In this document: piece by piece, positions 1-64,000 of the stretch | Layout of the letters: the number at the start of each line of letters is the position of its first letter | Numbering within the stretch: the stretch's first letter is position 1 | Assembly: GCA_028101965.1 (NCBI GenBank) | Contig: JAOHMI010000004.1 | Coordinates: forward strand, 1-64,000 | Length of the DNA: 64,000 bases | Direction: 5' to 3' | Source of the DNA: Bacteriovoracaceae bacterium | Lineage (GTDB): Bacteria; Bdellovibrionota; Bacteriovoracia; Bacteriovoracales; Bacteriovoracaceae | Notes under the pieces: generated by a model | What the model saw: only the letters and a program-made list of their open reading frames with translations | Database searches by the model: none | What the model was told of the DNA's origin: nothing | Made by a program: the position numbers and the translations under genes

Positions 1-14
1 TAAACTGATTTTTT

Positions 15-37
15 AAGAAGTGTAGTCAGCCAGTTAA
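15..37 (-). repeat. 23-nt dispersed motif, copy B
   Basis: On the minus strand this reads TTAACTGGCTGACTACACTT plus CTT. It matches 19 of 23 bases of the copy at 18203-18225 and 18 of 23 of the copy at 57353-57375. It lies just downstream of the stop of the 992-residue exported protein. All three copies are in non-coding DNA. Function is unknown; it is not palindromic, so it is not an obvious terminator. Confidence 0.45.
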
Positions 38-44
38 GATTTGT

Positions 45-3023
45 TTAATTAGAATTGATTGGTAGTGTTTGAATTTCACATTCAATTAGATTTACTAGCT
101 TTTGGAGCTTGAAAAGTTTTGCTTTGTCTTCAGTTGATATTTCTTCTTCATTATCAACAATAACGTTATATTTACGGGCAAAGCGGTTAAATAACGCTAA
201 TTCTACAGCGAAGAAACCATCCTTATTCATTATATTTTTAATATTTCTTAATCCATCTCTAATTTCATTTTGGGCAAAAGTCAGTTGGTTCTTAGCCCTT
301 TGGTATCGATTTAAGTTCTGTATTCTTTCTTCGTAGACTGCTTCAACTTTTTCGACCCTTTCTTTGAATGCTGCTTTAACTTTTCTTATCTTTTCATTTT
401 GACCAAGGTCATCCTCTTCAGAAAGAATTGCATACAAATCAACCTTAGGAACTTGTCTATATGTATATTCATTTTTTAAATATTCAAGTCTTTTGTGAGG
501 AAGTTCGTTGAAGAATCCTCTCCAATTGGTTTTTACTTCGTGATAAAGTGTATCAACTCTTTTTTGTAAATCAATCCATTTAATATTTCTCTTTCTCATT
601 TGAGTGAATAATGTATTGGTGTATTTTTTATTAATATGACTTTGATTATAATGCAGTACGGACTTTAACTGTATCTCTTCTCTAAATTGATCTTTAGTTA
701 AATTATTCATCTGGTTGGTTTCAATATTTAAGTTTTCAAGACTAGCATCTTTTATCAAACCAGTATCTTTATGAAAATAAAAATCTCTCACATAACTAAT
801 TGTAGGGGGGCGCTTCTCTTTGTCTTTTTCAGCTTCGACACTAGCTACTCTCTCTTCCATATCCTTTATTGTGAAAAATAATGGGTCTTGATCAAAAATA
901 GGATTATTAATATGAACTCCGACTTTACCATTATCATTGAAGTTTTTAGTTTGTGTTTCAAATTTATTTTTATATTTATCAATAACCATATTTGTAATTT
1001 CCTCTAATAAAGCACGCTTTTTTTCGGAGGTTTTTTCTTCATCGAGATCTCTTTCTATAATATTCCAAGATAGGGCAGGGTCTTGCTCTATTTTAGTCTC
1101 AATAACTGGTTCTGGTGTTGACAAATCTGCAACATAAGTTTCGGATTCACGTAATTCAAAAATGGCTTGGATTAAATCATTAAAAAAATGGGCTATTGAT
1201 ACTTCATCAGTAAAGTCGAAATAATCACTAGGGGCCCTAAGTTTTTTTATTTTCCCAATCTTGCGATTTTTGTTTCCAGATTGTGGATTAAAAGGCATGA
1301 ACTCATAGTTTGTTTCGTAATCAAGGGTATATGGTCTAATGCCTAATGATTTTCTTAAATAGGCAGAAGAAGAGAGCATACCTTTCCCATAGGTAGATTT
1401 GTTTAATGCAAATAGATGCGCTTGAAATAGGTTTTTTTCTTTTTCTGGATCATCTAATTTAAAGTATTCACTAATATGGTCAAAATAATTATTATAATAC
1501 AAGTTGGTCCATGCGGGAGACTTGTGATTCGTCGAGGTTGCACCGCACATGTTGTAAGTTTTAAATGCTAATTGATGGAGGTCACCGTCATAACAGGAAT
1601 TAGTTATGTAAACAAGGGGAGACTTCAGTTTAACTTGATCTTCTCCATATATCTTAACCACTCCATCCGAAGTCGGTTGTTTTTTTAACAACTTTAAAAA
1701 ATCAGTGTGGTAAAGATGATTATTTTGATTGGGGAGAATCTCATCGCCTGGGGTAAGATATTGATTATCATACTCATATGAGTGAAATTCCATTAGCATG
1801 TCCCATATCATCTCTAGCTCATAGTCTGAAATATATTTCCGTTTAAAAGACTCATTCATATAGGAAAGGCGGAGTAAGTGATTTTCTACCCAGGGTACTT
1901 TTTTTACCATACTATCTAAGTGAGCTAAGAAGTAATTTTCAAAAACAATATTTTTTTCTGGGTGATACCAATCTTCTAGTTTTTGTCTGAGGTCTTGGAT
2001 TTCATTATAAGTTCTTTGCCCGTCGCTCTTATTTTGATCCATCTTATTTCTAAAATCATTGGTTTGGGCTTCGAGCTCATTTGCATCATTCATTTGTTTT
2101 TCTGAGCTATATCCACTATAGCCATGCCAAGTTGATTCGTTTTGATACTTCAACTGATAGTTATCAAATTGCGATTGCTTGGAGTTATATCTATTCTTAT
2201 TTAAGCTAAATCTTCTTTTAAGGTCAGCTAGTTCTAGCTTTTTTTGCCTTAAGGGAGTGCTGATTTGGTTTTTCTTATGCAGATTTGAGGGATGATCTTT
2301 CTCAAATAAGTTCTTGAACCATTTGTATTCCTTTTCAAATTTATACTTTTCCCCCGAACGACGTATTATTATAGGGTAATAAAGTTTTTGGATATTATAT
2401 AAGAATTCTGCCACGACATTCTTTCGATGAGGCATATTTGCCATAAAGCCAGTAAGTGGGGTTAGCATTGGTTCTAAATTGCTCTTAGGCAAATGCTTAG
2501 AGGGCCTTGCCATTCCTCCATGATTATTAACGATTAACAGAGTAGCCGGCTGGGTCTCTACTATATCGCGTTCATCTTTTAATATTAAATTATTACTTTC
2601 TTTGATTATTTCATTAAATGAAGAAAGGATTTCATCTTTGTAGAGTGATTTTTCAATTGTTGTGTTTTTATATGGAGAAATAATTGTTTCAGCATAGGCA
2701 CTATTAAGAATGCTTTTTTCGCTAGTTGGGCTTAAAGTATCAAGTAATAATAAATTCTCATTAACCATATTGAAGTGTGTATTGCTCAATGTGAATGCAG
2801 ATCCATCCGCTTTTCTTAATATGTTTGGAAGTCCTGAAAAAATGAATAGGTTATAAAGGTCAATTTGATTTTTATGGCAAGTCCGAAGGAACTTAATTCT
2901 TTTACTTTCTTTTTCTATACTTGGGTGTGAGTCACAGGGATCATAATAAGTTTGAGCCAAACTATTTGAAGTAAATCCAAATAAGCAAATAAATCCAATT
3001 ACCAAGGTATTTAATCGTTTCAA
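45..3023 (-). CDS. Large exported protein with a clan CD cysteine peptidase-like His/Cys pattern
   Basis: A 992-residue protein starting at TTG, chosen because the reading then opens with a classic signal peptide ending SNSLAQ at residue 24. No catalogued family is recognised with certainty. A hydrophobic stretch followed by NNHGG (His168) and a second hydrophobic stretch followed by NSCYDGD (Cys477) resemble the catalytic His-Gly and Cys blocks of clan CD peptidases (clostripain, gingipain, caspase). The two are separated by about 309 residues, much more than usual. That insert includes a charged, helix-prone stretch around residues 250-350. The C-terminal third is rich in Lys and Glu and probably helical. 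It likely acts in the periplasm or outside the cell. Peptidase activity is an inference from the two motifs only. Confidence 0.55.
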   Translation of the reverse strand: MKRLNTLVIGFICLFGFTSNSLAQTYYDPCDSHPSIEKESKRIKFLRTCHKNQIDLYNLFIFSGLPNILRKADGSAFTLSNTHFNMVNENLLLLDTLSPTSEKSILNSAYAETIISPYKNTTIEKSLYKDEILSSFNEIIKESNNLILKDERDIVETQPATLLIVNNHGGMARPSKHLPKSNLEPMLTPLTGFMANMPHRKNVVAEFLYNIQKLYYPIIIRRSGEKYKFEKEYKWFKNLFEKDHPSNLHKKNQISTPLRQKKLELADLKRRFSLNKNRYNSKQSQFDNYQLKYQNESTWHGYSGYSSEKQMNDANELEAQTNDFRNKMDQNKSDGQRTYNEIQDLRQKLEDWYHPEKNIVFENYFLAHLDSMVKKVPWVENHLLRLSYMNESFKRKYISDYELEMIWDMLMEFHSYEYDNQYLTPGDEILPNQNNHLYHTDFLKLLKKQPTSDGVVKIYGEDQVKLKSPLVYITNSCYDGDLHQLAFKTYNMCGATSTNHKSPAWTNLYYNNYFDHISEYFKLDDPEKEKNLFQAHLFALNKSTYGKGMLSSSAYLRKSLGIRPYTLDYETNYEFMPFNPQSGNKNRKIGKIKKLRAPSDYFDFTDEVSIAHFFNDLIQAIFELRESETYVADLSTPEPVIETKIEQDPALSWNIIERDLDEEKTSEKKRALLEEITNMVIDKYKNKFETQTKNFNDNGKVGVHINNPIFDQDPLFFTIKDMEERVASVEAEKDKEKRPPTISYVRDFYFHKDTGLIKDASLENLNIETNQMNNLTKDQFREEIQLKSVLHYNQSHINKKYTNTLFTQMRKRNIKWIDLQKRVDTLYHEVKTNWRGFFNELPHKRLEYLKNEYTYRQVPKVDLYAILSEEDDLGQNEKIRKVKAAFKERVEKVEAVYEERIQNLNRYQRAKNQLTFAQNEIRDGLRNIKNIMNKDGFFAVELALFNRFARKYNVIVDNEEEISTEDKAKLFKLQKLVNLIECEIQTLPINSN

Positions 3024-3247
3024 ATAAGTCTTCTTTTCTTTAGGTGATGAGATGAGTTTAATTCAGGCTAGAATTATTGCAATTTAAGTCTATTAGGCTC
3101 TATATTTATTACTGATATTGACCATTTATTTTATAATTTGATGCTAGCTTTTATCTCAGTCATACTTTTCTTGGATTAATTTTTTATAAAAATGAAACTC
3201 TCAAATTTTTTATTAAAATAATAAATCCTTTTCTATAAATTCCTTTA

Positions 3248-3730
3248 TTAAATATTTACAGCTTGAAATTCTGGAATTGGAGCACCATTTTGATCATTAT
3301 AAAACTCTGCTTTAGATAAAGTGTGATCAGCAATCGCAGGAGAAATTTTAGAGGGTTGAATGGCTATTGTTTCAGTGGTGTAGGTTGGTCTAAAAGGTTT
3401 GGCAACCCAATTCCATGCGGTGCTAAGTCCTTTACCGGCTCCTTTCCAACCAGTTTTTATTCCTTTTCCAACAATTGAAAAGAAACTTGGTAAATCATTT
3501 TTAAAGAAGTTTCCTATTCCGCTCCCTACTTTTCCCATAAATTTAGAAAATGGGCTTCTATGTTTCGTTGTAATATCTATTGTTTGACCAAGTGCTTGCT
3601 GTTGAGACAGAGCATTAGTTTGGTTTAGCTTACAAATTCTTAAAACACATTGTTGCGCAGTGGTTGCATTTGATAATGTGGTGAATGACATTAAAACCAA
3701 TGCCATCGCAAATTTAAAACTTGCCTTCAT
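3248..3730 (-). CDS. Small exported protein with Gly/Lys amphipathic centre
   Basis: A 160-residue protein with a signal peptide ending near TLSNA at residue 22. The middle (about residues 60-115) alternates Gly, Lys and aromatic residues (KGIKTGWKGAGKGLSTAW). This suggests an amphipathic or glycine-zipper membrane-active segment. There are two Cys just after the signal peptide (CVLRIC), which could form a disulphide. It shares strand with the 992-residue exported protein downstream but is separated from it by 224 bp with no clear terminator. No family recognised. The segment is compositionally similar to residues 265-320 of the exported protein at 49830-51641. Confidence 0.6.
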   Translation of the reverse strand: MKASFKFAMALVLMSFTTLSNATTAQQCVLRICKLNQTNALSQQQALGQTIDITTKHRSPFSKFMGKVGSGIGNFFKNDLPSFFSIVGKGIKTGWKGAGKGLSTAWNWVAKPFRPTYTTETIAIQPSKISPAIADHTLSKAEFYNDQNGAPIPEFQAVNI

Positions 3731-4203
3731 ACTTATTTCCTTTTCCTTAATCCTTAGCTTATATAGAGCAAGCTCCGTGCCAGTTATTTGAATTAAAATT
3801 GTTCAAAGATTAATCAATTTTCTTAAACAATAGGGTAAAAAAGAAAATGTGTTTAAAAGTTAGACACTAATTGATGATCGAAGGTGAGTATAAAAGGGGG
3901 GGGGTAAATAACTGGAGGAGACGGCCGGATTCTTCCTCTTTTATTGTTAAGAGCTCTTTAACACATTGATATTGCAGCAATAAATCAAAAATTAAATCAC
4001 GAACCTACTATCTGAATTGTTACCTATTATTAGAGAGTTATAATTATATTTAACTGTGATAGCCCATTTTTAGCCCCTTTTATGTGAAGATAATAAAGAG
4101 TTTTTGGAACAAATTTCCTATTTTAAAAAAAAACATTAATATCTCGAATCAAATATCCTAAACAAAGTATTAGCAAAGGTATTCAGGAGTTATTTAAGGC
4201 AAT
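3731..4203. other. Non-coding gap at the left side of the accessory island
   Basis: No convincing gene. It contains a run of nine G at 3896-3904, unusual in this A+T-rich DNA. A GAGGA/TCCTC imperfect hairpin at about 3915-3938 is followed by TTTT. An imperfect palindrome, TGTTAAGAGCTCTTTAACA, lies at 3945-3963. Divergent promoters for the flanking genes must lie here but none is clear. The left edge of the island may fall in this gap. Confidence 0.4.
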
Positions 4204-6354
4204 ATGAGAAGAGATTCCTATCCAAATAAAAAGCTAACTAAAGAGATTGTAAATAATAGATTAGCTTCAAGGAACATTTCATTAGAAGGAGATTACACTA
4301 ATCATAGCACCCCAACTTCTTTTAAGTGTTCCAAAGGTCATACTTGGGATTCAAGGCCTACTAATGTATTAAGTGGAACGGGCTGTCCCTATTGTTCAGG
4401 TAATAAGTTAGATAAAAACAATTCGTTGGGAAAGCTCAACACTCAACTGGCGAAAGAATGGCATTCTTTTAAAAATGGAAGTTTAACACCTTTTGATGTT
4501 TCACCAAACTCAGGAAAGAAAGTATGGTGGAAGTGCCCTAAAGATAAGAATCACGAATGGAAAGCAGTAATACAAAGTAGATCTCAAGGTTGTGGTTGCC
4601 CTTATTGCTCTGGTCGTATGCCCGATAAAAATAATAACCTTGAAAAATCATCCCCTGAATTAATAAAAGAGTGGCATTCCGAATTGAATGGAGAGCTTAA
4701 TCCAAATAGATTTACACCACGTTCGGGGAGAGTCGTTTGGTGGAAATGCAGTAAAGGAGAAGACCATGAGTGGAGATCTAGTATAGTTAACCGAGTGAAG
4801 GGAAACGGGTGTCCTATCTGCTCAGGGAGAAAAGCTGTTAATTCAAATTGTCTTGCAACTTTAAATCCAAATTTAATCGGTGAGTGGTGCAAGGTTAGGA
4901 ATATTAAGCTTTCACCTTATGATGTTACACCTGGTTCAAACAAAAGAGTTTGGTGGAAGTGTTCCAAAGGTGAAGATCACGTCTGGAAAGCCTCAGTCGC
5001 TGATAGGGCCGCTGGCAGCATGTGTCCTATTTGTGCCAACCGAAAAATAGTAAAATCAAACTGCTTAGCTACATTAAGACCTGATTTGTTGAATGAATGG
5101 CATCCTACTAAAAATGGCAAAAGAACACCTTATAACGTTCATCCAGGATCAGGGTTTAGAGTATGGTGGAAATGTATTTTTGGGCATGAATGGAAAACAG
5201 CAATATATCATAGGGGAATTCAAAATCATGGATGCAATGCATGCAGTAACAAAACAAGTATACCTGAATTAAGAATTTTAGCAGAGTTAAAAATTATATT
5301 TCCAACGATCCAACATAGAGTTGTTATTACAGGTTATGAAGTTGATTTATATATTCCCGAAATAAATTTAGCTATCGAGTATGATGGAGTCTATTGGCAT
5401 AAAGACAAAGTAGAAGCAGATAGGAAAAAAAACAAAACTTTAGAATCAGAGTTAACCTTGATTCGTGTAAGAGAAAAGGGTCTAGATAAAATTAGAAAGC
5501 ATGATATTCTTTTAGAGAAAACTGAAATTTCACATAATGATATTAAAAAGATACTAAAACTAATAGTTTTTAGACTAAATGCAAGCACATTATTAAATCT
5601 GGAAAGAATAAACAAATATCTAAATAGTGCTGAATGGAATGCAAGTAAATATTTTGACAAGCTTTGCTCTGAAAAAAAGCATATATCATTTGAGGAATCA
5701 ATAAGCTTTCATTATCCCAAGTTGGCCTCAGAGTGGTATGCAACTAAAAATGATCCGCTTTTACCTGAGTTTTTTAGGCCTGGCTCAGGTAGGAAAGTTT
5801 GGTGGCAATGTCCAAAAAATCTAGAGCACATATGGAAAGCTTCTATAAACTCAAGAAAGAAGGGTCATGGATGCCCGATTTGCGCGGGGGTTGTGACTAC
5901 TGAGTCAAACTCGCTAGCCAAGCTTCATCCTAAATTGTCTAAAGAATGGCATCCTGTTAAGAATAATGAATTAAAGCCTACTGATGTTAGCCCTGGCACT
6001 CATAAAAAAGCTTGGTGGATATGCAAGAAGGGACATGAATGGTATTCAGCAATTAGGCATCGATCTACTGGAGTAGGATGCCCCTATTGTTCAAATAAAA
6101 AAGTTACTAAGGATAATTGTCTATCTAAGACTCACCCGAAGCTATCAAGGGAGTGGCATAAAAGTAAAAACAAAGATCTTTCACCAAGCGATGTTACTTA
6201 TGGAGTAGGTCGAAAGGTTTGGTGGAAGTGTCATTGTGGAAATGAGTGGGAGGCCACTATTTCAAATAGAGCTAGAAGGGGAGATGGGTGTCCAAGCTGT
6301 AGGAAAAACAAAAAGAAGGATAAGTCTCAGCTAGAGATGGTATTTAAAACTTAA
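4204..6354 (+). CDS. Zinc-ribbon (DUF4379) repeat protein with an internal Vsr/DUF559-like nuclease domain
   Basis: A 716-residue protein made of eight treble-clef/zinc-ribbon repeats, five before and three after a PD-(D/E)XK nuclease-like domain. Each full repeat has the pattern EWH...P.DV.PGS...VWWKC..GH.W...GCP.C, matching DUF4379. Repeats 2-5 begin at 4444, 4657, 4870 and 5083, an exact 213-nt (71-residue) period. Repeats 6-8 begin at 5719, 5932 and 6139. The domain at residues 350-440 has VDLYIP (Asp381) and LAIEYDG (Glu392, Asp394), the arrangement seen in DUF559/Vsr-like nucleases. Proteins of this type occur in phages and defence-like islands. It probably binds DNA through the repeats and cuts or nicks it; the target is unknown. 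AAGG precedes the start. Confidence 0.8.
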   Translation: MRRDSYPNKKLTKEIVNNRLASRNISLEGDYTNHSTPTSFKCSKGHTWDSRPTNVLSGTGCPYCSGNKLDKNNSLGKLNTQLAKEWHSFKNGSLTPFDVSPNSGKKVWWKCPKDKNHEWKAVIQSRSQGCGCPYCSGRMPDKNNNLEKSSPELIKEWHSELNGELNPNRFTPRSGRVVWWKCSKGEDHEWRSSIVNRVKGNGCPICSGRKAVNSNCLATLNPNLIGEWCKVRNIKLSPYDVTPGSNKRVWWKCSKGEDHVWKASVADRAAGSMCPICANRKIVKSNCLATLRPDLLNEWHPTKNGKRTPYNVHPGSGFRVWWKCIFGHEWKTAIYHRGIQNHGCNACSNKTSIPELRILAELKIIFPTIQHRVVITGYEVDLYIPEINLAIEYDGVYWHKDKVEADRKKNKTLESELTLIRVREKGLDKIRKHDILLEKTEISHNDIKKILKLIVFRLNASTLLNLERINKYLNSAEWNASKYFDKLCSEKKHISFEESISFHYPKLASEWYATKNDPLLPEFFRPGSGRKVWWQCPKNLEHIWKASINSRKKGHGCPICAGVVTTESNSLAKLHPKLSKEWHPVKNNELKPTDVSPGTHKKAWWICKKGHEWYSAIRHRSTGVGCPYCSNKKVTKDNCLSKTHPKLSREWHKSKNKDLSPSDVTYGVGRKVWWKCHCGNEWEATISNRARRGDGCPSCRKNKKKDKSQLEMVFKT

Positions 6355-6483
6355 TCAATTCAGTTTATTTCTCAAAAAGAATGTAAAATTACTAATTTCT
6401 TTGATTTTCGAGGCATAACTACTTTAGTTTTATATATTTACATTCGATAAATTGTTCATCTGATATTATTTTAAGGACAAGAT

Positions 6484-7377
6484 ATGATTAGGCTGATTCT
6501 AGTTTTAATATTTGTTGGTTGTGCTTCAATGAAGCCTAAGTATAAAAAACTCAAAGTTGGAGACTCAAAGGAGTTGTTGATAAAAGAGTTAGGTAGTCCA
6601 AAAGAGAGTGTCAAGCTGAATGAAAAAAGAAGTTATTATATTTTTGATAAGGCAATATTTCTAGTTGAGGGAAATGAAATTCAAAAAATAGTTTATGTAA
6701 ATAAAATAAAAAGAAAAAAACTAAAACTTTTGAATAATTCACTTAAGAGAAAACTAGATAAAAAACATAGGTATTATTTATTAGATTCAGTGGGGAAAAC
6801 TGAAAGAGAAAGGATGGAGTATTCTTATTACCGACCTCTCATTAAAAAAGCCTTGATCATTAATGGGTTCAATCTACTAGAACAAGAGCAAGCAAAAAAA
6901 GCAGATGTAATCATTACAGCATTTTGGAAGGATGATTTATCAACGACTGAAAGAAAAGAAGCTGTGTACAACAATAATTATACTGCTCCAGATAGCTACA
7001 GTATCACCGATGGCTACGGCAATAATCTTATGAATATTCAGGATAACTCTAATCCTTATGGTGATTGGTCATCAAACTATGCAGGAGAGAGAACAGTAAG
7101 AACAAGCTATAGAGCAAATTATATTAAACTCATTGCATACAGCAAAGATGACTTAATAAAAAAGAAAAATACACTTACCCCTATATGGATTTCTAGTTCT
7201 ATGTACTTTAGAGATATATCAGAGACTAAAAATGATGAAATTGCAGTCCCTGTAGTAGTTTATGAAGCTGTTAAAAACATTGGAGTAAATAATCTATCTA
7301 ATAAAGAGTCTAAGTTTGTTACAGACAAAGATTCAAAATTTATAATATTTCAAAATGAAATAATGGAAAAGAATTAA
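6484..7377 (+). CDS. Lipoprotein with BamE/SmpA-like N-terminal segment
   Basis: A 297-residue protein with a short hydrophobic leader and a lipobox-like FVGC (Cys13), so probably a lipoprotein, although Phe at -3 is not ideal. Residues 20-65 (VGDSKELLIKELGSPKES) resemble the small BamE/SmpA domain, including the G.P turn. The rest, rich in Asn, Tyr and Lys, resembles DUF4136-type lipoproteins only loosely. AAGGA lies seven bases before the ATG. It is followed after 3 bp by the zinc-finger/AbiGi-like gene, so the two are probably co-transcribed. Its place between two defence-like genes may mean it is island cargo. Function unknown. Confidence 0.6.
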   Translation: MIRLILVLIFVGCASMKPKYKKLKVGDSKELLIKELGSPKESVKLNEKRSYYIFDKAIFLVEGNEIQKIVYVNKIKRKKLKLLNNSLKRKLDKKHRYYLLDSVGKTERERMEYSYYRPLIKKALIINGFNLLEQEQAKKADVIITAFWKDDLSTTERKEAVYNNNYTAPDSYSITDGYGNNLMNIQDNSNPYGDWSSNYAGERTVRTSYRANYIKLIAYSKDDLIKKKNTLTPIWISSSMYFRDISETKNDEIAVPVVVYEAVKNIGVNNLSNKESKFVTDKDSKFIIFQNEIMEKN

Positions 7378-7380
7378 ATT

Positions 7381-8487
7381 ATGTTGGTGTGTCGTAGGTG
7401 CTATGAAGCCAGCTCTGATTTTATAAAAGCTGAAAAACATACAGAAATTATAGAAAAAGAATGCAATTTATGCAATGAAGAAATTAACAATGAATATTAT
7501 GACATTGTTAACATAGATCTAAAGTTTGAATTAAAAAAAGAGTCATTAATTCTTATTTTAGGCTGCAATTCGTGTATTGAAGAGGATGGTTTTTACAATT
7601 GGAAGAAAGAATTTTTTGGTGAGAGGGAGTTAAATGGCGTTATTGAAGATGCATTTATTGAAGGAAAAAATGGAATCGAAGATACCAGCTATAGGGAGCT
7701 ATTAAATTATTTGGATATTACTGAGTATATTGAGGCGTCGGACTATTGCTGTCCCAAATGCAACTACAATTTTGAGTCTTGGTTGGATGAAGTTAAAATC
7801 AAATCTAACCGTATGCTAATTCCTGAAATACCAAAGCTACCTGAAAACATAAAAAAAATACCAGATTTAAAATTAAGTAAAAAGATTGAGTTCTATCGGG
7901 CAGATTACTCGAATTACTTAATTCATTTAACTAAAAAGTTACTTCTTCCTGTTAGAGTTGACAATGAAAGTTATATTGAAACGATGAAAGAGCTTGAAGC
8001 TGTTGAGATTTTATATATTATTCTAGAAAATGCTACAATTAAAGCTTTCAAAGGGATAGGAATGAAGTCCGAGGCTGTATGTTTTACTGAAAAACCTCTT
8101 TCTGCAATAAAAGAAACATTATTTGGCAATGAAAAATATGTTAGGGAAAACTCTAGAAGCATCTTATGGGATTCATTTGGATTGATGTTTGAAAAAGAAT
8201 ACCTAATAAATAAATTTAAAGCAGCACCTGTGATTAGTGTTGATAAGACAGAAATGGATAAGGTTGATAAAGGTTTACATTTTAGAGTGGTGCTGGGAAA
8301 TTTGAATAAAAACTGGTGTCATGAGAGAGAGTGGAGAACCAAGGAATCAATTAAATTTGATACTAAAGAAGCCATAGTAATTGTGCCCACATTTGAGTAT
8401 GCAAAAGAGTTTAAAAACATATTAGACGCTTCAGGAATTGAGGTTAAAGGATTTATTCCAATCTGGGATATATCTTCTGCTATTTAA
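7381..8487 (+). CDS. Zinc-finger protein with an AbiGi/DUF2971-like C-terminal domain
   Basis: A 368-residue soluble protein. The N-terminal 130 residues carry CxxC pairs: Cys4/Cys7, Cys28/Cys31, CNSC at about 64 and CPKC at about 124. These probably bind zinc. The C-terminal part has FYRADYSNYLIHLTK, then a hydrophobic stretch ending in CFTEKPLSAIKE, and finally CHEREWR near residue 313. This order (ligand-entry helix, CF[TS]..PL, then H/YE.EWR) is that of AbiGi and DUF2971 proteins linked to abortive phage infection. The match is by motif only. It starts 3 bp after the lipoprotein gene and overlaps the 3' end of the convergent gene at 8480 by 8 bp. Confidence 0.5.
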   Translation: MLVCRRCYEASSDFIKAEKHTEIIEKECNLCNEEINNEYYDIVNIDLKFELKKESLILILGCNSCIEEDGFYNWKKEFFGERELNGVIEDAFIEGKNGIEDTSYRELLNYLDITEYIEASDYCCPKCNYNFESWLDEVKIKSNRMLIPEIPKLPENIKKIPDLKLSKKIEFYRADYSNYLIHLTKKLLLPVRVDNESYIETMKELEAVEILYIILENATIKAFKGIGMKSEAVCFTEKPLSAIKETLFGNEKYVRENSRSILWDSFGLMFEKEYLINKFKAAPVISVDKTEMDKVDKGLHFRVVLGNLNKNWCHEREWRTKESIKFDTKEAIVIVPTFEYAKEFKNILDASGIEVKGFIPIWDISSAI

Positions 8488-8779
8488 TTTTAGCTTTTTT
8501 CAAAGTTTTGGCCTTCAAGATCACATCTTCAATTGAGTCTTTAGAATATTCGACAGAAATTTGTTTCCGTTTTGGATATAAATAAGTACATACTTCTTTT
8601 AAAGCTTTAAATTGAACTTCTAAGCTAATTTCTTTCCCGTTAGTAGCCTCTTCTTTTCCATTGGCTATGTGTAGTAGAGTCTCAAATGGATTGTAGTTAA
8701 GAGCCTCAACGATTTCTTCAAGGTTTTTAGTTTTTTTGTTTGGGGTGCCTTTTTTTCGGCCTGATCCGGGTACTTTCAT
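8480..8779 (-). CDS. Phage terminase small subunit-like / DNA-binding protein
   Basis: A 99-residue basic protein. The N-terminus PGSGRKKGTPNKKTKN is the AT-hook-like leader typical of small phage or prophage proteins annotated as terminase small subunit or DUF5681. It is followed by a helical region with VCTYLYPKRKQISVE, which also recurs in those proteins. It probably binds DNA. It is convergent with the gene before and divergent from the gene after, and its presence supports a phage-satellite or prophage origin for this part of the island. No large terminase or capsid gene is nearby. Confidence 0.55.
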   Translation of the reverse strand: MKVPGSGRKKGTPNKKTKNLEEIVEALNYNPFETLLHIANGKEEATNGKEISLEVQFKALKEVCTYLYPKRKQISVEYSKDSIEDVILKAKTLKKAKIK

Positions 8780-8902
8780 TCTTACCTCTACTTTTCTCTA
8801 TTTTAGACTATATGAGTAAAAATGAAAATTTACTTCTTGGGTAAAGAATAATATATGATGATTGTTAAATATGATTAAATTGAGCAATTTAGTGTCAGTG
8901 TT

Positions 8903-9745
8903 ATGGAAAAATTTAAAAGAGAATCATTGGAAGAGATCTTTGGTTTCGTTAATGATGACAAATTAGTAAAAAGCCTTATTGAATACTTGGGACACAATAA
9001 GAAAACAGACCCATTTATCTTCGAATTAAATTCCCTTCAGAGAAGTTATCGAGATGTTTTAAAGTTAGAGCAAGAGATGAGACATAATACCTTTAAAAAG
9101 GTCCTAGACATTTTTTCGTCAGTCCTTGAACTAAAGCAAAAAAGAAAACACATCGAAGCATTGGATCTATTTAAGATTGAGGTTCTCTCAAAAGATGTTG
9201 TAATTGATAATATTAACAATCCGTGCATTAAGCTTAAATTTAATAAATCCATTAGAGGTCAATTAAGAGCTGCTGAAAAAAAAGGGGATGCGGACCAGGC
9301 AATAAAAAACTTACTGAAAGAAAAAGCCACAGAAAAATATGAAAATCCTTACATTTCCTTTTTAGAAGGAAAAATCGATGAAGAGACATTACTCAAAACT
9401 TATTTAAAAAATAAAGATAAGATTTGTGCTGAATTAAATTCATCTATAAAATTAGAAAAAAGCGGACGAGGAAAAAATCTTACCGCAGCCAGAGATGCTA
9501 TGGTTTTTGACCTTAATCGAATTTATACAATGTATTTAAAAAGTTTTTTTATAACTAATTTAAGAGCTGTTTCAAAGGCGATGAATGCTAGTTCTAATCT
9601 AAGGAATGATAGTTCGATTGAATTTGAATTTATACGTTCGATCAATAATCTTTTAGATAAAAATGAATTTATTTTCAAAATTATAAATAAGACGGAATTA
9701 AATCCAGAGCATTATCACTCACTAAAGAGTAAACTTTTAGATTGA
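8903..9745 (+). CDS. Hypothetical island protein
   Basis: A 280-residue soluble, mostly helical protein rich in Lys, Glu, Asn and Leu. There is no signal peptide, no membrane segment and no motif I can assign. A basic stretch SGRGKNLTAARDAM lies at about residues 187-200. No Shine-Dalgarno is visible before the ATG, unlike most neighbours, so translation may be weak or leaderless. It sits alone between a divergent terminase-like gene and the excisionase-like gene, 199 bp apart. It probably belongs to the mobile element. Confidence 0.5.
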   Translation: MEKFKRESLEEIFGFVNDDKLVKSLIEYLGHNKKTDPFIFELNSLQRSYRDVLKLEQEMRHNTFKKVLDIFSSVLELKQKRKHIEALDLFKIEVLSKDVVIDNINNPCIKLKFNKSIRGQLRAAEKKGDADQAIKNLLKEKATEKYENPYISFLEGKIDEETLLKTYLKNKDKICAELNSSIKLEKSGRGKNLTAARDAMVFDLNRIYTMYLKSFFITNLRAVSKAMNASSNLRNDSSIEFEFIRSINNLLDKNEFIFKIINKTELNPEHYHSLKSKLLD

Positions 9746-9944
9746 AATAATGCTAAGCGATGTGCCGTTTTACCATCTCAAAAAAAATTATAAAAATTTA
9801 CTTGCTAACTATTTGTTTTCATTTTGGTTTTTATGCCCAAAAAGATAGCACTTTTTTATTTGCGATGAGGTGCAGCCATTTCTGATCTGCTTAAATCTCT
9901 TTATGCGTCTTTGAAATTACGAAGACGAAACTAAGGAGAATATA

Positions 9945-10139
9945 ATGAGCAAAGTTACAAATGATGAATTTTGTACTGTCGATCAAATTTCAAAAAAATT
10001 TAATCTTACAAAGTCTTGGTTAAGGTATGGCATTTTTCACAAGCTATTCCCTTTTTATAAATTAGGACGCCAGATAAGAATTAAGGAGAGTGAGTTTTTG
10101 GATTGGATTAACAACAAAAGAGAAGGAGAAAATTCTTAA
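9945..10139 (+). CDS. Excisionase/AlpA-type helix-turn-helix protein
   Basis: A 64-residue protein of the MerR-like excisionase class (HTH_17). The sequence runs TVDQISKKFNLTKSWLRYGI, then FPFYKLGRQIRIKESEFLDW. This is the usual helix-turn-helix with the wing G..IRI..S.F..W. AAGGAG stands seven bases before the ATG. Such proteins direct excision or regulate element genes. Together with the primase pieces just downstream it suggests an integrative element or phage satellite. No integrase is present in the window. Confidence 0.75.
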   Translation: MSKVTNDEFCTVDQISKKFNLTKSWLRYGIFHKLFPFYKLGRQIRIKESEFLDWINNKREGENS

Positions 10140-10291
10140 AAAGATACTTCAGCGATAGTGCTATATAAAGAAAATAGGTGTTCTTAGTATAGCAAACTCA
10201 GATTAATTTAAACAGGGTTATTATAATCCAAAATGAGTATCTCATTCTTGAGATGTATTGGATTCCTATGCCCATTATGAGGTTATACAAA

Positions 10292-10519
10292 ATGAACTAT
10301 AATTTTACTAAAGATGAAATAATAGAAATCTTTTGCGAAGTATTTAAAGATCTTTGCATTCACAAAAACCAACAAAATGTTTCTTGTATCTTTCACGAAG
10401 ATAGAAAGCCTTCGATGTCTGTTAATTTAGATAAAGGAGTTTTCTATTGTTTTTCGTGCGGAGAGAAAGGAAATATCGTCACTTTAAAAAAGTACACAAA
10501 AGGAAATTTCAATGAATAA
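10292..10519 (+). CDS. CHC2-type primase zinc finger protein
   Basis: A 75-residue protein. I start it at the ATG preceded by GAGG nine bases upstream rather than at 10253. It carries the CHC2 zinc-binding motif of DnaG-type primases: VSCIFHEDRKPSMSVNLDKG followed by FYCFSCGEKGNIV. So Cys, His, Cys, Cys ligands are all present. Phage and satellite primases often encode this module separately. It overlaps the TOPRIM-containing gene by 8 bp, so the pair would act as a split primase. The element's partner has since been truncated. Confidence 0.75.
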   Translation: MNYNFTKDEIIEIFCEVFKDLCIHKNQQNVSCIFHEDRKPSMSVNLDKGVFYCFSCGEKGNIVTLKKYTKGNFNE

Positions 10520-11114
10520 GATAGAAGAAAAAAACATTCAGGTTCTAAAGGTAAGTGAATTTAGTTCAGAGTTGATAGAAAAGTGGAAGGAAAAAGGAAT
10601 CAAGGAAGAGATCTTAAAACAAAATTGCTTTCCAGTATCCCTTCGTTTTAAAAATTCTAAAGTTAATTATGAGGGGGTAGGTATTAGGCTTTTTAATGGA
10701 TCAGAGCGATACATTTATTTTGATAATCAAGCTAACAAAAGCATTTTTTCAAATGGGAAAATTTCTCCGATAGTCCCTGAAAAATTTAACGAATCTCAAA
10801 ATTTCGTAATTTTCAGTGAAGGAGAGTCGGATTATCTGAAAATTAAAGAATACTACCCAAATGTAGTAGGAATTCCAGGATTTGGAAAGGGTAAGATCTA
10901 CTATAACGCTGATACTTCTAATGGCAACTCAGGGTCCCCTATTATCTTAGCAGGAACCAATCGAGTGATTGGTATCCATACCAATGGTGGTGGTTGCTAT
11001 CGTCAAACAAGACAAAATAGTCCTCGAGGTAATCATGGACAGCTTTTCTCAGGAAGAGAAGATCTAAGAACCATGATTAGTGAATGCCTGGCTTGGGAGG
11101 AGAATAACCTGTAG
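10512..11114 (+). CDS. Chimera: truncated TOPRIM primase fused to the tail of a trypsin-like protease
   Basis: A 200-residue reading frame of two unrelated parts. Residues 1-127 are primase-like and end in the first TOPRIM block (FVIFSEGESDYLKIKEYYP, Glu103). The later DxD block that binds metal is missing. From about residue 128 (position about 10893) the sequence becomes the C-terminal third of a V8/trypsin-like serine protease: YYNADTSNGNSGSPIILAG, with Ser140 in GNSGSP, then VIGIHTNGG. The His and Asp of the triad are absent. The best reading is that a mobile element sat in a protease gene and its end was lost or joined so that the frames fused. Neither activity should survive. No 5' part of that protease is in the window. 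Confidence 0.75.
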   Translation: MNKIEEKNIQVLKVSEFSSELIEKWKEKGIKEEILKQNCFPVSLRFKNSKVNYEGVGIRLFNGSERYIYFDNQANKSIFSNGKISPIVPEKFNESQNFVIFSEGESDYLKIKEYYPNVVGIPGFGKGKIYYNADTSNGNSGSPIILAGTNRVIGIHTNGGGCYRQTRQNSPRGNHGQLFSGREDLRTMISECLAWEENNL

Positions 11115-11210
11115 GCAAAACCTTCTTCTTTTTCATTAAGTCTCTAGTTTTCTTTTGAAATAACCGAAATTCATCGCAGATCAGAATGATTTTAAAGCAA
11201 AGGATTTGCG

Positions 11211-12368
11211 ATGGTTTTCAAAAAACTCTTTTTATATATTTTATCCATTCTTCTTTTTAATGTTTATGCTTCCGTCTCAAAAGAGCATACAGGAGAATTG
11301 TTATATCGCTTTAAAGAAAGCCTTAGAAAAAGTGACTCGTCCTCTAACATTTATCAAATTTATCGGCCCTTAAAGAATAACTTGGCAGAAGAAACTCTAG
11401 AAAAAGTTCGTCAAAAAATGATTCAATCTGATCAATTTGAATTTGTAGTTTACAATACTGTTGAAAAACCATTGATCAATTTACAACCGAATGGAAATTC
11501 CTTTTCTCAATGGCATCATAATAATATAAAAACCAAAAGTGCGTGGAAGGTTACTCAAGGATCCTCCCAAGTGGTGGTAGCTGTATGCGACTCAGGCCTT
11601 GAACACGAGCATTCTGCTTTTAAAAATAAAACGGCTCCCGGTTGGAATTTTCGCACAAATAACCGTGATACATCTCCTCAAACCACCCATGGTACTTTTG
11701 TAGCTGGGATCATCGCCGGAACTCCTGAAAAAAACTTTACTGGTATTGCACCAAAAATAAAAATTATGCCACTTGTAATTACGAATAATTCAGGTTCCAC
11801 CACTATAAAAATTATTTCAGATTGTATAACCTACGCTGCCGACCAAGGAGCAAAAGTTATTAATGTTTCTTTTACTGGCATAAACTCTCCTGTTATCAAT
11901 GCAGCAGGAAAATACGCTCGTGATAAAGGATCACTGGTAGTGTACGCAGCTGGAAATCGCGGAAAACGAAGATCAATAAAAACTTATCCTGATTGGAAAT
12001 CAATTTTAGCCGTTGGAGCAACCACAAGGTCAGATCAAAGATGGAAGTGGAAAAAAATGTTTAAGCAAGGTGGATCAAACTATGGGTACTTTATCGATTT
12101 AGTGGCACCCGGGCATAATATGGTTTCCACTAATGCTTATTTAACTTTTAACAAATCAAATCCTTATCGTAAAGGAAGTGGTACTTCCTATGCAGCGCCA
12201 GTGGTTTCTGCAGTTGCAGGACTTGTCTTCTCCCTCAATAAGAACTTTACCCCAGAAAAAGTAGAACAAATTTTAATTGAGAGTTCTGATATCATTGGCA
12301 GTGAATTTGTCTTTGGTGCGGGAAGAGTCAATGCAAATCGAGCTGTTGAACTAGCCATCAGTCACTAA
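11211..12368 (+). CDS. Secreted subtilisin-like serine protease (S8)
   Basis: A 385-residue protein with a signal peptide ending around VYA (residue 20). A propeptide-like region runs to about residue 100. The catalytic domain then has Asp127 (VVVAVCDSGLEHEH), His160 (TTHGTFVAGIIAG), oxyanion Asn249 (YAAGNR) and Ser326 (GSGTSYAAPVVSA). All triad residues are intact, so it should be an active exported endopeptidase. AAAGGA precedes the ATG and lies inside a small inverted repeat, GCAAAGGATTTGC, at 11197-11209. Its stop overlaps by 4 bp the stop of the convergent 1911-residue gene. It follows directly on the protease remnant, so this may once have been a protease cluster. Confidence 0.93.
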   Translation: MVFKKLFLYILSILLFNVYASVSKEHTGELLYRFKESLRKSDSSSNIYQIYRPLKNNLAEETLEKVRQKMIQSDQFEFVVYNTVEKPLINLQPNGNSFSQWHHNNIKTKSAWKVTQGSSQVVVAVCDSGLEHEHSAFKNKTAPGWNFRTNNRDTSPQTTHGTFVAGIIAGTPEKNFTGIAPKIKIMPLVITNNSGSTTIKIISDCITYAADQGAKVINVSFTGINSPVINAAGKYARDKGSLVVYAAGNRGKRRSIKTYPDWKSILAVGATTRSDQRWKWKKMFKQGGSNYGYFIDLVAPGHNMVSTNAYLTFNKSNPYRKGSGTSYAAPVVSAVAGLVFSLNKNFTPEKVEQILIESSDIIGSEFVFGAGRVNANRAVELAISH

Positions 12369-15300
12369 TTACCACCTGGAATGAGATCTGGCTTTGGATT
12401 ACCCATTACACAGCCTGAAATAGCTTTGATGAGCTTTGAAGAAAAGTTTTTCACTCCATCCTTAACATATCTTTGTGCAACATATTTATTTAAAGCTGCA
12501 TTAATGTCATCAACATACCCTTCTTTTTCGAGATAAAGTAATTCCTTAAACAAACCAAGAGAGAACTTAACATGCGGTTTAAAGTTATTACTACTCATGA
12601 TGTCTCTAATCTCAGTTATTTTATCAAAATTAGCTAAGTTAGAATTTAATACCCTCTTAATTTCACTTTGAATTTTAATTGCATCATATTCAGTTGGAGG
12701 ATTTTCAGCAAAACTAGCAAAAGCACCAAATATTTTCTTTTCATCATTTTCATCAAGGCCTCGAAAAAGTTTAGTTACTCTTGATAATTCATCTGCTTTA
12801 AAAGGGTTTTTACTTATATCAAGTTGTTCGGTTTGCATAACATCAATTAAAGTCACTACTGGAGGATCTTTAGTGAAGTCAAAAAGCATATTCCCCGTAT
12901 GAGGGTCACCTTGAATTACTCCTTTAGTCATTAATGAATCCAGATAGAAGTCTGTTACGATCGGTCCAACTAATTTCTTTTCTGCTTCAGTCAGTTCCCC
13001 CCAAGACTTACCAACGGCTTCATCTAGAGCAACTATTCTTTTTTGTGAACCAATAATATCCTCCCGCACTCCAACTGTTTTCAAAATGACAGGGGGTTTT
13101 TTTCTTTTTGTATAATCATCAATTAAATCTTGCCAAATTTTAGCTACGGCCTTAACTTCACGATTGTCTAACTCCTTTAAACTCTGAGTTCTCAAGTCGC
13201 CAATCAAATAGGCAACAGCTTTTGGGTTAAAGATAGCTCCTTCGGGTCCAACCCCTGCTTTAACCGCCTCTACTCTTAATCTTTCATATTCCAGGACAAA
13301 TTCAATGGCCAAATCTGATTGAGCATTAATGGCATAAGCTAGGTTTTCTTTTTGAATGAGAAAAACCGTAGTTCCTCCACCCCTTAAATTAACCCTCACT
13401 GCACAGTTTGCACTTCCACAGCCAATAATATCATCAATTATATTACCCTTATTCAATTTCTCTAATTCTTCGCCTGATAAAGCACTACTAATATATTGCT
13501 GAAGCTTCTCTTTGCTTGGGGAAGAAGCATTAGATTTAACATCTGCGAGAGCTTCGTTAGTGTCATCATCCAACATTTTTAATACGGAAGCGAATTGTGC
13601 AAACCTCTCCCCTAATAATCCAAAGCTTGAAAATAGCTCAACTATTCCTGACTTTGTTCCCCGTATTCCACTTTCTGTGTGCGCCATGATATAGCTCAAG
13701 ACAAAATGTTTCTCCACCTTACCCAACTTATTCATCAGGGCTTTAATCATTAAACCTTGATGACTGTTTTTATTAACCTTAAAGCCTTCCTCAATAACTT
13801 CATCTAAATAATTAGGACTTTTATTAATCGCCCCTTCACCTTTAGAGATTAAGACATTTAAGAAAGCGGCTTTTCCTAGAGTATTTAAACTGGACGCTTT
13901 CGATTCAAGTTTATGAACCACATAATTTAATCCATTCTGTGCCATTTTTTTCATTTTAGCCTCAGAAGCATAGACTAATTTATCATCACTTTTAGGCAAG
14001 AGCAGCCCTTGATCATTTAAAAATTTCATTTCCTTATAGATCGAAGCTAAAATATGCTCCTTCAAGCTACCATCAATTTTAATATTACGACTTCCCATTA
14101 CATCACTTAATATATTCAAGCGATCTTCGGGTCTTAAGTAATCAGCATACTCACTTAATTCACCAAGTGATCCCTCAAGTAATGTAAAAATACTACTATC
14201 TTCGACTAAGCGAGATATTTTTAAATTATTAACAAAAGTCTCTTGATCAGCATTGTTTAATTTAAACTTCAATCCGGCTTGTTCTAAATAACCATCTTTT
14301 TCAATTCCCAGCTCGGGAACTAACTCTTGTAGTTTCCCAAAAAAATCCTTTATCTTTTGCTGTGGATACTCACCTCGTTTTCTCAACTCGACAATTTCAT
14401 TAAACTCATCTTCATAAGTAAGTTTAAAAATTTGAATTTTTAGATCTGTATTTTGAATGATAGATTTTTTAATTGTATAACTTCTTTTATATCCAGTCGT
14501 CCCAATAGAGTCTCCATTCTCCATGACAATTTTAGTTTCTAAAACTTCGAGTAATCTCTTGTTAGTCCGATCTTTTATGCTTTTATCAATGCTCGATCTA
14601 TTTAATTTTTTAGCATCTTCTATGATTATCTTTAAGAAATTATCTGTTTCAACACTTGAGTTATACTTCGTTAGTTTTAGATAGAGATCTATCTTTTCTT
14701 CAAGTGTCAGATTTAACTGATCCCCTTTTTCAACAATATACTTCGTAATATTAATAATTCCATTATCCACATCTGAAATTTTATAAGTTACCAATTCACT
14801 TTTATTTGTGCCAGGAACATACATCCTTTCTCCCGCCCCTAAACTTATTTCCATTTCTCGATGATCTGTTTCACCAAACACAAAACTATCCACCACTTGG
14901 AAAAGTTTAGATTTGTCCCCTTGAATTCTATTATCGATATTTTCGACATAATCTTCTGTATAGATCGACGTTAAGTAGGTTCTTGTTCGTGAATACCGAC
15001 TACTTTTAGGTGTACTGTATTTATTTTCTTCCAGACGACTGGCATTGTGCACATACCTTGGGTCAAGTTCTACAATATCATCAAGATTTATTTCGACCTT
15101 ATACTTATTTATTATTCTTTCCAAATCAAAGTAATCAAATTCTTCAAATAAGTTTTCTTCAATGAATCTTTTAAATATTTTCTTCTTTTCACTATCGTTA
15201 ATATCCTCGATATTTTCAATTAGCTCCATAAACATAGACGTCGAAAATTTGTTTTGAAAGTTCGACAGCTTATAAGAGAATTCCCCCTTATAGTATTCCT

Positions 15301-18100
15301 GGAATTCAGTTACGGTTTGATGATACTTCTCTACTATGCTTTCGTATGATTGATCTGTTTTGTAGTATTTTTTAAGAAAACTTTCCTTTAGCAAAGCAAA
15401 AGCCTGATCCTTAAATCTTAATTTATAAAAAGATCCAAGATCTTTTGTGGTAGCATCCGATCTTTTCATATCTTTAAATACTTCCTTAAAGCCCTCAATA
15501 AACTTCTTTGACTCCCTGTGGTAATCGCCGCGATGGCTTTGATTATTATATACGTCCTCAAGTGTGCTTAATCTAAATTTGGATTCAATAAAACCTTCTT
15601 CTAAAAATTGAGGTTTATACTCTTGAGACACAACCCTAATATCTTCATATTTTTCTAGCACTTCAAGGTTTTCAATTTCATCGAGATACTTATAGTATTT
15701 TGAATAAATGTCATCTGAATCAGGAACCTTATTCTCCATTTTCCAATCCTCAAAAGATAAGCTCTTTGTCCCTTTTAAAAATGAATCTAAACTTTCCGAT
15801 TCTTTTTCAATCAACCACATTGCTTTCTCAATCTGATTGTCTAATCCCTTATAAAAAGTAACATCCACCCACTCATTATACCGACTACCAAATCGATCAC
15901 GCCTTCCCGATTCTCGTAATATATCAGATCGTGGGATATCTCCACGTAGGATAGCGGAAGCCACTTTTTTTCCATCATTAAAGTACTCTGAAAGACCATT
16001 GTTTAGCTTTTTATAGAAATCCGCTTTACTCATATTCTTTAATTCTGGATAGTTTTTATTTTCAGGTAATTGCGCAATTTCAAGAAATGTCTCCCAATCA
16101 TACATGCCACTAGTTGTAAAATCAGCAAAAGCGACTGATTTTAAAATCTCATCATCATTAACAATTTTATCAAAAAATGAACAAACCTGTTCAACCATCT
16201 CTGGATTCTTTTTATATAATTCTAATTTTTCAAGCCTAATTTCTTTAATTCTGTCTTGATTTTTCTCATCCACAATAGGAATCAAGTTACCGAAAACCTT
16301 AGGGCCAAAGAAATTAAATTTTACATTTGGAGATAAATTCTTATCAAGAACTTCATTGTAAAAGCGAGAAAGATAATATTCATCAAACGCGATGGATGGA
16401 CCTTTACGATGAGAAAACCCTGAAAAACGATAAACATCTTCAGTGGGAGCGAATCCATTATCATCTCGGTCAAACTTGGTATAGAGATTTATTAAGCTAA
16501 TTTCTTTAGGCGATATTTCTCCAAAGAATCTTTTATATTTAGCTAAAGTTAAATCATCATATTTAGGAGCTTGACCCGAGATCATATCCTCTGACAATTC
16601 CATAAAAGGATTAAAGACGTGCTCTACAATTAAATCTCGATAATCATTTGGCTTAACAAAGTAAAAATAGTCATCCCAACTATATGCAGCACGATCAACC
16701 CTCCATTCGCCATTAAGATAAAGGTTCTCAAATGCCATTTTTGAATTTTTCCCATAAGCAGGTGAATTATCAATATAGAACCATTGATTTTTAATTTTAT
16801 CTTGCCCTGGAGGTAAAAGATCTTTCAACCCAGTAACTGGGTTAATCATTTGATTTAATTTTGCCTCATCTAAGATGATTTTCTTTTTATGATCTTTTAG
16901 TAATTCAATAAATTTATAGTAGTCTTCGGTATTTTTTGTGATATTGGCTTCATCTAAGAAATGATTATTCATCCAAATGAGTAATCGGTTAAATTCGAGA
17001 TTTCCAAATTCATCCCACTTATTCTTCGCTATAAGTTTTTCCATTCTATCGTGAGCATCTTCTATGGCAGAAGGATTTACCCATTTAAAAACTTCACCTT
17101 CTCTTAAGGATTCTGCTTCTTGGGAAAAAATACTAGGAAGGCTCGAATTAAAGCTAGTATCATATTCACGAGTAGGAACTCCCACATCTAATCCTAGCCT
17201 GCTTTCTAAAACTGTTCTTTGAGCATTTGTGCTAACTCCACCATTCTTGTCTTTTATGTCATAAACTTCAGCAAGTATAGAAGGGTCTATCTTTTGGTCG
17301 GCCAACAAATCGATTGAACGATTTGTTCCATTAGCTTTAGCCGATAATTCATTAATCGTTGCGTCTTGGGCTTTTGCTCTAGCGAGATCTGCTTTGGCTT
17401 TAGCAACATTAGGATCCGTTCCACCAAACAACCCTCCGCCAGAAGAAGCCATTTCGATTAAAGTCTCATTTCTCTTTGAAACATAATCAGTGTATTTTCC
17501 TTGGGCCATAAGCCTTGCTAGGTCTGCATCTGATTTTAAGTCAAAATCTTTGGTTACTGTTGTCTCCACCGCATCGACTAGATATGCCCTAAGTATTTTA
17601 TGCTTATGTATACTTATATCTTCATTTATAAATTTCTGGTAATCCTCTCCGTGCTTCTCCTTCATACTACTAAGATAGGAACCTTGTTTAAATTGAGGGT
17701 AGTTTTCTTCATTGACTAAAATTTCCTCCAAAGCTTTAGTCGATAGAAAAACTGAAACTCGATTGTATTTAATCCCAGCAGGAGGGTTTTGAACCAGAGA
17801 ATAGGAGATTACATTTTGGGATTCAATTATTTTCACTTCACCCAAAACAAAATTCATATCATTCCCGGTACCACTTAAGTTTTCTGTTTTAATACTTAAG
17901 AGTTCATCCTTAATCAATGTTCTTAATCCCTCTTCTAGCTCCTCATTCTCGTGAAAAGAATAACCTTTTCCTAATATTGAATTAACATAGCTCTTTTCAG
18001 TATCATCATAGATTTTCTCAACATTAGAGAGACTAAATTGTTGAGCAAAGCTGAAGCTAGTCCAAAAAATGAAAGTTAGTAGGTAAATAAATAATTTCAC
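12365..18100 (-). CDS. Giant exported protein with C-terminal ABC1/UbiB-like kinase domain
   Basis: A 1911-residue protein with a signal peptide ending at about SFSFAQ. Most of it is charged and helical with no family I can name. Residues 190-260 include an Ala/Lys-rich helix. Near the C-terminus an ABC1/UbiB-type kinase fold is visible. There is an N-lobe strand pair (CAVRVNLRGGGTTVFLI, about residue 1575), SLKELDNREVKAV, and the catalytic loop GVIQGDPHTGNMLFD (Asp1732). A metal-binding strand VTLIDV (Asp1753) follows, where UbiB has DFG. The Gly is lost, so activity may differ. UbiB proteins are normally cytosolic or membrane-bound; an exported member is unusual and would need ATP from outside the cytosol, perhaps from prey. 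It stands alone, flanked by protease genes. Confidence 0.7.
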   Translation of the reverse strand: MKLFIYLLTFIFWTSFSFAQQFSLSNVEKIYDDTEKSYVNSILGKGYSFHENEELEEGLRTLIKDELLSIKTENLSGTGNDMNFVLGEVKIIESQNVISYSLVQNPPAGIKYNRVSVFLSTKALEEILVNEENYPQFKQGSYLSSMKEKHGEDYQKFINEDISIHKHKILRAYLVDAVETTVTKDFDLKSDADLARLMAQGKYTDYVSKRNETLIEMASSGGGLFGGTDPNVAKAKADLARAKAQDATINELSAKANGTNRSIDLLADQKIDPSILAEVYDIKDKNGGVSTNAQRTVLESRLGLDVGVPTREYDTSFNSSLPSIFSQEAESLREGEVFKWVNPSAIEDAHDRMEKLIAKNKWDEFGNLEFNRLLIWMNNHFLDEANITKNTEDYYKFIELLKDHKKKIILDEAKLNQMINPVTGLKDLLPPGQDKIKNQWFYIDNSPAYGKNSKMAFENLYLNGEWRVDRAAYSWDDYFYFVKPNDYRDLIVEHVFNPFMELSEDMISGQAPKYDDLTLAKYKRFFGEISPKEISLINLYTKFDRDDNGFAPTEDVYRFSGFSHRKGPSIAFDEYYLSRFYNEVLDKNLSPNVKFNFFGPKVFGNLIPIVDEKNQDRIKEIRLEKLELYKKNPEMVEQVCSFFDKIVNDDEILKSVAFADFTTSGMYDWETFLEIAQLPENKNYPELKNMSKADFYKKLNNGLSEYFNDGKKVASAILRGDIPRSDILRESGRRDRFGSRYNEWVDVTFYKGLDNQIEKAMWLIEKESESLDSFLKGTKSLSFEDWKMENKVPDSDDIYSKYYKYLDEIENLEVLEKYEDIRVVSQEYKPQFLEEGFIESKFRLSTLEDVYNNQSHRGDYHRESKKFIEGFKEVFKDMKRSDATTKDLGSFYKLRFKDQAFALLKESFLKKYYKTDQSYESIVEKYHQTVTEFQEYYKGEFSYKLSNFQNKFSTSMFMELIENIEDINDSEKKKIFKRFIEENLFEEFDYFDLERIINKYKVEINLDDIVELDPRYVHNASRLEENKYSTPKSSRYSRTRTYLTSIYTEDYVENIDNRIQGDKSKLFQVVDSFVFGETDHREMEISLGAGERMYVPGTNKSELVTYKISDVDNGIINITKYIVEKGDQLNLTLEEKIDLYLKLTKYNSSVETDNFLKIIIEDAKKLNRSSIDKSIKDRTNKRLLEVLETKIVMENGDSIGTTGYKRSYTIKKSIIQNTDLKIQIFKLTYEDEFNEIVELRKRGEYPQQKIKDFFGKLQELVPELGIEKDGYLEQAGLKFKLNNADQETFVNNLKISRLVEDSSIFTLLEGSLGELSEYADYLRPEDRLNILSDVMGSRNIKIDGSLKEHILASIYKEMKFLNDQGLLLPKSDDKLVYASEAKMKKMAQNGLNYVVHKLESKASSLNTLGKAAFLNVLISKGEGAINKSPNYLDEVIEEGFKVNKNSHQGLMIKALMNKLGKVEKHFVLSYIMAHTESGIRGTKSGIVELFSSFGLLGERFAQFASVLKMLDDDTNEALADVKSNASSPSKEKLQQYISSALSGEELEKLNKGNIIDDIIGCGSANCAVRVNLRGGGTTVFLIQKENLAYAINAQSDLAIEFVLEYERLRVEAVKAGVGPEGAIFNPKAVAYLIGDLRTQSLKELDNREVKAVAKIWQDLIDDYTKRKKPPVILKTVGVREDIIGSQKRIVALDEAVGKSWGELTEAEKKLVGPIVTDFYLDSLMTKGVIQGDPHTGNMLFDFTKDPPVVTLIDVMQTEQLDISKNPFKADELSRVTKLFRGLDENDEKKIFGAFASFAENPPTEYDAIKIQSEIKRVLNSNLANFDKITEIRDIMSSNNFKPHVKFSLGLFKELLYLEKEGYVDDINAALNKYVAQRYVKDGVKNFSSKLIKAISGCVMGNPKPDLIPGGN

Positions 18101-18202
18101 AATTTCATAATCGGTATTTTTTTATATTTTTATAAATTTAAAATAGAACTTGAGTAAGAGACTAGGCTTTTGTATAGGTAAACTGAAAATAGTAAATACT
18201 TA

Positions 18203-18225
18203 TAAACTGGCTGACTATAGTTCTG
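18203..18225 (+). repeat. 23-nt dispersed motif, copy A
   Basis: It reads TAAACTGGCTGACTATAGTT plus CTG. It matches 19 of 23 bases of the copy at 57353-57375 and 19 of 23 of the minus-strand copy at 15-37. It lies about 100 bp upstream of the giant exported-protein gene. Confidence 0.45.
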
Positions 18226-18415
18226 ACATCTTCTTAGTTACTGAAATACTTAAATTCATAATATCACAATATGGTTTACTGAGTTAATCAATTATTAAGT
18301 TCACCACTTAAAAAAACTTTAACAAACTTCGGAGAAGGTTAAGATTTAGAACCATATGGGGAAGCGCTTATCGCCCAAAAAAAAAATAGATTAATGAATT
18401 ATTCAGAATAAAAAA

Positions 18416-18451
18416 ACTAACTAATGAATAAAGATCTATTCATTAGTTAGT
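18416..18451 (-). terminator. Rho-independent terminator of the trypsin-like protease gene
   Basis: A perfect 15-bp inverted repeat (ACTAACTAATGAATA and TATTCATTAGTTAGT) around a 6-nt loop. On the minus strand it is followed by a run of six T. It begins 15 bp after the protease stop. A T-rich stretch on the other side means it could also stop plus-strand transcripts. Confidence 0.8.
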
Positions 18452-18465
18452 CCATATTTTTTTTA

Positions 18466-19320
18466 TTATTTTGTTAGTACACAGCCTTTAACTGCTGTAT
18501 CGATTTTAAAATCGGCCGTTAAACATCCGTAGAATTGATGAACTTGCTGACCATAACTGTATTTTTTCATAACAGTTACTTTTCCAGCAGAGTCAACTTC
18601 GCATGGATTATTTAAAGTACATTTTCGCCCTCTTTCATTACTAGTGTTATTCACACCAATAACTTTTCGCGTTCCAGTTTCAATAATTGGAGATCCACTC
18701 GTTCCACCAATAGTCTCACATCCAGGCTTAGAGTAGCGAATTGAATCATTCCAAGACCATTTAGCTTCTTTAAGTTTGAAAATAAAATTATCGATTGAAC
18801 AACGGTATCCTCTTTCCCAGTAACCTGAAACAACGTCCATTTTTGTTCCAACAGTTGATCGAGAAGGCATCATTTCAAAAGCTCTGATTCCCATTTTCTC
18901 TAGATCTTCATAAGTTTCTTTTAACTCATAAAGAGCAGCATCTGTTCCAGTCATCGTTGCATACATTAAAGATTGAGCTGTTATATTAAAAAACTTCATA
19001 TCTTTATCAGCAACTTTCATTTTTCGGTTTGACTTAACATTTTTACGTGCTTCATTTGGCTTTAAAAAACCACCGCCTAAACAATGCCCATTAGTTAAAA
19101 CATAAGCATTTGAAGTTTTTGGCTGTCCACTAAAAATGATAACGGCCCCTGAACAATTGCTCAGTTTAACAATTCCTTCAAAGTCATAATTAAACTTTTC
19201 ATTAGCATTAAAGGTTTTCATAGCAGATACATCATACTCAAGTGCATTAAATGGTGCAGTTGGTAGTGAGTAAGCCGTAGCAAAAGATAGAGATAAAAGA
19301 CTTAGGATAAACAGTTTCAT
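18466..19320 (-). CDS. Secreted trypsin/V8-like serine protease (S1)
   Basis: A 284-residue protein with a signal peptide ending about SFATAYS. The triad is complete: His79 in VLTNGHCLGGG, Asp127 in TGTDAALYEL and Ser208 in GGTSGSPIIE. Several Cys in the mature part could form disulphides, which fits an exported enzyme. GGGAGGAA is six bases before the ATG, a strong ribosome site. A sigma70-like promoter lies upstream and a perfect hairpin terminator downstream, so it is a single-gene unit. The Ser-region motif GxSGSPI resembles that of the protease tail fused to TOPRIM at 10893-11114, so the two proteases may be related. Confidence 0.92.
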   Translation of the reverse strand: MKLFILSLLSLSFATAYSLPTAPFNALEYDVSAMKTFNANEKFNYDFEGIVKLSNCSGAVIIFSGQPKTSNAYVLTNGHCLGGGFLKPNEARKNVKSNRKMKVADKDMKFFNITAQSLMYATMTGTDAALYELKETYEDLEKMGIRAFEMMPSRSTVGTKMDVVSGYWERGYRCSIDNFIFKLKEAKWSWNDSIRYSKPGCETIGGTSGSPIIETGTRKVIGVNNTSNERGRKCTLNNPCEVDSAGKVTVMKKYSYGQQVHQFYGCLTADFKIDTAVKGCVLTK

Positions 19321-19378
19321 TGATTCCTCCCTGGTAATAATAAAACGCTATTCAATGAGATATACTTTGAGTGGAATA

Positions 19379-19407
19379 AGCCTATTCAGCACTTCTCAAG
19401 CTGTCAA
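19379..19407 (-). promoter_or_regulatory. Sigma70-like promoter for the trypsin-like protease
   Basis: On the minus strand, TTGACA (19402-19407) is separated by 17 bp from TAGGCT (19379-19384). It is a consensus -35 with a partial -10, about 58 bp before the start codon. Confidence 0.5.
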
Positions 19408-19485
19408 GGATCTGCTCCGATAATCAAATGGATAGCTATGGTTTTTGTGCTTGGTCAAAAAGACAATAACGACTAAAATAGACTT

Positions 19486-19959
19486 ATGAAAATTAAAACA
19501 AACAGCTTTACCATTACCCAAATGCCTATGAATGATAATCAAAATGAATTAAAAAATATTTACCAAAAAGTTTATGTGGATGAGCAAAAAATTGAGAAAT
19601 CCTTAGTATTTGCTCATAGCAGTACAGAAAATATAAAAACTTTTCTTTTACATTTTAACAATCAAGCTGTTTCAACTGGAAGAGTTCGCTATATCCATGA
19701 CTCAAATCTGGCAAAAATTGAACGCATGGCAACGATTGCAGAGTTCCGAGGATACGGCTTTGCAAAACAAATACTTCTGCATTTAATTAATCAAATTCAA
19801 TCAGAATACCCCATTTATCAAATCATGCTTCACTCTCAAAAGTCTGCGAATAGCTTTTATGAAAAACTTGGATGGACCAAAGAAGGAGATGAGTTTATGG
19901 AAGCAAATATTCTGCATCAAAAGTATTTTTTTTCAGGAACTCGAACTGGGGCCAAATAA
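19486..19959 (+). CDS. GNAT family N-acetyltransferase
   Basis: A 157-residue protein of the GCN5-related acetyltransferase fold. It shows VSTGRVRYI (strand 3), KIERMATIAEFRGYGFAKQI (strand 4 and the acetyl-CoA loop RGYGFA) and SANSFYEKLGW near the end (the FYEKLGW block). This is close to the ElaA/PhnO-like small-molecule acetylases. Substrate unknown. Its stop codon shares one base with the ATG of the next gene (TAATG), so the two are translationally coupled. Confidence 0.85.
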   Translation: MKIKTNSFTITQMPMNDNQNELKNIYQKVYVDEQKIEKSLVFAHSSTENIKTFLLHFNNQAVSTGRVRYIHDSNLAKIERMATIAEFRGYGFAKQILLHLINQIQSEYPIYQIMLHSQKSANSFYEKLGWTKEGDEFMEANILHQKYFFSGTRTGAK

Positions 19960-20675
19960 TGTTTTTAAGAATAGTTCTTCTTTTCATTTTCCTGTTAAAG
20001 ATGAATCCCCTAATAGCCGAAGATGCTTTTATAAATCTATGTTGCCCTCAAGAATCACAGCCCGCCTTAAAAAAAGATTTAGCTTTGATTTTAATCAAGA
20101 ATAAGGATCAATATTCTGAAGAAGAAGGATGTTTTAAAATCTTCACCACCGAAAAAAGAGAAAAAATTATCTCAGCTTTAACCAGAATGAAGCACCCCCA
20201 GTGCCAGCTTGATAGTACTCTTTCTCCTAAACACGGTGGACCACAGTGTAATTTGGAAGTGGAGCAAGTTAGCCGATCAAAAAATTCTCAGCAACAAATC
20301 GGTTTTGAAAATCCTAGAATAATTTTAAATAAAGGGAGTTTTAAACATAAAGGAAATTCTTTGTATCAAATCTCCACTATGAATAATAAATCGGCCTCAA
20401 TTCAATTGGGGCATAATCAAATAAAAGTTCATTGCCAAGTGGATACTAATCAAATGAACTATGGCCTAAAAGTCAGTGTACGATCTCTTACAAATCAACA
20501 ACTAAATTCAACTGAAACTAGTTTGACTTTAAGTAAAGGACAGAAAAGGGAGATTTCTCATTTATTTAATCAGGGGAATAGTTCATCAAGAAATATCGAT
20601 CTCTCCCGAGGTGTTTTATTTAAAACCAATCAGCATCAAAGCGAGTACCAATATTTTATTTATGTGAAGCCTTGA
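19959..20675 (+). CDS. Exported hypothetical protein coupled to the acetyltransferase
   Basis: A 238-residue protein with a signal peptide ending about NPLIAED. It has Cys pairs (LCCP near residue 28) and a Ser/Gln/Asn-rich mature part that looks like beta structure. No family recognised. It is coupled to the GNAT gene by a TAATG junction. Its last 16 bp overlap the end of the convergent nitroreductase gene. Confidence 0.6.
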   Translation: MFLRIVLLFIFLLKMNPLIAEDAFINLCCPQESQPALKKDLALILIKNKDQYSEEEGCFKIFTTEKREKIISALTRMKHPQCQLDSTLSPKHGGPQCNLEVEQVSRSKNSQQQIGFENPRIILNKGSFKHKGNSLYQISTMNNKSASIQLGHNQIKVHCQVDTNQMNYGLKVSVRSLTNQQLNSTETSLTLSKGQKREISHLFNQGNSSSRNIDLSRGVLFKTNQHQSEYQYFIYVKP

Positions 20676-21436
20676 TCTTTGTAATGCTGTAAAAGCAATG
20701 TGGCCATTTCACTTAAATAATCTAGAGAGAATTTTGTTTCCGTATAAACTTGAGAAATATTTTTTAAATCTTTTTCTGCGATAAGAGATCCGAATCGTCC
20801 ACTTGTCTTAAACCGTGCAAATGTGGATTCTTCTCTTTGACGATACAATTGTTCAATCTCCTCTTCGGAAAGAATTTGGTACTTCTCTTTGTGCAGAACT
20901 GCTTCTATGGGAAGACGATCAACTTTCTCTGATTGGCCATCCGGGTATCCCATCACTAAAGAAGTAACCGGAAAAACGTGCTGGGGTAAATTTAGAATTT
21001 CAGAAATTTGAGTGGCACTCGTTAAAGTTGAGCCCATATAGCATATACCTATTCCATAAGCTTCGGCAGCTATGGCCATATTTTGTGCAACCAAGCACAC
21101 ATCGATTACTCCTCGCATAAATCCGAGAAAGTTCTCTCCTGCATAGTCAACTCCAGATTGTTTCATCCAATTTTTAATTCGCCTTTGATCACAACAAAAA
21201 GTAAAAACAACCGGTGCCTGCATAACCATTTTTTGTTCACCATGAGCTTTATATAATTGCTCTTTTAATTCTGAATCTTTTGTCTGAATGATTGAGTAAA
21301 ACTGCATATTGGAAGAAGTCGAAGAGCGAATACCAGAGGTAATAATGTCGGTAAGAATTTCGCTATTTATTGATTTTGGTTTATATTTTCTGATTGAACG
21401 ATGGTCTTGAATTTGCTGATTGAACTGTTGACCCAT
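20660..21436 (-). CDS. NfsA-like FMN nitroreductase
   Basis: A 258-residue flavin oxidoreductase. The N-terminal DHRSIRKYKP (phosphate-binding HRS.R.Y) and the SSTSSNMQFYSII strand are characteristic, as is YGIGICYMGST further on. The C-terminal part matches NfsA/FRP-type NADPH nitro/quinone reductases (LVMGYPDG). I chose the ATG at 21436 because GAGGAGAA stands about seven bases before it. A TTG at 21451 would overlap that ribosome site. Cytosolic; the substrate in vivo is not evident. Confidence 0.88.
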   Translation of the reverse strand: MGQQFNQQIQDHRSIRKYKPKSINSEILTDIITSGIRSSTSSNMQFYSIIQTKDSELKEQLYKAHGEQKMVMQAPVVFTFCCDQRRIKNWMKQSGVDYAGENFLGFMRGVIDVCLVAQNMAIAAEAYGIGICYMGSTLTSATQISEILNLPQHVFPVTSLVMGYPDGQSEKVDRLPIEAVLHKEKYQILSEEEIEQLYRQREESTFARFKTSGRFGSLIAEKDLKNISQVYTETKFSLDYLSEMATLLLQHYKDQGFT

Positions 21437-21604
21437 GATAATTCTCCTCAAAAATAATAGAATATGCGATTAAACTTTTCCTTCTAAGCTTTGAATAATA
21501 CACCCAAAGTCTAAATAAATAAATTTAGTAAGTCGCTTTTTAGTTACCGGTGCCAAAAAAAATTTCTATACTTCGCGAGAATGACAGAACCCCAGGAAAG
21601 AAAG

Positions 21605-22288
21605 ATGAAAATTAACTGCCTCAACTTAGCTAGCTTATTGCTCATTTTACCTCTTACTAACTTTGCTGCTGACAAGAAAATGTCAGACATATCACTAGAT
21701 CTTGATCCTGAAACAAAAACTGTTGTCTATCAAGGACCACAAGTAGAGCTACGCTTTTTAGACGTTATGGCCACCTTAGAAGGAAGAATCCGAAATAAAA
21801 TCGATGCTGAGTCAGCTTCTGAAAAAGTAGACGACGTTCAGCACGTCAATACAAACTTTGGCTTTGGCGCAAGTTATGGAACTATTTATTTAAACCAAAT
21901 TGGAACAAAATTTGGAGCTTATTATCAGGATCTTTCCATAGACTTTGATGGTCAAAATGATTTAGAAACGAAAAATTTTATTTTTGATGCCAACCTGACT
22001 TATGGAATCGATGGGCACCTTTCTGCCATGGCCGGAGTTAATTTTGTCATGGTTAATGAAGCGGACTTTGCTGATACAAATATAAATCAAGGTGATTTCG
22101 TCAATAAATTTGGCGTTCAAGCCAGCCTCAAATACTTTAACCCGGATAGAAAAACATCAATCGGTTTGTCTTATATTGCTTACAATCAAGAAATCGATTA
22201 TGCAGAAAATATTAATGGCGTTGAGTATTCCAATGATACAATGATCCGCTATCGAGGTTTAGTTTTGGATGTGGGATTAGTCTTCTAG
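21605..22288 (+). CDS. Exported outer-membrane beta-barrel-like protein
   Basis: A 227-residue protein. The ATG at 21605 is chosen because it has AGGAAAG upstream and opens a signal peptide ending NFAAD; the ATG at 21581 would mask it. The mature part alternates hydrophobic and polar residues, with many Gly and Tyr (FGFGASYGTIYLNQIGTKFG), and ends in VLDVGLVF, a C-terminal aromatic typical of barrels. It probably sits in the outer membrane. No closer family. Confidence 0.65.
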   Translation: MKINCLNLASLLLILPLTNFAADKKMSDISLDLDPETKTVVYQGPQVELRFLDVMATLEGRIRNKIDAESASEKVDDVQHVNTNFGFGASYGTIYLNQIGTKFGAYYQDLSIDFDGQNDLETKNFIFDANLTYGIDGHLSAMAGVNFVMVNEADFADTNINQGDFVNKFGVQASLKYFNPDRKTSIGLSYIAYNQEIDYAENINGVEYSNDTMIRYRGLVLDVGLVF

Positions 22289-22405
22289 ATTAAATAAACC
22301 CTAACCATCTATTCTTATTACTCTTTATTAAATGTAATAAATTATCATAAATAGTAACATCACCTATAAATAATTCAGTTTATTTACCCTAAAAACACTG
22401 TTTTC

Positions 22406-22435
22406 GCTGACCTGTGTTAATATATTTGCTGACCT
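22406..22435 (+). promoter_or_regulatory. Direct repeats GCTGACCT spaced 22 bp
   Basis: GCTGACCT occurs at 22406-22413 and again at 22428-22435. The start-to-start distance is 22 bp, about two helical turns, in front of the gene at 22453. This is compatible with an operator for a dimeric regulator. It is a pattern only, with no known consensus. Confidence 0.25.
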
Positions 22436-22452
22436 AAGAGGATGAACGTTAA

Positions 22453-23124
22453 ATGAAGAATATTATTTCAACCAGTTATAAATCAATGATTTTTGGCTTC
22501 GCGCTAATAAGTCACTTGTCATTTTCACAATCAAATACCTATCTTGTTACGATCAACGGAGAAACTTTTGAAAAAGAGTATCCACAAGTATCTGAATTTG
22601 ATTACTGCAAGATTGAAAATCGACATCTACATAGATTTTGCGGAGAAAATACTCTCTCTTATACAGACCTTTTTCAAAATGAAGAGCCGGTCAAAGTTAA
22701 AAGTGGGAGACAAAAGAATATTTCTTCTAAAAACAAAACATATCACTTATATACCGGTAAGCAACGTTCACAAATTCTAGAAAGAGATAAAAGACTTCGA
22801 GAAGTTAGTCACTCTTTAGAAAACAACCCTATTCTAGCGAAGTCAATTGATCTTGACTACAACTCGTCTCAAGGGACTTGGAGTAGCTCTACTAAGTTAA
22901 ACAGTAAAGAAGTTATCCGGCTCTTTACTATTCTTAATCAAGAGACTGAAGGACAATTTTTAGAATACTCACTAAGCCAAAATCATATATCCAGCCAATT
23001 TAATAAGAATCTAGACCAGAGATGCTATGATCTTTTAGAAGAGATTGGTCAGCTAAAAGAGCAAAAAAATATAACCGACTCCTCAACGAAATCGGCTATA
23101 TTCTTTAATCGATGTACAACGTAA
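22453..23124 (+). CDS. Exported hypothetical protein
   Basis: A 223-residue protein with a signal peptide ending HLSFSQS. The mature part is hydrophilic, has four or five Cys (YCKIENRHLHRFCGE near residue 56, CYDLLEE and a Cys near the end) and lacks membrane segments. No family recognised. AAGAGGA lies about ten bases before the ATG. It is convergent with ndk, 17 bp apart. Confidence 0.55.
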   Translation: MKNIISTSYKSMIFGFALISHLSFSQSNTYLVTINGETFEKEYPQVSEFDYCKIENRHLHRFCGENTLSYTDLFQNEEPVKVKSGRQKNISSKNKTYHLYTGKQRSQILERDKRLREVSHSLENNPILAKSIDLDYNSSQGTWSSSTKLNSKEVIRLFTILNQETEGQFLEYSLSQNHISSQFNKNLDQRCYDLLEEIGQLKEQKNITDSSTKSAIFFNRCTT

Positions 23125-23141
23125 TTATTCTTAAAAACTAA

Positions 23142-23570
23142 TTAGAAACGATCTGAAATTTCATTCTTCTCAAAGAAGTATGATAATTCTCTCTCAGCAC
23201 TGGCAGCAGAGTCTGAACCGTGAACCGCATTTTCACCAACTGAAGCCGCATATAATTTTCGGATTGTTCCTTCCGCAGCATCAGCAGGATTCGTTGCTCC
23301 CATGATTTCGCGATTTTTAGTAACGGCACTTTCTCCTTCTAAACATAGAAGTAAAACAGGTGCAGAGGTCATGAACTCAACTAATTCACCAAAGAATGGT
23401 CGATCTTTGTGTTCAATATAAAATCCTTCAGCTTTTTCTTTTGATAAAGTTGTGAATCTCGCAGCAGCAATTCTCAAACCATTTTTTTCAAAAATAGCCA
23501 GGATATTTCCAATGTTATTATCTTTAACAGCATTAGGCTTAATAATACTAAACGTTTTTTCAGTTGCCAT
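23142..23570 (-). CDS. ndk: Nucleoside diphosphate kinase
   Basis: A 142-residue enzyme that moves the gamma phosphate between NTPs and NDPs. The whole family signature is present: [17 protein letters not shown] at the start, [18 protein letters not shown] (ATP binding) and NAVHGSDSA with the phosphorylated His117. Its length is normal. AAGGAG stands nine bases before the ATG. It lies 139 bp downstream of sucCD on the same strand, with a hairpin between, so it may be partly co-transcribed. The pairing is logical because SucCD makes NTP. Confidence 0.97.
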
Positions 23571-23625
23571 AAAATGAGCTCCTTAAATAAATTTACCTAA
23601 TCATCTGATGTCAGAAATAGGTAAA

Positions 23626-23653
23626 AGGGTGTTAATTAAAAATTGAACACCCT
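23626..23653 (-). terminator. Hairpin between sucD and ndk
   Basis: AGGGTGTT and AACACCCT form a perfect 8-bp stem around a 12-nt loop. On the minus strand it is followed by only four T before mixed sequence. It is a weak terminator or attenuator after sucCD that would let some transcripts reach ndk. Confidence 0.45.
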
Positions 23654-23709
23654 ATAAATAAAAGAAAATGTCGAATTTGGAAACGAAAAACTCTCAGAGA
23701 GAGAAAAAA

Positions 23710-24579
23710 TTACTTTAGTGCCTTGGCCATCATTTCACCCAATTGAGCCGGGCTTCTGGCAACAGTAATACCACATTCCTCTAAGATTTGAAATTTTGCT
23801 TCAGCAGTATCATCACCACCGGAAATTATCGCTCCAGCATGTCCCATTCTTTTCCCTTTAGGGGCAGAAGCACCTGCAATAAAGCCAACCACTGGTTTTG
23901 ACATATTCTCTTGAATCCATCGAGCTGCATCAGTTTCAGCTGATCCACCAATTTCACCAATCATTATAACCGCATCCGTATCTTCGTCTTTTTCAAATAG
24001 CTCTAAACAGTCAATAAAATCGGTACCATTCACTGGATCACCACCAATTCCCACGCAAGTAGATTGACCGATTTCTCTTTGAGTTAACTGGTAAACTGCT
24101 TCATAAGTAAGAGTTCCTGAACGAGAGACCACCCCAACTCTACCCGGCATATGAATGTGACCAGGCATAATTCCCATTTTACACTCACCTGGAGTAATTA
24201 TCCCAGGGCAATTTGGACCAATCAGGCGAGAAGAACTATTCTCAATCACACTTTTCACTCTAACCATATCATTTATGGGAATTCCCTCGGTAATAGCAAT
24301 GATAAGAGGGATCTTTGCATCCACAGCTTCTAAGATAGAATCCGCTGCAAATGGCGGGGGAACAAACAACATTGCCGCATTCGCTTCAGTTTCACTGACG
24401 GCTTCACTGACAGAGTTATATACATGAATTCCTTCATGAACAGTCCCACCTTTTCCAGGAGTGACTCCACCTACAATATTTGTTCCATAGTCACGGGACT
24501 GCAATGTATGGAAGGTTCCTTGTTTTCCCGTTACACCAACGGTAATTACTTTAGTATCTCGATTTATTAGAATTGCCAT
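23710..24579 (-). CDS. sucD: Succinyl-CoA synthetase, alpha subunit
   Basis: A 289-residue subunit. It has the CoA-binding start ([16 protein letters not shown]), [20 protein letters not shown] and the phosphohistidine region [12 protein letters not shown]. Full length for the family. With SucC it interconverts succinyl-CoA and succinate with ATP or GTP formation in the TCA cycle. The start is 3 bp after the sucC stop, a standard operon. Confidence 0.98.
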
Positions 24580-24582
24580 TGG

Positions 24583-25749
24583 TTACTCCCCTTTTGTCGC
24601 CGCTACTGCTTTTTCCGCAGCATCTTTTAAATCATCAGCTGATGTTATTTGAAGACCTGAGTCGTTTAATATTTTTTTACCAATTGAAACGTTAGTTCCT
24701 TCTAGACGTACAATTAAAGGAACTTTGAGTTCAAGAGACTTCGCCGCAGCGACAATCCCCTCTGCAATAATGTCACATTTCATTATTCCACCAAAAATAT
24801 TAACTAGAATGGCTTTTACATTATCGTCTCTTAAAATAATCTTAAAAGCTGCTTCAACAGTTTCCTTAGTGGCCCCTCCCCCTACATCAAGGAAGTTTGC
24901 GGGCTCTCCGCCATGAAGCTTAATGATATCCATTGTGGCCATGGCTAAACCTGCTCCATTAACTAAGCAACCAATGTCTCCATCAAGAGAAATGTAGCTC
25001 AATCCAAATTGACCAGCTTCCAGCTCTTCAGCACTTTCCTCCGTAGCATCTCTTAAAGAAGATACTTCTGGATGTCTAAAAAGCCCATTGTCATCAAAGT
25101 TTAACTTAGCATCCAAAGCAATAACGTCACCTGACTTAGTTACCACGAGAGGATTGATCTCAGCGATTGAGCAGTCCTTCGCCATATACAAGTCATAAAG
25201 ACCTCTAAAAAACTTGATTGCCTTTTTTAATGTATCTCCAGATAAACCTATTCCGAAGCCAAGTTTTCGCCCAATGAAAGGAGTAAATCCAATAGCAGGG
25301 TCTATAGTAGCTTTGATAATTTTTTCTGGTGTTTCTTTCGCAACTTTCTCAATTTCAACTCCACCTTCCCGAGAAGCCATCATGGTAATCTTTCCTAGGT
25401 TACGATCAAGAACAATCCCTACATAGTATTCGTGTTGGATATCACAGCCCTCTTCCACAAAAATTTTATGAACATTTTTTCCCTCAGGTCCGGTTTGATG
25501 GGTAACTAAGTTCATCCCTAAGATATCCTCAGCGTATTTTTTCACCTCTTCCATGGACTTAGCAACTTTAACACCGCCACCTTTACCACGACCACCTGCG
25601 TGAATTTGAGCTTTAACCACCCAAATATCTCCTCCTAACTTTTCTGCAATTTGCACAGCTTCATCAACCGAGTGGGCAACTTCCCCTCTCAGAACGGATA
25701 TATCGAAGTCCCGCATTAGCGCTTTGGCTTGGTACTCGTGTACATTCAT
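24583..25749 (-). CDS. sucC: Succinyl-CoA synthetase, beta subunit
   Basis: A 388-residue subunit. The start at 25749 gives the family N-terminus [12 protein letters not shown] and has AAGGAG six bases before; an upstream start at 25797 would add a non-conserved leader. It shows the ATP-grasp domain ([20 protein letters not shown]), the [16 protein letters not shown] stretch and the C-terminal nucleotide-binding [15 protein letters not shown] loop. It is the first gene of the sucCD unit. Confidence 0.98.
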
Positions 25750-25817
25750 TACTTTCTCCTTGCGAATTTTATTGCTATATTCTCGTATACTACACACGCG
25801 ATGAAAAGGTATTCTCT

Positions 25818-26708
25818 ATGAAAAAAATCCAATTCTTACATCCGAGTACCTTTAAATTAGATGGCGGGGCCATGTTTGGAATCATCCCCAAACCTTTATG
25901 GGAAAAGAAAATTCCGGCGGATGAAAAAAATCGCATCCACATGTCACTTCGTGTACCCTATATCGAAACTCAAGAAAGAAAAATTTTGATTGATACTGGA
26001 ATTGGCTTTAGTAATCCAGAAAAATTTGAAAAAATATTTGCTATTCAACACAACTATGAAAGTTTTGAGTATATGCTTAATAAAGAATGTGGGATTAGCT
26101 GCTCTGACATCACTGACATTATCCTAACTCATTTGCATTTCGATCATGTAGGCGGCTTATGTCAAAATATAGATGAAGTGCAGATAAAGAATCTAGAGCA
26201 AGAACGAAAAAAAACCCCAGCCTCAAGTTTTTCACAGGCCAGAATTCACACTCACCGTCAACATTTTGAATATGCTCAGAACCCTTCTCAAAGAGACTCA
26301 GGAAGTTTTCACTCCCACCTGTTCCTGCCGCTTCTTAAATCCAAACAAAAACAAGGCTTATTGAACTTAGTCGAGGGGGATTCCGGATTAATTTTAACAG
26401 ATGATGATCTCAAAATAAATTATAAAACCAGCCAAGGACATACTCCTTTTATGATCCATCCAATCATTGATCAAGAATGGATTTATATGGCCGACCTTAT
26501 TCCAACTCATGCACACCTCCCAATTCCTTGGGTAATGGGCTATGATATTAGTCCCGCGATAACATGTGAATATAAAGAAAAGTTTTTGCGATATGCGCTT
26601 GAAAACAAATTACAGTTAATTTACGAGCATGATATTGAATATATTGGAGCGAAAATGGACGAATCCAAAGAAAGTTGGACTACCCTACAAGAGAGCTCGG
26701 ATATATAA
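25818..26708 (+). CDS. Metallo-beta-lactamase fold hydrolase
   Basis: A 296-residue MBL-fold enzyme. The dinuclear metal motif is THLHFDHVGGL (His105, His107, Asp109, His110), preceded by ILIDTGIGF. Later ligands are likely the His in SQGHTPFM and the Asp in YMADLIPTHAHL. It most resembles the lactonase/AttM and quorum-quenching-like branch, but the substrate cannot be told. Soluble, single gene. AAAGG precedes the ATG. It is divergent from sucC, 68 bp apart. Confidence 0.88.
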   Translation: MKKIQFLHPSTFKLDGGAMFGIIPKPLWEKKIPADEKNRIHMSLRVPYIETQERKILIDTGIGFSNPEKFEKIFAIQHNYESFEYMLNKECGISCSDITDIILTHLHFDHVGGLCQNIDEVQIKNLEQERKKTPASSFSQARIHTHRQHFEYAQNPSQRDSGSFHSHLFLPLLKSKQKQGLLNLVEGDSGLILTDDDLKINYKTSQGHTPFMIHPIIDQEWIYMADLIPTHAHLPIPWVMGYDISPAITCEYKEKFLRYALENKLQLIYEHDIEYIGAKMDESKESWTTLQESSDI

Positions 26709-26799
26709 TAATTAAACTTTTTTTACCTAATCCAGATAACTAAATATTTTTCGTTTTTTTGGCGAAAAGAATACTATCCCAATAACAAATGAAGGTACT

Positions 26800-27198
26800 A
26801 TGACTTTAAAAGAACTAATTGAATCCACTGAGCAAAATGAAATCTTCTCTGTTAATAAGGATACTTCCGTCTGCGATACGGCCAAGATGATGCAAGAAAA
26901 AAAAATAGGCTTCCTCTTGGTAAAAGATGAGGGTGAAGTCTGCGGTGTTGTCTCTGAAAGAGATATTGTTTATAAAACTGCAACTCAAGATTTTAAAAGT
27001 ACAGAACATTTTGTGTCTGAAATTATGTCCACCAAAATTATATGGGGCCAACAAGATGATAATATTCGTTCCGTTTTAGATAAAATGAAAAAAGGTAACT
27101 TTCGCCATCTTCCCGTTCGCAGTGAAAACGGAATTCTTGGAATTGTTTCAGAAAGAGATATAACAACTTATTTTTTGAATAAAATTAAAGGTGCATAA
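26800..27198 (+). CDS. CBS-domain pair protein
   Basis: A 132-residue protein consisting of two CBS domains. Repeat 1 has DTAKMMQEKKIGFLLVKD and GVVSERDIVYK; repeat 2 has VLDKMKKGNFRHLPVRSE and GIVSERDITTY. Such stand-alone Bateman modules sense adenosyl ligands and regulate partners. No partner is obvious here. AAGG precedes the start. Confidence 0.9.
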   Translation: MTLKELIESTEQNEIFSVNKDTSVCDTAKMMQEKKIGFLLVKDEGEVCGVVSERDIVYKTATQDFKSTEHFVSEIMSTKIIWGQQDDNIRSVLDKMKKGNFRHLPVRSENGILGIVSERDITTYFLNKIKGA

Positions 27199-27254
27199 TT
27201 CATTTATCTCGATACTAACTCTTTTTATGGTCATTAGGATTTATGAAGAAAACT

Positions 27255-28907
27255 CTACAAATCAAAAATAGTTCTGATTTCTTCTTCTTTAGACTGAAAC
27301 TCATTCTTTAGGTCAATTAATGGCTTCATGGAAGTCTGATAATAGAGATTAAAGTCACCATGTTTTACTTTGTCGAAATCTTCCATTTTCCCCAGGAAGT
27401 TCATGGACTCCTCACCCATTTTTCTTGCTAAATCTGACAAGCGTTTGTATTCAGAAAATACATATTTCTTTCGCTTAAATTGCTTGCCTTTGATTTTTTC
27501 GAATGAAGCATTGTTTGTTATGACAAATGAGGTAAAGAAGTTTCCAAATTGATTTTTATATACATTTTCAAAAGCGATTGCCTTATCCTTAACTTCATCA
27601 TCAGTAATTCCATTAAAAATCGCATCTGCTTGACCTATGATTTGAGTCGTCATCATTTTTAAAGTTAGATATTTCTGAAGAAGCTCTTTGAAGAATCCAC
27701 TTTGGTTTCTCTCTCGTTTCTTTTTCTTTGTCGTTAGTTTCAATTTAAAATCCTGCTCCGTTAAGCCAGATATTAAAAACTTTTCAAAGTGATCTAAATG
27801 CTTAGGGTAACTGGCAATATATTTTGAAACAAAAGCAGTTTTCAATTTCTCCATTGATCTAATTCGAATCTCATAAAAACCATCTTCAATATTTTTTCCC
27901 TGATTAAATTCAAATCGATTTAATGTTAAAATATTTTGCTCTAGATTACCTGTGGCTTCGAAAGCTACGTTAGTGTCCGCAAGAGACTCATTTTTAATTA
28001 AATTAAACTCAACTAAAATTTGTCCCTTGGCTTTATTCGGAGTGATCATATAAATTTCATCTCTATCGGTACTCATAAAGAACCGATAGGCGTTCAATTT
28101 TTTACTTTTTTCTAAAAACTTCGTTGCTTGAGTGTACTGATCAGAACTCATTTTCTGAGGTCGAGAAAAAGGAACATGATATAAAGAAACATATTCAAAA
28201 ATTAAATATGTTACAAATCCGAGAAAAGGCATGCTGGCCAAAGTAAGACGCTTTATCCATAATTTTTTCAGTCTGCTATGCCGTTCTTCTTTCGTTTCAT
28301 CTTGATATAGGTTTCGCAGCTCTTTAACTGAAAGTTCTTCGACACGAGGAGGAGGTTGATCGCGAAGATCCTCTTCAATCAATTTCTCTTTAATTTTCCT
28401 CTCATCGATTCCATCAAAGGATTGATTTTCATCAATAGTATTGCTTTTAGCCTTTTTATTTTTTTCTCTTTCAGTACGTTTAAGTTGAGAAATTATTTTC
28501 TTGGCTTCCAAATCTTCTGCACTAGGAATATCAACAGGAGGAGGAGGTATTATTTCAGTTTGATCAGAAAGCTTTTGCTCTAATTCTAAATCTAATTCCT
28601 GTAAATCCTTGTCAATGGTAATCATTGTCATCTTATCTTCTGTGCTCGTCGGAAAATCCAGATCAGGTAAATCTGGAGGCAAAGTCTTTATGATAGGTAT
28701 TCCAGGTTGGTCCTCTTTATTCATTTCAACCAAAACTTCATTCATCTTATTAATAAATTCTTCTCGGTAACTTGTTGGTTCAACAAGTTCCTCACACCAT
28801 ATTTGTGTTTCTTCAAAGATTTTCTTTTTATTAAAAAGATTGACTAAATTTCGAGCGCTGAAGGGACCTAGATGATTGTCCTCTTCTATGATAAACCATT
28901 TTTTCAT
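27255..28907 (-). CDS. GYF_2-domain membrane protein
   Basis: A 550-residue protein starting at ATG 28907 (a GTG two codons earlier is possible). Residues 1-50 form a GYF_2 (DUF4339) domain: KKWFIIEEDNHLGPFSARNL, then TQIWCEEL. A charged linker of about 180 residues follows, with a proline run (IIPPPPVDIP). One membrane segment lies at about residues 225-247, and then comes a large, presumably periplasmic, Lys-rich C-terminal domain of unknown type. GYF_2 domains bind proline-rich partners in the cytosol, so this may be a signal-linking or scaffold protein. No Shine-Dalgarno is visible. Confidence 0.7.
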   Translation of the reverse strand: MKKWFIIEEDNHLGPFSARNLVNLFNKKKIFEETQIWCEELVEPTSYREEFINKMNEVLVEMNKEDQPGIPIIKTLPPDLPDLDFPTSTEDKMTMITIDKDLQELDLELEQKLSDQTEIIPPPPVDIPSAEDLEAKKIISQLKRTEREKNKKAKSNTIDENQSFDGIDERKIKEKLIEEDLRDQPPPRVEELSVKELRNLYQDETKEERHSRLKKLWIKRLTLASMPFLGFVTYLIFEYVSLYHVPFSRPQKMSSDQYTQATKFLEKSKKLNAYRFFMSTDRDEIYMITPNKAKGQILVEFNLIKNESLADTNVAFEATGNLEQNILTLNRFEFNQGKNIEDGFYEIRIRSMEKLKTAFVSKYIASYPKHLDHFEKFLISGLTEQDFKLKLTTKKKKRERNQSGFFKELLQKYLTLKMMTTQIIGQADAIFNGITDDEVKDKAIAFENVYKNQFGNFFTSFVITNNASFEKIKGKQFKRKKYVFSEYKRLSDLARKMGEESMNFLGKMEDFDKVKHGDFNLYYQTSMKPLIDLKNEFQSKEEEIRTIFDL

Positions 28908-28955
28908 ACACACTATAAGTATGATACATTAAATCAATTCTAACAATGGAAAAGC

Positions 28956-29894
28956 ATGTATTTAGATCGAGATCAAGAAAGTTTAAATTCAATCCTCCTC
29001 AATCTTGATGAGATGAATCAACTTCCTTCCCAAGTAGCTGCTCACTTATTTCTTTCTCCAAATGATTATGGAGTGGTTCGGAATTATGGACGGCCGGGAG
29101 CTCGCTTCGCTCCTCAAAGCGTTCTGCAACAATTAAAAATACTAAACAAGATTGATTCAAATCCAATAACCTACCAAAGCGCTTGCGACTTTAATTACAA
29201 CTTTTTAAAAAATAATGATGAGTATTTTAATTCAATACAAAATGAAGAATTTTTAATTATGAAAGAAGGTTTAAAAAAAATAAATTCCTCTCACTTTATA
29301 CAAATAGGAGGCGGACACGACCACATTTACCCTTTTCTCAAAGCAATTCAATCAACTTTTGATTTAAGTAAAACTCCCTTAATCATTTTGAATTTAGATG
29401 CCCATCTTGATACTCGTCAAGATTCAAGTTTTCACTCCGGTACTCCTTTCAGGCAATTTGATCATGAGTTACAATCAAATGAATCAGTATCATTAGTTCA
29501 GTTTGGAATTCACTTGGCCAATAACTCAATTTCCACAAGAAAAGAATTAACTAATATTCATCAAGAAATTTTGTATTTTAATGAAAATCGAAATCTTTCC
29601 CCTGAGAAATTAATAAGCCTTGCCTTCGAAACCCGAAAAGAAAGTTCTAATAACTGCCTATTCTTACTTAGTGTTGATTGCGACGCTTTCGGCCCTGAAT
29701 ATTTTTCAGGCGTTTCCGCAGTTAATGGCAATGGATTAGACACTGATTACTTTTTTCAACTCATTCAAGTAATTAAAGCAACTAAATTTCATAAAAGGTT
29801 TACCGGCTTTTATGAATACAACCCCTTAATGGATGATCTATCAAGCAAAGGTGCACGTTTTCTTGCACAATCTATCTTTACTTTAGGTTTTTAA
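28956..29894 (+). CDS. Arginase/formimidoylglutamase family ureohydrolase
   Basis: A 312-residue ureohydrolase. The six manganese ligands are all visible: His121 (IGGGHDHIY), Asp148, His150 and Asp152 (NLDAHLDTR), and Asp241 and Asp243 (SVDCDAF). The SFHSGTPFRQ stretch points to the HutG branch more than to arginase or agmatinase. It probably takes a guanidino/formimino group off an amino acid. No other hut gene is nearby, so the pathway is not confirmed. It is divergent from the GYF_2 gene, 48 bp apart. Confidence 0.85.
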   Translation: MYLDRDQESLNSILLNLDEMNQLPSQVAAHLFLSPNDYGVVRNYGRPGARFAPQSVLQQLKILNKIDSNPITYQSACDFNYNFLKNNDEYFNSIQNEEFLIMKEGLKKINSSHFIQIGGGHDHIYPFLKAIQSTFDLSKTPLIILNLDAHLDTRQDSSFHSGTPFRQFDHELQSNESVSLVQFGIHLANNSISTRKELTNIHQEILYFNENRNLSPEKLISLAFETRKESSNNCLFLLSVDCDAFGPEYFSGVSAVNGNGLDTDYFFQLIQVIKATKFHKRFTGFYEYNPLMDDLSSKGARFLAQSIFTLGF

Positions 29895-30005
29895 GTTATT
29901 GATTCCTATAGTTTTTACACCAAATCTAAGATAAATTTTTAATTCTGCTAACCTAAACACACTTTTGTACCCAAATTATTTAAGATCTAAAAAGAGGATT
30001 CAATT

Positions 30006-33000
30006 TTGTACTATCACGTGGCAGCACTCGTTTTTTCTTGTGGTTTACTTTGCTCTTCCATCAGCTTCGCACAAAAATGGAACCTGGTTAAAAATGGAGG
30101 CTTTGAAGAGAGAATTGGAATATCTTGTCCAACAGCTTATGAAACTTTGGACAGGAGCTTTGTTGCCAATTGGCAGGGAACAGATTCGGAAATTTTAGTT
30201 AAAGATTGTCCTCAATGGGGATGGGATGCCAATATTGGCTCGACTCCCTATACTTCAACAAACTTTTGTGAACTTAGCAATACTACGGTTCCTGAAAATA
30301 ATGTTTATGCAGGTTTCTTTGTAAAATCCGGATCTCGTTCAGAAAATGTGGGCGGAGATTTAAGAACATCATTGCTTCCCAATGTGACTTATCAAGTAAC
30401 CGTAGATGTGGCCTTAAGTAAATCCTACCCAAACCAATCAGGAGATCAACCCTATAAAGGGGTGATGAAGAATTTTGAGTGGCAATTTGTCAGCGAACCC
30501 TATAATGTCCATGGAGCTTCACTTTATATTCCTGGTCATGGAAATATTCCCACAGGACCAGTCAATGACACATGGACTAATACTTATACAATACCTCGCT
30601 CTACCACTCCTAATGATTGGTTTACTTTTGATTATTTTCAATTAAAGGAAACTCCGGCTAACCCAGAAACTCCTTATTTGAATGTAAGTATTGCGGATCA
30701 TCCTAATGGAACCACAGGAACAGTTCATGATGCAATTGGGATGCCTTCTAATAATAATCCCAACTTGATGTACTACAAATGGTTTACTATTTCGAGAGAA
30801 CTCGCCCCTGGAAATTTCCCCACTGACAAAGAGCACTTCGTTTTTGGTATGTTTTATAATCCTTCTGGGGGGAACTATACAGTAAACAATGCGGCCAGTT
30901 CCCCTGTATGCACTTCTGATAATTTTTCAGCATTTTGCGATACTGGTGGAGCTCCTTTTTGCCCATCTGCAGGGGCAACCCCGCAATGTCCTAACGGTGG
31001 ACAAGTAGCCTGTCAAATGACAGGACCTCCTACAGGTAACCCAGATGAAGATGACCCCTTTCTTAACTTCCCTATTTGCCCTCACAGTAATGGGAATGCA
31101 TACTATTTTATGGATAACGTTTCACTAACGTGCGACCCTAAAATTGAAATGGATATTCAGATTCAAAATCAAGGAACAGGCCAGCCAATTGCTGGATTTC
31201 AGAATTGGAAAGAAGCTCTAGAACACACTAGCACCCATGTGGAACAAATCTATTGTGGAACTAACATAAATTTAAGAGGAACTCAGGAGAACATTGCAGC
31301 ACAAGACGGTCACCGCTGGAGTGTTTATTCTCACTTACCAGGAGAACCCAGTTCAGGCGATAATACTAATAAATGTACTCCTAATTATACTGAAAGAAGG
31401 ATCTATCAAACTGATAACTCTCCATGGGTTGGCAACGGACCTTTTAGTATGGAGACTTTATTAGAATACAAATATCGGAATGGTCCAGAATACTGGTCTA
31501 GCAATTTATTTGATTCTAGTCAGAACTTTATCACTTTACGAGATAATGAGCAGGTAACAATTATCAATGAAGGAAGCTGCCACCGAATTGCTGAATCAAC
31601 TGATCCAGAGGCGAACTCACCATTTCTAGGAAAACATTATACTTTAGAGGTTATTCCCCCTGTTTTAGATATTCAAGTTCAAGAGACTGTTCCTCCAACT
31701 AATCCTGCACCAAACCCAGAAATGATATTAGGTTTAGGCTTAGATAAATCAGATCCCATTGAAATGATGTGCGGAGACGACCTACAGATTCATGGAACAG
31801 TAACTAATATGAATAATAATTTGGTTCAATGGTTTTTCAAAACTGATTTGCCAGATGGCCAAATTTTAGCTGGTAGTGAAACTTTTTCGGCGAATGATAA
31901 TATTAAAAGAATCAGTGAAATCATTGGAAATAATGAAATTCCACGTTCTGAGAATGGAGATGCAGATGTTGAAGTTGGATTGGCCGGGTCATGTAACTCA
32001 GGTCCAATTAGAACCGTACGAGCAGGTGGAGACAAAAGGTTTTTTCGCCTAAAAATGGAACCACCGACAATAACTGGTGGTGGTGAAATTAATTGTGCTG
32101 ATTTAGACAACTCTGAAACTGGGCTTGTGACTGGACTAAGTTCAATCAACCCTACTTTAAGAGACATGAACTGGAAAGTTAGTATTATTCAAAATTCAAC
32201 TTTAAACCCACAACCCCAAGTGGGAATAACAAATCAAAACTTTAATCTATCTGACCCAAATGGTTTACAAGAAGTTACCATTCAGACTCTTTTGGAAAGC
32301 ACCGATCTTAATAATGTAAGTTTAGTTGATGGAGATATAATTGAAATTGGCTTTGGTGATCAGTGTACAGGGCCAATTAAGTCTGACTTCCAATACAAAA
32401 AAGTTCAATTTACAATAGTAGGAGATCCTCTGGAAATGGATGTCTTTAAAGAAGTTGGTGTTTGTGATGGAGCAGTCGATGTGGATGAAAATACAGTTGA
32501 TGTATTAACTCCCCCCTTATTTCGAGTTATGGGAGAAGGATTAACAGATAAAGTTGATTGGGTCATTTATGACGTTAATGATGAGGGTGTTCCTCCAGTA
32601 GAAATAAGTCGTAAACTCCACGGACAATTTAACACTTATTTAATTGATCCTAAGTACGACAGTATGAGAGATGGAAGTGGAAGAAACTTCGCTAGCATTC
32701 GCGTAAATATGCAAAAATTATTTGAAGATTTTTCAATTAATTTTAACATTCAAGATCGAAATAAAGTTTTAATTAAAGGCTTTGCTAGAGATTCAGGAAA
32801 CTGTGGTTCTTCAGCTGGTCGAGAAGTAAAAGTAGCCCACATAGCCGCTGGTGTTCCAATTTTTCATCCAAACGTATTTACACCAAACGGAGATGGAATT
32901 AATGAGAAGCCCCTCCTAGGTGTTGGCTCACCAGAGACGAATAATGGTCCATCTGAAACATTTCATGTTGGAAAAGGAAAGTATAAGGTTTTCGATCGCT

Positions 33001-33185
33001 GGGGAGAACTTGTTTACGCACAAGATGTTCCTAATTTAAGCTTCAATTCTGAGTTTACTTTAGACTGGGATGGAACCTTTAAAGGTCAACCTCTCAATCC
33101 TGCAGTTTTTGTTTGGTTTTACGAATACTCTTCAGAAGTTTGTCCCAGTATTTTAATGAAAGGTGATATTACCCTTATCAGATAA
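30006..33185 (+). CDS. Large secreted protein with Bacteroidota-type CHU_C (T9SS type B) C-terminal domain
   Basis: A 1059-residue protein. A TTG start is chosen: GAGG lies eight bases upstream and the reading opens with a signal peptide ending SISFAQ. The N-terminal module (NLVKNGGFEERIGISCP, then WGWDANIGSTPY) is the kind found at the start of Bacteroidota surface proteins. The middle is Cys- and Asn-rich beta structure. Residues from about 957 (VFTPNGDGINEKPLLG, YKVFDRWGELVYAQ, LDWDGTFKGQPLNPAVFVW) are the gliding-motility-associated/CHU_C sorting domain. That domain directs secretion through the type IX system, of which no part is seen here. It may be a transferred gene. A strong terminator follows. 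Confidence 0.85.
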   Translation: MYYHVAALVFSCGLLCSSISFAQKWNLVKNGGFEERIGISCPTAYETLDRSFVANWQGTDSEILVKDCPQWGWDANIGSTPYTSTNFCELSNTTVPENNVYAGFFVKSGSRSENVGGDLRTSLLPNVTYQVTVDVALSKSYPNQSGDQPYKGVMKNFEWQFVSEPYNVHGASLYIPGHGNIPTGPVNDTWTNTYTIPRSTTPNDWFTFDYFQLKETPANPETPYLNVSIADHPNGTTGTVHDAIGMPSNNNPNLMYYKWFTISRELAPGNFPTDKEHFVFGMFYNPSGGNYTVNNAASSPVCTSDNFSAFCDTGGAPFCPSAGATPQCPNGGQVACQMTGPPTGNPDEDDPFLNFPICPHSNGNAYYFMDNVSLTCDPKIEMDIQIQNQGTGQPIAGFQNWKEALEHTSTHVEQIYCGTNINLRGTQENIAAQDGHRWSVYSHLPGEPSSGDNTNKCTPNYTERRIYQTDNSPWVGNGPFSMETLLEYKYRNGPEYWSSNLFDSSQNFITLRDNEQVTIINEGSCHRIAESTDPEANSPFLGKHYTLEVIPPVLDIQVQETVPPTNPAPNPEMILGLGLDKSDPIEMMCGDDLQIHGTVTNMNNNLVQWFFKTDLPDGQILAGSETFSANDNIKRISEIIGNNEIPRSENGDADVEVGLAGSCNSGPIRTVRAGGDKRFFRLKMEPPTITGGGEINCADLDNSETGLVTGLSSINPTLRDMNWKVSIIQNSTLNPQPQVGITNQNFNLSDPNGLQEVTIQTLLESTDLNNVSLVDGDIIEIGFGDQCTGPIKSDFQYKKVQFTIVGDPLEMDVFKEVGVCDGAVDVDENTVDVLTPPLFRVMGEGLTDKVDWVIYDVNDEGVPPVEISRKLHGQFNTYLIDPKYDSMRDGSGRNFASIRVNMQKLFEDFSINFNIQDRNKVLIKGFARDSGNCGSSAGREVKVAHIAAGVPIFHPNVFTPNGDGINEKPLLGVGSPETNNGPSETFHVGKGKYKVFDRWGELVYAQDVPNLSFNSEFTLDWDGTFKGQPLNPAVFVWFYEYSSEVCPSILMKGDITLIR

Positions 33186-33290
33186 AAATTATTTTCTTTT
33201 AATTGATCAGGACATTAAACCTACTCGGGTTAAAAGTTCTTTAATTAATACCCATCTTATTAAAAAAGTTTTTTAATTTATTAAAATAAA

Positions 33291-33321
33291 AAAGCCCAAA
33301 GGGGGACCTTCGGGCTTTTTT
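33291..33321 (+). terminator. Rho-independent terminator after the CHU_C gene
   Basis: GCCCAAAGG (33294-33302) pairs with CCTTCGGGC (33307-33315) with one mismatch around a short loop, followed by six T. An A run on the left makes it able to work both ways. Confidence 0.85.
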
Positions 33322-33687
33322 CGAGAGACATAAGGAGAAGCTATAAAAAAATCCTTTCTTCATAACTCCGACACACACACCTTTATTAAAGCAATGTTTG
33401 TGCCAACTTTTGCAATAGATAACTAACTAAAAAGACATGAGTTTTCAAATGAGTGGGTCAAAAGACTGACGTATCTGGAGTCGGTAACACAACGCAAAGA
33501 ATTCGATGATTTATCTCAGGAATTATTATTTTTACCTCAGCTCGAAGGTAAAATTAAATGATTTCAAACAGACAATCCTGAGTTTGGAGGAACAAGAAAC
33601 TCTAGGAGAAGGATTTTATTACTGAGGGAGCATACAAAGAAGTATGTGACCGAAATGATAAAAGTCTTCGCCCCCCAGATTCAACGT
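33322..33687. other. Gap with possible decayed coding remnants
   Basis: No intact gene. Short open stretches in different frames read like protein: EWVKRLTYLESVTQRKEFDD at about 33454-33513, ending in a stop near 33560, and a second ending at about 33712 in PPDSTFIPNSGYF. They could be pieces of a frameshifted gene, but I cannot assign a family. AAGGAG occurs at about 33333. Confidence 0.25.
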
Positions 33688-34365
33688 TTATTCCGAATTC
33701 AGGTTATTTTTAACAAATCGATTAAAGATCTCTTCCAATCGATCTTCAATAAAGTCTTTTAAATGAAATGAACTTTGGGTTAAGTTTTTTTTGAATATAT
33801 CAATGGTGTACGCGTCGTTAAAACCTGAAGATACTTGCTGAAAGCTTACATGCCAAGGCTCCACTGCAATACCTCCTCGGTCCCTATCATAAGGAAGAAG
33901 CAAGTTAGGATTTTCCTTGGAAGTTTCATCTTGCAAAAAGAGATTTAGCTTTTCAAAGTCTGTTTGGTACTCTTGCTCGGTTAATTTAACTAAAGTTCTC
34001 TCTTTTATATTTAAATCATAGATATCTAGGTCGGTTCCCCAATGATGACGACTGGCCCCTGGTATGGCCGAAAAGCGGCAAATAGCATCGATAAGTTCAT
34101 CTTCCGATAACTCATCTGGGATCACAAGTTGTCCTTGATCATCGAATATCTTTCGTTTTCCTGTAACCTTATCATTCCAGATTTTTGCTTGAGCCTCATA
34201 GCTTCGATAAGCGGAAACGATCTGTAAATTTATTCCACTCCGCATGGCCTTAGATTGTAATGTAATAAAAGACTTTACCACATCCTGATGAAGCATAAAT
34301 TTTTGTTCACCACCAAAGTACTTTAGATTGTTTTGTAAACGTCCGGTTAAGAATTCGAAGGCCAT
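33688..34365 (-). CDS. D-Ala-D-Ala carboxypeptidase / VanY-type peptidase (M15B)
   Basis: A 225-residue zinc peptidase of the LAS family. The zinc site motif is SRHHWGTDLDIYD (His107, Asp114), with the later catalytic Glu169 and His172 in VEPWHVSF. The QIVSAYRSYEAQAKIW block is also typical. It trims peptidoglycan stem peptides. No signal peptide is visible, so export is uncertain or non-classical. In predatory bacteria such enzymes modify own or prey walls. AGGG lies before the ATG. Confidence 0.9.
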   Translation of the reverse strand: MAFEFLTGRLQNNLKYFGGEQKFMLHQDVVKSFITLQSKAMRSGINLQIVSAYRSYEAQAKIWNDKVTGKRKIFDDQGQLVIPDELSEDELIDAICRFSAIPGASRHHWGTDLDIYDLNIKERTLVKLTEQEYQTDFEKLNLFLQDETSKENPNLLLPYDRDRGGIAVEPWHVSFQQVSSGFNDAYTIDIFKKNLTQSSFHLKDFIEDRLEEIFNRFVKNNLNSE

Positions 34366-34669
34366 GATAGATCCCTGGGGGTTTTAACTATTATAGCTTA
34401 ATCCGGGATGAGGAGAAATAAAGAAATCAATCAAATGACTAAAACTGACCTTTGTAGTTGCCCTTGCCAATTTACCTCAAGTTAATTTTTAGCACCAATC
34501 AGTTATCGAATAAAACATACTTTTTATTTGTAAATTGTTGATTCTAATCACTTTCAGGCTAATTAACATTTCTGTTGAAATTATCCTTGATGAATATTTT
34601 TCGAACATAATTGATCTTCCCCCTATAACTCGTAGATTAGATCTACCCAATTTATTTCAGAGGAACGTT
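34366..34669. other. Divergent promoter gap
   Basis: An A+T-rich stretch of 304 bp between the divergent M15 peptidase and the first small secreted paralogue. No gene, repeat or clear promoter was found in it. Confidence 0.4.
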
Positions 34670-35086
34670 ATGAGAAATTTATTATTCACTAGTCTACTAG
34701 TTTTTAGTCAAACACTTTTATCAATCTCTTTCAATTGCTCCAGTAAAGACAACAAAGCTGCTGTTGCATTTAATCTTTTTTATGTACCAATAATAGAAAG
34801 AATCGAAGATGGAGCAGATGTCCTTCATGCTTATTTATCCTCAACAAATATGGGAAATATATTTTTTAAGTTCCCCAGTAGCAAGGTAAATAAAATTAAA
34901 GTTGGTTGGAAGGATGGGTATGCATTCTTGTACAATAATTATTTACATGTAGGATCTGAGTACCATCTTGTTTGGGGAAACCGCAAGGATGATCCATATC
35001 TTGTTTATAATATGCATTCAAATGAAGGGACAATTTTTTACAATGAAAAGAAATATACAATTGATAATTGTAGCCATCAAGAATAA
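34670..35086 (+). CDS. Small exported protein, tandem paralogue 1
   Basis: A 138-residue protein. The ATG at 34670 has AGAGGA upstream and opens a signal peptide ending LSISFN. The mature part shares a layout with the next gene: Cys-Ser-Ser-Lys near the start, then IEDGADVLHAYLSST, DGYAFLYNN.LHVGSEY.LV.G, and a final YTIDNC. Two conserved Cys probably pair. No family recognised. The next copy starts 32 bp downstream. Confidence 0.65.
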   Translation: MRNLLFTSLLVFSQTLLSISFNCSSKDNKAAVAFNLFYVPIIERIEDGADVLHAYLSSTNMGNIFFKFPSSKVNKIKVGWKDGYAFLYNNYLHVGSEYHLVWGNRKDDPYLVYNMHSNEGTIFYNEKKYTIDNCSHQE

Positions 35087-35118
35087 TTCTAAAAAACAAA
35101 ACATTATAAGAGGCATTT

Positions 35119-35640
35119 ATGAAATACATACTCATCATTTTATTTTTATCAATTTATATCCACTTGAGTGCGACTGCTAATAAGATCCATAATGAATTAA
35201 TGATTTGCTCATCAAAAAGTGGCGATTATAGAGCTGAATTGGACTTAGAAAAGGAAATCAGGAATTTCAAAAAAATTGAAGATGGTTCTGATATTTTACA
35301 AGCTTATGGAAATTCTCCTAATTTAGGTATTTTTAACATTTATGATACAAGAAACAATCAACTTAAAAAAATCTATGTGGTCGATGTGAATGATGGATTT
35401 GTGTTTGCTGACCTTTCAAATAATATGCTTCATGCGGGGTCAGGATATGATCTGATTAGGGGAAAAATTCACAATGACTTCCAACTTACTTACAATATTA
35501 AAATTCAAGAGGGATCAATGATGATCTTCGGTGAAAGATATAATATCCAAAACTGCACTTTACCCAAAACTTTATTAAGCAATTCTAATAAATCCATTAA
35601 TAATTCGGATATAAACTCAAATATCCATATTAAAAATTAG
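35119..35640 (+). CDS. Small exported protein, tandem paralogue 2
   Basis: A 173-residue protein with a signal peptide ending HLSATAN. It repeats the pattern of its neighbour: CSSK, then KIEDGSDILQAYGNSPNLG, DGFVFADLSNNMLHAGSGYD, and YNIQNC. It has an additional Ser/Asn-rich tail of about 25 residues (SNSNKSINNSDINSN). It is likely a local duplication of the preceding gene with fast divergence. Function unknown; the pair may form a small secreted complex. Confidence 0.65.
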   Translation: MKYILIILFLSIYIHLSATANKIHNELMICSSKSGDYRAELDLEKEIRNFKKIEDGSDILQAYGNSPNLGIFNIYDTRNNQLKKIYVVDVNDGFVFADLSNNMLHAGSGYDLIRGKIHNDFQLTYNIKIQEGSMMIFGERYNIQNCTLPKTLLSNSNKSINNSDINSNIHIKN

Positions 35641-35647
35641 TGAGAAC

Positions 35648-37948
35648 TTAGTTTGTGTCTTCTTCTTCTTTAAATAAGTTCTTTAACCCCGACTGATGAT
35701 AACGATGAGTAATAACTTCGAATAAATTTTGATGTGAATTTTCATTAATCTCATTTAAGCTATACTGCTCATTCATAGCCGCATCAACTTCGGATTGGTT
35801 AAATTTTCCTTGAGATAGACCACCAGGCGTCGTTCCACCAGAGTTGAAATCCCAATCATCACCACCTCCACTATTTGGGCTAGACTTTGCTCCACCTCCA
35901 AATGAGTGTTTAGTAATATTAAGCTGCTCACGAGCACTTTTTAAAATGTCTTTAGGATCACTTGAAGGTTTAATGGCTTTACTAGCAGCGATACTATTAT
36001 TGACCGCACTACTTGGAGCTTTTCCTCCGTAAGCACGGCGAATATTATTATGTGCGCGAGCAACAAATCCATCGTTTATTTTTTTCCAGGATTTTGCATC
36101 GGCTTTTCCTTTTGCATCTGCTTCTTTTACTAACTTACTAGCAATAGCTTTTGCTGCCTTAATGGCATTATTACCAGCAGCATCAAAATTTGTGTTACCT
36201 GACCCAAAGCTATCTGATAGAGCTGCATTTGCCCCAGCCCCTAGTTGGTTATACCAAGCAGTGTTAGTTAGCCCAGGGAAACCACTCATCTTTTTTAACT
36301 TCATACATGAGTTTCCTTTTTTACATTTGCATTTTGGGTCCCATTTCGATTGAGAATCAATACAACCTACCCGATCGTTTCCAGGGGTGTTATTATAGTT
36401 TGTAGAAGCAAGTGCTTTTTTCTTTCCCAAATAAGCTTGGCAAATATCATTATTAGTTCTATTTACATTCCAAGTTCCACCTTCGTTTAAACAGAAACAA
36501 TTCTCATTACCTGCTTTATTTCGCTGCCTGTCTTCTTTACTACAAGAATTTGAATACGAATCTGCAAACATTTGAAAAGTGACTTCTCTCGCTTCAGAGT
36601 TTTCTTTTTCTCTTTTATACTTATCTGCAAAGATTCCCGACATGGTTGCTCCAGCTGAAGCAATAATGATTCGAGTTAAAGGAATCTCCATTAAGCAACC
36701 TGGTCCATCTTGAAAGTGATCAGAGTAAGAATAAAGTATGGCAATAGCTGAAAGACCAGCTAAACTATATTGAACTCCTTTATTAGCTCCAATTCCAGAG
36801 TTTTGTGGGTCAGATTCATTTGCATAAGCCACTGGAAACATATTATTCAATATTTTCAGAAATTGTTTTTCTAAGGAATCATTTAATAAACGACCCGAGC
36901 CTGGTACCAATTTATATTCACGATTAAGTCTGCCATTTCTAATATGAGGACCAGAATTGATGTCATCATAAATTGGTTCATTTTCCCATTCTTTTTGAAT
37001 CTCCTTATATAATTTATCATCTCTCTTTTGCTGTTTTGCATCTGCTCTTTCAGCTTTTAATTTTTCCGACTCGCAACCAGAATTCACTGGTGGTTTTGTT
37101 AAACCTCCTTGAATTGCTTCAAATCCTGCGTATAAAGCGGCTGCGGAATACAAAAGAGCTGCATTCTTGTGAGCTTTGCTTTTTGCTTCAAAAAACTCTT
37201 GCATATCATTTTCTGTATCAATCATATATTGATTTGATTGTTGCTGCAGCTCCAATCTTTCGTCACGATTTGTGCTATCAATTGGCTCATAACGAGATAA
37301 ATCCACCTCTCCATTTGCATCCTCACCTGAATCATAATCAGGCTTTAATTTCAAGCCAATTGTTAATGCCGTGGTTGCACGACTTTCAACTTTTTCAAGG
37401 TATTTTTTATTTTGATTAGCTTCGCCTAAAACTGCGATTAAGGTTGCTCCTGTCATAGCGTGAATAGAAAGTGCTGTCCCGCTAGTCCACTTAGATTTAA
37501 AACTAGATTTCTTTTTATTAAGTTGTTTTAAATACCAAAAAATAGGTAAAATTCCAGGCGCTGCAAAAGCTAATGTATGAGCTAACATTTTTTTTCGCCT
37601 TTCCGGATCTGGAAGATATTTATCCTGAACGCCAGGTACGTCTGAGTTCAATTCGGCCATAATATTTTTTAGACATTCAGTTACTTTTTCATTCCCACCC
37701 AAGACTAAGCAATTCCTGGCAGCTTCATCTGCTCTTGAAAACTTCTCTTGCTTTATACAGCCCCTTAAACCTTCATGCCATCGCCACCCCTGACTTGCAG
37801 CTGCTAAGCATTCTTCTTTTGATGAACCTCTTCCGATAGCAGCATAAGCCTGGCCAAACTTAGGAGGGTTGATAATGAAGGGAAAGCTAAAAACGAATAA
37901 ATAAATCAGAAGATAGCAAGTGGTGTATTTTAAAAATTTTTTAATCAT
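35648..37948 (-). CDS. Large exported/membrane protein of unknown function
   Basis: A 766-residue protein with a hydrophobic N-terminus (signal peptide or anchor, residues 8-30). Cys-containing regions include EECLAAASQGWRW, CLVLGG and CSKEDRQRNKAGNENCFCL. Further hydrophobic stretches at about residues 120-140, 155-170, 255-270 and 385-430 may cross the membrane. The C-terminal 250 residues are Ala/Lys/Asn- and Gly-rich with low complexity. No family recognised. AAGGGAA precedes the ATG. It is probably in one unit with the small gene at 38026, which lies upstream by 77 bp. Confidence 0.6.
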   Translation of the reverse strand: MIKKFLKYTTCYLLIYLFVFSFPFIINPPKFGQAYAAIGRGSSKEECLAAASQGWRWHEGLRGCIKQEKFSRADEAARNCLVLGGNEKVTECLKNIMAELNSDVPGVQDKYLPDPERRKKMLAHTLAFAAPGILPIFWYLKQLNKKKSSFKSKWTSGTALSIHAMTGATLIAVLGEANQNKKYLEKVESRATTALTIGLKLKPDYDSGEDANGEVDLSRYEPIDSTNRDERLELQQQSNQYMIDTENDMQEFFEAKSKAHKNAALLYSAAALYAGFEAIQGGLTKPPVNSGCESEKLKAERADAKQQKRDDKLYKEIQKEWENEPIYDDINSGPHIRNGRLNREYKLVPGSGRLLNDSLEKQFLKILNNMFPVAYANESDPQNSGIGANKGVQYSLAGLSAIAILYSYSDHFQDGPGCLMEIPLTRIIIASAGATMSGIFADKYKREKENSEAREVTFQMFADSYSNSCSKEDRQRNKAGNENCFCLNEGGTWNVNRTNNDICQAYLGKKKALASTNYNNTPGNDRVGCIDSQSKWDPKCKCKKGNSCMKLKKMSGFPGLTNTAWYNQLGAGANAALSDSFGSGNTNFDAAGNNAIKAAKAIASKLVKEADAKGKADAKSWKKINDGFVARAHNNIRRAYGGKAPSSAVNNSIAASKAIKPSSDPKDILKSAREQLNITKHSFGGGAKSSPNSGGGDDWDFNSGGTTPGGLSQGKFNQSEVDAAMNEQYSLNEINENSHQNLFEVITHRYHQSGLKNLFKEEEDTN

Positions 37949-38025
37949 AATTCCCTTGAGCCTTTCATGGTTCTCTTCCTATTTTATCCTTTATTCGTGC
38001 TGGATAAAATGGGGTAAAAAGTAAT

Positions 38026-38313
38026 CTACTCAGCTTTAACTATTTCAGGTTTCCCTTCAGCGTTGTAATCATAAGATAAAACTTGAAAGGAATTATTCTG
38101 AGTAAAGAGGTTTATTTTTTTTGAATCTTTACTGGCCAGTTGACGGCTTTGCTTTTTAGCTTGAATTGCATGCTTCTTGGATTTTATACATGTACCCTTC
38201 TCCTGAGATTCACCAGCATGAGTCAATGTGACAAATAGCGACATAATAATGAGAATTAAAATCTTTTGAACTACTGATTGAGATAAATAATTAAAGAATA
38301 TCTTCATATTCAA
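38026..38313 (-). CDS. Small exported basic protein
   Basis: A 95-residue protein with a signal peptide ending VTLTHAGE. The mature part is short and Lys/Gln-rich (CIKSKKHAIQAKKQSRQLA) with a single Cys. AAGGA is six bases before the ATG. It is probably co-transcribed with the 766-residue gene downstream. No function can be assigned. Confidence 0.55.
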   Translation of the reverse strand: MNMKIFFNYLSQSVVQKILILIIMSLFVTLTHAGESQEKGTCIKSKKHAIQAKKQSRQLASKDSKKINLFTQNNSFQVLSYDYNAEGKPEIVKAE

Positions 38314-38629
38314 TCCTTATAAATTATCTCACCTGTGCGCTCCATCTTCCTCCAAGAGCTAATCATATTATATCTAATTTAAAGAGCTTAGCTGATAGAA
38401 ATTCAATTAAGTATTTAATTATCTTAATGACGAACTGCGTCCAATATTTACATGAGTGCCCATAATAGTTGGCAATTTCATCAAAATAGTATTCTTGCTC
38501 ACTCTTACTTAACGCAGGTTATCTTTTGCGTAAAAAATTTACCCTTACGAGAATCTCCTATTCTTATCAATTTGCGGTTGCTAGCCATTACATAATGTAT
38601 TCACTTTTGGAACATCGGAAAGGAAAGAA
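38314..38629. other. Divergent promoter gap
   Basis: 316 bp between the small exported protein and the VWA protein, transcribed away from each other. No gene or repeat was recognised. Confidence 0.4.
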
Positions 38630-39994
38630 ATGAAGAAGTTAAACCATATTATTGTAAGCACTTTATTATTTAGTCAATTAGGACTTTTCGCCCAAGAGGA
38701 AGTTTCACGGGACATAAAACGCGGGAAAGAAACCAAGAAAGCCTACTTTAGCTCAGGTTTATCTCAAGCAGATATTTTTAAGGACTTTGAAATTTTAGAA
38801 GAAATTATTAAAGGGTTTGATAAGAAACTTCTCAAAGTTAGTGATGTGCTTAAAGTTACTGATAGCTTACCTCAAGAAGAGTTTTATAAACTTGTTGCGG
38901 CCATGATAAAAATGGGTGAATTAGAGAAAACTAAAACCATTATTGCCCCCGTTAAAAGTGAATCAAATGAAGAAAATGTTTCATTTTATCTCAGTCGTGA
39001 AGGCCGACTCGTCAATCTGATTAAACTAAGCCGGTGGGCCGCAGACCATGGTCATTCCATGCGAGATGTTTTAGGTAATTTTGAAAATTACTTTTCTCAA
39101 CCAAAATACCTCTACACATTCGCCAATCCAAGTTGGCATGTCAGTCATGATAAATATTTTGGTTTTAAAAAATGTGTAGAAACAAAAACTATGACGTTAC
39201 ACAACCCCACTCAAATTAATTATATTCTCTTTGTCATTGATAACTCAGGTAGTATGGATCAATATCAACAAGCCCTAGAGGCGAGAACCACTGAACTATT
39301 AAATAGAATAAATCAAACATTGAAAAAAGGATCCTTTAAGGTTGGTATTAGTACATCAGATTATAGAGTGGCATTACCTTTCACATCCATTAACTCAGAA
39401 GAGGATATTGAAATGGTAAAAGAAAAAATTAAAGTCGGAACATCTGGTGGAGATGAATATTTGTTTAATAGTTTAAAAAGTTATCTTAATAAATATCCCA
39501 TTTCAGAAAGATCAAATCTTCTATACATTGGACTAACAGATGAACCCAATCATTCATTTGGCTCTAGTTATGATACTAATCAAGCTCAAAAATGGTTTGA
39601 CTCTCTTTTCGATCTACATGGAATAATGGAAGGACGTTTTATGGGTTACAATATTGTCAACTCTGGAACCTATCAATACTCTGAACAGTTAGAGTATTTC
39701 GAAAACTTTAATATTAACTCCAAAGTCAATGTAGATAAGGCAATTGATCATTTAAATAAGAAGATTCTCGTGGATTATAACTTTGAAATAGAAGATGAGG
39801 ATATCTTTGGAGCAACTAAAGTAAATTACACTGACTATAACGGTGGTGCTAAAACGGTGGGGTCAGAGGACTGGGCCATGACTCCTAATACAGGAAAAGT
39901 TTCAGTTTATAATATTCCAAACTATGTCAAAGAATTAACGGTTGAATACCAAAGGTTATGCAAGGCTGATGAGCAACCAAATTTACAAGACTAA
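38630..39994 (+). CDS. Exported von Willebrand factor A domain protein
   Basis: A 454-residue protein with a signal peptide ending GLFAQEE. A VWA domain begins near residue 196 with ILFVIDNSGSMDQY, whose Asp204, Ser206 and Ser208 form the metal-binding MIDAS motif. It continues to about residue 370 (LLYIGLTDEPNH). The N-terminal 190 residues are helical and unassigned. It probably binds a protein ligand in the periplasm or on the surface. AAGGAA precedes the ATG. It is convergent with the metallopeptidase gene, 3 bp apart. Confidence 0.85.
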   Translation: MKKLNHIIVSTLLFSQLGLFAQEEVSRDIKRGKETKKAYFSSGLSQADIFKDFEILEEIIKGFDKKLLKVSDVLKVTDSLPQEEFYKLVAAMIKMGELEKTKTIIAPVKSESNEENVSFYLSREGRLVNLIKLSRWAADHGHSMRDVLGNFENYFSQPKYLYTFANPSWHVSHDKYFGFKKCVETKTMTLHNPTQINYILFVIDNSGSMDQYQQALEARTTELLNRINQTLKKGSFKVGISTSDYRVALPFTSINSEEDIEMVKEKIKVGTSGGDEYLFNSLKSYLNKYPISERSNLLYIGLTDEPNHSFGSSYDTNQAQKWFDSLFDLHGIMEGRFMGYNIVNSGTYQYSEQLEYFENFNINSKVNVDKAIDHLNKKILVDYNFEIEDEDIFGATKVNYTDYNGGAKTVGSEDWAMTPNTGKVSVYNIPNYVKELTVEYQRLCKADEQPNLQD

Positions 39995-39997
39995 TAA

Positions 39998-42532
39998 TTA
40001 AAAAACATTGGCCTGAAATAGTAGCTGTAGTGAGGATAATTTATCATCTATGGGTGATATGACATCTGAATAAATTAGCTGAATTTTAGCATCTAGCAAA
40101 TAACCGGCAGTTAGATTAAAACTGGGTCCAATAAAAAAAGCCGTGAGTGTTTTATCTCGATAAATATCATTATTGGTAAAAATAAAATCTGACTTCATTG
40201 TTTGGACTCCGTAAACAAGGTAACCCTCTTTAAAAAACAAGGGAAAGTTCTCTGGGCCATCATAAATTGACCAAGCGAGATGATTAATTTTTACCTCAAA
40301 CTTAAAAAGCTCATTCCCAATAAAAGATTGAAAATCCAAGGGATAAAAATCAAATGTATACTCTCCGGTTAGAAAGGAGTTAACTCCCCCACCCTGCAGT
40401 GTCCCTCTTCTAAAATCATCCTTATACAATTGATAATGTTGCAGATTTAAATTAAATCCAATCTCCGAATGCAAGCGCCAATAGGTTTCAACTTCCGCTT
40501 CATGCCCGTAATACTCCTTAAACCCGCGAGGCTTATTACCAAGCATGCCTAATCGCCAAGAGTATCCTTGAAAAAGATTAAGATAAGATCCATAATCTTT
40601 CGTATCAGACAAAGCCACTTTGAGCACATCCTGAAAGTCCGTGGCCAAAAAAAGCTCGTTTAAATATTTATGAAAATAACGAGCACTCAGATCATAATCC
40701 TTAAAGATTAAATTTTTTCTCGTAACACCTACTCCATAATATTCATTTTGAAAAATCTCATTGAAAAATAAATTTTTGGCCAACCAGCTAGAATAAAATA
40801 CTGAATAGATCAAAGGATCTAAATAATTATAAGAATAAGCAAAACTTCCTGCCACAGGTTGCGGTGTTGGTTCTAAATAGGTCGCAATATCAACTCCTAA
40901 ATAGTGCTTTTGCAGAGGGTCCTCTAAACTTGTTTGCAGAAAAAGTGTTTCTAGATTAAAGATAAGAGAGTAATTTAAATAAAGAAAGTTTGGATAAAAG
41001 TGATCCCATAAGGAATACTTCTCTTCTTTATCAGAATTGGCTTCTGTTAATTTTTTTGATTCTCGCTTTTCCACGAAATTCTCTTTTTTAGCAAAATTAT
41101 TCTGCTCAAAGAAAGACGTCTTTTCACCTTTATAATCAAAAGTTAAGTCACCCGTTTTAGTTTGTTTAGGATTAGTCAGGGTTGAGATTGATTCATAATA
41201 CAAACTTTGCTGATTCGATTTATTTAATAGTCGATAATCCATATTATTATAGCTCAATGTATATTTTTGAAAATCCCATAATTCTAAAGCCGTTCTTTTC
41301 TTTTCATCAACAATTTTAAAGTCAGGTAACTTAACCCTATAGGAAATACGGTTTTTCTTCGGATCATCACTCAACAAATCGTTGACTCCACTAAAATCTA
41401 CTTGCAAATGGCTTTGATCATAAAAGTAAATTTTCTCCATACCAGTATGAAAGTATATTTTCTTCTTCTGACCAGTTACTTTATTTAATTGAATTAAAGT
41501 ATTTGTTCCAACTCTTCCTCTTGTTTTTCTTTTCCAATCTTCCCCATAAGTAAAATAATAAAAATTTCCTCTTTCAAGCACGCCTTTTTCAAAATCAATT
41601 AATAAGTAATCCTGCTTTAGATGCTTTGTAACTAATTCATTGAGCAACAAATCCTGCTCAACCAAATTTTTTTTACTGCTTAAAAATGCTTTTTTAAATT
41701 GAGAAAAAGCTGGCTTAAAAAACATTCCGGTACAACGCTTAAAATGACGGGGAAATGTTAAAGGCACAGACTCAGCATTTTCCTTAATAATACACCGGAG
41801 TGTTCCCGGTCGAATTTCTTCTAGATATTCGACAAAAAAACCTCCTACCCAATAAGGAATATGCCCAAAGGGGAAAAAACCAGGATTATCCAGGCAATGA
41901 ACTTCAAAACATAACGGAAAGTCAGTTTTTGGTCCTTGTTCGAAATAATGATATAAATAATGTACCAATTGAGGACTATCTAGTCGTCCGGGCTGACTAA
42001 ACTTAGATTCAGTGTAAACAGCAATCCCTTCAATAAACCAAGTTGGAGCGATAGATCCCCATTTAGCCGACGAACCAATAATCGAACGCAGTAAGTCTTG
42101 AACACCAAGAGTTAGGTCCATATTTAGAATATGGGTGTATTCATGAACGATCAAAGATTCAATCCAGTCCGCATGTTCGAGCGCTAAGCTTTCGGGAGAC
42201 AAAGGTGGATAAGGATTAAGGATAATTTTATTATAAGGAAAAACTCTGGCCTCGCCATTTGCACTACCAGCACTCTCATCAATATAAAAATGAATTGGCC
42301 CAATAGGCTTAAAGCCAAAAAACTTATGCAGCTTGGGCACAGAATTCTTAATTTTGGCCACTGTATAAGCCGCAAATGCCCTGTAGTCCTTGGTATAGTG
42401 AACTCTGAACTCCACCTTATTCACCATAAAATGTTTAGTGAGATACTCTTTTGCCTGCAAGCTGGAAAGACCAGTACATAAGCTTAGGAATAGTAAAATT
42501 TTTATAGTCCCAAATTTCATCCCATTGATCAT
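39998..42532 (-). CDS. Exported zinc metallopeptidase (peptidase MA-like) with predicted beta-barrel C-terminus
   Basis: An 844-residue protein with a signal peptide ending SLQAKEY; an ATG four codons in (42520) is an alternative start. The gluzincin site is VHEYTH (His130, Glu131, His134) with Glu168 in WFIEGIAVYTES. This matches the peptidase MA/M1-related secreted enzymes. The C-terminal 400 residues are rich in alternating aromatic strands (YLNYSLIFNLETLFLQ, PVAGSFAYSYNYLDPLIYS). They end in LQLLFQANVF, a likely outer-membrane barrel ending in Phe. So it may be a surface protease anchored by its own barrel. Confidence 0.75.
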   Translation of the reverse strand: MINGMKFGTIKILLFLSLCTGLSSLQAKEYLTKHFMVNKVEFRVHYTKDYRAFAAYTVAKIKNSVPKLHKFFGFKPIGPIHFYIDESAGSANGEARVFPYNKIILNPYPPLSPESLALEHADWIESLIVHEYTHILNMDLTLGVQDLLRSIIGSSAKWGSIAPTWFIEGIAVYTESKFSQPGRLDSPQLVHYLYHYFEQGPKTDFPLCFEVHCLDNPGFFPFGHIPYWVGGFFVEYLEEIRPGTLRCIIKENAESVPLTFPRHFKRCTGMFFKPAFSQFKKAFLSSKKNLVEQDLLLNELVTKHLKQDYLLIDFEKGVLERGNFYYFTYGEDWKRKTRGRVGTNTLIQLNKVTGQKKKIYFHTGMEKIYFYDQSHLQVDFSGVNDLLSDDPKKNRISYRVKLPDFKIVDEKKRTALELWDFQKYTLSYNNMDYRLLNKSNQQSLYYESISTLTNPKQTKTGDLTFDYKGEKTSFFEQNNFAKKENFVEKRESKKLTEANSDKEEKYSLWDHFYPNFLYLNYSLIFNLETLFLQTSLEDPLQKHYLGVDIATYLEPTPQPVAGSFAYSYNYLDPLIYSVFYSSWLAKNLFFNEIFQNEYYGVGVTRKNLIFKDYDLSARYFHKYLNELFLATDFQDVLKVALSDTKDYGSYLNLFQGYSWRLGMLGNKPRGFKEYYGHEAEVETYWRLHSEIGFNLNLQHYQLYKDDFRRGTLQGGGVNSFLTGEYTFDFYPLDFQSFIGNELFKFEVKINHLAWSIYDGPENFPLFFKEGYLVYGVQTMKSDFIFTNNDIYRDKTLTAFFIGPSFNLTAGYLLDAKIQLIYSDVISPIDDKLSSLQLLFQANVF

Positions 42533-42696
42533 ATAAAATTAACCAAGTAAAAGACAAAAATTTGTTTAAATCCGCTTAAAGTGCTTTATTATCCGTCTTA
42601 CAAGTTTTAAAATAGCTTCAAGTTGCTAAATTTAAATTAAAAAAATAATTATAACCGACAAGTTTAGTAAGTTTAAAGTTTTACAAGGAGTAATTA

Positions 42697-43209
42697 ATGA
42701 AACACGCTAGTCTGCTACTATTGGCCCTCACTTTTGTATTTTACAGCTGTGGATCTTCTGACAAAAAAACTGGTAGCGAATCTGCTGCCGAAGACGTAGT
42801 TGTTGAACAACCAAATGGTGATAGCAATGGTCTTGCTTTAGAACTAAATGGTGATTCAGATTCAAACACAGCAGGTGGAATTTCTACCGTTTATTTTGAT
42901 TATGATTCATCTTCTTTAACGAGCTCTTCGAAGCAAGTTTTAGAACAAAATGCACAATTCTTAAAAACTTCTGACAAGATTGATATTCAAATTGAAGGTC
43001 ACTGTGATGAAAGAGGTGGGATTCAGTACAACTTAGCCTTAGGCGAAAGACGTGCTCGTGCAATTAGAGATTACTTAGTAGCTCTTGGAGTAACTAGATC
43101 TCGAATGAAAATTGTTAGTTTCGGAAAAGAAAGACCTGTATCTTTTGGACACGATGAATCTAGCTGGGGAAGAAACCGTCGAGGTAACTTCGTCATTACT
43201 GCAAAATAA
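42697..43209 (+). CDS. pal: Peptidoglycan-associated lipoprotein
   Basis: A 170-residue lipoprotein with Cys18 in FYSCGSS. The OmpA-like domain follows: VYFDYDSSSL, then IDIQIEGHCDERGGIQYNLA and GERRARAIRDYLVALGV. The peptidoglycan-binding residues (GHCDERG..YN..LG.RRA) are intact. It tethers the outer membrane to the wall as part of Tol-Pal. AAGGAG precedes the ATG. It is followed by a DUF4398 lipoprotein and a CpoB-like gene, forming a cell-envelope cluster. tolQRAB are not in the window. Confidence 0.95.
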   Translation: MKHASLLLLALTFVFYSCGSSDKKTGSESAAEDVVVEQPNGDSNGLALELNGDSDSNTAGGISTVYFDYDSSSLTSSSKQVLEQNAQFLKTSDKIDIQIEGHCDERGGIQYNLALGERRARAIRDYLVALGVTRSRMKIVSFGKERPVSFGHDESSWGRNRRGNFVITAK

Positions 43210-43228
43210 TTTTTGCAAAGTTTAGTTA

Positions 43229-43594
43229 ATGAGAACACTGAAGAGCTCATTATTTTTAAAAAAGTGTGAAGGATTCACAAAGATTGTGTACAGAAAATCA
43301 CTCAGTTCACTTTTATTTATAACATTAATACTTTGGTCTTGTGGTATCGCTACCACAAGACCAAAACTTGAGATGTCTTTTGCTCAATCTGCTTTTTTAG
43401 CGGCTAAAGAAGCCAAGGCTGATGAGCTTGCACCTAATCTTTACCGTAAAGCTGAGATTTATTACATAAAAGCTAAATCTAATTATCGTAGAAAGTATTT
43501 TGATAAGGCTAAGAAATACGCTTCCTTATCGCAAAAGTTTTCAGAACAAGCTGAGCTTAAGGCCGTTAAGGCTAAAGTTCTAGACGACAAATAA
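43229..43594 (+). CDS. DUF4398 lipoprotein
   Basis: A small lipoprotein of 121 residues from this ATG, or about 102 from a GTG at 43286. The GTG gives a more usual leader and has AAGGA 12 bases upstream. Lipobox Cys is in LWSCG. The mature part (PKLEMSFAQSAFLAAKEA, then LYRKAEIYYIKAKS) is the helical DUF4398 domain, found next to envelope proteins such as OmpA/Pal. It is 19 bp after pal and in the same unit. Its role is probably structural in the envelope. Confidence 0.8.
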   Translation: MRTLKSSLFLKKCEGFTKIVYRKSLSSLLFITLILWSCGIATTRPKLEMSFAQSAFLAAKEAKADELAPNLYRKAEIYYIKAKSNYRRKYFDKAKKYASLSQKFSEQAELKAVKAKVLDDK

Positions 43595-43697
43595 TGCAAT
43601 TTCAGGCTAGAATACCATGTAGGAGCGAGCTTAAAGCCGTATCCAAGTACTGCGAAAATGAAGAATCAATCTTAGAAACTTTAACCGAATTTATATT

Positions 43698-44525
43698 ATG
43701 AGAATCACTATGAATCAATTCACAATCAAACTTCTTTTAATTTCCATTAGTTTAACCCTTGTTAGCTGCTTTAAAACCGCAGAACAAATAAGGCGAGAGC
43801 AAAAAGTAGATCAAATGCATTCCGAGTTTGGGCAAAACCAACAGATGCAAGCTGAGCAGAGTATGGCACTTCAACAAATAGAGAATAAGATCAATTCCAC
43901 AAATGGAAAGATTGAAGAGCTTCAGTATCAAATGAATAATGCTCTAGGTGAAAAAGAGCAATCGGAGCAGGATAGCTATTCTCAAACTCAGCAACAAATT
44001 CAAGCACTAGTTGAAGAAAATAAAAACCAAGAAAAATTGCTAAAGCAAATTCAAAGAGAACAAAAAGATCAAAAAGCTTACCTCGATCGAGTACTTAGTT
44101 TGCTCAAAAAAATTAGTGGAGCCCCCGTTAAAAAGGGTTCTAAGAAAACAAAAAAAGTCTCAGAATACCGTAAAGCGAATCTCCTTTTCGATGCTGGTAA
44201 AAGAGAAGAGGCCCGAACCATATACGTGGGTTTATTACAAAAGAAGAATGCTCTTTCCGCTTCACAAAGAAATGTGGTTTGGTACAATTTAGGTTTATAT
44301 AACAAAAAGAAAAAGAACTACGACCAAGCCTTAAGCTATTTTTCAAAAATTTACTCAAAATTTCCTAAATCTACCTTGGCCCCAAAATCATTATTGGAGA
44401 TTGCTCGTTGTTTCAACTTTAAAAAGGATAAAACAAAGGCCAAGACCATTTACTCAGAACTGATTAAAAAGTATCCAGAGAGTAAGCAAACTGGCTTGGC
44501 CAAAAAAGAAATATCTAAAATTTAA
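43698..44525 (+). CDS. CpoB/YbgF-like TPR lipoprotein
   Basis: A 275-residue protein; a second ATG at 43710 is an equally likely start. Lipobox LVSC at about residue 24. A coiled coil runs from about residue 30 to 135 (repeated Gln/Glu/Lys heptads such as QQIENKINSTNGKIEELQ). It is followed by TPR units (YRKANLLFDAGKREEARTIY, YDQALSYFSKIYSKFPKS, TIYSELIKKYPES). This coiled coil plus TPR order is that of CpoB, which links Tol-Pal with wall synthesis. Here it carries a lipobox instead of a plain signal. Confidence 0.8.
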   Translation: MRITMNQFTIKLLLISISLTLVSCFKTAEQIRREQKVDQMHSEFGQNQQMQAEQSMALQQIENKINSTNGKIEELQYQMNNALGEKEQSEQDSYSQTQQQIQALVEENKNQEKLLKQIQREQKDQKAYLDRVLSLLKKISGAPVKKGSKKTKKVSEYRKANLLFDAGKREEARTIYVGLLQKKNALSASQRNVVWYNLGLYNKKKKNYDQALSYFSKIYSKFPKSTLAPKSLLEIARCFNFKKDKTKAKTIYSELIKKYPESKQTGLAKKEISKI

Positions 44526-44539
44526 ATATTTATACTTTA

Positions 44540-45190
44540 TTATTGTTCGTGGTCACTTACCTTTTTTACTTTTTTCGATTTAATATTAATATAAGCGTCT
44601 TTTGAATCAAGATAGGTTTCAATTTGCTTGCGCATATTGCAAAACTCATTATTATTCATATCAATTGATACACCTTCTGCGCTAACATTAGTGTATAGGA
44701 AACTATTTGATTCTGACCCACCTATTAAAACTGAAATAGAAACTTTATTTCCATTTACTAATTTTGATAAATCGTAACGCTTTTTTCCATTCAATCTTTT
44801 TTTACGAATTTGCTCAAACATATGGCAAACGCTCATTGCATTTCGCCGAATTCCTTCCAGAACCTCACCGTCAATATATTGGTGGTTGCTGGCCAACTTA
44901 AATGAGATTAAAGGAGCAACACCTTCACTTCCATTATATGAATAACTATCTCTACCTTGGAGATAATAAAGAGAAACAAAATCAATTTCACCCGCACGGT
45001 AACGATTTAAATAACTTTCCACATTATCATGACAGTAAGTTTTAAGATCAGATGGTTTGATTTTTATTTTTCGCTCAACATCTCTATCCCCCCGGCACAC
45101 ATCCAAAGTTGGTTTAATGCTTTTTGCTGAATAAACATTTGCCCCCACTAAAATAAGACTGATAAAACAAATTAATTTCGCACAACTCAT
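44540..45190 (-). CDS. Exported hypothetical protein
   Basis: A 216-residue protein with a signal peptide ending ANVYSAK. It has several Cys (DVCRGD, TYCHDN, SVCHMF, EFCNMR), suggesting two disulphides. GGGAGG lies before the ATG, a strong ribosome site. No family recognised. It is convergent with the CpoB-like gene. Confidence 0.6.
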   Translation of the reverse strand: MSCAKLICFISLILVGANVYSAKSIKPTLDVCRGDRDVERKIKIKPSDLKTYCHDNVESYLNRYRAGEIDFVSLYYLQGRDSYSYNGSEGVAPLISFKLASNHQYIDGEVLEGIRRNAMSVCHMFEQIRKKRLNGKKRYDLSKLVNGNKVSISVLIGGSESNSFLYTNVSAEGVSIDMNNNEFCNMRKQIETYLDSKDAYINIKSKKVKKVSDHEQ

Positions 45191-45376
45191 GTAAACCTCC
45201 CGAGTAGTAGTTCATTGGCCCATTCATTAGCATTAATCAGTTTTTCAGCAAAAAAATGTGTAATTATTTTAGAAACACTTAGTGTGCAATCTTGATCTAC
45301 ATAAATTTTTAGAAAAGAAATAGGCAAATTTAAATTCTCCCCCTATAGTAAGTATCTAAATTAAGGTATTTTTCTT

Positions 45377-46480
45377 ATGCTAATATTAGGAATGGAAACT
45401 AGTTGTGATGATACATCAGTATGCTTAGCTGAGAAATTATCAGATGGAAAAACAAAAATATTACAACTCCAAACTCTTTCAATGTATGAATCTCTTCAAC
45501 CTTTTGGAGGGATCGTTCCTGAAATTGTCTCGAGGAATCATGTGAGAAAAATCACTCATCTCATTCAAGCATGTTTAGAGAATGAAAAAAAAGCACTAAA
45601 AGATATTGATTATTTAGCGGTTACCACTATGCCTGGGCTCTTAGGTGCCCTACTTACTGGTATTAATGCTGCTAAGACATTGTCCCTACTCCACCAACTT
45701 CCGGTAATTGCAGTTAATCATCTGCACGCCCATGTTACGGCCGTCCATATTACTGAAAATGTTCAATTTCCCTATTTGTCACTTTTGGTTAGTGGTGGGC
45801 ATACAATTCTTTTTTGGTGTGAAGGACCAAACCAATTTGAAATACTCGGCTCAACAAATGATGATGCCGCTGGAGAAGCGTTTGATAAAGGGGGAAAACT
45901 ATTAGGACTCTCCTACCCAGCAGGACCTTTAATCGACAAACTTGCCAAAACAGGAAATGAAAATACTTATGATTTTCCAGTGGGTTTAAAAAACCAAGAC
46001 AATTGTAATTTCTCCTTTTCCGGAGTGAAGACTGCTTTGAGATATAAAATCGAGCGAACAAATGATCTACGACAATTAGTGGATGATAATAAAGCAAATT
46101 ACAAAAAAGATAAAAGCTTCTTTCCTCAATCCGAGCTCTTATCTGATATATGCGCTAGTTATCAAAAAGCTATTGTAACAGCACTATCCTTAAAAACTCA
46201 TAAAGCTTTAAAGAAAATAATTCAGTCGAAGGGATTAAATGCAAAAAATATCCCCATTGTGGTTGGAGGAGGAGTGGCTTGCAATAGTAAGCTTCGCAAA
46301 AATTTCATAGATAAATTTGGTGAAAGCAATACCTTTTTTGTTCAGCCTAAATACTGTACTGACAATGCGGCGATGATTACACATCATGCAGGTCTAAATT
46401 TAGAACTAGCAAAGAGATTTCCTCATTCTTTATCCATGGAACCTAGCTCACGCTTTCTAAATAAAAAAGACTATCGATAA
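45377..46480 (+). CDS. tsaD: tRNA N6-threonylcarbamoyladenosine synthase subunit
   Basis: A 367-residue ASKHA-fold protein. It starts GMETSCDDTSVCLAE and has the metal-binding HLHAHVTAVH and the SLLVSGGHTILFW strand. Further on are FDKGGKLLGL and CTDNAAMITHHAG. It transfers threonylcarbamoyl to A37 of ANN-decoding tRNAs together with TsaB and TsaE. Slightly longer than the usual 335-345 residues because of a loop near residues 220-260. rsmA begins 3 bp after its stop, so the two form an operon. Confidence 0.97.
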   Translation: MLILGMETSCDDTSVCLAEKLSDGKTKILQLQTLSMYESLQPFGGIVPEIVSRNHVRKITHLIQACLENEKKALKDIDYLAVTTMPGLLGALLTGINAAKTLSLLHQLPVIAVNHLHAHVTAVHITENVQFPYLSLLVSGGHTILFWCEGPNQFEILGSTNDDAAGEAFDKGGKLLGLSYPAGPLIDKLAKTGNENTYDFPVGLKNQDNCNFSFSGVKTALRYKIERTNDLRQLVDDNKANYKKDKSFFPQSELLSDICASYQKAIVTALSLKTHKALKKIIQSKGLNAKNIPIVVGGGVACNSKLRKNFIDKFGESNTFFVQPKYCTDNAAMITHHAGLNLELAKRFPHSLSMEPSSRFLNKKDYR

Positions 46481-46483
46481 AAT

Positions 46484-47260
46484 ATGCAAAAATACACAGC
46501 AAATAAAAATTTTGGTCAGCATTTTTTAAAAGATAAGTCTGTGATTCAAAAGATAATTAAAACAATTCCAATGGAAGCAGAAGTAATTTTTGAAATTGGC
46601 CCAGGAACAGGGGCAATTACTTTCCCTTTAAAAGAGAGACAAGAAAAAACTCCCTACTATTTATTCGAAAAAGATGATCGATTCGCAGAGATATATAAGG
46701 AAGGATTTCATGTTAACTTAGTCGATGCCGTTAAATTTGATTTTAATAAGTTTATTCAAGAAAATAAATTAAAAAATATTTTTCTCGTTTCGAACCTTCC
46801 ATATAACGTTGGATCAGTTATTTATACCAATTTGTTGCCGATCCAAGAGATTCGTTGGATGTGTCTCATGTTTCAAAAGGAAGTTGGTGAAAAAACTTTG
46901 CTTAACAAAGAAGATAAACTTAGTTCACTTTCATTTTTGACCACAAATTATCTAGTGCCTAAAAAAATCAGCTTGGTTCCTCCAGGTTGCTTTTCCCCTC
47001 CACCAAAAGTGAACTCTATTGTAAACTTTTATACTAGAAAAAGTGAAACTTTACTTCCCGACTTAAACTTTAATCAAATTGAACACTATGTGAGAAAACT
47101 ATTTTTGCATCCACGAAAAACATTGAGGGGGAAGCTAGGGAAAGAATTTAAACAATTCAAAACCGAAGGCTCTTTTTTGTCTGAATTTGCTGGTCAGCGA
47201 GCTGAGGATTTAAGTGTTACAGAAATTCAAAAAATAATTAATGAAATGCATTCTAATTAA
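46484..47260 (+). CDS. rsmA: 16S rRNA dimethyladenosine transferase
   Basis: A 258-residue methyltransferase. It has NFGQHFLKDKSVIQKI, FEIGPGTGAIT for SAM and VSNLPYNVGS, the catalytic NLPY motif. It dimethylates the two adjacent adenines near the 3' end of 16S rRNA. Translation follows directly on tsaD. The stop overlaps the convergent gene at 47253 by 8 bp. Confidence 0.96.
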   Translation: MQKYTANKNFGQHFLKDKSVIQKIIKTIPMEAEVIFEIGPGTGAITFPLKERQEKTPYYLFEKDDRFAEIYKEGFHVNLVDAVKFDFNKFIQENKLKNIFLVSNLPYNVGSVIYTNLLPIQEIRWMCLMFQKEVGEKTLLNKEDKLSSLSFLTTNYLVPKKISLVPPGCFSPPPKVNSIVNFYTRKSETLLPDLNFNQIEHYVRKLFLHPRKTLRGKLGKEFKQFKTEGSFLSEFAGQRAEDLSVTEIQKIINEMHSN

Positions 47261-47825
47261 TCTTTTCCATTATATCTGCTAACTCTTTATTTCCATTTAA
47301 TCTCAAATGCTCAATGATATTTTTAGTTTCCTCTTTTGCTCTATGCTGATTAAGCTTAGCTTTGCCTTCTATTTCAGTTATATCTAATTCAAAGCCCGAA
47401 ATGGCATTTAGTAAGTTTTCTGGAATAAATAAATTTTCCATTTTATACAATTTACCCATTCTATTTAAAACTGATCTCAAAAATACGTGATCATTTTTTA
47501 TATTAACTTTTCCTCGAAGATGGACAACTCGATAATTCCATGTGGGTACATGTCCATCAGACTCATACCACTCAGGTTTAATTAACCCATGTTCTCCCTG
47601 AAAGGTGAGGAGAATCTCCTTTTGATCAATTTTTTTTGAAATAGGATTTTTAGCTGCAAAATGACCAAAAACTTTCTGAGAGTCAATATCCACATAAACT
47701 GGATTATGACTGACCTCTATTCTTCCTAAGTTTTCATAAATAATTGAAGCAAAAGAAATTTCCTTAGCAATCGTTAGTGATTGAATATCCTCATTAATTT
47801 TGAAATATTTTGGATTGTATTCCAT
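47253..47825 (-). CDS. PaiB-like FMN-binding protein
   Basis: A 190-residue protein. The ATG at 47825 has GGAGAGGA upstream, so it is preferred over 47840. It carries the PaiB split-barrel features: YNPKYFKI at the start, GHFAAKNPISK, LIKPEWYESDGHVPTWNYRV and VHLRGKV. PaiB proteins bind flavin and are linked to polyamine or protease regulation in Bacillus, but here the role is open. Cytosolic, single gene. Confidence 0.82.
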   Translation of the reverse strand: MEYNPKYFKINEDIQSLTIAKEISFASIIYENLGRIEVSHNPVYVDIDSQKVFGHFAAKNPISKKIDQKEILLTFQGEHGLIKPEWYESDGHVPTWNYRVVHLRGKVNIKNDHVFLRSVLNRMGKLYKMENLFIPENLLNAISGFELDITEIEGKAKLNQHRAKEETKNIIEHLRLNGNKELADIMEKIN

Positions 47826-47923
47826 AATTATCCTCTCCATCTCAAAGTGGTAGAGACAATATAGCTTTAATGATTTAAAATAGTCATTAATTAAACAAAA
47901 ATTCTTGGCAACGGAAGGTCAAA

Positions 47924-49234
47924 ATGAAGTTTCTTGTACTCCTAACCTTACTTTTCAGTGGTTCTGTTTTATCTGATGTAGGAATGCTCTACGCCCCAGG
48001 CGCTCACAATATGGGAATTGGGTCTCAACCAGATATGGAATCCCAAGATTGTTCCAATACTTATTATGCTCCAGCACTGAACTCATTCATTGATTCACCT
48101 AAAATATCTTTAAACTCTTTAGTGGTTCATCATAACCTTTATGAAATGAATGATATTGTGGTTCAAAATTCCTTAAACAGTGATGATGATATTGATTTTG
48201 GGGATATTGATCCAAATGAATCAACCTCAGCTTACCATATGACCCATTTTTGTTTTCCTTTTATAAAACAGTTTAATACATTTTTAAATATTTCTGTGAC
48301 AGCACCGGTAACTCAAATTATGGAAGCCAAAACTGTTGATAGTTATGAACCCACATATTACTTTGAAAACACCCAAGAAAAACGAACTATTCTTCGAGTT
48401 TCATTTACTCATAAAGTGGATAAATACTTAGCTTATTCAGTTGGGCAAAAAACCTCATTCAATGTGTTTGGAGAGACTAGCTTTGTCAGCCGATACCAGG
48501 GAGATGATGACTACTCCAGCGGAGAAATGGATATCCAAACTAAGCCGAGCTCAGCTCTCATTATTTCTGCAGCATACTTTTTTAATGAAGAATCCTATGC
48601 CTTCTTTTCATTTATTGATGAATTAAAAACTGAAATGGTAACCACTTCTGAAGGATTTACTCCTCTCGGTGATGCTATAGTTCCTTATGATTTCACCATA
48701 ACTTCAATTATTTATTATGACCCTAGAGTTATCTCCTTCGGACACGGTCAAAAAATAAATAATTTCTACTATGCGGTTTCATTGGAGTACCATGACTGGT
48801 CCGGCTATGAATCTTCTAAGATGAAAATCACTCGAAATAGTGGGATTATTAAGAAAAGTAAAAACTATGAAACCATAAAAACCAATAACATTTTCGTTCC
48901 TAAGTTTGGACTTAAGTACAATCATGGAAAGTCATTTTTCTCTGGCGGTTACTTTTATCGTCCAAGGGCCATTATTAGTAATCTAAATAGCTCCGGAAAC
49001 ACGATTGACTTAAATTCACACAACTTTACTCTTGGTTACGAGAGAAATTTATCTGTATTTAAGTGGCCATTATCCCTTTCAGTGGGCTACATGCTGAGGG
49101 AGTATGAAGATTTATCCGTGGATAAAAGCTCAGACATGGAAAATGGCGATGATGGTAAGAAAATTGGTTACGGTGGCTTTACGGCCGGAGGACAAGTCCA
49201 TAGTATGTCCTTTGGAATTAACTGGAAAATCTAA
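47924..49234 (+). CDS. FadL/OmpP1-like outer-membrane transport protein
   Basis: A 436-residue protein with a signal peptide ending SVLSD. The N-terminal region (MLYAPGAHNMGIGS, then NTYYAPALNS) recalls the FadL hatch region. Many alternating aromatic strands (FFSGGYFYRPRAIISNL, LSLSVGYMLREYE) and the ending SMSFGINWKI point to an outer-membrane barrel. It probably carries hydrophobic solutes. The match is loose. Its stop shares a base with the smpB start (TAATG). Confidence 0.55.
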   Translation: MKFLVLLTLLFSGSVLSDVGMLYAPGAHNMGIGSQPDMESQDCSNTYYAPALNSFIDSPKISLNSLVVHHNLYEMNDIVVQNSLNSDDDIDFGDIDPNESTSAYHMTHFCFPFIKQFNTFLNISVTAPVTQIMEAKTVDSYEPTYYFENTQEKRTILRVSFTHKVDKYLAYSVGQKTSFNVFGETSFVSRYQGDDDYSSGEMDIQTKPSSALIISAAYFFNEESYAFFSFIDELKTEMVTTSEGFTPLGDAIVPYDFTITSIIYYDPRVISFGHGQKINNFYYAVSLEYHDWSGYESSKMKITRNSGIIKKSKNYETIKTNNIFVPKFGLKYNHGKSFFSGGYFYRPRAIISNLNSSGNTIDLNSHNFTLGYERNLSVFKWPLSLSVGYMLREYEDLSVDKSSDMENGDDGKKIGYGGFTAGGQVHSMSFGINWKI

Positions 49235-49677
49235 TGAAGATCATCAGCAATAATAAAAAAGCACGGTTCAATTTTGAACTGCTCGACACATTTGAATGTG
49301 GTTTGGTTTTGCGTGGAACTGAGATCAAAAGCATTAGAGAGTCTTCTCCCTCATTACAGGAAAGCTATGTAAATATTGATTCAAAAATGGAAATTTGGGT
49401 ATATAACATCATTATTCCTCACTATTCCCACGGGAACCGAAATAATCATCAAGAGGATCGTAAACGAAAACTTCTCATGCACCGCAAAGAAATTGAGAAG
49501 ATAAAAAAAGAGCAATCCTTAAAGGACTGCACCCTAGTTCCCACAAAAATGTATTTCAAAAATGGACGAGTTAAATTAGAAATTGCCCTGGCCAAGGGAA
49601 AGAAATTACACGATAAACGCCAAGATCAAATCAAAAAATCCATTGATAAAAAGCTGCGTCAAAAAGACTACACCTAA
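49234..49677 (+). CDS. smpB: tmRNA-binding protein SmpB
   Basis: A 147-residue protein with the full set of SmpB features: NKKARFNFELLDTFECGLVL, GTEIKSIRESSPSLQESYVN, and the basic tail GKKLHDKRQDQIKKSIDKK. It delivers tmRNA to stalled ribosomes. It is translationally coupled to the FadL-like gene. The tmRNA gene itself was not found in the window. Confidence 0.97.
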   Translation: MKIISNNKKARFNFELLDTFECGLVLRGTEIKSIRESSPSLQESYVNIDSKMEIWVYNIIIPHYSHGNRNNHQEDRKRKLLMHRKEIEKIKKEQSLKDCTLVPTKMYFKNGRVKLEIALAKGKKLHDKRQDQIKKSIDKKLRQKDYT

Positions 49678-49829
49678 CACCCGTCAAGATCCTTACTTTC
49701 TTCAAGTACTAAGCTCATTGCGTCAATAAAATTTTTTCACCCTTTTCTTTTCTTCATTAACCATCGATTCTGCGAATGTTACCTGTGGTTCATTAATGCA
49801 TGAAGCATCGTCAAAATTTAAGGGGAAGT

Positions 49830-51641
49830 ATGAAAACGATTTATCAAATTATCTTAGTTCTATTTATTGCCATTAACTCATTAACGGCAGCACCATTCCA
49901 GGTACATGAAAACTTTCCGAGTAAAATCGATATCTTGTACTTTGCAGACCTCATCTCTCAATACTCCTTAAGAAAGAATGGAAAATTTAAACATAATACG
50001 GCCAGGGCTTTAGAGCATCTCTTGTATTCGCGAAACTTTATTCAAAACAAACTCATGGTGCAAAGAATTCACGAAAAAAGTTTTGGTAAAAATAAAATAG
50101 TCATTGATAGACAAGACAAGAGTCTTCTTTTTGATAATAAAAAATATAAATTAAGTCTAACTACGGATTCGAGCAATATTTATTCAAACTATATTCCTCA
50201 TAAAAAAAATTCACCGGCCAAAGCAGTTTTAGAAAAAAACCTTTTGGGACCCGAGTATTCCAAAACAATTATTACTCAAATATATCAGCAAATTTCTAAA
50301 ACCAAGGGACTGGATCCATTTATACCGGAAAATTATAAATTGATTCAAATACTAGATGAAGATCTTAAATTACAAAAAACTTCTCAAGAAGAAAAAGAAT
50401 TATTTTTTCAAGTTCGAGAAAAGGTAAAAATAGATAAAGACTCTACCACAAAGTGGCAATACATACCCATAAGATTAGTTTCCAAACCTGTAACAAAAGT
50501 TATGTATGAAGTCCCTCAAGCGGTACTTAGTGTGCCAGTTGAAGGAGTGACTCGCTCTCCTTGGCATAACTTAGTTGGATCCATGCGAGAATTCGAAACT
50601 GGATTCAAATCTATTCCACAAAACTTTAAAGAAATTGGTCATGGTATCGCCAAACCAAAAAAAGGGTTAGTCGTTGAAGGGTTAACTGGTTTTGCTGATA
50701 CAGGTGTTACATTTTTTAAAGCAGGTCTAGGCTTAGTTAAAACTGGATTATCTATTGTGGCCTATCCTATTTATCGTTTATTTGGAGGAAAAAGATCTCT
50801 TCTGGCGAGAAAGAAAGGAAAACGAGCGGCGATTATTCTAGTCGATGCGGCAACCGGAAGCGGATTGTTTAATAATATAATGGATATCTTTGGAGAAGAA
50901 ATCGCGCGAGGACAGCTCAAAGGTTATATCCAGTATTTCTGTGTAGAATCTAGTGCAAAAGACACTGATATAAAAAAATGTATTGATGAAATTCCCGATA
51001 AAATTGACTACGTTGACTTTTTCGCTCTCACTCATACTGGGGGAACTTCACAAATAGAGCGTTATGCTGAATATGCCATTAAAATGAAGGGATTGAAACC
51101 AGAAGTCATGCTCTCTATTGGTTGTTATGACCGAGATCCAAACTTAACTCACCCTAAGGATTCTGTGGGGCAAAAGCATACATCATGGGCCGTTCACTAC
51201 TACCTCTCAAGCTTAATATCAAAAAGAATTCGCGGTATCCCTGTTGAACAAGCGGCCTACCAATCATTTTATGAAGGACTTCCTCTTAATATGGTAAATC
51301 CAATTTCCCTAGGCGGAATGATTGCCGTTGGGGCCATGGAGCAAGATTTAAAGTTAGGATATTGGGGATCCATGCCTGATTCAAACGATAATCAGAAAAA
51401 AATATTAAATAAGCTTTTAGATGATAACTGGAGAAAGTTTGATCGATCATATTCAAGTTATAAAAGAAAAAGACAAAATGCTCCGTCTAAAGAAGAGATG
51501 AATGAGTCTCTTAAATCAATTCATAACTTAAATGAATACCTTAAGGTGAATAAAAAGTATCTGTCGCGTAAAACGAAGAAAAACTTAAAGAAGTCCATGA
51601 AGAAATATACACAAGTTACTTCAGAGCTAAGTGCAACATAA
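49830..51641 (+). CDS. Large exported protein with possible clan CD-like His/Cys pair
   Basis: A 603-residue protein. The ATG at 49830 has AGGGGAAG upstream and opens a signal peptide ending SLTAAP. Residues 265-320 are Gly-rich with hydrophobic repeats (GLTGFADTGVTFFKAGLGLV). After KRAAIILVDAATGSG come VDFFALTHTGG (His402) and, 30 residues on, PEVMLSIGCYDRDP (Cys432). The spacing and strand-His/strand-Cys pattern resemble clan CD peptidases, although a Thr separates His and Gly. The CYD..D motif is also found in the 992-residue protein at 45-3023. No database family is recognised with certainty. The C-terminal 80 residues are Lys-rich and helical. Confidence 0.5.
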   Translation: MKTIYQIILVLFIAINSLTAAPFQVHENFPSKIDILYFADLISQYSLRKNGKFKHNTARALEHLLYSRNFIQNKLMVQRIHEKSFGKNKIVIDRQDKSLLFDNKKYKLSLTTDSSNIYSNYIPHKKNSPAKAVLEKNLLGPEYSKTIITQIYQQISKTKGLDPFIPENYKLIQILDEDLKLQKTSQEEKELFFQVREKVKIDKDSTTKWQYIPIRLVSKPVTKVMYEVPQAVLSVPVEGVTRSPWHNLVGSMREFETGFKSIPQNFKEIGHGIAKPKKGLVVEGLTGFADTGVTFFKAGLGLVKTGLSIVAYPIYRLFGGKRSLLARKKGKRAAIILVDAATGSGLFNNIMDIFGEEIARGQLKGYIQYFCVESSAKDTDIKKCIDEIPDKIDYVDFFALTHTGGTSQIERYAEYAIKMKGLKPEVMLSIGCYDRDPNLTHPKDSVGQKHTSWAVHYYLSSLISKRIRGIPVEQAAYQSFYEGLPLNMVNPISLGGMIAVGAMEQDLKLGYWGSMPDSNDNQKKILNKLLDDNWRKFDRSYSSYKRKRQNAPSKEEMNESLKSIHNLNEYLKVNKKYLSRKTKKNLKKSMKKYTQVTSELSAT

Positions 51642-51685
51642 TTTAATTACGATCATATTCATGTGCAGATTAAATGAAAAATATC

Positions 51686-51954
51686 TTAGTCTGCACAGGT
51701 AATTTCAAGATCAATACGACCTCTTCCGTATGTATAACGATATGGAGCACTTCCTTGCTTTTGTATGTTCAAAGTAGCGATATAATCACCTTTAGAGATC
51801 TGATTAATATATAATACATTATCTTTTATTAGAGCGCTGTGAGAGTTAAGCATAAAATTTTCTTCCCTTAAAATAAGATTTGAATAAATTCTGGGTGACT
51901 TAACTTCAGGTGAAAAAGAAAAGCTAAAAGAAAAAGTAATTTTTTTTTGATCAT
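51686..51954 (-). pseudogene. Frameshifted small secreted protein gene
   Basis: A ribosome site (GGAGAG) and ATG at 51954 open a signal peptide MIKKKLLFLLAFLF, which then runs into a stop. The rest of the gene is open in the next frame: SPEVKSPRIYSNLI, then DYIATLNIQKQGSAPYRYTY and ending RIDLEITCAD at 51686. One extra T in the run near 51912 would join the leader to the body as one protein of about 89 residues. The T9 run at 51940-51948 is a second possible slip site. It may be a true mutation, a phase-variable slip or a sequence error. Confidence 0.55.
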
Positions 51955-52129
51955 ATTACTCTCCTATAACTTGCAAAATTATTTATAAAATCATATTAAA
52001 AAGGGAGAGATTGATAGTTAACACAGTTTAATTTGTATACTTATTATTGGGTGTTAGATTTTTTTAAGAGAAAAGATCTGACATAATGAGCTAGTTCAAT
52101 CGGGACTAAACTATAAAACGAAAAGCTAT

Positions 52130-53071
52130 CTAGCTAAAAGTAATAACCTTCGTCCAATAGAGCACAAGAAACAAATAAGTGCCCAAAAAGACAACTCCCG
52201 TGATTTTGTTTAGAGACTTACGAGTCATAGACAAAAAGAGAAGCAGACCACTAAAAGATAAAAGGGCATAAATTTCATATGAGTAACTTGAAGTAATTGG
52301 TAATGACTTATAACCAATACTACCTAAAATAAAACTACAATTAAATAAGTTTGACCCAATAATATTCCCAATAATGATATCCGTGTCTTTCTTTTTAAAA
52401 ACACTCATTAAAGTGGTGACTAGTTCAGGAAATGATGTTCCAAATGCCACAAAGATTGCCGAGATAACATAAGTTGAGATATTAAATGTTTCGCACACTC
52501 TCACTCCGGAGTAGATTAATAGTTCGCCCCCTCCATAGAGAAATGCTAAACCAAAGCCCAGGTACATTGAATCTTTCCAAGTGAGGACAATATTCTTGTT
52601 CTCCTCACCGACATGCTTATCTTTTCTAAGGTTTGAAATAATATAATAGAGATTGACGAAGAAAATAGAGAGCAAGATTAAGGTGGCATAAATATCGAAA
52701 ACTTGTCGTTGAAATAAGATGAGCAAGGCTATGGTCATCAACAAATGTAAAGTACTATAGAGTGCATGATCTTTTGGATTTAATCTCAAGGTCTGGAAAA
52801 AAGAACAGATTCCTAAGACAAGAAATCCATTGGCAACGTTTGATCCAATCAAAGTTCCAAAGGCAACGCTTGAAGCACCTCGAAAAATAGCTAAATGAGA
52901 AACAAATAATTCAGGTAAGGAAGTTCCAAAACCAACAAGCAGCATTCCCACCACAATAGGAGGAAGTCCTATTTTTTTTCCAATTTTCTCTGAACTGTCT
53001 AATGAAAACTCAGCTCCATAATAAAGCAAAACCAAAGAAATAATAAAAAGCAGAATATAAAATGCAATCAT
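52130..53071 (-). CDS. Calcium/sodium antiporter (YrbG-type CaCA)
   Basis: A 313-residue membrane protein with about ten membrane segments. The two alpha repeats are GFGTSLPELFVSHLA near residue 48 and AFGTSFPELVTTLMS near 208, each with the acidic residue of the cation site. Next to them are GTLIGSNVANGF and GNIIGSNLFNCS. It exchanges Ca2+ for Na+ at the inner membrane. The ATG overlaps the stop of the gene upstream (ATGA), so it ends the tdk-to-exchanger run. Confidence 0.92.
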   Translation of the reverse strand: MIAFYILLFIISLVLLYYGAEFSLDSSEKIGKKIGLPPIVVGMLLVGFGTSLPELFVSHLAIFRGASSVAFGTLIGSNVANGFLVLGICSFFQTLRLNPKDHALYSTLHLLMTIALLILFQRQVFDIYATLILLSIFFVNLYYIISNLRKDKHVGEENKNIVLTWKDSMYLGFGLAFLYGGGELLIYSGVRVCETFNISTYVISAIFVAFGTSFPELVTTLMSVFKKKDTDIIIGNIIGSNLFNCSFILGSIGYKSLPITSSYSYEIYALLSFSGLLLFLSMTRKSLNKITGVVFLGTYLFLVLYWTKVITFS

Positions 53072-54027
53072 ACTGAACTTCCAGAAAAATCCGGCACGAT
53101 AAATTTATCTACATCAAGAGAGAAGTCTTGGGCCAAATTAAAGGTTTTATTTTCAAATTTCTTCAAAGAAACAAGGGCCAGAAGAAATGACTCAAATGCT
53201 TTTGGCCTTCTAACTAATAATTCAATGTCTTTTTCATAAACAAAAAGTTGAAACGCTTTTTCAATCGCATTAATAATTGTCATTCTAGCTTTAGGAGCAG
53301 TGTCCATAAAATTCAAGTCTTTAATTGTTTTAGCTGAGATGATGTTATATCGATAAAGCTCTATTAAAATTATGAATGAATTAGATTCAAAAATTTCTAA
53401 GCTCTTTGGAAAATGCTTAGATAAATAATGAAATTGATTCATTAATTTTAATGAAACATTTCCAAAGCTATCATAACTATAATTAAAAATATTTAAGAGA
53501 AGATCGTAGTAATGACACCACACCAGCACGTCAATGGGTCTATTCCAGTATGGATTGAAGCCTTTTTTTAAACGCCGTTTAAAACTCTTTGACTGTTGGT
53601 ACTCCCAAGCAGACTTTTCATTTAATTTATCCTTTTCTCCGACTCGATCATTTTCATATTTCTTTCCAGATCGGACATTAAAGTCTTGAACACTTAACTG
53701 CGCGATAAGATTTCGTGAATCTTTAACTTCAGGGTGCGGACAAAGCGCGATTCCAGGACAATCCAACTCACAAGTTAAACAAGCTGGTTTACTTAATGGA
53801 AAATCTACCACAAGTGATTCTAGTTTATTTTCTAAAATATGAGAGAGGAGCAAGTCTTCTTTGGGATGAACTTTTAGATCAGAAGCAACTTTCACTTCTT
53901 TTAAGAACCACCTTGATTGATCGGGGAAGTATTCAAGAACTGCTAAATAAAAATTATCTTTTTTCCCACCGAGAAAACAAATTCCACTGCAAATATGAGA
54001 CTTTTTTGATGGGCGGTCAGTTTCCAT
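53068..54027 (-). CDS. DUF429-like hypothetical protein
   Basis: A 319-residue soluble protein. The order of conserved-looking blocks suggests the DUF429 (RNase H-like fold) family: a first strand pair (FYLAVLEYF), LVVDFPLSKPACLTCELDCP, and later LEIFESNSFI. The Cys cluster (CLTCELDCPGIALCP) could bind metal. The match is by layout only. It sits between a GHMP kinase and the Ca2+ exchanger, overlapping the latter by 4 bp. Function unknown. Confidence 0.45.
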   Translation of the reverse strand: METDRPSKKSHICSGICFLGGKKDNFYLAVLEYFPDQSRWFLKEVKVASDLKVHPKEDLLLSHILENKLESLVVDFPLSKPACLTCELDCPGIALCPHPEVKDSRNLIAQLSVQDFNVRSGKKYENDRVGEKDKLNEKSAWEYQQSKSFKRRLKKGFNPYWNRPIDVLVWCHYYDLLLNIFNYSYDSFGNVSLKLMNQFHYLSKHFPKSLEIFESNSFIILIELYRYNIISAKTIKDLNFMDTAPKARMTIINAIEKAFQLFVYEKDIELLVRRPKAFESFLLALVSLKKFENKTFNLAQDFSLDVDKFIVPDFSGSSV

Positions 54028-54036
54028 AATTTTTGG

Positions 54037-55086
54037 TTATCCACAGGGTTTAGAAATATCCAATTCTAATTTTTTCATATTAAAGCTATTAATTAAATGA
54101 AGAAATGTATTTTCTTGCTCATCAGAGAAAGGTTTATTTAATATAATCAAGAAACAACCTCCTCCTCCGGCACCACACATCTTTGCTCCTATAACTTGGG
54201 AGAATTTCTGCTTAGACTGAGTAATAAAGTCTTGTATCGCTTCGGGAACAATATTTGAGAATAAATTCTCTCTTATGCGCCCTTCTTCACAAACTAAGCT
54301 TAACAGCTCTCCATAATTTGCATCTTTTATCGCCTGATGAGCTTGATGAGAAAGTTGTGAGATATCTTTTAATCCAGATCGAGTTTCAGAGTTTCCATCA
54401 AAAAAACTCTTATAAACTTCCCAATTATTAATTCCGGAATTTCGACTTATGCCTGAATAAATCAAACGTAAATGAGATTTTAAATAGATTCTTAATTCCT
54501 CAGTATAGAGCTGTTCTACTTCAATCGAATCGTAGCTAGGTTTCAATGCTAAGATTCCTCCATAAAGGGCAGGATAATAATCCTGATAACCAGTCACCCC
54601 TTGATTAAGAATTTTTGCTTCAATATTTTTAACGATAGAAATAACATTTGTTTTAGAATACTTCTCTTCAACCTGAAAATGTTTGGCCAAAGCTTTGAAA
54701 AGAGTCACTCCCATTGCAGAAGATCCGCCCAGACCTGCTCCAGCAGGAGAACCGGATGATAACTGTAAACTTACTCCTGTCTTAGGTTTAAAGTATTTAA
54801 CAATTAATAATACAAAGGCAATATGATGATAATCGTTTATTAGTTGATCATCCGATGAGCTATTAAGATGATCATTCTTTACTTTGGTCACATCATCGTA
54901 GTCCAAAGAATTTATTTCAATAAAGTTCTCATCTTTTTTTTCAAGGATAACTTTAGCTTTTAAATTTGTGGCCATATTGAGGGTAACAGTGGCCTCTAAT
55001 ATATGATTAATCGGATCAAGATCAATTGTTCCTCCTAGCAAATCAACTCTTACTGAGCCAGAAGTGGTTTCGCTAGTTTCCTGCAT
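54037..55086 (-). CDS. GHMP-family sugar kinase
   Basis: A 349-residue kinase. The N-terminal SVRVDLLGGTIDLDP and the phosphate-binding loop SPAGAGLGGSSAMGVTLFK are typical GHMP motifs; GAKMCGAGGGGCFLI near the end is motif 3. The nearest branch by pattern is the D-glycero-D-manno-heptose 7-phosphate or fucokinase type (LLGGT.D). Substrate is not certain. Its first 14 bp overlap the end of hpt, and GGAG lies inside hpt just before the ATG, so translation is coupled. Confidence 0.82.
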   Translation of the reverse strand: MQETSETTSGSVRVDLLGGTIDLDPINHILEATVTLNMATNLKAKVILEKKDENFIEINSLDYDDVTKVKNDHLNSSSDDQLINDYHHIAFVLLIVKYFKPKTGVSLQLSSGSPAGAGLGGSSAMGVTLFKALAKHFQVEEKYSKTNVISIVKNIEAKILNQGVTGYQDYYPALYGGILALKPSYDSIEVEQLYTEELRIYLKSHLRLIYSGISRNSGINNWEVYKSFFDGNSETRSGLKDISQLSHQAHQAIKDANYGELLSLVCEEGRIRENLFSNIVPEAIQDFITQSKQKFSQVIGAKMCGAGGGGCFLIILNKPFSDEQENTFLHLINSFNMKKLELDISKPCG

Positions 55087-55606
55087 TCAGGACTCCAATA
55101 TAAGGAAGTTCTCGATATCTTCCGGCGTAATCTAACCCATAACCAATGACAAACTTATCTTCTATTTCAAACCCTAAGTAATCAACGGTTATAGGAACTT
55201 GAGTACGAGATGTTTTATGTAAGAGAGAGGCAACCTTTAAGGTTTTTGGCTTCTTTTGCTCTAATAAGCCCAAAAGAAATTTCATGGTTAATCCAGTATC
55301 TACAATATCCTCCACAATGATAACATTTTTTCCTTCTAGATTTGAAGTTACATCCATTTCCATGATTACATTTCCAGAACTCTCCGTATTTGCACCATAG
55401 CTAGATAAAGAGATAAATTCCAGTTTTGTGGGTAAGTTGATTTCCCTTAATAGATCGGAGCAAAAGATGAATGCACCTTTAAGAACGCATAAGACAACAA
55501 CTTCTTCTCCTCGAAACTCTTTTGTAATAGCGTTCCCTATTTCTTTCGTTCGTGCCGCAATATCTTCTGTGGAAATATAAACATCGGGATTAATTTCATT
55601 GATCAT
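55073..55606 (-). CDS. hpt: Hypoxanthine phosphoribosyltransferase
   Basis: A 177-residue phosphoribosyltransferase. It has VVLCVLKGAFIFCSDLLREI (PPi loop region), FISLSSYG and the PRPP loop NVIIVEDIVDTGLTM. It salvages hypoxanthine and guanine from PRPP. The length is normal. It lies between the uracil PRTase and the GHMP kinase in one run of salvage genes. AAAGG precedes the ATG. Confidence 0.95.
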   Translation of the reverse strand: MINEINPDVYISTEDIAARTKEIGNAITKEFRGEEVVVLCVLKGAFIFCSDLLREINLPTKLEFISLSSYGANTESSGNVIMEMDVTSNLEGKNVIIVEDIVDTGLTMKFLLGLLEQKKPKTLKVASLLHKTSRTQVPITVDYLGFEIEDKFVIGYGLDYAGRYRELPYIGVLNAGN

Positions 55607-55630
55607 GAGTTTGCCTTTATTTTTTAATTG

Positions 55631-56416
55631 TTAACAAAATGAATTATTGAATAGCTCACCGACTCCCCCTGCTCCAGGGACGATATAGTGAAATTGATTT
55701 AAACCTTTTTCTTCTTCTAAAAAAGTTCCAGGTAGGTCACTTAAATATTTATCTTCAGTCAGTCCTCGATCCACTCTCAAGGCAACGACTTGTAGCTGAG
55801 GACATTTTTCTTTTATAAGTTTAATATACTCAGGAGTAATTATCAGGTGCATGGCAATCACCCTTTTTGGTAACTCTTTAGAGTTTTCTTTCAACAAATT
55901 ATTAACCACGAAATCAATAGTGGATCCAGTGGCCCCCATGGGATCAGGGATCAAACATGTTTTATTCTGAAAACTGCCTCCAATTTTAGATCCAGTGAAC
56001 TCAACTCCCACAACTTCATTTTGTTCATTTGTTTTACGATTTATGTAAACATGATCCATCCGCAGCTGAGAAACCGGATACAAATTAAGCAGGGATTCAA
56101 ATAATCTCTGTGAAGGAATAATCCCGGCCCTGGCCAATGATAAAATAGATAACTCTCGGCTTAAGTCGAGACCTTCCACATTTAGAACTGCTTTATCTGT
56201 AGAATCATACATTCGAGTTTTTAATTCTAACTGCTTCTTTTCCAACATGTTGTTCAAAACATACTGCAACATATATTGATAGAGTTGGTCCACTTGTAAA
56301 AAAAGATTTGGCACCTGAGTTTTGTCTGATGAGAAAAGAGCCAATAAATGGTTTGCCCAAGCATTATTCAATATATGAAATTGATCACCATACTTATGTT
56401 CAAGAAGTTTTCCCAT
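55631..56416 (-). CDS. upp: Uracil phosphoribosyltransferase family protein
   Basis: A 261-residue protein. The PRPP loop is CLIPDPMGATGSTIDFVV, in place of the common DPMLATGGT. The ILSLARAGIIPS stretch and the C-terminal YIVPGAGGVGELF, which binds uracil in the family, are present. It is about 50 residues longer than E. coli Upp, so it belongs to a distinct branch, and uridine-kinase-like partners are not present. It makes UMP from uracil. hpt follows after 24 bp on the same strand. Confidence 0.85.
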   Translation of the reverse strand: MGKLLEHKYGDQFHILNNAWANHLLALFSSDKTQVPNLFLQVDQLYQYMLQYVLNNMLEKKQLELKTRMYDSTDKAVLNVEGLDLSRELSILSLARAGIIPSQRLFESLLNLYPVSQLRMDHVYINRKTNEQNEVVGVEFTGSKIGGSFQNKTCLIPDPMGATGSTIDFVVNNLLKENSKELPKRVIAMHLIITPEYIKLIKEKCPQLQVVALRVDRGLTEDKYLSDLPGTFLEEEKGLNQFHYIVPGAGGVGELFNNSFC

Positions 56417-56561
56417 GATATCTACCTAATTAAGTTGCAATAAGCTTATTTATCGAAATGAAAAATAAATCAATATGAATTAAAATTTTTTACTTGAAAA
56501 AACAGGATAAGTTAAGGAATTATCTGCGAAAACTAGATAATTGTTTACTTCAGTACAAGAA

Positions 56562-57167
56562 CTAATTAAAGAAAGAAGCTCCGCTGCGATGGAAATGCTT
56601 TGACTCAATTTCTTCCACGAACCAATGCTGTCGACATCGAGCTTCATAGGTCTCTAACTCACCGACCATAACTTGGTCTGCATCTTCTTTCTGGATTAAG
56701 CGATGGCTTCTGCTAGCTGCATTCCCACAAATAGTACAAATTGCACTAATTTTCTGAACTTCGTCGGCGATGGCCAGAAGTTCAGGCATAGGCCCAAAAG
56801 GAACACCCTTAAAATCTAGGTCTAGCCCTGCACAAATTACTCTAAACCCTCGATTTGCCAATTTATTGACGATATCAACGATCTTATTATCAAAAAACTG
56901 CACTTCATCAATTCCCACAACACGAGTAAGATCGTGAACTTTTCCCAGCAATTCATCCGAATCTTGGACCGGAATTGCTTTAACTACTTGAGATGAATGG
57001 CTAACCACATCATTAGCATCATATCGATCATCAATTTTTGGTTTAAAGATTTGAACTCTTAATTTTGCTATTTGAGCTCTTTTGACTCTTCGAATAAGCT
57101 CTTCAGTTTTACCTGAAAACATAGGTCCACATACAACTTCAATTGATCCGTATTGAGAATAAGCCAA
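56562..57167 (-). CDS. tdk: Thymidine kinase (type II)
   Basis: A 201-residue kinase. A TTG start is used: AAGGAG is eight bases upstream and there is no better start. Motifs: GPMFSGKTEELIRR (P-loop), VVGIDEVQFF (Walker B), GLDLDFKGVPFG lasso region and the zinc Cys CTICG. It phosphorylates thymidine, which a predator can take from degraded prey DNA. It is the first gene of the salvage run, 145 bp before the uracil PRTase. Confidence 0.95.
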   Translation of the reverse strand: MAYSQYGSIEVVCGPMFSGKTEELIRRVKRAQIAKLRVQIFKPKIDDRYDANDVVSHSSQVVKAIPVQDSDELLGKVHDLTRVVGIDEVQFFDNKIVDIVNKLANRGFRVICAGLDLDFKGVPFGPMPELLAIADEVQKISAICTICGNAASRSHRLIQKEDADQVMVGELETYEARCRQHWFVEEIESKHFHRSGASFFN

Positions 57168-57602
57168 TTTCTTAACTCCTTTTAAACGTTTGGGGACATA
57201 ATCATGTCCAAACTAAATCAGCCTGTAAAGCCCTTAATCTTGTGAAAGCCACTCTAGATATGGACGAAAAATAATTTCAATCAGTTATCATTTAAAAGTT
57301 TTTCTCAACTAAATTATTTTCATTTGTAAGATTATGCATTCAAAAAAAGTAACTAACTGGCCGACTATATTTCTGGTCGATCAAAATTCAAACCTCTTAA
57401 GTAAAAAAAGAAGTTAAAAATTCAAATAAGGGATTTTTGTTAGATGGACGGACATAATAAGTTTATATTTTGGTAAGAATCAAACAATTAACCTATTTAA
57501 ACTCATATAAAAAAGACAAAAGTCCTTGGTATAAGACTAAACCCACGATAACTACCTCTCAATAGAGTTAATTGATAACAGAATTCCTGCCAAGAGGTTA
57601 TT
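57168..57602. other. Non-coding gap upstream of tdk
   Basis: 435 bp between divergent genes. It holds copy C of the 23-nt dispersed motif. Otherwise no gene, hairpin or clear promoter was recognised. Confidence 0.4.
57353..57375 (+). repeat. 23-nt dispersed motif, copy C
   Basis: It reads CTAACTGGCCGACTATATTT plus CTG. It matches 19 of 23 bases of copy A at 18203 and 18 of 23 of copy B at 15-37. It lies about 185 bp upstream of the tdk start. Confidence 0.45.
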
Positions 57603-57992
57603 GTGAAAAAAATTTATTTATTGTTTATTCTAATTCTAATTTCATTTTCAGCTCAGGCAGAGTTGCCAAATGTAAAAGACATTAAATTTACTAATGTTCA
57701 AAAACAAACATTAAAAGCAGCATGTGAGTTATTATCAGAGACTTTAGGAATCACCAGCGAATATGTAATGGGTGAAGCATTTTCTAAGCAGATCTTTAAT
57801 CATTTAGATTCTACTTTATATTCCAAAGTTCAAGCTGCCTCTCATACTAGAAAAGTCTTAGGTGTATTCAAAAAGATTGATTTCAAATTTTTTGCCGTTT
57901 ACGCTGGAGAAGACCGAACAGGTGAATGGATGAAAGGCCGAATTACAATGAGTGCAAATAATTGTAAACGATACAAAAGTAAGAAAAAATAA
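57603..57992 (+). CDS. Small exported hypothetical protein (DUF3015-like)
   Basis: A 129-residue protein starting at GTG with AAGAGG upstream. The signal peptide ends SFSAQAE. The mature part is helical at first (KQTLKAACELLSETLGIT), with two Cys, and ends in a basic tail. It may belong to the DUF3015 group of small periplasmic proteins, but this is weak. It is convergent with the membrane protein gene, 2 bp apart. Confidence 0.5.
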   Translation: MKKIYLLFILILISFSAQAELPNVKDIKFTNVQKQTLKAACELLSETLGITSEYVMGEAFSKQIFNHLDSTLYSKVQAASHTRKVLGVFKKIDFKFFAVYAGEDRTGEWMKGRITMSANNCKRYKSKKK

Positions 57993-57994
57993 TC

Positions 57995-58651
57995 TTAAAT
58001 TAAACTAAACAGTAAGGTAAGCATTGAAAGAACAGTAAAGATAACTAAGATTACTGGAAAAAATAAAATAAAAAACGAAACGAGCCTTCCCGCTTTAAAC
58101 TGCTTTCGAATCCCAATATAAATTAAAACAGCTGAATATAACGTATAAAGTGTTTTTCCTAAAACCGGTATTATCCCTAGAAGATATGAGGAAAAATGAG
58201 TATTAATAATATCATTAATTTTCTCATCTTTATTTTTAACATCACCAAGAACTTCGGCGAAGAATTTCAGAATAAAAGTATAGAACTCAATATATAAATA
58301 ATTAAATAAAGGAAAGAATATGACATCGACGAGTGAACTAAATGTCACAAAATATAATCCTCGAACTAGGTAACTCTCATCTAATCCCATTAAAGAAAAG
58401 TAACTTAACACTCCTTGGTCTATTAAATTAAAGTAAAAAATAACAGTAATAAACAGATTAAGGATATTGCCAAAAAAAACGCAAAACCAACTACACATTA
58501 AAGAAGAAGATAGATCTAGTTTCTCAGGATAGGGATTATTTCCAGGAAGAGGAATATTATATAGGTAATAATCATGAATCCGAATTGGATGGAGAAAAGC
58601 CAATAAGTAAGTACTACAGATATGATAAAAGGAATCGAGATAAGCTGTCAT
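57995..58651 (-). CDS. YIP1-like integral membrane protein
   Basis: A 218-residue protein with five probable membrane segments. The start YLLAFLHPIRI and the last two-thirds (VLGDVKNKDEKINDIINTHF, LLGIIPVLGKTLYTLYSAV, IGIRKQFKAG) resemble YIP1-family proteins. The ATG overlaps the stop of the gene upstream (4 bp), so it ends the Gld-type ABC operon. Role in that system is unknown. Confidence 0.6.
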   Translation of the reverse strand: MTAYLDSFYHICSTYLLAFLHPIRIHDYYLYNIPLPGNNPYPEKLDLSSSLMCSWFCVFFGNILNLFITVIFYFNLIDQGVLSYFSLMGLDESYLVRGLYFVTFSSLVDVIFFPLFNYLYIEFYTFILKFFAEVLGDVKNKDEKINDIINTHFSSYLLGIIPVLGKTLYTLYSAVLIYIGIRKQFKAGRLVSFFILFFPVILVIFTVLSMLTLLFSLI

Positions 58652-59613
58652 GGTACTTTATTCTCCACTTTTCGATTTGTATGCTCCCAATGGGTGGGCT
58701 CAAATAAATAAGGATTTTCTAGTTTGTGATTAAATTCAAAAATTAAGTTAGGAAAAGATGAAATTTTCAAGAAGTGTCCGTATCGCTCACCCTTGCGCTG
58801 AAAAAACTCAAGATTCAATAATTCCTGGTCTAAGTTATTATGAAAAATAATTTTTGCCATGGAGGCTAATAAGTTTTCTTGCTCACCATTAAATGACACT
58901 CTAGTCATCCACTCTTGTTCAGAGAAATAGGCTAGCTTCGGCAATATGGGTTGGATACCCATGGTTTTATCTGTGTCTTCTAAAATAAGTCTATTTTTAA
59001 ATGGATAGAGAGTATAAGCTCTCTTCAAAATTTTACTTACAAAAATCTTATTAACATCATCCAACTGAATATAATCCTTTAATTTATAACTTAAAACTGA
59101 TTCTTGTTTTGAATTGAATAGAGCAACTAAAGCTTCATAGCGTTTATTATATTTCTCCGTTTTACTTCGATACAAATCATCACTAATGTATGTATCTTGA
59201 ACAATATATATCTTTTCATTTATCTTTAATAAAAATTGGTGATTGAAGCTGAAATAATCCCCAAGCTCTAACTTAAGGCTTTTTTCCTTTGCCTTAACGA
59301 TCAACTTTGCTCTTGAAGTAAAGGAATATTCTTTATTCTCTCTTAATAATTCAAGGTGATTTAATCTTTTAGTTAAATGTTGAATAAATTTTTCTCGTAC
59401 GGGATATTTATGATTAACAAATAGCTTTTTATCTTTTTTTTGAATAAAGAAATTCTTATTTGAAAGTTCTGAGATATTATCAGTCTCTATTTTTTCCCCA
59501 AAGATAAGATACTTCTGGGTTAAGTAGAAATCATATTTATTTCTCTCGATTAAAAGTGCAACCGCCGAAACAAGAACCAATAAGGACAAGAGAAAAAAGT
59601 TTTTTTTATTGAT
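58648..59613 (-). CDS. DUF4340-like periplasmic protein of the Gld-type ABC operon (ATC start)
   Basis: A 321-residue protein when read from ATC at 59613. The frame opens there after a stop eight codons' distance from AAGGAG, with that site eight bases before the ATC. The N-terminus becomes (M)NKKNFFLLSLLVLVSAVALL, a normal signal anchor. The only other start is a TTG at 59589 with no ribosome site, inside the hydrophobic segment. Residues 40-210 (KNFFIQKKDKKLFVNHKY, LKINEKIYIVQDTYISDD) fit DUF4340, a partner of GldG-type proteins. It overlaps the end of the gldG-like gene by 8 bp. Confidence 0.75.
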   Translation of the reverse strand: MNKKNFFLLSLLVLVSAVALLIERNKYDFYLTQKYLIFGEKIETDNISELSNKNFFIQKKDKKLFVNHKYPVREKFIQHLTKRLNHLELLRENKEYSFTSRAKLIVKAKEKSLKLELGDYFSFNHQFLLKINEKIYIVQDTYISDDLYRSKTEKYNKRYEALVALFNSKQESVLSYKLKDYIQLDDVNKIFVSKILKRAYTLYPFKNRLILEDTDKTMGIQPILPKLAYFSEQEWMTRVSFNGEQENLLASMAKIIFHNNLDQELLNLEFFQRKGERYGHFLKISSFPNLIFEFNHKLENPYLFEPTHWEHTNRKVENKVP

Positions 59614-61150
59614 ACTTTAATCTCCTTAAATAATTGGCTAAAGACCAAATTAAAAAAGCTAACGGTAAACAAATTATTGAGAAGTAAATCATTATATTTA
59701 AGTGAACCTGATTAATCAGTATTTTATTATCTCTAATATTTAGACGCTTTGGAATAACTGGACTCTGTTGATTAAACTCTCGATTAAAAAGATTTAAAAC
59801 TAAATGGTAGTTTGATGAAAGTCCTTTATAAGCGTTAGAGATCAATTGAGCACTCGCAAAAAATAATAACTTCTTGGTTTTCGCTTTATTAGACATTTTA
59901 AAAGATAAAGGAAATGGCCCTTTTAAATCTTTTCCTTCATTAAAACTAACTTTGTTATCAAATACTGATTTGAAATTAGTCTCTCCCCAAACAGCTGGAA
60001 AAGAATCGGTTTGTTGTAAAATATCAATCGAGGAAAAATCGTCAATTTGTGGTTTTTCTAAATTAACCCCTAATCCCAGTGGATAAAAATTCTTATCTCC
60101 AATCATTTTTGGTAGCTTGGTGGTGTTTTTAGCCTGAATAATTGATGAGTCTAGATTGTTTAGCTTTGCCAATTGATCCACGAGCAAATTACTTTGAAAG
60201 GTAATTCCGAATTGATTCTTTAACCATTCTCTCAAATTGGGTAGCCCTACTTCATCCACCCGGCTTCCTAAAAACATGATGAGGTTGTTCTTTTGTCCTG
60301 GTTGATTAAACCAACTCGAAAAAGAGATCACTTCACTGGAAGTAAAATCCACTGATGGATCAAGCATTAAAACGTTAAATGATGAGCTTCCTCGTAACCT
60401 TGTAATCTGAGATAACGTAACTCGAATTAAATTAAACCCTTCGTTTTCTAATAATCGGCTGATAAAAGAGTATCGAGAATTTTGTCCATCTCTACTAATC
60501 ACAGGAGTTCCATGATCACTTAATAGATAGAGTGGTATAGGCTTAAAGACCAGCTTTTTCAAGGCGAGCGTTATACTACCTTCACTTCGTGCGGTTCCTT
60601 TGATAAATTCACTATTTTCTTGGCGAATGAGAAGATCCCCTTCTTTTACCAATAAATGTTGATTTACTAAATTTTGATTTAAATTTGGATCCTTCCAAAC
60701 TACTTTTAGCTTCTGGTTTTCCATCTGGTATAGTTTCAATAGATCAATATATTTTTTTTTCTGGGATTGACTCGCAAAAAGATTAATCTCAATTTCCTTA
60801 TCAATTTTGTTTAAGATGCTTTTCGTTTCAATTGAAAGTGTATTAATTTTATTTGTAGTTAAATCCCAATAAACATCATTTTTATTGGTTACAAAATTAA
60901 CCACTACAAAAATAAAAAAAACTAAAACCACTCCAACGAGTTCATTGATATAGAATTTCAAGTCATAGGGGGAAATCACATTAACGATGGTTTTTCTAAG
61001 CGGAAAGAACAACATAACCCCAAAAAGAAAAACAACCCCTGAAGTCACAATGTTAATTTGTAAATTTTCAGGCATTATGAAGTACATAAATAGATTGATA
61101 AATAAAAGAAAAATGGTCAAAAAGATAAAGAGAAGAAGACTTCTTTTCAT
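59606..61150 (-). CDS. GldG-like ABC transporter substrate/auxiliary protein
   Basis: A 514-residue membrane protein of the uncharacterised ABC-type family PF09822 (GldG). It has two membrane segments near the start (residues 5-27 and 30-50), a third at about 69-84, a periplasmic domain (VYWDLTTNKINTLSIETKSI, VVWKDPNLNQNLVNQHLLV, PLYLLSDHGTP) and a C-terminal anchor (IMIYFSIICLPLAFLIWSLA). The ATG overlaps the permease stop by 4 bp. It works with the permease and ATPase upstream; the substrate of this branch is unknown. Confidence 0.85.
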   Translation of the reverse strand: MKRSLLLFIFLTIFLLFINLFMYFIMPENLQINIVTSGVVFLFGVMLFFPLRKTIVNVISPYDLKFYINELVGVVLVFFIFVVVNFVTNKNDVYWDLTTNKINTLSIETKSILNKIDKEIEINLFASQSQKKKYIDLLKLYQMENQKLKVVWKDPNLNQNLVNQHLLVKEGDLLIRQENSEFIKGTARSEGSITLALKKLVFKPIPLYLLSDHGTPVISRDGQNSRYSFISRLLENEGFNLIRVTLSQITRLRGSSSFNVLMLDPSVDFTSSEVISFSSWFNQPGQKNNLIMFLGSRVDEVGLPNLREWLKNQFGITFQSNLLVDQLAKLNNLDSSIIQAKNTTKLPKMIGDKNFYPLGLGVNLEKPQIDDFSSIDILQQTDSFPAVWGETNFKSVFDNKVSFNEGKDLKGPFPLSFKMSNKAKTKKLLFFASAQLISNAYKGLSSNYHLVLNLFNREFNQQSPVIPKRLNIRDNKILINQVHLNIMIYFSIICLPLAFLIWSLANYLRRLKYQ

Positions 61151-61923
61151 GATCGTCCCCTTTCCAGCTTAGTTTTAGTTAATAGGTAGAAAATTGTTAT
61201 AAAGGCTAAGAAATATGACACCTGGGATAGTTGAAGAACCCCACGTGCAATATTTTCAAAATAAGATAGCATGGAAAACTTTTCAATAAAGCTCGATAAA
61301 AAGATGTTATCCATTGAGCGAGAAATCCAACTAAGCATCCAAAAAAATAAAATCAACATGATAGAGGATAGTCCTGAAACAAAACTAACTTTAAAGACCG
61401 CTGAACAAAAAATACCGATCATAGAATAAAGACAAATATTATAAAAAATTCCAATGTACGATGATAAAACCAAACTCAACTCATGGAAACCAACAGAATA
61501 CATCATCATTGGAAAGATGGCAGTGCTTATTAGTATTAGACAGCTGATGAAAAGAACTGAAAGCCACTTGGACCAAATTAACTTTTTAAGTGTTATTCCA
61601 TTTAACAAATAAAGTGAAATGAGGTTTTTTTGTTTTTGATCTGAGAAAGTATTCATTGAAATTAAAGGTATAAAAAATAAAAAAAGAAAATTTAAATAAC
61701 CAAAAAAGCGAAAGAAAACCTGATCTAAAAAAGCTGTCGCAGGGATCTGACTGGAAAGAACATCTTGATAGCGATTTATATAAGTTAAAATAAGATTGAG
61801 GTAAATAACTCCAGCAACTATTAAGAAAAGAAAAAGTACAAATGGCCCGAGCGAGGAACGAAAAAATAGTTGAACTTCCGTTAGAGTTAGTAAACGAATT
61901 TGCTTTAATGATAATCGTTTAAT
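61147..61923 (-). CDS. GldF-like ABC-2 permease (ATT start)
   Basis: A 258-residue permease read from ATT at 61923. GGAGG stands six bases before it. No ATG, GTG or TTG occurs in this frame between the preceding stop and an ATG 89 codons inside (61656), which would remove the first segments. The new N-terminus (M)KRLSLKQIRLLTLTEVQLFF is what ABC-2/GldF proteins have, followed by six membrane segments and the PLISMNTFSDQKQKNLIS loop. The ATPase gene ends 1 bp before. It carries the pore of the transporter. Confidence 0.85.
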   Translation of the reverse strand: MKRLSLKQIRLLTLTEVQLFFRSSLGPFVLFLFLIVAGVIYLNLILTYINRYQDVLSSQIPATAFLDQVFFRFFGYLNFLFLFFIPLISMNTFSDQKQKNLISLYLLNGITLKKLIWSKWLSVLFISCLILISTAIFPMMMYSVGFHELSLVLSSYIGIFYNICLYSMIGIFCSAVFKVSFVSGLSSIMLILFFWMLSWISRSMDNIFLSSFIEKFSMLSYFENIARGVLQLSQVSYFLAFITIFYLLTKTKLERGRS

Positions 61924-61924
61924 C

Positions 61925-62812
61925 TTATTCCTCCTTAATTCGACTGATAAATTCTTGCTCTAAGGATTTTGTTTGTTTGGATAAATGGTGAATTCCTATA
62001 TTCTGTAAAATTAATTTTCTTGAAAATTCACTTAATGCTGGGCCTATTTCATTTAAGTTAGGTTCAAACTCTACTTCAAATTCAGATGGAGAAAGTGAAA
62101 TTATTTTATGAATGCTTTTTGATTCTTCAGCTATTTTTTTAACAAGAGAATAATCCAGGTTATGACATTTAACTAGGTACTTTTCATCTTGCTCATGTTT
62201 AAAAATTTCTTGCGCACTACCGCTGAAGATGGTCTCACCTTTTTTGAGTATAGTAATGTCATCAGCTAAATCTCGAACTAAGTTAAGCTGATGCTCCGAA
62301 AGGATAATGGTTTTCTTATTTTTATATTTCAATAAAATTTGAATTAAATGATCTTTTCCTTCAATATCTAAACCACTAAGAGGCTCATCCAGGATTATAA
62401 CCTCTGGATCGTTTATAAAAACTAAAGCTAGGCTAACTTTTTGTTTTTGCCCTTTAGAAAGATTACCCACATACTTATGCTTTAAATCCTCTATTCCCCA
62501 TTCTTTGATTAAATCTTGCCAATGAGTTTTAAAATTTAGCGAGCAAAAATATTTTATTAGTTCCTCAACTCTTAAATCATCATAAGTTGGTGGATTTTCA
62601 AATAAATATCCAATTTGTTGATAAGATAGTCTTGGGGAAATATCTCCTTGCGATGGCTTTATTAAACCGGCTAAACAAGAGAATAAGGTTGTTTTCCCAG
62701 CGCCATTTGGCCCAATAACAGCATGAATCCTACCAGGCTTGAAGGTGAGATTCACATTCCTTAAGGCTTCTAGAAAATGGTATCTGTGCGTCAATCCGTG
62801 AACGCGAAGCAT
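61925..62812 (-). CDS. GldA-like ABC transporter ATPase
   Basis: A 295-residue ATPase from the ATG at 62812 (62821 and 62893 are alternatives; the last leaves only 42 bp before the divergent gene and adds a non-conserved leader). Walker A is GPNGAGKT (34-41), signature LSKGQ (118-122) and Walker B VIILDEP (138-144). A His switch sits in LSEHQL. It powers the permease downstream. The order ATPase, permease, GldG, DUF4340 is that of the Gld-type or Nos-like uncharacterised export systems. Confidence 0.92.
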   Translation of the reverse strand: MLRVHGLTHRYHFLEALRNVNLTFKPGRIHAVIGPNGAGKTTLFSCLAGLIKPSQGDISPRLSYQQIGYLFENPPTYDDLRVEELIKYFCSLNFKTHWQDLIKEWGIEDLKHKYVGNLSKGQKQKVSLALVFINDPEVIILDEPLSGLDIEGKDHLIQILLKYKNKKTIILSEHQLNLVRDLADDITILKKGETIFSGSAQEIFKHEQDEKYLVKCHNLDYSLVKKIAEESKSIHKIISLSPSEFEVEFEPNLNEIGPALSEFSRKLILQNIGIHHLSKQTKSLEQEFISRIKEE

Positions 62813-62935
62813 ACTTTCCATGGGCAATAGTATACTTAATTTCTGATAACTCGCCAAATGTGAAATTATTACTTCAAGCTCGATACAATTCATTACTTCT
62901 TTGAGATTGACCTCTTTCAGACCTTTGGAGGGGAT

Positions 62936-63889
62936 ATGACTAATTTAACCGAGATACCTAAAATCGATCTCAATCACTATATTTCAGGAAATCTACAGCA
63001 GCAAAATAAGTTTGTTGATAGTTTATATGAAGGACTTGTGGAGTTTGGTTTCTGTATTTTAACTGGACATAATATTTCCGAAGAAATCATCGATGACGGA
63101 TACTCTGCTGTTAAAGAGTACTTTTCACTTCCCACCAAAACTAAAATCAACTACACCACTAAAGAGAAAGGTGGACAAAGAGGCTATACTGGTTTTGGAA
63201 AAGAACATGCTAAAAACCAAGAAAAGCCGGACCTTAAAGAATTTTGGCATGTTGGCAGGGAGCTTGAGTCAGATCATCCCTATATTAAAAGTAAAAAGTA
63301 TTTACCAAATTTATGGCCAACGGAAGTTCAAAACTTTAAACCGGCTTTAACTAAATTGTATAATTCTTTGGATAACGCTAGTCAGATTATACTAGAAGCT
63401 CTCTCAAATGCTTTAAAAATTGATCCAGAAATTTTTCGCAATATGCTTAAAGATGGAAACTCTATCTTGCGTCCTTTACATTACCCTCCATTGAAAGGCT
63501 TAAAGGTTGAAGGGGCAATTAGAGCAGCTGCTCATGAGGATATAAATTTAATTACGCTTTTGATGGGTGCCACTGGCTCTGGGCTACAATTACTCGACAG
63601 AAATAATCAGTGGATGGACATTGAAACCAAACCTGGTCAAATAATAGTCGACTCAGGCGATATGTTATCCCGAATAACTGGGGGTCATATACCTGCCACA
63701 ACTCATCGAGTAATCAACCCCTCCAATGATAATTCGAGTCGGTTTTCCATGCCGTTTTTTGTACACCCTCATCCAGACGCGATCTTAGAGACTTTGCCAA
63801 TTACTCATATTGATATTAAATCCGCTCCTCCCATTAATTCCCTGACTTTCCTTCATCAAAGATTAGAAGAAATCGGTTTAATGGATTAA
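62936..63889 (+). CDS. 2-oxoglutarate/Fe(II) oxygenase (isopenicillin N synthase-like)
   Basis: A 317-residue enzyme. The N-terminal DIOX_N part (IPKIDLNHYISG, FCILTGHNIS) and the C-terminal catalytic core are both present. The iron ligands are His200 and Asp202 (AAHEDINLITLL) and His257 (ATTHRVINP); Arg269 and Ser271 (SRFSMPFF) bind 2-oxoglutarate. The substrate is not known; such bacterial members often oxidise small molecules. GGAGGGGAT precedes the ATG. Confidence 0.92.
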   Translation: MTNLTEIPKIDLNHYISGNLQQQNKFVDSLYEGLVEFGFCILTGHNISEEIIDDGYSAVKEYFSLPTKTKINYTTKEKGGQRGYTGFGKEHAKNQEKPDLKEFWHVGRELESDHPYIKSKKYLPNLWPTEVQNFKPALTKLYNSLDNASQIILEALSNALKIDPEIFRNMLKDGNSILRPLHYPPLKGLKVEGAIRAAAHEDINLITLLMGATGSGLQLLDRNNQWMDIETKPGQIIVDSGDMLSRITGGHIPATTHRVINPSNDNSSRFSMPFFVHPHPDAILETLPITHIDIKSAPPINSLTFLHQRLEEIGLMD

Positions 63890-64000
63890 TTAAATCTCGT
63901 AATAAATACTTTAATTTAGTGAAGTTTATTTCGATAAGTCAGTGTGGAAAACTTCAAATATTTAAAAAAAATTATTTCAACATCAAAGAATATTTTGATT

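Follow-up and report, generated by a model that had tools for sequence, protein, structure and literature searches.

The gene at positions 12365..18100 (minus strand) of the window, the whole 64,000-nucleotide stretch of Bacteriovoracaceae DNA that was analysed, encodes a divergent paralogue within a family of giant exported proteins that join an M48 metalloprotease to a UbiB/ABC1 domain. Our computation shows that the protein belongs to this family and is collinear with its relatives, that its modelled C-terminus has the UbiB fold, that the zinc motif of the protease and the ATP-anchoring lysine of the UbiB domain are both lost, and that the same genome carries protease-intact paralogues. In our best explanation, which we hold at a little under even odds (roughly 0.45), the UbiB domain would bind a ligand and the protein would regulate its live paralogues.

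The family of exported M48–UbiB fusions is apparently undescribed until now. A search of the open-licence literature, which leaves bioRxiv and most subscription papers outside and is weak evidence of novelty for that reason, returned neither exported ABC1 proteins nor M48–ABC1 fusions. The consulted portion of a 2005 survey of prokaryotic kinases joins ABC1 to RIO1-like, Usp or membrane segments and leaves M48 unmentioned (PMC1262709), and a term search finds M48, ABC1 and UbiB absent from the main text of a 2024 comparison of Bdellovibrionota predators (PMC11656739).

The window protein (P0001) is read from a single open frame of 1911 codons and a stop, with a GTG start at 18100 and no internal stops in the ORF reading. 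Residues 1–19 (18044..18100, minus strand) form the signal peptide. The N-terminus, VKLFIYLLTFIFWTSFSFA followed by QQ, satisfies a simple rule consisting of a basic n-region, an 11-residue hydrophobic core and a small-x-small cleavage site; the cleavage site between SFA and QQ is placed by eye. The rule fires on 28 of the 32 family proteins whose N-terminus was available, the four that fail being L079, L080, L093 and L095, and on none of the controls (0 of 160 interior windows of family proteins; 0 of 17 ordinary ABC1 proteins). The exported protein of 1911 residues described in the initial annotation therefore stands. No further membrane segment is evident, the best 19-residue hydropathy past residue 30 being 1.03. 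Pfam and NCBIfam recognise no translocation domain in the protein, and NCBIfam gives no match to it. We infer export by Sec and a soluble state, in the envelope or outside it. A phage origin was also considered and rejected, with no match to the protein in a tblastn search of a phage collection.

The C-terminus of the window protein is a UbiB/ABC1 fold in the predicted structure. The AlphaFold2 model of residues 1438–1911, made with 27 family rows as alignment and without templates, has a mean pLDDT of 87.2 and a pTM of 0.85. The 12 best PDB rows found by Foldseek all belong to the UbiB family, with COQ8A at the top (5i35, E 1.9e-11), followed by MSMEG_1954 and Rv3197. VIA aligns 352 residues of the model with COQ8A (7udp; Z 25.6, rmsd 3.8 Å), and the best row outside the UbiB family is RIOK3 with a Z of 11.7. 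The alignment spans residues 258–644 of COQ8A, the KxGQ lobe within, and residues 44–444 of the model, which correspond to residues 1481–1881 of the protein (12458..13660, minus strand). The model thus presents a protein-kinase-like fold with the N-terminal KxGQ lobe specific to UbiB. By profile, the domain is below threshold: Pfam ABC1 (PF03109) gives 14.1–16.5 bits against a cut-off of 22.9, which several relatives pass, and it matches 25 of the 27 C-termini of alignment A2 at E 0.01. PDB sequence searches with the last 411 residues of the window protein and with the relative L092 return no match. The fold and the family alignment indicate that the ABC1 likeness is not due to chance. The initial annotation had recognised this likeness from the GDPHTGN and LIDV motifs, both present, and had named fold prediction as the check; the kinase lobe is found, KxGQ lobe included.

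To compare motifs, we align 34 exported and 17 ordinary ABC1 rows. The KxGQ equivalent of the window protein is RFAQ (residues 1499–1502; 13595..13606, minus strand), in which Arg1499 replaces the lysine and the motif is thus incomplete; the glutamine is present in 34 of 34 exported members and the lysine in 28 of them. The catalytic-loop equivalent, GDPHTGN (residues 1731–1737; 12890..12910, minus strand), keeps Asp1732 and Asn1737. The DFG aspartate is kept as Asp1753 (12842..12844, minus strand) in LIDVMQ, of which LIDV is residues 1751–1754. Each of the loop His, the loop Asn and the DFG Asp is found in all 34 exported rows, and the loop Asp in 32, with Glu in L081 and L098. The only invariant columns of alignment A2 (27 sequences) are the KxGQ Gln, the A-loop Gly, the loop His, the loop Asn and the DFG Asp. 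The A-rich (AAAS) loop position reads GCGSAN in the window protein and GSAS or GSGS in relatives. The αC-Glu of the window protein is excluded from the comparison, the residue being V or Glu depending on a one-residue gap in the alignment. We take D507 of COQ8A to be the DFG aspartate, equivalent to Asp1753. The activation-loop substitution D507N leaves COQ8A catalytically inactive, according to the consulted part of the source (PMC7877690), whose text agrees with D507 as the DFG aspartate.

The initial annotation had pointed to the missing glycine of DFG. This is correct, and the phenylalanine is changed as well (the motif reads DVM, with the aspartate kept). A stronger defect, beyond that point, is the missing VAVK lysine, the position being occupied by Leu1581 (13358..13360, minus strand). 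Lysine is present here in 17 of 17 ordinary ABC1 rows; the 34 exported rows have lysine in 7, arginine in 7 and a non-basic residue in 20, Leu1581 included. The same replacement is visible when L076 is compared with COQ8B. Throughout the 18-row subfamily of the window protein, protease-intact rows included, the residue is non-basic; the loss is subfamily-wide, and the window protein is therefore no private relic. Of the ATP-independent relic suggested earlier, the independence of ATP gains from this subfamily-wide loss of the ATP-anchoring lysine, but the word relic does not suit a domain whose key residues are kept in 34 of 34 rows.

The plan of the family is a signal peptide, a BepA-type M48 metalloprotease, about 1000 unmatched residues and a UbiB/ABC1 domain. 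Pfam M48 (PF01435) matches the N-termini of 11 of the 17 rows of alignment A5, the window row not among them, and 14 of the 15 rows of alignment A6, hence 25 of the 31 rows other than the window row. Of the 32 N-termini, 27 have HExxH; the motif is absent from L019, L077, L079, L084 and the window protein. The invariant columns of A6 include three residues of HExxH (the Glu and the two His), one Asp and an H-x5-R pair, and the pair fits the HPx4R plug that the consulted part of one source describes for M48 enzymes (PMC7950410).

In the window protein, residues 21–260 (17321..18040, minus strand) probably occupy the place of the M48 peptidase, as judged from collinearity with relatives, and the zinc site is lost. 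In A5, HExxH is replaced by HKILR (residues 167–171; 17588–17602, minus strand), E..AD becomes D..SD, and the HPx4R plug loses the His and keeps the Arg. Of the four zinc ligands of BepA, the first His may persist as His167, the Glu is replaced by Asp, and the other two His are lost; HExxH is absent throughout residues 1–520. Pfam M48 does not match residues 21–440, and an M48 origin is not significant by sequence alone (hhalign E 0.11; best of 60 shuffles 0.051). The AlphaFold2 model of residues 21–440 has a mean pLDDT of 63 and a pTM of 0.41. Its first row in Foldseek is the M48 enzyme Ste24p, which is not significant at E 0.079. The three best rows of VIA for residues 1–237 of the model are all M48 (3c37, Z 7.4; BepA 6ait, Z 7.2; 6sar, Z 6.7), and unrelated rows appear at Z 6.5 and below. 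Because the alignment rows given to the model were M48s, its support is not independent proof.

The region between the two ends is partly collinear with relatives. A conserved block after the M48 position (LEFNRLL; residues 327–401; 16898..17122, minus strand) matches L104 and L101 in blastp (E 0.002 and 0.006, respectively). The linker that follows (residues 402–1116; 14753..16897, minus strand) matches no family and is only weakly collinear. Residues 1117–1437 (13790..14752, minus strand) form a family-specific region before the UbiB domain, found by hhalign and by a profile search with alignment A4. Against a full-length family profile of 14 relatives, with the window protein left out, hmmsearch matches residues 1194–1883 (E 1.7e-78) and hhalign matches residues 1117–1880 (E 3.8e-39) and 327–401 (E 1.9e-4); the reversed sequence gives no match. 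The window protein thus follows the family plan collinearly, with a signal peptide, an M48 position, an unmatched arm and a C-terminal UbiB domain. The earlier picture of a lone exported kinase gives way to that of a divergent, collinear member of the M48–UbiB family, and the statement that most of the 1500 residues before the domain match nothing is superseded by the collinear stretches 327–401 and 1117–1880 and by the M48 place of the first 240 residues.

Relatives are scattered across the phylum and beyond it. Among 129 genomes of the order, 14 matched, the one containing the window included; the matches are of two kinds: G128 and G021 have long relatives, and genus g36 has an ABC1 variant in which a short stretch at the loop matches. 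Across the phylum (368 genomes), a profile built from the first three C-termini finds numerous very long ORFs that carry the domain towards the C-terminal end; at most three candidates were scored per genome, which makes absence there weak. The genes of relatives were read in 25 fetched regions. A contig scan with the whole window protein gave no match because the protein is too divergent, and the scan was repeated with a six-row alignment led by L076. This returns 16 loci, three of them in Elusimicrobia and one in an unclassified bacterium, 40–43% identical over about 425 residues to a protein of Bdellovibrionales. The profile of the region that precedes the UbiB domain, a marker of the subfamily, occurs in 12 of 368 phylum genomes and 12 of 181 genera with up to six candidates scored per genome, indicating that the subfamily is sporadic. 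In 23 family-bearing genomes, the C-terminal profile reveals repeated copies, with four ORFs longer than 1000 aa in G021 and three each in the window genome (G000), G127, G277 and G060.

Seven further long ORFs (L168–L174) lie outside the counts of 32 and 34. HExxH is absent from L168, L169 and L171, occurs once each in L170, L173 and L174, and is absent from L172, which starts at a contig edge. Genome G060 contributes two ABC1-like open frames without HExxH, L168:2678-12727 (3350 aa) and L169:2098-10173 (2692 aa), and carries several further ABC1-like frames. In L087, two family members stand back to back, at 4028-9229 (minus) and 9258-14024 (plus), 28 bases apart as stop-to-stop frames.

In a tree of 51 rows, 32 of the 34 exported rows group together (94/86, not starred), and the exported L089 and L097 fall among ordinary ABC1 rows. 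The starred branches force two label changes; the export architecture was therefore acquired or exchanged on at least two occasions. A starred set of 18 rows (99/95), the Elusimicrobia included, contains the window protein, whose exact place is unsure because of its long end branch (2.15 changes per column). The losses of HExxH (L079, L084, L019, L077 and the window protein) are scattered within this set. The ABC1 variants of genus g36 (L020–L030, about 940 aa) have an ABC1 domain and come from the same bacterial family as the window protein; unlike it, the two tested lack a signal peptide and keep the VAVK lysine, and the variants branch with ordinary ABC1 proteins. In these variants, ADPHAGN and LIDLNP replace GDPHxGN and DFG.

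The window genome contains two further family members, both protease-intact. The G000:C132 paralogue has 1472 aa, HEIAH, DRHDGN and an M48 match above cut-off. The G000:C181 paralogue consists of two overlapping frames, one of 947 aa with HEINH and one of 1131 aa with the UbiB-like end, which jointly give the architecture. The two frames (L098:4370-10592) overlap by 17 bases, by a frameshift, an assembly error or a real split of the gene. Protease-dead members occur in G000, G021, G127 and G157. Protease-intact members are also found in the first three (L098 and L129; L090 and L097; and L082, respectively), and none was among the members found in G157. The window genome also encodes an ordinary ABC1 protein of 532 aa (G000:C156; 215–217 bits). 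In this protein (L031:53-1648), an N-terminal HTH_3 domain (26.4 bits; cut-off 23) precedes ABC1, and its sequence makes a DNA-binding UbiB protein possible.

The window gene is flanked by genes of exported-looking proteases, an S8 protease at 11211-12368 and a trypsin-like protease at 18466-19320. Among 221 ORFs from 32 loci and the window, conserved neighbours amount to seven clusters, each in two loci only. An ORF of 200 aa at 10512-11114 of the window lacks a signal peptide, and its end has a below-cut-off match to trypsin that covers only the C-terminal part (GNSGSP); because the part with the trypsin His and Asp is missing, it is a remnant or a fusion. SpoVR and DUF444 genes (L074:5763-8373 and L084:8110-9999), identified in L074, lie near the family gene in two of the loci.

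Compared with known UbiB/ABC1/COQ8 proteins (PF03109; COQ8A, Rv3197 and MSMEG_1954), the window protein shares the fold including the KxGQ lobe, as well as the KxGQ Gln, the A-loop Gly, the loop Asp, His and Asn and the DFG Asp. Unlike them, it is exported, has Leu for the VAVK lysine, Arg for the KxGQ lysine and DVM for DFG, and carries the domain, below the Pfam cut-off, as the C-terminal end of 1911 residues. BepA, the periplasmic M48 protease of E. coli with a TPR domain, is likewise exported, with the M48 position first and more protein after it, and relatives of the window protein keep its HExxH, E..AD region and, as H-x5-R, the plug. Unlike BepA, the window protein has lost the zinc site, has an arm of about 1000 residues that is not recognised as TPR, and has an added UbiB-like end. 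In plant plastoglobules, PGM48 and ABC1K1/3 bring an M48 peptidase and ABC1 kinases into one compartment, as in the family; these are separate proteins in a plastid, and the parallel is an analogy only.

The window protein is most likely a binding, non-kinase protein of the envelope. After export by Sec, it would stay in solution, either within the envelope or outside. Active members of the family may work in the manner of BepA, with the arm docking on envelope substrates and the M48 domain cutting them. The UbiB-fold domain would bind a ligand (a lipid or a metal-bound group) without phosphate transfer; four conserved residues, the Gln of KxGQ, the His and Asn of the loop and the Asp of DFG, would hold it. 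The window protein would retain the arm and the ligand site; able neither to cut nor to hold ATP normally, it would act as a binding partner or regulator, perhaps of the paralogues G000:C181 and G000:C132, both of them protease-intact. Regulation of a live paralogue is not general, because the protease-dead member in G157 has no intact paralogue found. Counting against this explanation, the M48 remnant is not significant by sequence alone and its model is weak, residues 402–1116 are essentially unmatched, and the neighbour genes indicate no pathway; counting against its non-kinase part, the retained loop and DFG aspartates would also suit an active nucleotide-using enzyme.

An alternative that we regard as somewhat unlikely is an extracytoplasmic lipid handler, whose UbiB-like domain would bind lipids of the isoprenoid or quinone type on the outer side of the inner membrane, much as is proposed for COQ8/UbiB on the inside, the M48 domain being accessory where it is alive. 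According to the consulted parts of two sources, a role for COQ8 in helping to draw CoQ intermediates out of the membrane has been proposed (PMC11495197), and the core proteins of plastoglobules include ABC1K proteins as well as PGM48 (PMC12587418). The KxGQ lobe predicted in the window protein would fit such a role. However, neighbour genes are common to two loci at most and do not indicate a lipid pathway, and the plastoglobule parallel would be an analogy between separate proteins.

It is improbable that the protein is an active atypical kinase or ATPase, exported to a place that contains ATP, such as prey or host cytoplasm, with a Lys or Arg elsewhere (such as Arg1499) substituting for the lysine. 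WNK kinases replace the missing lysine by a basic residue elsewhere. The loop Asp, His and Asn and the DFG Asp are all present, and each of the 34 exported members has a basic residue at the VAVK position, the KxGQ position or both; L094, L095 and L129, which have Ala or Ser at KxGQ, retain the VAVK lysine. However, these three form one clade, and the pattern is therefore one event. In addition, no row of the 18-row subfamily, the three from Elusimicrobia and the one from an unclassified bacterium included, has a basic VAVK residue. Delivery of the window protein into prey, or action in the cytoplasm of prey or host as first suggested, is not favoured: neither Pfam nor NCBIfam yields a translocation domain, Elusimicrobia share the architecture, and the subfamily marker is confined to 12 of the 368 phylum genomes. 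A decaying relic without function is very improbable: the two active ends have degenerated and the end branch, at 2.15 changes per column, is very long, but 1911 codons are open, the signal peptide passes the test, and all five columns invariant in A2 are kept, which drift is not expected to spare.

For the family as a whole, we tentatively propose, as a possibility clearly short of even odds, that the UbiB fold serves outside the cytoplasm as an ATP-free module, either ligand-sensing or catalytic in a non-kinase way, that keeps its metal- and ligand-binding residues while the ATP lysine is lost and is coupled to a BepA-like protease, with some copies, the window protein among them, being double pseudo-enzymes that would regulate their live paralogues. 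It seems that a fold familiar from the cell interior is in use outside cells. UbiB proteins are ancient, and the action of their active site on substrate is still argued. The exported branch appears to be out of the ATP compartment, with the lysine lost and the other residues kept, which would set nucleotide chemistry apart from the fold's other role and make the branch a direct test of that role. The phylum is known for its predators, and its envelope biology gains a protease-coupled UbiB architecture, sporadic in two phyla.

Follow-up and report, generated by a model that had tools for sequence, protein, structure and literature searches.

Candidate AUU and AUC start codons at two adjacent genes of an ABC transporter operon in an uncultured member of the Bacteriovoracaceae

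Introduction

Can two neighbouring genes of one bacterial operon be translated from AUU and AUC, or were their ordinary start codons lost through mutation or misread during sequencing? The question is raised by a minus-strand ABC transporter operon within 64,000 nucleotides of contig JAOHMI010000004.1 (GCA_028101965.1), the stretch referred to here as the window, in which an earlier reading of the sequence by itself (the sequence-only reading) had assigned an ATT start to a permease gene and an ATC start to a neighbouring DUF4340-like gene. The answer matters because gene finders normally accept ATG, GTG and TTG only, so that genes like the permease are silently truncated or dropped. In E. coli, IF3 acts against initiation at the AUU of its own gene (PMC9410913), and S. 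aureus uses AUU and AUA starts (cvfC1, ccpN, infC and others) with extended Shine-Dalgarno (SD) motifs and lower output; ribosome profiling and reporters demonstrated these starts, which other staphylococci have conserved (PMC13009471). The E. coli pcnB start, read directly, is GAGGTGTACT-ATT.

Results

Contig C137, which carries the window, belongs to a fragmented, 66.6% complete MAG (2.78 Mb, 202 contigs) from an uncultured, Bdellovibrio-like bacterium, the single representative of its genus among the genomes compared and a member of the family of Bacteriovorax and Halobacteriovorax (Bacteriovoracaceae). Five genes make up the operon, encoding in order an ABC ATPase, a GldF-type permease, a GldG-like subunit, a DUF4340-like subunit and a multi-pass membrane protein (Table 1), and a thymidine kinase gene lies beyond it after one opposite-strand gene. 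Two relatives (L207 and L209) have the identical order of the five genes with thymidine kinase next. Scores against TIGR03522, TIGR03518 and TIGR03521 were 134.5 of 402.6, 84.5 of 288.5 and 27.6 of 389.85 bits, below the equivalog cut-offs, and judged by its sequence the transporter is of the same superfamily as GldAFG and not made up of Gld equivalogs. Pfam searches with the multi-pass membrane protein and with the DUF4340-like protein of the window gave no match, the latter thus having none over the gathering score of DUF4340 (PF14238); one relative, L209, matches that family at 19.5 of 25 bits, below the gathering score. The label 'DUF4340-like' is a weak one, taken from synteny and a weak alignment. 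Almost no relatives were found with this protein as search query, and the corresponding genes were located via synteny instead; a first contig scan with the single permease as query found no relative. Permease identity to family relatives is 28-35%.

Table 1. Operon genes and proposed initiation signals (window coordinates).
Feature	Position	Strand	Basis or remark
ABC ATPase gene (GldA/DrrA type)	61925..62821	-	PF00005 1.7e-29; TIGR03522/TIGR01188 below cut-off
Extended Shine-Dalgarno TAAGGAGG of permease gene	61930..61937	-	within 3' end of ATPase gene, 6 nt before ATT
Putative ATT start codon of permease gene	61921..61923	-	best SD-spaced codon
GldF-type ABC-2 permease, 258 aa if begun at ATT	61147..61923	-	TIGR03518 1.1e-23, residues 14-254, below equivalog cut-off
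GldG-like subunit (DUF7088 / ABC_transp_aux), ordinary ATG start	59606..61150	-	PF23357 5.1e-07, over cut-off; PF09822 below cut-off; synteny
Extended Shine-Dalgarno TAAGGAG of DUF4340-like gene	59622..59628	-	within 3' end of GldG-like gene
Putative ATC start codon of DUF4340-like gene	59611..59613	-	position of the relatives' ATG
DUF4340-like membrane-anchored subunit, 321 aa if begun at ATC	58648..59613	-	synteny with L207 and L209; weak alignment, N-terminus matching
Multi-pass membrane protein, last operon gene	57995..58651	-	ATG overlaps preceding stop (ATGA); ortholog in L207/L209, 29% identity

The permease frame reads ...GAA TTA AGG AGG AAT AAG ATT AAA CGA TTA..., and the GGAGG, the six bases, the ATT AAA CGA and the 89 codons without ATG, GTG or TTG that the sequence-only reading had listed were all exact on re-reading. 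From the in-frame upstream stop at 61960-61962 as far as 61656 this frame contains no ATG, GTG or TTG; the first is ATG 61656, 89 codons downstream, and initiation there would cost the protein 89 residues, among them TM1 and many invariant positions. In an alignment with 19 relatives, homology sets in at column 16, an invariant Glu; in all relatives it reaches column 5-16, ahead of every standard start, so that no ATG, GTG or TTG is able to give the conserved protein. The permeases of the relatives start with ATG (28/28, Bacteriovoracaceae) at about column 5-9, and the ATT stands 4-8 residues upstream of the homologs' N-terminus. Stops close the other two frames across the permease N-terminus, neither of which contains a standard start, and a single indel in the T6 run therefore rescues no ordinary start. 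The ATT could itself have arisen through the loss of one T from TAATGATT, by which a former second codon, ATT, became the start.

In the DUF4340-like frame TAAGGAG is followed by ATTAAAGT and then by ATC AAT AAA, and here too the earlier description, AAGGAG with ATC eight bases from its last G, was reproduced to the letter. Further along the frame, the first standard codon is TTG 59589, 8 codons on, which has no SD and would shorten the membrane anchor; as a start it is formally possible. All seven of the relatives' genes (7/7) start with ATG and open ATG AAA AAG AAC or similarly (MKKN, MKRN), and the ATC matches the N-terminus of these homologs exactly, I-N-K-K-N of the window aligning on MKKN.

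Both proposed starts are one base off AUG and stand 4-9 nt after an SD (TAAGGAGG-6-ATT; TAAGGAG, 8 nt, ATC). The SD matches are 8 bases for the permease, as TAAGGAGG pairs with the anti-SD throughout, and 7 bases for the DUF4340-like gene; a match of at least 7 at any of the first three standard starts was found in only 2.7% of 1729 called ORFs. The start assignments made beforehand are well supported by this layout, by homology and by the genome-wide excess described below, and translation of the permease gene from AUU (61923) and of the DUF4340-like gene from AUC (59613) is highly probable on sequence grounds. Since every relative has ATG at the start of both genes, ATT and ATC represent the derived state in this lineage, and near-cognate starts at these two genes are not conserved. 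ATG in relatives, borne out here at both sites, had been named beforehand as only one half of a refutation, the other half being ATG in a resequenced read of this strain.

Within the 2.25 Mb of the MAG surveyed (1729 ORFs called), about ten further genes, spread over many contigs, have an SD followed by ATT or ATC and typical second codons, with no usable standard start. Among them are infC (GGAGGT-6-ATT), a lipoprotein gene (C117) with homologs in 116/125 family genomes and its first standard start 61 codons in, and a gene for a PBP-like protein (C142) that overlaps its upstream gene, has homologs in 114/125 family genomes and reaches its first standard start after 91 codons. In another (C101) the beginning of a HAD domain lies upstream of any standard start, and seven more (C112, C169, two on C149, C1, C68 and C3) open at ATT/ATC with an N-terminus of signal-peptide, lipoprotein or membrane type, the second codon being mostly AAA/AAG/AAT. 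Apart from infC, four genes (permease, C117, C142, C68) go 55 codons or more without a standard start; they were found regardless of function and all encode membrane, lipoprotein, envelope or secreted proteins, a shared character that may be chance. Late-start counts put the true near-cognate total at perhaps 10-25 genes (0.5-1.3%), uncertain about threefold. At such frequencies 0.1-0.3 adjacent near-cognate pairs are expected, so the pair in the window is only mildly unexpected and is no argument for operon-specific control.

To avoid picking, a signal-peptide test was designed in which every codon of every long frame was considered if it preceded a basic n-region and a hydrophobic stretch, with an SD of at least 5 upstream and no standard codon nearby. 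ATT and ATC together gave 7 matches, the DUF4340-like gene of the window included, against 1.3 expected (P = 3.6e-4), ATA and CTG gave 0, and the standard codons ATG/GTG/TTG gave 94/12/3. When the SD was shifted by 12 nt, ATT and ATC gave 2 matches vs 1.6. The same test on 1.37 Mb of other bacteria, a control made up of mixed loci and not a complete relative genome, found 0 ATT or ATC vs 88 standard codons (Fisher P = 0.018). The excess is visible in filtered sets only: a whole-genome SD-to-codon tally over all 64 codons and all genes showed no ATT/ATC excess because background dominates, and the same tally over genes without an SD at their standard start gave ATT 15 vs 10.6, not significant alone, although both window genes stood out among its strong-SD matches.

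A further observation concerns frameshifts. At least four homopolymer frameshifts occur in the MAG (C1:14783+, L032; C126:24156+, L083; C1:35687-, L072; C159:77822-, L188), with one-base indels at A8 or T6 runs in genes for an NtrC-type regulator, a CFA synthase and others; these are either assembly homopolymer errors or sites corrected by slippage. The four, together with C163:9269-, were dropped as start candidates, being frameshifts or antisense.

Four other accounts of the two loci were weighed. Sequencing or assembly errors may have changed ATG to ATT and ATC, as the sequence-only reading had allowed, or the mutations may be real and the operon decaying in this lineage, with both proteins made poorly or not at all. 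Errors or pseudogene mutations would be expected to produce far more premature stops than lost starts. A screen of the 1729 ORFs at 45% sensitivity found one premature stop (a TGA at C170:25369-, L068, reading ...KAKLLQKAK, the stop, then KLGKEIKLKDSYNILARSAGYENWNSYKK), with four lost starts detectable; a random substitution yields a lost start in 1.1% of detectable opportunities, and four of five events then have P = 7e-8. An error rate sufficient for about ten start codons would thus leave many premature stops, and the cases lie on many contigs. The fragmented, incomplete state of the MAG and its homopolymer frameshifts lend errors some credit, but no near-cognate start requires a homopolymer indel. 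A systematic error confined to ATG would evade the premature-stop screen, and with it the comparison of stops with starts, yet a change of G to T or C restricted to start codons fits no error mode known to us, and errors are judged quite improbable. Decay, for its part, draws on the ATG of the relatives at both sites and on the length of the DUF4340-like protein, which is 321 aa against 400-436 in relatives. Set against this are five operon frames that are all intact, SDs in the window that are stronger than average, the single premature stop, and the recurrence of the pattern in the family-conserved lipoprotein (C117) and PBP-like protein (C142); decay is therefore considered unlikely. Judged by the stops-versus-starts and signal-peptide tests, neither random sequence errors nor point mutation into pseudogenes explains the genome-wide pattern well.

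The remaining accounts keep ordinary initiation. ATG 61656 and TTG 59589 are the first standard codons in their frames, but the one would strip the permease of its first 89 residues, invariant ones included, the other lacks an SD and cuts into the membrane anchor, and both would leave a strong SD without a start, which makes their use very improbable. Fusion of each protein to the product of the gene in front, by a +1 frameshift, has in its favour that each downstream frame is +1 relative to the gene before it and stays open through that gene's stop. The overlap codons before the TAA (GAA; TAT CAA) give no slippery +1 re-pairing, however, and the relatives have separate ATG starts, so that such fusions are scarcely credible.

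Discussion

Initiation from AUU and AUC, which we infer together with coupling and low output, could proceed as follows. Initiator tRNA-fMet would read AUU or AUC despite the third-base mismatch, while the SD motifs, unusually long at 8 and 7 bases, would keep the 30S subunit in position. Both starts are found at the stop of the preceding gene: the TAA of the ATPase gene, whose probable ATG start is at 62821 or 62812, ends 1 nt before the permease ATT, and the DUF4340-like ATC overlaps the end of the GldG-like gene by 8 nt. Because of this adjacency, ribosomes ending the ATPase or GldG-like gene may be able to reinitiate there. Ancestrally both positions carried AUG; the weak starts that replaced it would be stabilised by SD pairing plus, in coupled genes, reinitiation, and the expected effect would be low, coupled output of both membrane subunits. 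With about ten more such genes, infC included, tolerance of AUU/AUC would characterise the organism as a whole rather than the operon, and the organism seems, from its sequence, to use weak AUU/AUC starts more often than bacteria usually do.

The type of start is already known from E. coli infC and pcnB and from S. aureus; what is unusual is how many occur in a single genome. As in E. coli infC and pcnB, an AUU follows an SD with low translation expected, and infC of the MAG has the same GGAGG-6-ATT layout, whereas here two adjacent genes of one operon are concerned, one with AUC, and about ten more in one genome. The pairing of a near-cognate start with an extended SD and an expected lower output recalls S. 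aureus, but here the starts are deduced from sequence, are not common to relatives and are AUU/AUC, with no AUA outside infC. Deinococcus deserti reportedly uses non-canonical initiation codons, ATC and CTG, seen by proteomics of N-terminal peptides; it resembles the present case in that non-standard starts exceed expectation in its genome.

A second question is whether IF3 takes part. In most of the relatives examined infC has ATA, ATT or ATC after GGAGG-6, the third base varying (L001 1501-2070 (-), L154-L183). IF3 of the MAG is intact, ordinary and similar to solved IF3s; an altered IF3 as the cause of the near-cognate starts was set aside, since the protein looks normal. Given this ordinary IF3 and the near-cognate start of infC, discrimination against AUU presumably operates in this organism. 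IF3 control of the transporter, which the earlier reading had suggested, is a plausible hypothesis; that IF3 level sets transporter output is speculative. A second initiator tRNA reading AUY was sought in part of the incomplete MAG, where only 15 tRNAs and no initiator were found. It is conceivable, though doubtful, that start selection in this lineage is so relaxed that AUU and AUC, as frequent as UUG among SD-led secreted proteins, are regular starts of about 1% of genes, perhaps enriched for the envelope and including the transporter, with output moving together with IF3. An organism carrying about ten AUU/AUC starts lends itself to asking whether IF3 regulates genes other than its own and what makes near-cognate starts work, be it an extended SD or coupling to the previous gene; such genes also raise the question of how often these starts are missed in other genomes.

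Two minor observations were made alongside. The thymidine kinase gene of the window (56562-57167, minus strand) has an apparent TTG start, where the L207 and L209 relatives have ATG. Two lipoproteins (L134 9619-9963 (-) and L074 5896-10131 (-)), one of them a 1412 aa DUF285/LRR/Big protein, share the start ...ACGP(N/R)VSTVKK, and both open with AGGAG and then ATC AAA.
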